In this document: positions 1-10,943 of the stretch, in pieces
Layout of the letters: every line of letters starts with the position of its first letter
Position numbering within the stretch: the stretch's first letter is position 1
Assembly: GCA_945912085.1 (NCBI GenBank)
Contig: CAMEBJ010000028.1
Location: forward strand, 1 to 10,943
Source of the DNA: an uncultured Bacteroidales bacterium
Lineage (GTDB): Bacteria > Bacteroidota > Bacteroidia > Bacteroidales > UBA932
DNA: 10,943 nucleotides
Direction: 5' to 3'
The notes under the pieces: generated by a model
What the model was told of the DNA's origin: nothing
The model's input: the letters and a program-made list of their open reading frames with translations, nothing else
Database searches by the model: none
Program-made: the position numbers and the translations under genes

Positions 1-140
1 TTCACGCCCTGAGGGACACTCTCGCCGTTGATTTCATCCCGACCCGTGACGGAGCGGAGGATGTCTGGCTCACAGGTCCAGCCACCTTTGTCTGCAAAGT
101 ACTTTTTGACTAATTCCTTGTCGGGATTATGCTTTGTCAT
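1..140 (-). CDS. N-terminal fragment of unrecognised protein (cut by window start)
   Basis: An open frame reads on the minus strand from ATG at 140-138 to the window edge, giving 46 complete codons with no stop. It starts MTKHNPDKELVKKYF and later contains EPDILRSVTGRDEINGES. Codons are mostly C or G ended (GAC, AAG, GTC, TAC, ATC, CTC, GGC), like the good genes further right, and the composition looks like a soluble cytoplasmic protein; there is no signal peptide. ATG 140 is the only Met in the visible part. The frame stays open some way upstream through a repeat (163-194), so a longer start cannot be excluded, but those upstream codons translate repeat DNA. The start codon lies inside a GTCATTCC repeat motif, which is odd. 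I do not recognise the family. It is probably the first gene of a neighbouring transcription unit and not part of the PUL. Confidence 0.55.
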   Translation of the reverse strand, partial: MTKHNPDKELVKKYFADKGGWTCEPDILRSVTGRDEINGESVPQGV

Positions 141-162
141 TCCAGGATTTTTCGTTAATCCT

Positions 163-194
163 GTCGTTCCCGGCTTGACCGGGAATCTAATTGC
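163..194. repeat. Short palindromic intergenic repeat, copy 1
   Basis: The core is TTCCCGG (167-173), loop CTTGA, CCGGGAA (179-185). It is preceded by GTCG and followed by TCTAATTGC. Copy 2 at 748-779 keeps the same core, the leading GTC and the trailing ATTGC, with a different loop. A partial copy (GTCATTCCAGG) begins at 136. The layout ATTCCC-spacer-GGGAAT resembles dRS3-type repeats known from Neisseria, but that is an analogy of form and not a claim of kinship. Confidence 0.6.
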
Positions 195-252
195 AGACAG
201 ACACGCGATTTAACATCCTCTCCATTACCAGCTTTGCAAGAATTATCGTAAT

Positions 253-413
253 CACCTCCCGTGAAATTCATTCGGCACAGGAATATTGCCTGGAGGCCTT
301 TGTAGTGGCATTCTGTGTGCCCAATGAGGCATATTTCCTCATTCGCCACGCGAGATGGCCATAGAGGTCATTCTGTTGCCTATGGCTGTGGCGAATGAAT
401 TTCACGGGAAGTG
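253..413. repeat. 161-bp element bounded by 28-bp imperfect inverted repeats
   Basis: The left arm 253-280 and right arm 386-413 are reverse complements over 28 positions with two mismatches. The central 17 bases (CCCGTGAAATTCATTCG at 258-274) match perfectly to 392-408. The 105-bp spacer contains a smaller palindrome (AATGAGG at 323-329, CCTCATT at 337-343) and a direct repeat of CATTCTGT(G)TGCC (309-321 and 369-380). I see no target-site duplication beside the arms and no TAnnTTTG promoter inside. It could be a miniature transposable element (MITE), a long hairpin, or a recombinase-invertible segment; the sequence does not decide between them. Confidence 0.6.
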
Positions 414-493
414 TTTTCTTTGTGTTTCAGATGAAATATGTGCTTAGGCATCCTGGGGTGGACTGCTGCCGGTAGTGACTGGAACAGGGGTTG

Positions 494-615
494 GCATCAG
501 GGTATGGGTCGCTGCCGGTACGCACCTTCGGTGCTATCCCCCCACCGCTTCGCGGCGGTTCCCCCCGTTCACGAGCCACGGGCGGCTACGCCGTCCGCGA
601 CCCATACCCTGATGC
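494..615. repeat. 122-bp nested-hairpin element with 19-bp perfect inverted repeats
   Basis: GCATCAGGGTATGGGTCGC at 494-512 is perfectly reverse-complementary to 597-615. The GC-rich interior holds further hairpins: GCACC-TTC-GGTGC (522-534), ACCGC/GCGGT around TTCGCG (544-559), and GGCG-GCTA-CGCC near 581-592. Single-stranded, the whole would fold like a multi-armed cloverleaf. The 10-mer GCTGCCGGTA occurs at 465-474 and again inside the element at 511-520. It may be a repetitive extragenic element, a MITE or a structured RNA. It lacks the GTTRRRY/RYYYAAC ends expected of an integron attC site. Confidence 0.6.
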
Positions 616-640
616 TTACTGCGGAAATCCCTGAGTCTTT

Positions 641-779
641 GTCATTCCTGACTGGCAATTTTTGTCATTTCCGTGCTGCTCTTCATTCCCAGCCCAGAGA
701 CTCTTCATCATTCCCTTCCTTTTCGTCATTCCCGGCTTTGACTTTCTGTCATTCCCGGCTCGTCCGGGAATCCTATTGC
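641..779. repeat. Degenerate tandem array of GTCATTCC motifs ending in full palindromic copy 2
   Basis: The motif (G)TCATTCC or a one-base variant starts at 641, 664, 683, 707, 725 and 748. Intervals alternate 23, 19, 24, 18 and 23, so pairs recur every 41-43 bases, implying a decayed dimeric repeat of about 42 bp. The last unit is a complete palindromic copy (ATTCCCGG at 751-758, CCGGGAAT at 764-771) matching the copy at 163-194. An apparent minus-strand reading frame across it (616-849) merely translates the motif. Confidence 0.55.
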
Positions 780-879
780 GTTGAGATGCCCTCATCATAA
801 TAGGTGGGGGAAACAACTTTTCCGAAATTGGACCATCTGTATGTTGCATATTACATTGTGCTCACATCATGACGATGAT

Positions 880-1032
880 AACCCGAAAAGGACAAAGCGC
901 AGTGGTACACATTCCAGAGGGTTCTACGGCATTCCGTCGTGCTTTGTCCCCTCCGAAAGCCGGGACAAAGCGCAGGACACCCCTCTACAGTGCACTCTGT
1001 GGCAGGTAGGTGCGCTTTGTCCTTTTCGGGTT
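880..1032. repeat. 153-bp element with 22-bp perfect inverted repeats and internal duplication
   Basis: Positions 880-901 (containing ACCCGAAAAGGACAAAGCGC) are perfectly complementary to 1011-1032. Inside, GCTTTGTCCC (941-950) pairs with GGGACAAAGC (962-971). The parts GGACAAAGCGCAG (890-902, 963-975) and GCTTTGTCC (941-949, 1014-1022) each recur exactly 73 bases apart. The element can therefore be read as two tandem hairpins (890-949 and 963-1022) that could also refold into one long hairpin. I see no target-site duplication. Function is unknown. Confidence 0.6.
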
Positions 1033-1189
1033 TCCTCTCAGCGAATACTACCTGCAGATTGTCACCGATACGGGTGCATTGCCCCGCAAAAGTCAAACGA
1101 TGAGCATCGGTCGGGATGGACTTCGGTATGGGAAGAAGGGTAGGGTTCTGAATAAGGAGGCAAGGCAGGTTGGCAAAGGGCGGAGAACA

Positions 1190-1226
1190 AATGAAACCCC
1201 GGGCACCATTGGGCGGGTGTCCGGGG
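1190..1226 (-). terminator. Probable intrinsic terminator of the fimbrillin/beta-helix lipoprotein gene
   Basis: Reading the minus strand, the TAG stop at 1270-1268 is followed after 41 bases by a GC-rich hairpin. Stem CCCCGGACACC (1226-1216) pairs with GGTGCCCGGGG (1207-1197) around an 8-base loop, with one internal C/A mismatch. The hairpin runs directly into a T-rich tail, TTTCATTTGTT. The mismatch and the interrupted T-run make it less than ideal. Confidence 0.5.
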
Positions 1227-1267
1227 CTTGCATTTTGGAAATCCCTGGAGTTCAGGGGTCTATGAGA

Positions 1268-3454
1268 CTATTTAACCCAAGGTTTGGTCTCGTAGGAGGC
1301 ACCTGTCACTCCGTTTGTGTTGGCGGTGTTGACAGGGAAGTAACCTTTTGACATATCTGTTAAAGAGAACGGCTTGTTCTGCTCTGTGCCGTACTGATTT
1401 TTATTCGATGAAGTGGAATATGTCGGAGAATAACCACTCTGAGAATATGTCCAGGCATTTGCCTGTGATATGTCAACCTTGTCGTCAGCATGGTAAACAT
1501 AGGAGTAATTGGATTTTATGTTGTATGTCCCGTTGTTGCCTCCGTTGTTGTTATATAATCCGAACATATAAGTCTTTGCGAAAGCTGTCCCCAATTCCGA
1601 TACATCAATATATACAATATTGCCGGAGATTTCCGCTGAACCGACATAATATGCTCTTGCAATTACATTCCCGTTTGTATTGATGTTGTAAAGAGTGTTT
1701 CCGGTGATGATAACGGCTGCGTTATCAAGTGGGATATCGTAGCCTGTATTTGCTTTGAAACCGTTCCCCAAATCCATCAGATGTCTGCGAGATATTGCTG
1801 AAGTGGCATTTGAATAGGTTTTCTCAGCATATATTACACAGTTCTTTATGGCTAATTGTTCTATGGATGAATACAGCGTAGATTTTTCCTTCTCAGTATC
1901 ATATTTGTTGATATTCATCACGGAATAATTACCATCAGTACCTGCCATCTTGATAATGCAGTTATCAAAGCTTACAGACTTGATGACATACGCTGGAGTG
2001 GCGGATGCAAAACCAAACACGTTTTTCCGGGCAGTTATTGTACAATCTTCAATAATCGCATAATCAGAGGTTTTAGTCCCAGAGTCCCCACTGGCGACAA
2101 AAAGCCGGTTGGCAGTACCTTCCGCATTGGTTATGTTCAGGTTTTTCAATACAATATTGCCTTTGTCTAGATAAATGGAATTGCCTGCGCTAATTGTAAT
2201 CTGTGTCTGAACATCTTTCTTGCGTCCAATCATAATGCTTCCATTCGCAAGTTTAAGATGTCCTGTTGCAGTGAAATCACCGTCAACGAAAATCAATCCA
2301 CCTTTTTCCAGATTAGTTTTGGTTACTTGGTCGCCTGATAGAAGCTTGCCCTCAGGATATTTGCTTTTGTTGATGGTAATCCCGCCGGCAACTATGTCCT
2401 GCCCGGCATTGTAGATGCTCCAGTAGTCATTTTCATCAACCAGGTTTTCTGCAATATAGCGGTCTCCAGTAATGTTGATGGCGATGTCGTTGATGATTCC
2501 TTCAGTGAGTTTCATTTCCTTAGGAAGACTGATTTTCCTGGTGACTTTCTTGGTTGCGCTCTGGGCGGTCACGGTGAGTGTCGTTCCTTGCGCTTTCTCG
2601 ACAGGAAGTGTGACATACCAGACCGTGTAGGTGTTGCCATTTTCGGTTGATACGGCAGGGAGACCTTCGGCATATTCTGCCGTTACGGTCGGGCTGACTT
2701 GAGTGTCGTTGTATTTCCCTTTGTCTGAGTTATAAACATCAGCATAACCTGACGGGCCGGAGGTGGCGAATTCCCCTTCATATTTTAGATATACCAAAGA
2801 GACCAGATTGTTTTTCTTATCCTTGTTGTCTTGCGAAGTCCACGGAAAACCAATTGAAACACTCTTTAGTTTGTCTCCATTGAAGACATTTTCTCCGTCG
2901 CGAAGAGTGACACGAACAAGGGCAAATAGTCTTTTTAGTTTGAGGTCAGATGAGGATAGGGATGTTTGTCCGCCTGTGACGTTAAGTACCGACTGTCCTA
3001 AGACATAATCTTGAAGCGGGTCGAATGATGTCGCTGTTGGATGCTGTATTGGATCAAGTTTGACATATACAGATTTGCCTGTACTGTTTTTGCTGATATT
3101 GCTTGTTCCTCTGTACGGCATCACGAAATAGTAGTTGTATGCTTTAGCCGTTTCAACTTGATCGTGGCTGTAGGTAAACGTATTTCCTTCTCGTTTGGCC
3201 TCCACAAAGCCGTTGATTTTCCACTCTCCTGTAGTAGCGTCAACCGGAGCCCAAGCCACTGCAATGGACTCTTTCTTGTCCAGTTTGACAGATTCGCTCG
3301 AAGGGTCAAAGAAAGACTTGACCTGGGCATCCTCCGAATCAACTGTAAATGTGTGGGTGATTAGTTTCTGTTCTGAAACGTTTTCCAGAATTTCATTTTT
3401 CTGACATCCTGCTATCGCGAGGAGGGCAGCAGCAAAGAAGACAATCTTTTTCAT
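1268..3454 (-). CDS. Fimbrillin-like / beta-helix surface lipoprotein (728 aa)
   Basis: The start is set at ATG 3454, 16 codons inside the longest frame, because it gives a clean lipoprotein signal (MKKIVFFAAALLAIAGC, Cys17) with GGAGAG about 7-12 bases upstream. QKNE follows the Cys, compatible with outer-membrane export. Residues ~30-330 look like a fimbrillin/Mfa-like beta-sandwich region as found in many Bacteroidales surface lipoproteins: an AVAWAP strand, YYFVMPYRG at 108-116, SFDPLQDYVLG at 143-153, then KRLFALVRVTL at 174-184. Residues ~345-720 carry irregular repeats of short beta strands with Asn and Ile/Val ladders (IVLKNLNITNAEG, YAIIEDCTITA, VSFDNCIIKMAG, LAIKNCVIYAE, AVIITGNTLYN, AEISGNIVYID). 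This suggests a right-handed parallel beta-helix, like the DUF4957/DUF5123 proteins near Bacteroides polysaccharide-lyase PULs. I see no lyase catalytic set, so glycan binding or adhesion is the likely role. The gene is visibly AT-richer than the PL12 and HTCS genes. Its own promoter lies at 3692-3722. Exact function is inferred. Confidence 0.8.
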   Translation of the reverse strand: MKKIVFFAAALLAIAGCQKNEILENVSEQKLITHTFTVDSEDAQVKSFFDPSSESVKLDKKESIAVAWAPVDATTGEWKINGFVEAKREGNTFTYSHDQVETAKAYNYYFVMPYRGTSNISKNSTGKSVYVKLDPIQHPTATSFDPLQDYVLGQSVLNVTGGQTSLSSSDLKLKRLFALVRVTLRDGENVFNGDKLKSVSIGFPWTSQDNKDKKNNLVSLVYLKYEGEFATSGPSGYADVYNSDKGKYNDTQVSPTVTAEYAEGLPAVSTENGNTYTVWYVTLPVEKAQGTTLTVTAQSATKKVTRKISLPKEMKLTEGIINDIAINITGDRYIAENLVDENDYWSIYNAGQDIVAGGITINKSKYPEGKLLSGDQVTKTNLEKGGLIFVDGDFTATGHLKLANGSIMIGRKKDVQTQITISAGNSIYLDKGNIVLKNLNITNAEGTANRLFVASGDSGTKTSDYAIIEDCTITARKNVFGFASATPAYVIKSVSFDNCIIKMAGTDGNYSVMNINKYDTEKEKSTLYSSIEQLAIKNCVIYAEKTYSNATSAISRRHLMDLGNGFKANTGYDIPLDNAAVIITGNTLYNINTNGNVIARAYYVGSAEISGNIVYIDVSELGTAFAKTYMFGLYNNNGGNNGTYNIKSNYSYVYHADDKVDISQANAWTYSQSGYSPTYSTSSNKNQYGTEQNKPFSLTDMSKGYFPVNTANTNGVTGASYETKPWVK

Positions 3455-3455
3455 A

Positions 3456-3633
3456 CTACAACTCTCCACCAAAAATGTCAGACTTCCCGTTGATCTCGTC
3501 ATCTTCAGACATCCAGTCGTTCGGGTTGGATATTACCACCAGAACGGTGTCGTTTACAATTAGTGAAATTACGGAGCAGGCTGGAGACTCATATTTTACC
3601 CCCCCCCGTAAGTAATTTTGTTTTTGTTACCAT
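3456..3633 (-). pseudogene. Small ORF upstream of the lipoprotein, out of frame across a G9 tract (phase-variable or frameshifted)
   Basis: From ATG at 3633-3631 the frame reads MVTKTKLLTGG and enters a run of nine G (minus strand, 3607-3599), then stops after 14 codons as given. With eight or eleven G it would continue as VKYESPACSVISLIVNDT, then VLVVISNPNDWMSEDDEING and KSDIFGGEL, ending at TAG 3458-3456. That is 58 aa in the eight-G form. In the present register no ATG, GTG or TTG precedes this reading between the upstream stop and the tract. The pattern KYESPxxxVIxL...VLVVSxPxDW resembles, from memory, small peptides often encoded just before fimbrillin-like lipoproteins in Bacteroidales, supporting it as real coding sequence. 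The stop is one base from the lipoprotein ATG (3454), so translation could be coupled. It could be a genuine phase switch, a decayed gene, or a homopolymer miscall. Confidence 0.5.
3599..3607. repeat. Homopolymeric C9 tract (G9 on the coding strand)
   Basis: This is the longest G/C homopolymer I notice in the window. It lies inside the small ORF at 3456-3633, after its ninth codon, and its length decides whether the ORF is open. Tracts of this kind are classic sites of slipped-strand mispairing. Confidence 0.85.
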
Positions 3634-3691
3634 AAGAATATCAATTTAGTTGTTTGTTCTGAAATATTGTCAGGCAGTGAATGGTGTCTTT

Positions 3692-3722
3692 CAAAGGTAG
3701 TAAATGTATTGAAAAAATCAAA
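3692..3722 (-). promoter_or_regulatory. Bacteroidetes consensus promoter for the small ORF and lipoprotein gene
   Basis: On the minus strand, TTTG (3722-3719) is followed after 19 bases by TACCTTTG (3699-3692). This matches the Bacteroides -33 TTTG / -7 TAnnTTTG consensus with proper spacing. It begins two bases after the stop codon of the upstream lyase gene (TAA 3726-3724), and transcription would start near 3685. Unlike the two lyase promoters it has both boxes, suggesting expression without a dedicated activator. Confidence 0.65.
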
Positions 3723-3723
3723 A

Positions 3724-5988
3724 TTACAGGTCATATCCCATTACAAACGTCTTTCCAGAGACTGTGACCTGGCATTTCATTGAGGTAGGGGCATCGGCAG
3801 GGGACTGGTCGAGGAACATGGCGGAGATGCCGTCGGTGAGGCCCTGGAAGGCGGAGGCTGCGCCCAGAGGGTGAATGACGGTGATGTAGCGGGAGGCTGC
3901 TCCGGAAGGCTTGGTGGTGCTTACCCTGTAGTATTTCCTGTCAACGCTTACCCCGATTGTGTCAGAATGCTTCGATGTTCCGGTTTCGGTCTTGAAACCA
4001 GTTGTTGCCTCGCAGAAGGTTTTGAAAATCATATTGTTGCCGTCTGCGAAGGTGGTGTGCGCACCGTAGATGCCGCTCTGGTAGCTGTCTGTTGTTACTG
4101 ACTCCAGAGGATCGCACAGGTGGAAACTCAACTCGACCGGGAAGCCTGACCCGCTGCCGAATCCCTCGTCCACTATGACGAGGAACTCCCGATTGACGAA
4201 AAAGACGCTCCTTCTGTGGGTCAGGTCGGTGTAGGATGGGTTCTGGACCACAGCGACATCACAGACGGATGCTCCGGTGCAGAACGCTGTCCCGTTGCCG
4301 GATGCCTTACTTGCCATAGCCATCTGAGTTGCTGAAGCCGCTGCACCAATGGATGTAATCTGCTGAAGGACGGCCTCACCGTAGAGGAGACATTCCCCGA
4401 GCATTCTGCCGTCCGCGATGGTCGCCCCGGAGCGGGTCAGAGTGTTGTGCGAGGATGTGGCCCTGAAACTGTCCCTGACTGCATTGTCCGCAGCGGAGCC
4501 GCCATAGGAGAACACTCCGGCATCCGGAAGGAAACGCCTCCCGTTGCGGTACAGGCCTATGTGGCAGTTGTCCGGCTGGCAGTGCCACCAGTTGTTCGGA
4601 TTGTAGTTGTTCTTCAGAACCAGCATTGTGGAGGCGGAGGTCCAGCCGCTGCGGAACATATACCATCCCGAGGCCGGGTAGGCGGCCATCAGATAATCAG
4701 GCTGGGTTCCCGATTTCCCTTTCGTTGCAAGCCATTCGAATGACTTGTCCTGAGGGAACATTTCGGCGAACTGCTTGAAATTGCGCACAAGATAGGATGA
4801 TGAGACTACCCTTGTGTCGTTGAATTTCTCCACGGAATAGTCGGGGAACATGATGTCCCGGGCGAATTCCGCAGGTTTACGCAGTGTCTCCATAAAAACG
4901 GAAGGAAGGGACGACAGTCTGCCGTTTGCCTGTGCAACGCTGTATATGTCGCGGAAAATGTTGAAGACTGCCAGATGGTAGCTCGGGTCAAGTTCGTTCT
5001 GCATCCCGTCTTCAAGGAACTGCACTTCCAACTCTCCAAGCAGGTCCGAAGTGGCCTCTCTTTCCCATTCGGGAGCCTTGGCGAACTCAGGCATCATTAC
5101 TCCGGCATAGAAGACCGCTTGAACCTCAAACAGCCTGTGGTTGCTGGTGAAAGTGTGGTAGTAATTGGCTCTGATGCTCTCGACGCAGTCGTGGAATGCC
5201 ACAAGAACGGTGGAAAGCCACTGGGGTGTGAAATTCTCCGAGCGGATGAAATACTGGAGCATGTTGATCTGGTCCATTGTCCTGCTTGTGGCCTGCAGGT
5301 CAGTCCACATGTCTCTCACAGGATTGGAAGCCGGGATTGTCCCTCCCGGACAAGGATAGGTCTGAAGCCAGTCTGAATAGACATCTATCCACGCGAGGAT
5401 GTATTTCTCGTCCCTGGTCACCCAATAGGCCCTTGCCTGGGGCTCCATCCACTGATGTCTGTGCTTCTGGATGAGGAACTGCTGCTCGGTCAGTCCGTCG
5501 GGCACGAATTCCCAGTTGATTCCGCCTTTGCCGTCTGAAAATGACCAGTAGCGGGCAAGTCCCGTGACCGGGTCAGTGACTTCCTGGTAGTTCTTGACAT
5601 AGAATCTGTAGCCGCTTTCCTTTGAGGCCTGGTCGGCGATATTCAGTTCACTTTCCGAAATGCTGGTGGTGATAAGGTCCACAAGCGGGTTCCTGACATT
5701 TGTCCTCTCACGGTAATATTCCCTCAGATGCCACGCAGCCTGGTAGTAATCTCCGGCATTCCAAGCCTCCCTGACTTTCTCCAGTCCGGGGTAGTCAAGA
5801 TTCAGAACTTCGCCAAGCCTGGGGTTCACTTCACCATTTTCGTCGCCTGAAGGTGAGTCAGTGATGGTTATGTCAATGTTCCCTCCTGAAGGTCTCTCGC
5901 CGATTTCTTCCCTGCCGCACGAAATGAGGATGGCAGCTATCAGGAAAAAAAGTCCTTTGCGTATGAGTGTGTCATTAAATATGTACAT
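3724..5988 (-). CDS. Heparinase II/III-type polysaccharide lyase, PL12-like lipoprotein (754 aa)
   Basis: Predicted to cleave uronic-acid polysaccharides (heparin/heparan sulfate type) by beta-elimination. The N-terminus is a lipoprotein signal (GLFFLIAAILISC, Cys24) followed by GREE, so it is probably outer-membrane anchored. Residues ~55-400 form the helical (alpha/alpha) toroid region (LNLDYPGLEKVR at 62-73, QKHRHQWMEPQARAY at 174-188). Residues ~430-754 form the beta-sandwich heparinase II/III domain, with WWHCQPDNCHIGLY at 467-480, GRRFLPDAGVFSYGG at 483-497 and FRATSSHNTLT at 508-518. Asn283 (SNHRLFE), Tyr337 (DPSYH) and His469 (WHCQPDN) fit the catalytic Asn/Tyr/His of heparinase III (Asn240, Tyr294, His424 in the Pedobacter enzyme, from memory). 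The Asn-Tyr gap is 54 in both and the Tyr-His gap is 132 versus 130. All three are present, so the enzyme should be active. It is transcribed divergently from the HTCS, and a paralogue lies beyond the HTCS. PL12 is the best fit; another Hepar_II_III lyase family with a different uronate substrate remains possible. Confidence 0.88.
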   Translation of the reverse strand: MYIFNDTLIRKGLFFLIAAILISCGREEIGERPSGGNIDITITDSPSGDENGEVNPRLGEVLNLDYPGLEKVREAWNAGDYYQAAWHLREYYRERTNVRNPLVDLITTSISESELNIADQASKESGYRFYVKNYQEVTDPVTGLARYWSFSDGKGGINWEFVPDGLTEQQFLIQKHRHQWMEPQARAYWVTRDEKYILAWIDVYSDWLQTYPCPGGTIPASNPVRDMWTDLQATSRTMDQINMLQYFIRSENFTPQWLSTVLVAFHDCVESIRANYYHTFTSNHRLFEVQAVFYAGVMMPEFAKAPEWEREATSDLLGELEVQFLEDGMQNELDPSYHLAVFNIFRDIYSVAQANGRLSSLPSVFMETLRKPAEFARDIMFPDYSVEKFNDTRVVSSSYLVRNFKQFAEMFPQDKSFEWLATKGKSGTQPDYLMAAYPASGWYMFRSGWTSASTMLVLKNNYNPNNWWHCQPDNCHIGLYRNGRRFLPDAGVFSYGGSAADNAVRDSFRATSSHNTLTRSGATIADGRMLGECLLYGEAVLQQITSIGAAASATQMAMASKASGNGTAFCTGASVCDVAVVQNPSYTDLTHRRSVFFVNREFLVIVDEGFGSGSGFPVELSFHLCDPLESVTTDSYQSGIYGAHTTFADGNNMIFKTFCEATTGFKTETGTSKHSDTIGVSVDRKYYRVSTTKPSGAASRYITVIHPLGAASAFQGLTDGISAMFLDQSPADAPTSMKCQVTVSGKTFVMGYDL

Positions 5989-6011
5989 ATTTTGTCTTGT
6001 TGGTCAGCGTG

Positions 6012-6019
6012 CAAATATA
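6012..6019 (-). promoter_or_regulatory. -7 box of the PL12-like lyase promoter
   Basis: TATATTTG on the minus strand (6019-6012) fits TAnnTTTG and lies 23 bases before the ATG at 5988, giving a very short leader. No TTTG lies 19-21 bases upstream, where GGCGGGAAAG is found. A missing -33 box suits a promoter that needs an activator, presumably the HTCS encoded next door. Confidence 0.5.
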
Positions 6020-6055
6020 AATTGAATTAAAACATCTTTCCCGCCATTTTTGTAG

Positions 6056-6112
6056 TTGACATTTTCAGTATTGTTGAATATTGCACATATTGACAGGTGA
6101 AAATGTCAATAT
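6056..6112. promoter_or_regulatory. Nested inverted repeats in the divergent lyase/HTCS control region (candidate operator)
   Basis: TTGACATTTTCA (6056-6067) is perfectly complementary to TGAAAATGTCAA (6098-6109); arm centres are 42 bp apart, about four helical turns. A second inverted repeat overlaps it: ATATTGACA (6087-6095) with TGTCAATAT (6104-6112), spacer 8 bp. Together they give three TTGACA half-sites. The block lies 37 or more bases upstream of the lyase -7 box and just ahead of the HTCS gene, a natural place for a regulator to bind. That the HTCS itself binds it is inference. Confidence 0.55.
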
Positions 6113-6164
6113 TTTGTTGCTCTTCTCAATATAATTGTCTAAATTGGAGCACAATTTTGAAATT

Positions 6165-9100
6165 ATGTTCACTATTCTGCTTGTCTGTGTTCTTTTGACG
6201 GTTGCGGCCTGCCCTGTTGATGCCGCAAATGACGGTCAAATCCGTTTCTCCAATCTTTCAATAGATGACGGTTTGTCGCAGAACACGGTTTTTTCCATCT
6301 GTCAGGACGCTGAAGGCTACATCTGGTTTGCGACCCTTGAGGGACTGAACCGTTTCGACGGCAACTCTTTCACGGTTTTCCTTCACGACGAGAACGATCC
6401 CAGAAGTCTCCCTGACAACATTATCCACACTTTGTTCCTTGATTCACAGGGGAACCTCTGGATTGGAACAGAATCGTCACTTGTGCGGTGGAACCGGAGG
6501 ATGGAGAGGTTTGACAATTTTTCTGCAGGCTCTCCCGTCATGTCGGTTGCGGAGGTTTCTGTGCAGAGGTTCCTTGTCGGGACTGAGAAGGGGCTGAGAT
6601 GTTTTGACGCTGAGAAGGACTGTTTCACTGACAATCTTCCAGAAAACACGGCCAGGCTGAGGGTAAAGGCGATGACAAGACATTCTGATTCAATATATAT
6701 AGGAAGTGTCGGTGAGGGGCTTTTTGTATATTCCATTTCAGGCGGGGAGATGATCAGGGTGCCGGCCTATTCCGGAAACAGTACAATCCAGACAATATTT
6801 GTCCAAAATGGAAACCTGGTCTGGTTCGGGACGGAGGGAGAAGGACTTTTCTGTCTGAATCTTGAAGATGGAGGTCTTCGCAATTTCAGGTCGGGGATGT
6901 CCCCCGGAGGGATCGGCTCCAATTTTGTCCGCTCCATCGCATCCGACACGAATGGCAGAATCTGGGTTGGGACTTTCAACAGCCTTGACATATATGACAG
7001 CGCGACAGACAGTTTCGAGTGTTACCGGAGCGACCCTTTCCGTGAGGGTACGATCTCCAGAAATTCTGTCAGATGTATCCTGAGGGACAATCAGGGCGGG
7101 ATGTGGCTCGGGACTTATTTCGGAGGAGTCGATTACTGGCACCCGCTCCGCAGCCGTTTCGAGAACATCAGACGGACCCCCGGGGCAAATTCCCTGAATG
7201 ATGACATAGTGAACTGCATCACGCCTGCTCCAGACGGGGTTCTGTGGATAGGAACCAACAACGGCGGTCTGAACAGCTACGACCCTGCCACGGGAAGATT
7301 CCACAATTTCGGGACCCATCCCGCAAATCGTGCAGACGGTCTGGAGTCAAACGACATCAAGGCCATTCACATAGATTCAGCCACTTCGGACATCTACATC
7401 GGGGCACACGCGGGGGGACTCTGCGTCCTGCCTGCACATTCCGGAACCATCAGACAATGCAAATTCAATGGTGAAACAGGCATAGCCCCGCTGGACATCT
7501 ATTCCATAATAGAGGAATCTCCCGGGTTGCTCTGGATAGGTTCGCTTCAGGGGCTGTTTTCCTACAGGACTTCCAATGGAGAACTTCGCAATTATCCCAC
7601 ATCAGGTGAAGATAGTGACAATCTGAGAATCAGGGCCTTGATGAAAGACAGCAGGGGATGGCTATGGATAGGCGGCGAGAATTATATGGAAATACGTCAG
7701 ATGAATGACGGCCGTCTGCTTCAGGTGAATCCCGGCTGCGATGAACTCTCCGGCCTGTCGTTTATTCTGGGATTCCACGAAAGCTCTTCCGGCATTGTCT
7801 GGATAGCGACCAGAAACGGACTTTTTGCCTATAGCCCGAAGGAGAACACCCTGAAAAGGTACACTGTCGCCTCAGGATTGCCGAGCAACGTAATCAACGG
7901 AATCGAGGAAGATTCCTACGGCAGGCTCTGGCTCAGTACGGACAACGGCTTGAGCTGCCACAATCCCTATTCCGGAGTTTTCCGGAATTTCACTGTGAAG
8001 GACGGCCTGCCGAGCCGGCAGTTCAGTATGGGGTCGCATTGCAGGCTCGATTCCGGGAGGATGTATTTCGGAGGAATCAGGGGCATCACCACTTTCATTC
8101 CGGAGCGCGTTACGGACAACCCTTATTCCCCGGCTCCGATCCTGTCCGGGTTCAGGGTTTTCAATGACAGAATTCTCCCGGGTGACGGGAGCGGCATCCT
8201 GAAAGAGAGTGTTGCATCCACAGGAAGAATCATCCTCAGGCACGACTGCAATTCATTCTCGGTGGATTTCACTGTCAATGACTTCATTGCAGGAGGGCAC
8301 AGCACCTTCTCCCGGAGACTTGTCGGCTTTGAGGAGGACTGGACTGCCCCGTCTTCCTCAAGGACTGCTTCTTACTCAAACCTTCCTCCGGGAAAGTACC
8401 GTTTCGAGGTGGTCTCTGCCAACAATGACGGAAAATGGAACACGGATCCTACGGTTTTGGAAATATGGATCAGGCCCGCCTGGCATCAGCTTTTCTGGGT
8501 TCGTGCCCTTTTCGTGCTTGCCGGCCTTGCCCTTGTGGTCTGGAGCGTGTGGTTCTATATCGGCAAGAAGTCCGTGCAGAACCGTCTTGAACTGGAGAAG
8601 AAGGACAGGGAACATCAGGAGGAAATCAGTCAGATGAAGATGCGCTTCTTCATCAATATTTCCCACGAACTCAGGTCTCCTCTGATGTTGATTCTCAATC
8701 CGGTTCAGGAGATGCTCGACAGAGTTTCCGACATCTGGACCCGCAAGCAGCTCAAATATGTCCAGCGCAATGCCCAGAGGCTTCTCCACCTTGTGAATCA
8801 GCTTATGGACTACCGCCGGGCTGAACTCGGGGTTTTCAAATTGAGTGTCAAGCCGGAGGACATCAACAGGATTGTCAGGGAGAATTTCTCCTATTACGAG
8901 ACCCTTGCCTCCAGCAAGAAACTGAAATATTCACTCATCTCGCACATCCCTGAAAAGACTGAGGTCCTTGTGGACGGCCAGTACATTGAACTGATACTCA
9001 ACAATCTGCTCTCCAATGCATTCAAGTACACTGACAAAGGTTCGATCACAGTCACTGCAAGCCTCTCCGAGGGCAGATTCATTCTGGAGGTAGCGGACAC

Positions 9101-10196
9101 CGGTGCCGGAATCCCGCTGGACCGGCAGGACAAGATTTTCGAGAGGTTCTACCAGTTGGAGAACAGCCACATAGGCAGTGGCATAGGTCTTTCCCTCGTG
9201 CAACGACTTGCCGAACTGCATCATGCGACCCTGGAATTGGAAAGCGAGGAGGGAAAAGGATCCCGATTCATCGTGAGCATCCCTCAGGAGAGGTCGGCAT
9301 ATTCTCCTGATGAGCTGTCGGCCGGTACTGCCGATGCTCCTCACACCACAAACTCCAGAGAGATGTATATTCTTGACAGTCAAGAGACTCATGAAGAAAC
9401 TCAGGGCACTCAGACTGTCCCGGACGGATCCCGTCCCAAAATTCTGGTCGTGGAAGATGAGGAGGACATTCGCGCCTATATGGAGACATCCCTGTCATCT
9501 TCATTCCAAATCCGCTGTGCCCCGGACGGTGCCCGTGCCCTGGAGATGGTCGGGGAAGATTGTCCGGATATGGTTATTACGGATATGATGATGCCTGTGA
9601 TGGACGGAATGAAACTTTGTGCCCGTCTGAAACAGGACAGCAGTACAAGCCACATTCCAGTCATTATGCTTTCCGCCAAGGCTGACGGACAGGATCAACT
9701 GAAGGCTCTGAACAGTGGAGCTGACGACTTCCTGACCAAACCTTTCTCGATGACAATGCTGAAGGCGAAAATCCGCAATATGCTACGCACGAGGATGATA
9801 ATCGAGGACAAAGCTACCCGCAGCACCGCATTCTCGCCGGAAAAGGCGGCACTGAATGCTATGGATGAGGAGATTGTCCGCAAGGCGGTGTCCGTAGTTG
9901 AACGGAATATGGACAATGTGGAATTTTCCACTGATGAGTTCGCCCGCCAGATGAATATGAGCCGTTCCAATCTCCATCTCAAACTGAAGTCAATCACGGG
10001 AGATTCCGCCCTGGGATTCATTTACAAAGTCCGGTTCAGGGAGGCTTGCCGCCTGTTGGAGGACGGGCGTTACAGTGTGTCCGAGATCAGCGATATGGTA
10101 GGGTTCAACACTCCTTCCTATTTCGCCACCTGTTTCAAGAAGCATATTGGCTGCCTGCCGACAGAATGGACGAAACGGAACAAAATTGAAAAATGA
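6165..10196 (+). CDS. Hybrid two-component system sensor/regulator (HTCS, 1343 aa)
   Basis: A single-protein glycan sensor and transcription activator of Bacteroidetes PULs. ATG 6165 is preferred over an in-frame TTG at 6135 because it directly begins a signal peptide (MFTILLVCVLLTVAACPVDA). Residues ~25-650 are a periplasmic Reg_prop double propeller with many G-x-x-W-I/F-G/A-T repeats (GYIWFATLEGLNRFDG at 51-66, GVLWIGTNNGGLNSYD at 358-373, GRLWLSTDNGL at 586-596). Residues ~695-770 are a Y_Y_Y domain, then a membrane segment at ~775-799. The kinase has FFINISHELRSPL (His834), an N box with Asn951, DTGAGIP at 978-984 and GSGIGLS at 1004-1010. The receiver (~1091-1210) has Glu1097/Asp1098, phospho-acceptor Asp1140, Ser1170 and Lys1192. 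The AraC-type helix-turn-helix output is at ~1255-1340. Length and domain order are normal for the family, and all phosphotransfer residues are present. In Bacteroides thetaiotaomicron the heparin-PUL HTCS BT4663 also adjoins a PL12 gene (from memory), so a heparan-derived oligosaccharide ligand is a reasonable inference. Confidence 0.95.
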   Translation: MFTILLVCVLLTVAACPVDAANDGQIRFSNLSIDDGLSQNTVFSICQDAEGYIWFATLEGLNRFDGNSFTVFLHDENDPRSLPDNIIHTLFLDSQGNLWIGTESSLVRWNRRMERFDNFSAGSPVMSVAEVSVQRFLVGTEKGLRCFDAEKDCFTDNLPENTARLRVKAMTRHSDSIYIGSVGEGLFVYSISGGEMIRVPAYSGNSTIQTIFVQNGNLVWFGTEGEGLFCLNLEDGGLRNFRSGMSPGGIGSNFVRSIASDTNGRIWVGTFNSLDIYDSATDSFECYRSDPFREGTISRNSVRCILRDNQGGMWLGTYFGGVDYWHPLRSRFENIRRTPGANSLNDDIVNCITPAPDGVLWIGTNNGGLNSYDPATGRFHNFGTHPANRADGLESNDIKAIHIDSATSDIYIGAHAGGLCVLPAHSGTIRQCKFNGETGIAPLDIYSIIEESPGLLWIGSLQGLFSYRTSNGELRNYPTSGEDSDNLRIRALMKDSRGWLWIGGENYMEIRQMNDGRLLQVNPGCDELSGLSFILGFHESSSGIVWIATRNGLFAYSPKENTLKRYTVASGLPSNVINGIEEDSYGRLWLSTDNGLSCHNPYSGVFRNFTVKDGLPSRQFSMGSHCRLDSGRMYFGGIRGITTFIPERVTDNPYSPAPILSGFRVFNDRILPGDGSGILKESVASTGRIILRHDCNSFSVDFTVNDFIAGGHSTFSRRLVGFEEDWTAPSSSRTASYSNLPPGKYRFEVVSANNDGKWNTDPTVLEIWIRPAWHQLFWVRALFVLAGLALVVWSVWFYIGKKSVQNRLELEKKDREHQEEISQMKMRFFINISHELRSPLMLILNPVQEMLDRVSDIWTRKQLKYVQRNAQRLLHLVNQLMDYRRAELGVFKLSVKPEDINRIVRENFSYYETLASSKKLKYSLISHIPEKTEVLVDGQYIELILNNLLSNAFKYTDKGSITVTASLSEGRFILEVADTGAGIPLDRQDKIFERFYQLENSHIGSGIGLSLVQRLAELHHATLELESEEGKGSRFIVSIPQERSAYSPDELSAGTADAPHTTNSREMYILDSQETHEETQGTQTVPDGSRPKILVVEDEEDIRAYMETSLSSSFQIRCAPDGARALEMVGEDCPDMVITDMMMPVMDGMKLCARLKQDSSTSHIPVIMLSAKADGQDQLKALNSGADDFLTKPFSMTMLKAKIRNMLRTRMIIEDKATRSTAFSPEKAALNAMDEEIVRKAVSVVERNMDNVEFSTDEFARQMNMSRSNLHLKLKSITGDSALGFIYKVRFREACRLLEDGRYSVSEISDMVGFNTPSYFATCFKKHIGCLPTEWTKRNKIEK

Positions 10197-10229
10197 TTGT
10201 ACAAATTTGAAGAAAGAAACACAGGATTT

Positions 10230-10260
10230 GCCGTGAATGGAACATAATAGGAATCACGGC
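10230..10260. promoter_or_regulatory. Inverted repeat upstream of the second lyase promoter (candidate operator)
   Basis: GCCGTGA (10230-10236) and TCACGGC (10254-10260) are perfect inverted repeats with a 17-bp spacer, flanked by CAGG (10222-10225) and CCTG (10260-10263). The centre lies about 33 bases before the -7 box at 10275, where a -33 box would normally be. It begins 34 bases after the HTCS stop. No T-run follows it, which argues against a terminator and for an activator site. Confidence 0.45.
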
Positions 10261-10274
10261 CTGTCCATATTCAG

Positions 10275-10282
10275 TAATTTTG
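10275..10282 (+). promoter_or_regulatory. -7 box of the second PL12-like gene
   Basis: TAATTTTG fits the Bacteroidetes TAnnTTTG consensus and lies 64 bases before the ATG at 10347. No TTTG is seen 19-21 bases upstream, so activation is probably needed. Transcription would start near 10289, inside a TTGACAGGT (10288-10296) that also occurs in the divergent control region at 6090-6098. Confidence 0.5.
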
Positions 10283-10346
10283 CATTGTTGACAGGTAGTC
10301 TCCGACTCTGTCCGACACACTGATTGAAAACACTAAGACAACTGAT

Positions 10347-10943
10347 ATGAACAAATTTGCAATCTCTATTCTGACCCTGGGCCTGGCATTGTCCGCAGCC
10401 TGTTCGCCCGATCAGAAAGAACATCTTTCCAAAGATGGGAACATCGACCGTTACCTTCCTCAGGATGAAACCGGTGAAGAGGGCGCGGCAGCGGTCAGCC
10501 GTGAGGTTTTTGATCTTCTGAACCTGGATTATCCCGGCCTTGAGAATGTGAAGTCAGCCCTGGAAGAGAGGGACATGGTGAGTGCCGCAAAGAATCTTCT
10601 GGACTACTGGCGCACCCGCAGCGGACTTTACAATCCGGATGTTGACCTCATTACCACAACCTGTACCGCTTCCGAGAAGAACATTGCCGACCAGGCACTC
10701 GAGTACCGTTTTTATGTCCGCAATTTTGCGGAGAAGACCGATGCGGCGACAGGTCTTGACATTTATCATTCTTTCGGTTCGGCCGGAAAAATCGACTGGG
10801 AATATGTTCCAGAGGGGGTGACCAGCCAGGAATTCCGCTATCAGAAGCACCGCCACCAATGGATGGAACCTCAGGCGAAGGCCTATCGCACAACCGGCAA
10901 CGAGGCCTATTTCAAAAACTGGGTGGAAGTTTACGGCAGTTGG
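10347..10943 (+). CDS. Second heparinase II/III-type (PL12-like) lipoprotein, N-terminal 199 residues, cut by window end
   Basis: The frame opens at ATG 10347 and runs without a stop to the last base (exactly 199 codons). It starts with a lipoprotein signal, MNKFAISILTLGLALSAAC, with Cys19 followed by SPDQKE. From LLNLDYPGLENVKSAL onward it aligns with residues 61-207 of the lyase at 3724-5988, sharing NPxVDLITT, NIADQA, YRFYV and QKHRHQWMEPQA. By eye about 80 of some 143 aligned positions are identical, so the two are paralogues. This part is the helical toroid of the Hepar_II_III_N region; the catalytic Asn, Tyr and His lie beyond the edge, so activity cannot be judged. It is co-oriented with the HTCS but 150 bases downstream with its own -7 box, suggesting separate, HTCS-activated transcription. 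It may head an operon continuing to the right. Confidence 0.85.
   Translation, partial: MNKFAISILTLGLALSAACSPDQKEHLSKDGNIDRYLPQDETGEEGAAAVSREVFDLLNLDYPGLENVKSALEERDMVSAAKNLLDYWRTRSGLYNPDVDLITTTCTASEKNIADQALEYRFYVRNFAEKTDAATGLDIYHSFGSAGKIDWEYVPEGVTSQEFRYQKHRHQWMEPQAKAYRTTGNEAYFKNWVEVYGSW

Follow-up and report, generated by a model that had tools for sequence, protein, structure and literature searches.

The window, by which we mean the whole stretch of 10,943 nucleotides analysed here, carries on its minus strand a run of nine G that sits within a small open reading frame (ORF), near its first codons, ahead of a gene whose product is, by its signal peptide, a probable surface lipoprotein. The features of the window, with coordinates and strand, are:

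3454..1268, minus strand: lipoprotein of 728 amino acids with a signal peptide ending in LAIAGC (lipobox recognized by eye)
3607-3599, minus strand: G9 tract, exactly nine G as read from the window sequence
3633..3589, minus strand: small ORF as assembled, with ATG at 3633, 14 codons and TGA at 3591-3589
3599..3456, minus strand: remainder of the small-protein gene, reading VKYESPACSV...GGEL and then TAG at 3458-3456, in a frame that differs from that of ATG 3633 as assembled
3722..3692, minus strand: candidate Bacteroidetes-type promoter by sequence reading, with TTTG at 3722-3719, a spacing of 19 nt and TACCTTTG at 3699-3692
3724..5988, minus strand: upstream neighbour, a HepC-like protein of the heparinase II/III family (518.7 bits, below the NCBI equivalog cut-off of 600)
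6135..10196, plus strand: hybrid two-component regulator, a neighbour given for context
10347..10943, plus strand: another gene of the heparinase II/III family, truncated at the window end and given for context

Our reading of these frames agrees with the first-pass annotation, made by a model from the sequence, which had noted a tract of nine G within 3456-3633 and had given the lipoprotein 728 residues. It had also ended the ORF from ATG 3633 after 14 codons, and it had calculated that with eight G this ORF would become one of 58 codons whose stop lies one base ahead of the lipoprotein ATG at 3454; the frame arithmetic is right and both the TGA and the TAG are found where this requires. From position 3599 the frame after the tract is open to the TAG at 3458-3456, and this part of the small-protein gene bears no further damage.

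Upstream of the small ORF, the distance from the TTTG of the candidate promoter to the G9 tract is 84 nt. The accessible text of one study gives the Bacteroidetes promoter consensus as TAnnTTTG with the TTTG near -33 (PMC7366714). A sigma-70 promoter was considered and rejected as the wrong promoter type for the phylum, the scan of positions 3400-3800 having given four 9-of-12 matches against 0.8 expected. The RNA fold of the window leader is no better than those of shuffled sequences (z 0.24; 113 of 200 shuffles at least as good), and Rfam returned zero families in the seven loci examined.

The lipoprotein matches no Pfam family at E <= 0.001, and relatives of it occur in four of 60 other genomes, the best with 27% identity over part of its length. 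From 3724 to 10943 the two heparinase II/III genes flank the hybrid two-component regulator in an arrangement that resembles a glycosaminoglycan-use locus, and the lipoprotein may belong to such a locus. Heparinase relatives were found at eight loci in named genomes, of which only L031 has a match to the peptide family described below; the match lies some 3 kb away from the heparinase, and no run of eight accompanies it. By eye, the long non-coding stretch at the left end of the window shows recurrent short palindromes of the form CATTCCCGGCT...CCGGGAAT (120-800), together with an inverted repeat some 20 nt long (881-900 and 1012-1031).

Judged by profile matches, the frame after the tract is that of a genuine peptide of a recurrent small-protein family. 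The first-pass annotation had remarked that this frame reads like a real peptide, and profiles built without the window bear it out. With a profile of 87 unique relatives, gathered with Y and P required of every member, the window segment ranked first of 315 (E 7e-7); with a profile of 25 relatives, the window peptide was the sole match in its own genome at E <= 0.001 (E 1.3e-5). Single-sequence searches found peptide relatives in the genus at no better than E 0.056, and no close relative of the window locus was found. At the loose threshold of E 0.5, the first profile, made from four relatives and the window's own segment, matched 261 of 400 genus genomes, among them the window's own. The 89 loci examined here consist of 29 of the 30 fetched by that first profile search, the window among them, and the next 60 places by E-value; L042, the locus of which is cut at a contig end, was omitted from the family table, and near-copies are present among the 89 (for example L124/L125, L032/L037 and L106/L107/L126). 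The family consensus is an M and about ten residues, followed by Y-x-[S/A]-P-x3-V, by E-G-[VI]-[LI]-C-x-S and by a tail of acidic character. The window copy retains the Y-E-S-P, the V and the S, and the C is missing. Neither Pfam nor NCBIfam has a model that matches the window peptide or 25 other members. Across the order, the family was detected in five of 198 genomes at E 0.001, two of the five being the window's own genome and a second genome from its genus; a member from another taxonomic family (L224) has a G8 upstream, at -195.

An intact ORF that starts with ATG and contains the motif is present in every one of the 88 family loci other than the window. The window as assembled departs from this family trait, since the frame after the tract has no ATG, GTG or TTG between the upstream stop and the KYESP motif, and with 88 other loci intact the broken state accompanies the tract. 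The frame reading and the profile matches together show that a change of one unit in the tract opens or closes a real gene. In 83 of the 89 loci the next gene downstream encodes a lipoprotein, 78 of them recognized by a regular expression for a lipobox-like motif, a test that nine of 56 control ORFs also pass, and five by eye (L034, L056, L058, L118 and L126). The next gene is of another kind in L035 and L128, and no ORF was seen in the available downstream stretch of L099, L112, L123 and L149. The median gap between peptide and lipoprotein is 13 nt over the 78 motif-positive loci; in the window it is 1 nt.

Long runs of G or C are concentrated in the leaders of this family. Within the leader and peptide ORF of the 89 loci (37 kb), runs of at least nine occur at six loci including the window; the five loci other than the window compare with 0.07 expected (Poisson P 1.7e-8), although our P values are too small because near-copies were treated as independent and the tracts are a non-random sample. 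In the 3 kb loci, the leader and peptide ORF sequence (12.3 kb) has seven runs of at least eight, the window's included, whereas the other coding sequence (70.6 kb) has one and the other spacer (4.4 kb) none; these loci were picked by the peptide and not by the run, the window itself excepted. The position of these tracts is a different matter. Only in two loci does a tract lie within the peptide ORF: the G9 of the window puts the peptide out of frame, and a G8 just before KYLAP in L047, at a place similar to that of the window tract, is in frame. The eight other leader G-tracts lie 102-213 nt upstream of the matched part of the peptide, outside the peptide ORF, and are thus unable to toggle the peptide by frame; their upstream position is the main result against a simple frame-switch reading. 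A TAnnTTTG motif ends 56-84 nt upstream of the tract in six of the ten G-run loci, window included, compared with 28 of 866 control points. We also observed that a short upstream ORF started by ATG crosses the tract in seven of eight leaders, compared with 45% of control points (P 0.02), and that these upstream ORFs share no sequence; the leaders concerned are those of L033, L034, L059, L098, L124, L141 and L148.

The rest of the genome gives these runs their context. The window's own genome, that of a probable gut bacterium, is a draft of 1,564,446 bases in 272 contigs, 61% complete, in which GGGGGGGG has three matches in two tracts, against about 47 expected from the base composition of the window alone. 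The window tract is its only run of nine, and there are two runs of at least eight in 1.56 Mb. As in contingency loci, the tract is a homopolymer that is long enough to slip and has few counterparts in the rest of the genome. Judged against the window alone, a G8 is unremarkable, 35 of 200 shuffles having at least as many matches. The genome's other G8 (L162, 6459-6466, in G000:C51) is in frame and falls in the signal-peptide part of an intact DUF3575 protein. Two other loci recall it, L172 with a G9 at a similar place and L212 with a G9 inside the DUF3575 domain. Among 101 genomes of the genus (about 219 Mb), a nine-base run of G or C has 432 matches, or 1.98 per Mb, and is present in 81 genomes. 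We classed 94 tracts, a non-random sample made up of the window's, two G8 tracts (L160 and L162) and 91 among the places listed: 33 are in frame in an ORF of at least 150 codons, 14 apparently out of frame and 47 in spacer or short frames, and control runs of 3-4 gave 411, 20 and 106, respectively. In frames of at least 150 codons, 14 of 47 tracts are thus out of frame as against 20 of 431 controls (Fisher P 4e-7), on labels that are rough, several of the 14 looking like artefacts of short or overlapping frames.

Several of these runs lie in genes of defined kinds. In L064 (G077), the frame changes around a G9 at 1501 between a carboxypeptidase-regulatory part, which scores just below the Pfam cut-off, and the part with the TonB Plug, and this locus was classed in frame by the labels although its domains occupy two frames. 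In L164 (G092), with a G9 at 1201, both domains are in one frame and a start like that of a signal peptide, without a Pfam match, is in another. Both are SusC-type receptor genes in which the frame differs between the N-terminal part and the rest at the G9. A G9 is in frame in the DUF3575 proteins of L172 and L212, in a type I restriction specificity subunit HsdS (L066) and in a hexapeptide acyltransferase (L076). Surface, glycan-modifying and restriction-specificity genes are the usual classes of contingency loci, and by analogy the runs of the genus outside the leaders appear to resemble slippage contingency loci. In 12 of 30 loci (L062-L091, by eye) G9 is followed by TA, compared with 1/12 assumed for chance.

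A tract length of eight in one copy and nine in another was found twice between paralogues inside one genome, in G133 and G159. These differences are between paralogous copies and are distinct from variation within a population. The peptide-lipoprotein paralogues of G133 (L152 at 12075 and L153 at 44, with eight and nine G) are 86.7% similar over 1.3 kb from the tract on and differ before the G run, a possible recombination point. In G159:C79 (L157, 4934-5050 and 6554-6671) each of two tandem lipoprotein cassettes is preceded by a promoter motif that is flanked by a C run and a G run some 100 nt apart; the arms of the first run pair make up a perfect inverted repeat, an arrangement resembling that of an invertible promoter. 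DNA inversion at the window was rejected: paired arms with G or C runs of at least six were sought in the window and in L001-L151, and only L059 had such arms.

The explanation we favour, to which we give about an even chance, is that the G9 would be a slippage contingency tract in the small-protein gene, caught in the OFF state. Replication slippage would add or remove one G and bring the peptide into or out of frame, and the assembled genome would represent the OFF state. The peptide gene and the lipoprotein are probably carried on one transcript, and with the peptide closed fewer ribosomes would reach the lipoprotein start and the message may be open to decay. Since the stop and the ATG nearly touch, closure of the peptide could change lipoprotein output through lost coupling or decay. 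The phase switch proposed in the first-pass annotation is supported in part, in that the peptide belongs to a real family ahead of lipoproteins, tract length decides whether the peptide is open, and runs in the genus cluster in the leaders and occur in surface and restriction genes; it does not extend to the eight leader tracts outside the ORF.

Other explanations have to be set beside the slippage switch. The foremost of them, though an improbable one, is an error in the consensus, by which the true tract would have another length and the peptide would be intact as in its relatives. Each of the 88 other members is indeed intact, homopolymers are the usual sites of miscalls and this genome is a fragmented draft; nevertheless, nine bases is short for a run to cause short-read errors, and a miscall leaves the clustering of runs in these leaders unexplained. 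Next in rank, and likewise improbable, is a one-way frameshift, in which the peptide gene would have been lost recently and the tract would mark merely the break site. The gene after the tract remains undamaged and its frame runs uninterrupted up to the stop, one base ahead of the lipoprotein, and the enrichment of tracts at this type of locus suggests that they are maintained, both of which speak against such a loss, even if G runs are general mutation hot spots and the other state is seen in no second genome, the window being one sequence.

The tracts that lie outside the ORF in other leaders suggest a further explanation, less probable again, in which the tract would act through leader length, structure or recombination and not through the peptide frame, its overlap with the ORF in the window being due to chance. 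The placing of TAnnTTTG upstream of the tracts is consistent with this, as are the copies in G133, alike from the tract onward and different before it, and the locus in G159, where the tract and a C run form an inverted repeat around the promoter. The window itself, however, has no paired G/C-run arms among those with runs of at least six that were sought, its leader folds like shuffled sequence, and Rfam gave nothing in the seven loci. Slippage of the polymerase or the ribosome at the G run, which would yield some peptide from the nine-G template with the DNA unchanged, we consider very improbable: G runs can provoke such slippage and the gene after the tract is undamaged, but the 88 other members are encoded in frame, and the family therefore shows no need for it.

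Beyond the window, we propose more tentatively, as a reading that falls somewhat short of an even chance, that this large Bacteroidales genus may have a contingency repertoire of G/C-run slippage alongside the DNA inversion known in the order. Such a repertoire would act on TonB/SusC receptors, DUF3575 proteins and HsdS, among other targets, and would be densest in the leaders of operons that pair a conserved small Y-x-[S/A]-P peptide with a surface lipoprotein. At the window locus the tract would have entered the peptide gene and would switch it by frame. Phase variation in gut Bacteroidales has been studied mostly as DNA inversions, which are detected by flipped reads. If homopolymer slippage also governs surface lipoproteins and receptors, such variation has been overlooked, and accurate metagenomic reads would allow it to be counted immediately. 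A further outcome is a small-protein family, so far uncatalogued, that is encoded ahead of surface lipoproteins.

Contingency loci with G or C runs that are switched by slipped-strand mispairing are found in Neisseria, Campylobacter and Helicobacter. Simple-sequence contingency loci are treated in a review that, in its accessible part, describes phase variation in Bacteroides by inversions and names no homopolymer case for Bacteroidales (PMC11868660). The accessible part of another source mentions slippage solely through a reference on Gardnerella (PMC11388281), and a search by title and abstract found no homopolymer phase variation in Bacteroidales, most subscription papers lying beyond its scope, which leaves absence unproven. 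The window resembles the slipped-strand loci in having a G9 near a gene start that is out of frame as assembled, and the genus does so in having runs also in surface, glycan-modifying and restriction-specificity genes. It differs from them in that tracts are few per genome, most of the family's tracts are located in leaders and not in the ORF, switching would act on the ORF of a small protein preceding the lipoprotein and not on the lipoprotein itself, and the window is known from one assembled sequence of one genome. With the invertible promoters of Bacteroides, which belong to the same order, it shares the control of surface genes, and the G159 locus has a promoter between inverted C-run and G-run arms; unlike these, the window has neither paired arms with G/C runs of at least six nor a recombinase gene. 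Short ORFs have been noted in the long 5' UTRs of B. thetaiotaomicron, according to the accessible text of PMC7366714. Like leader peptides and upstream ORFs with translational coupling, the small ORF of the window has its stop one base before the next start, but unlike them its peptide is conserved as a family, and it therefore probably also acts as a protein.
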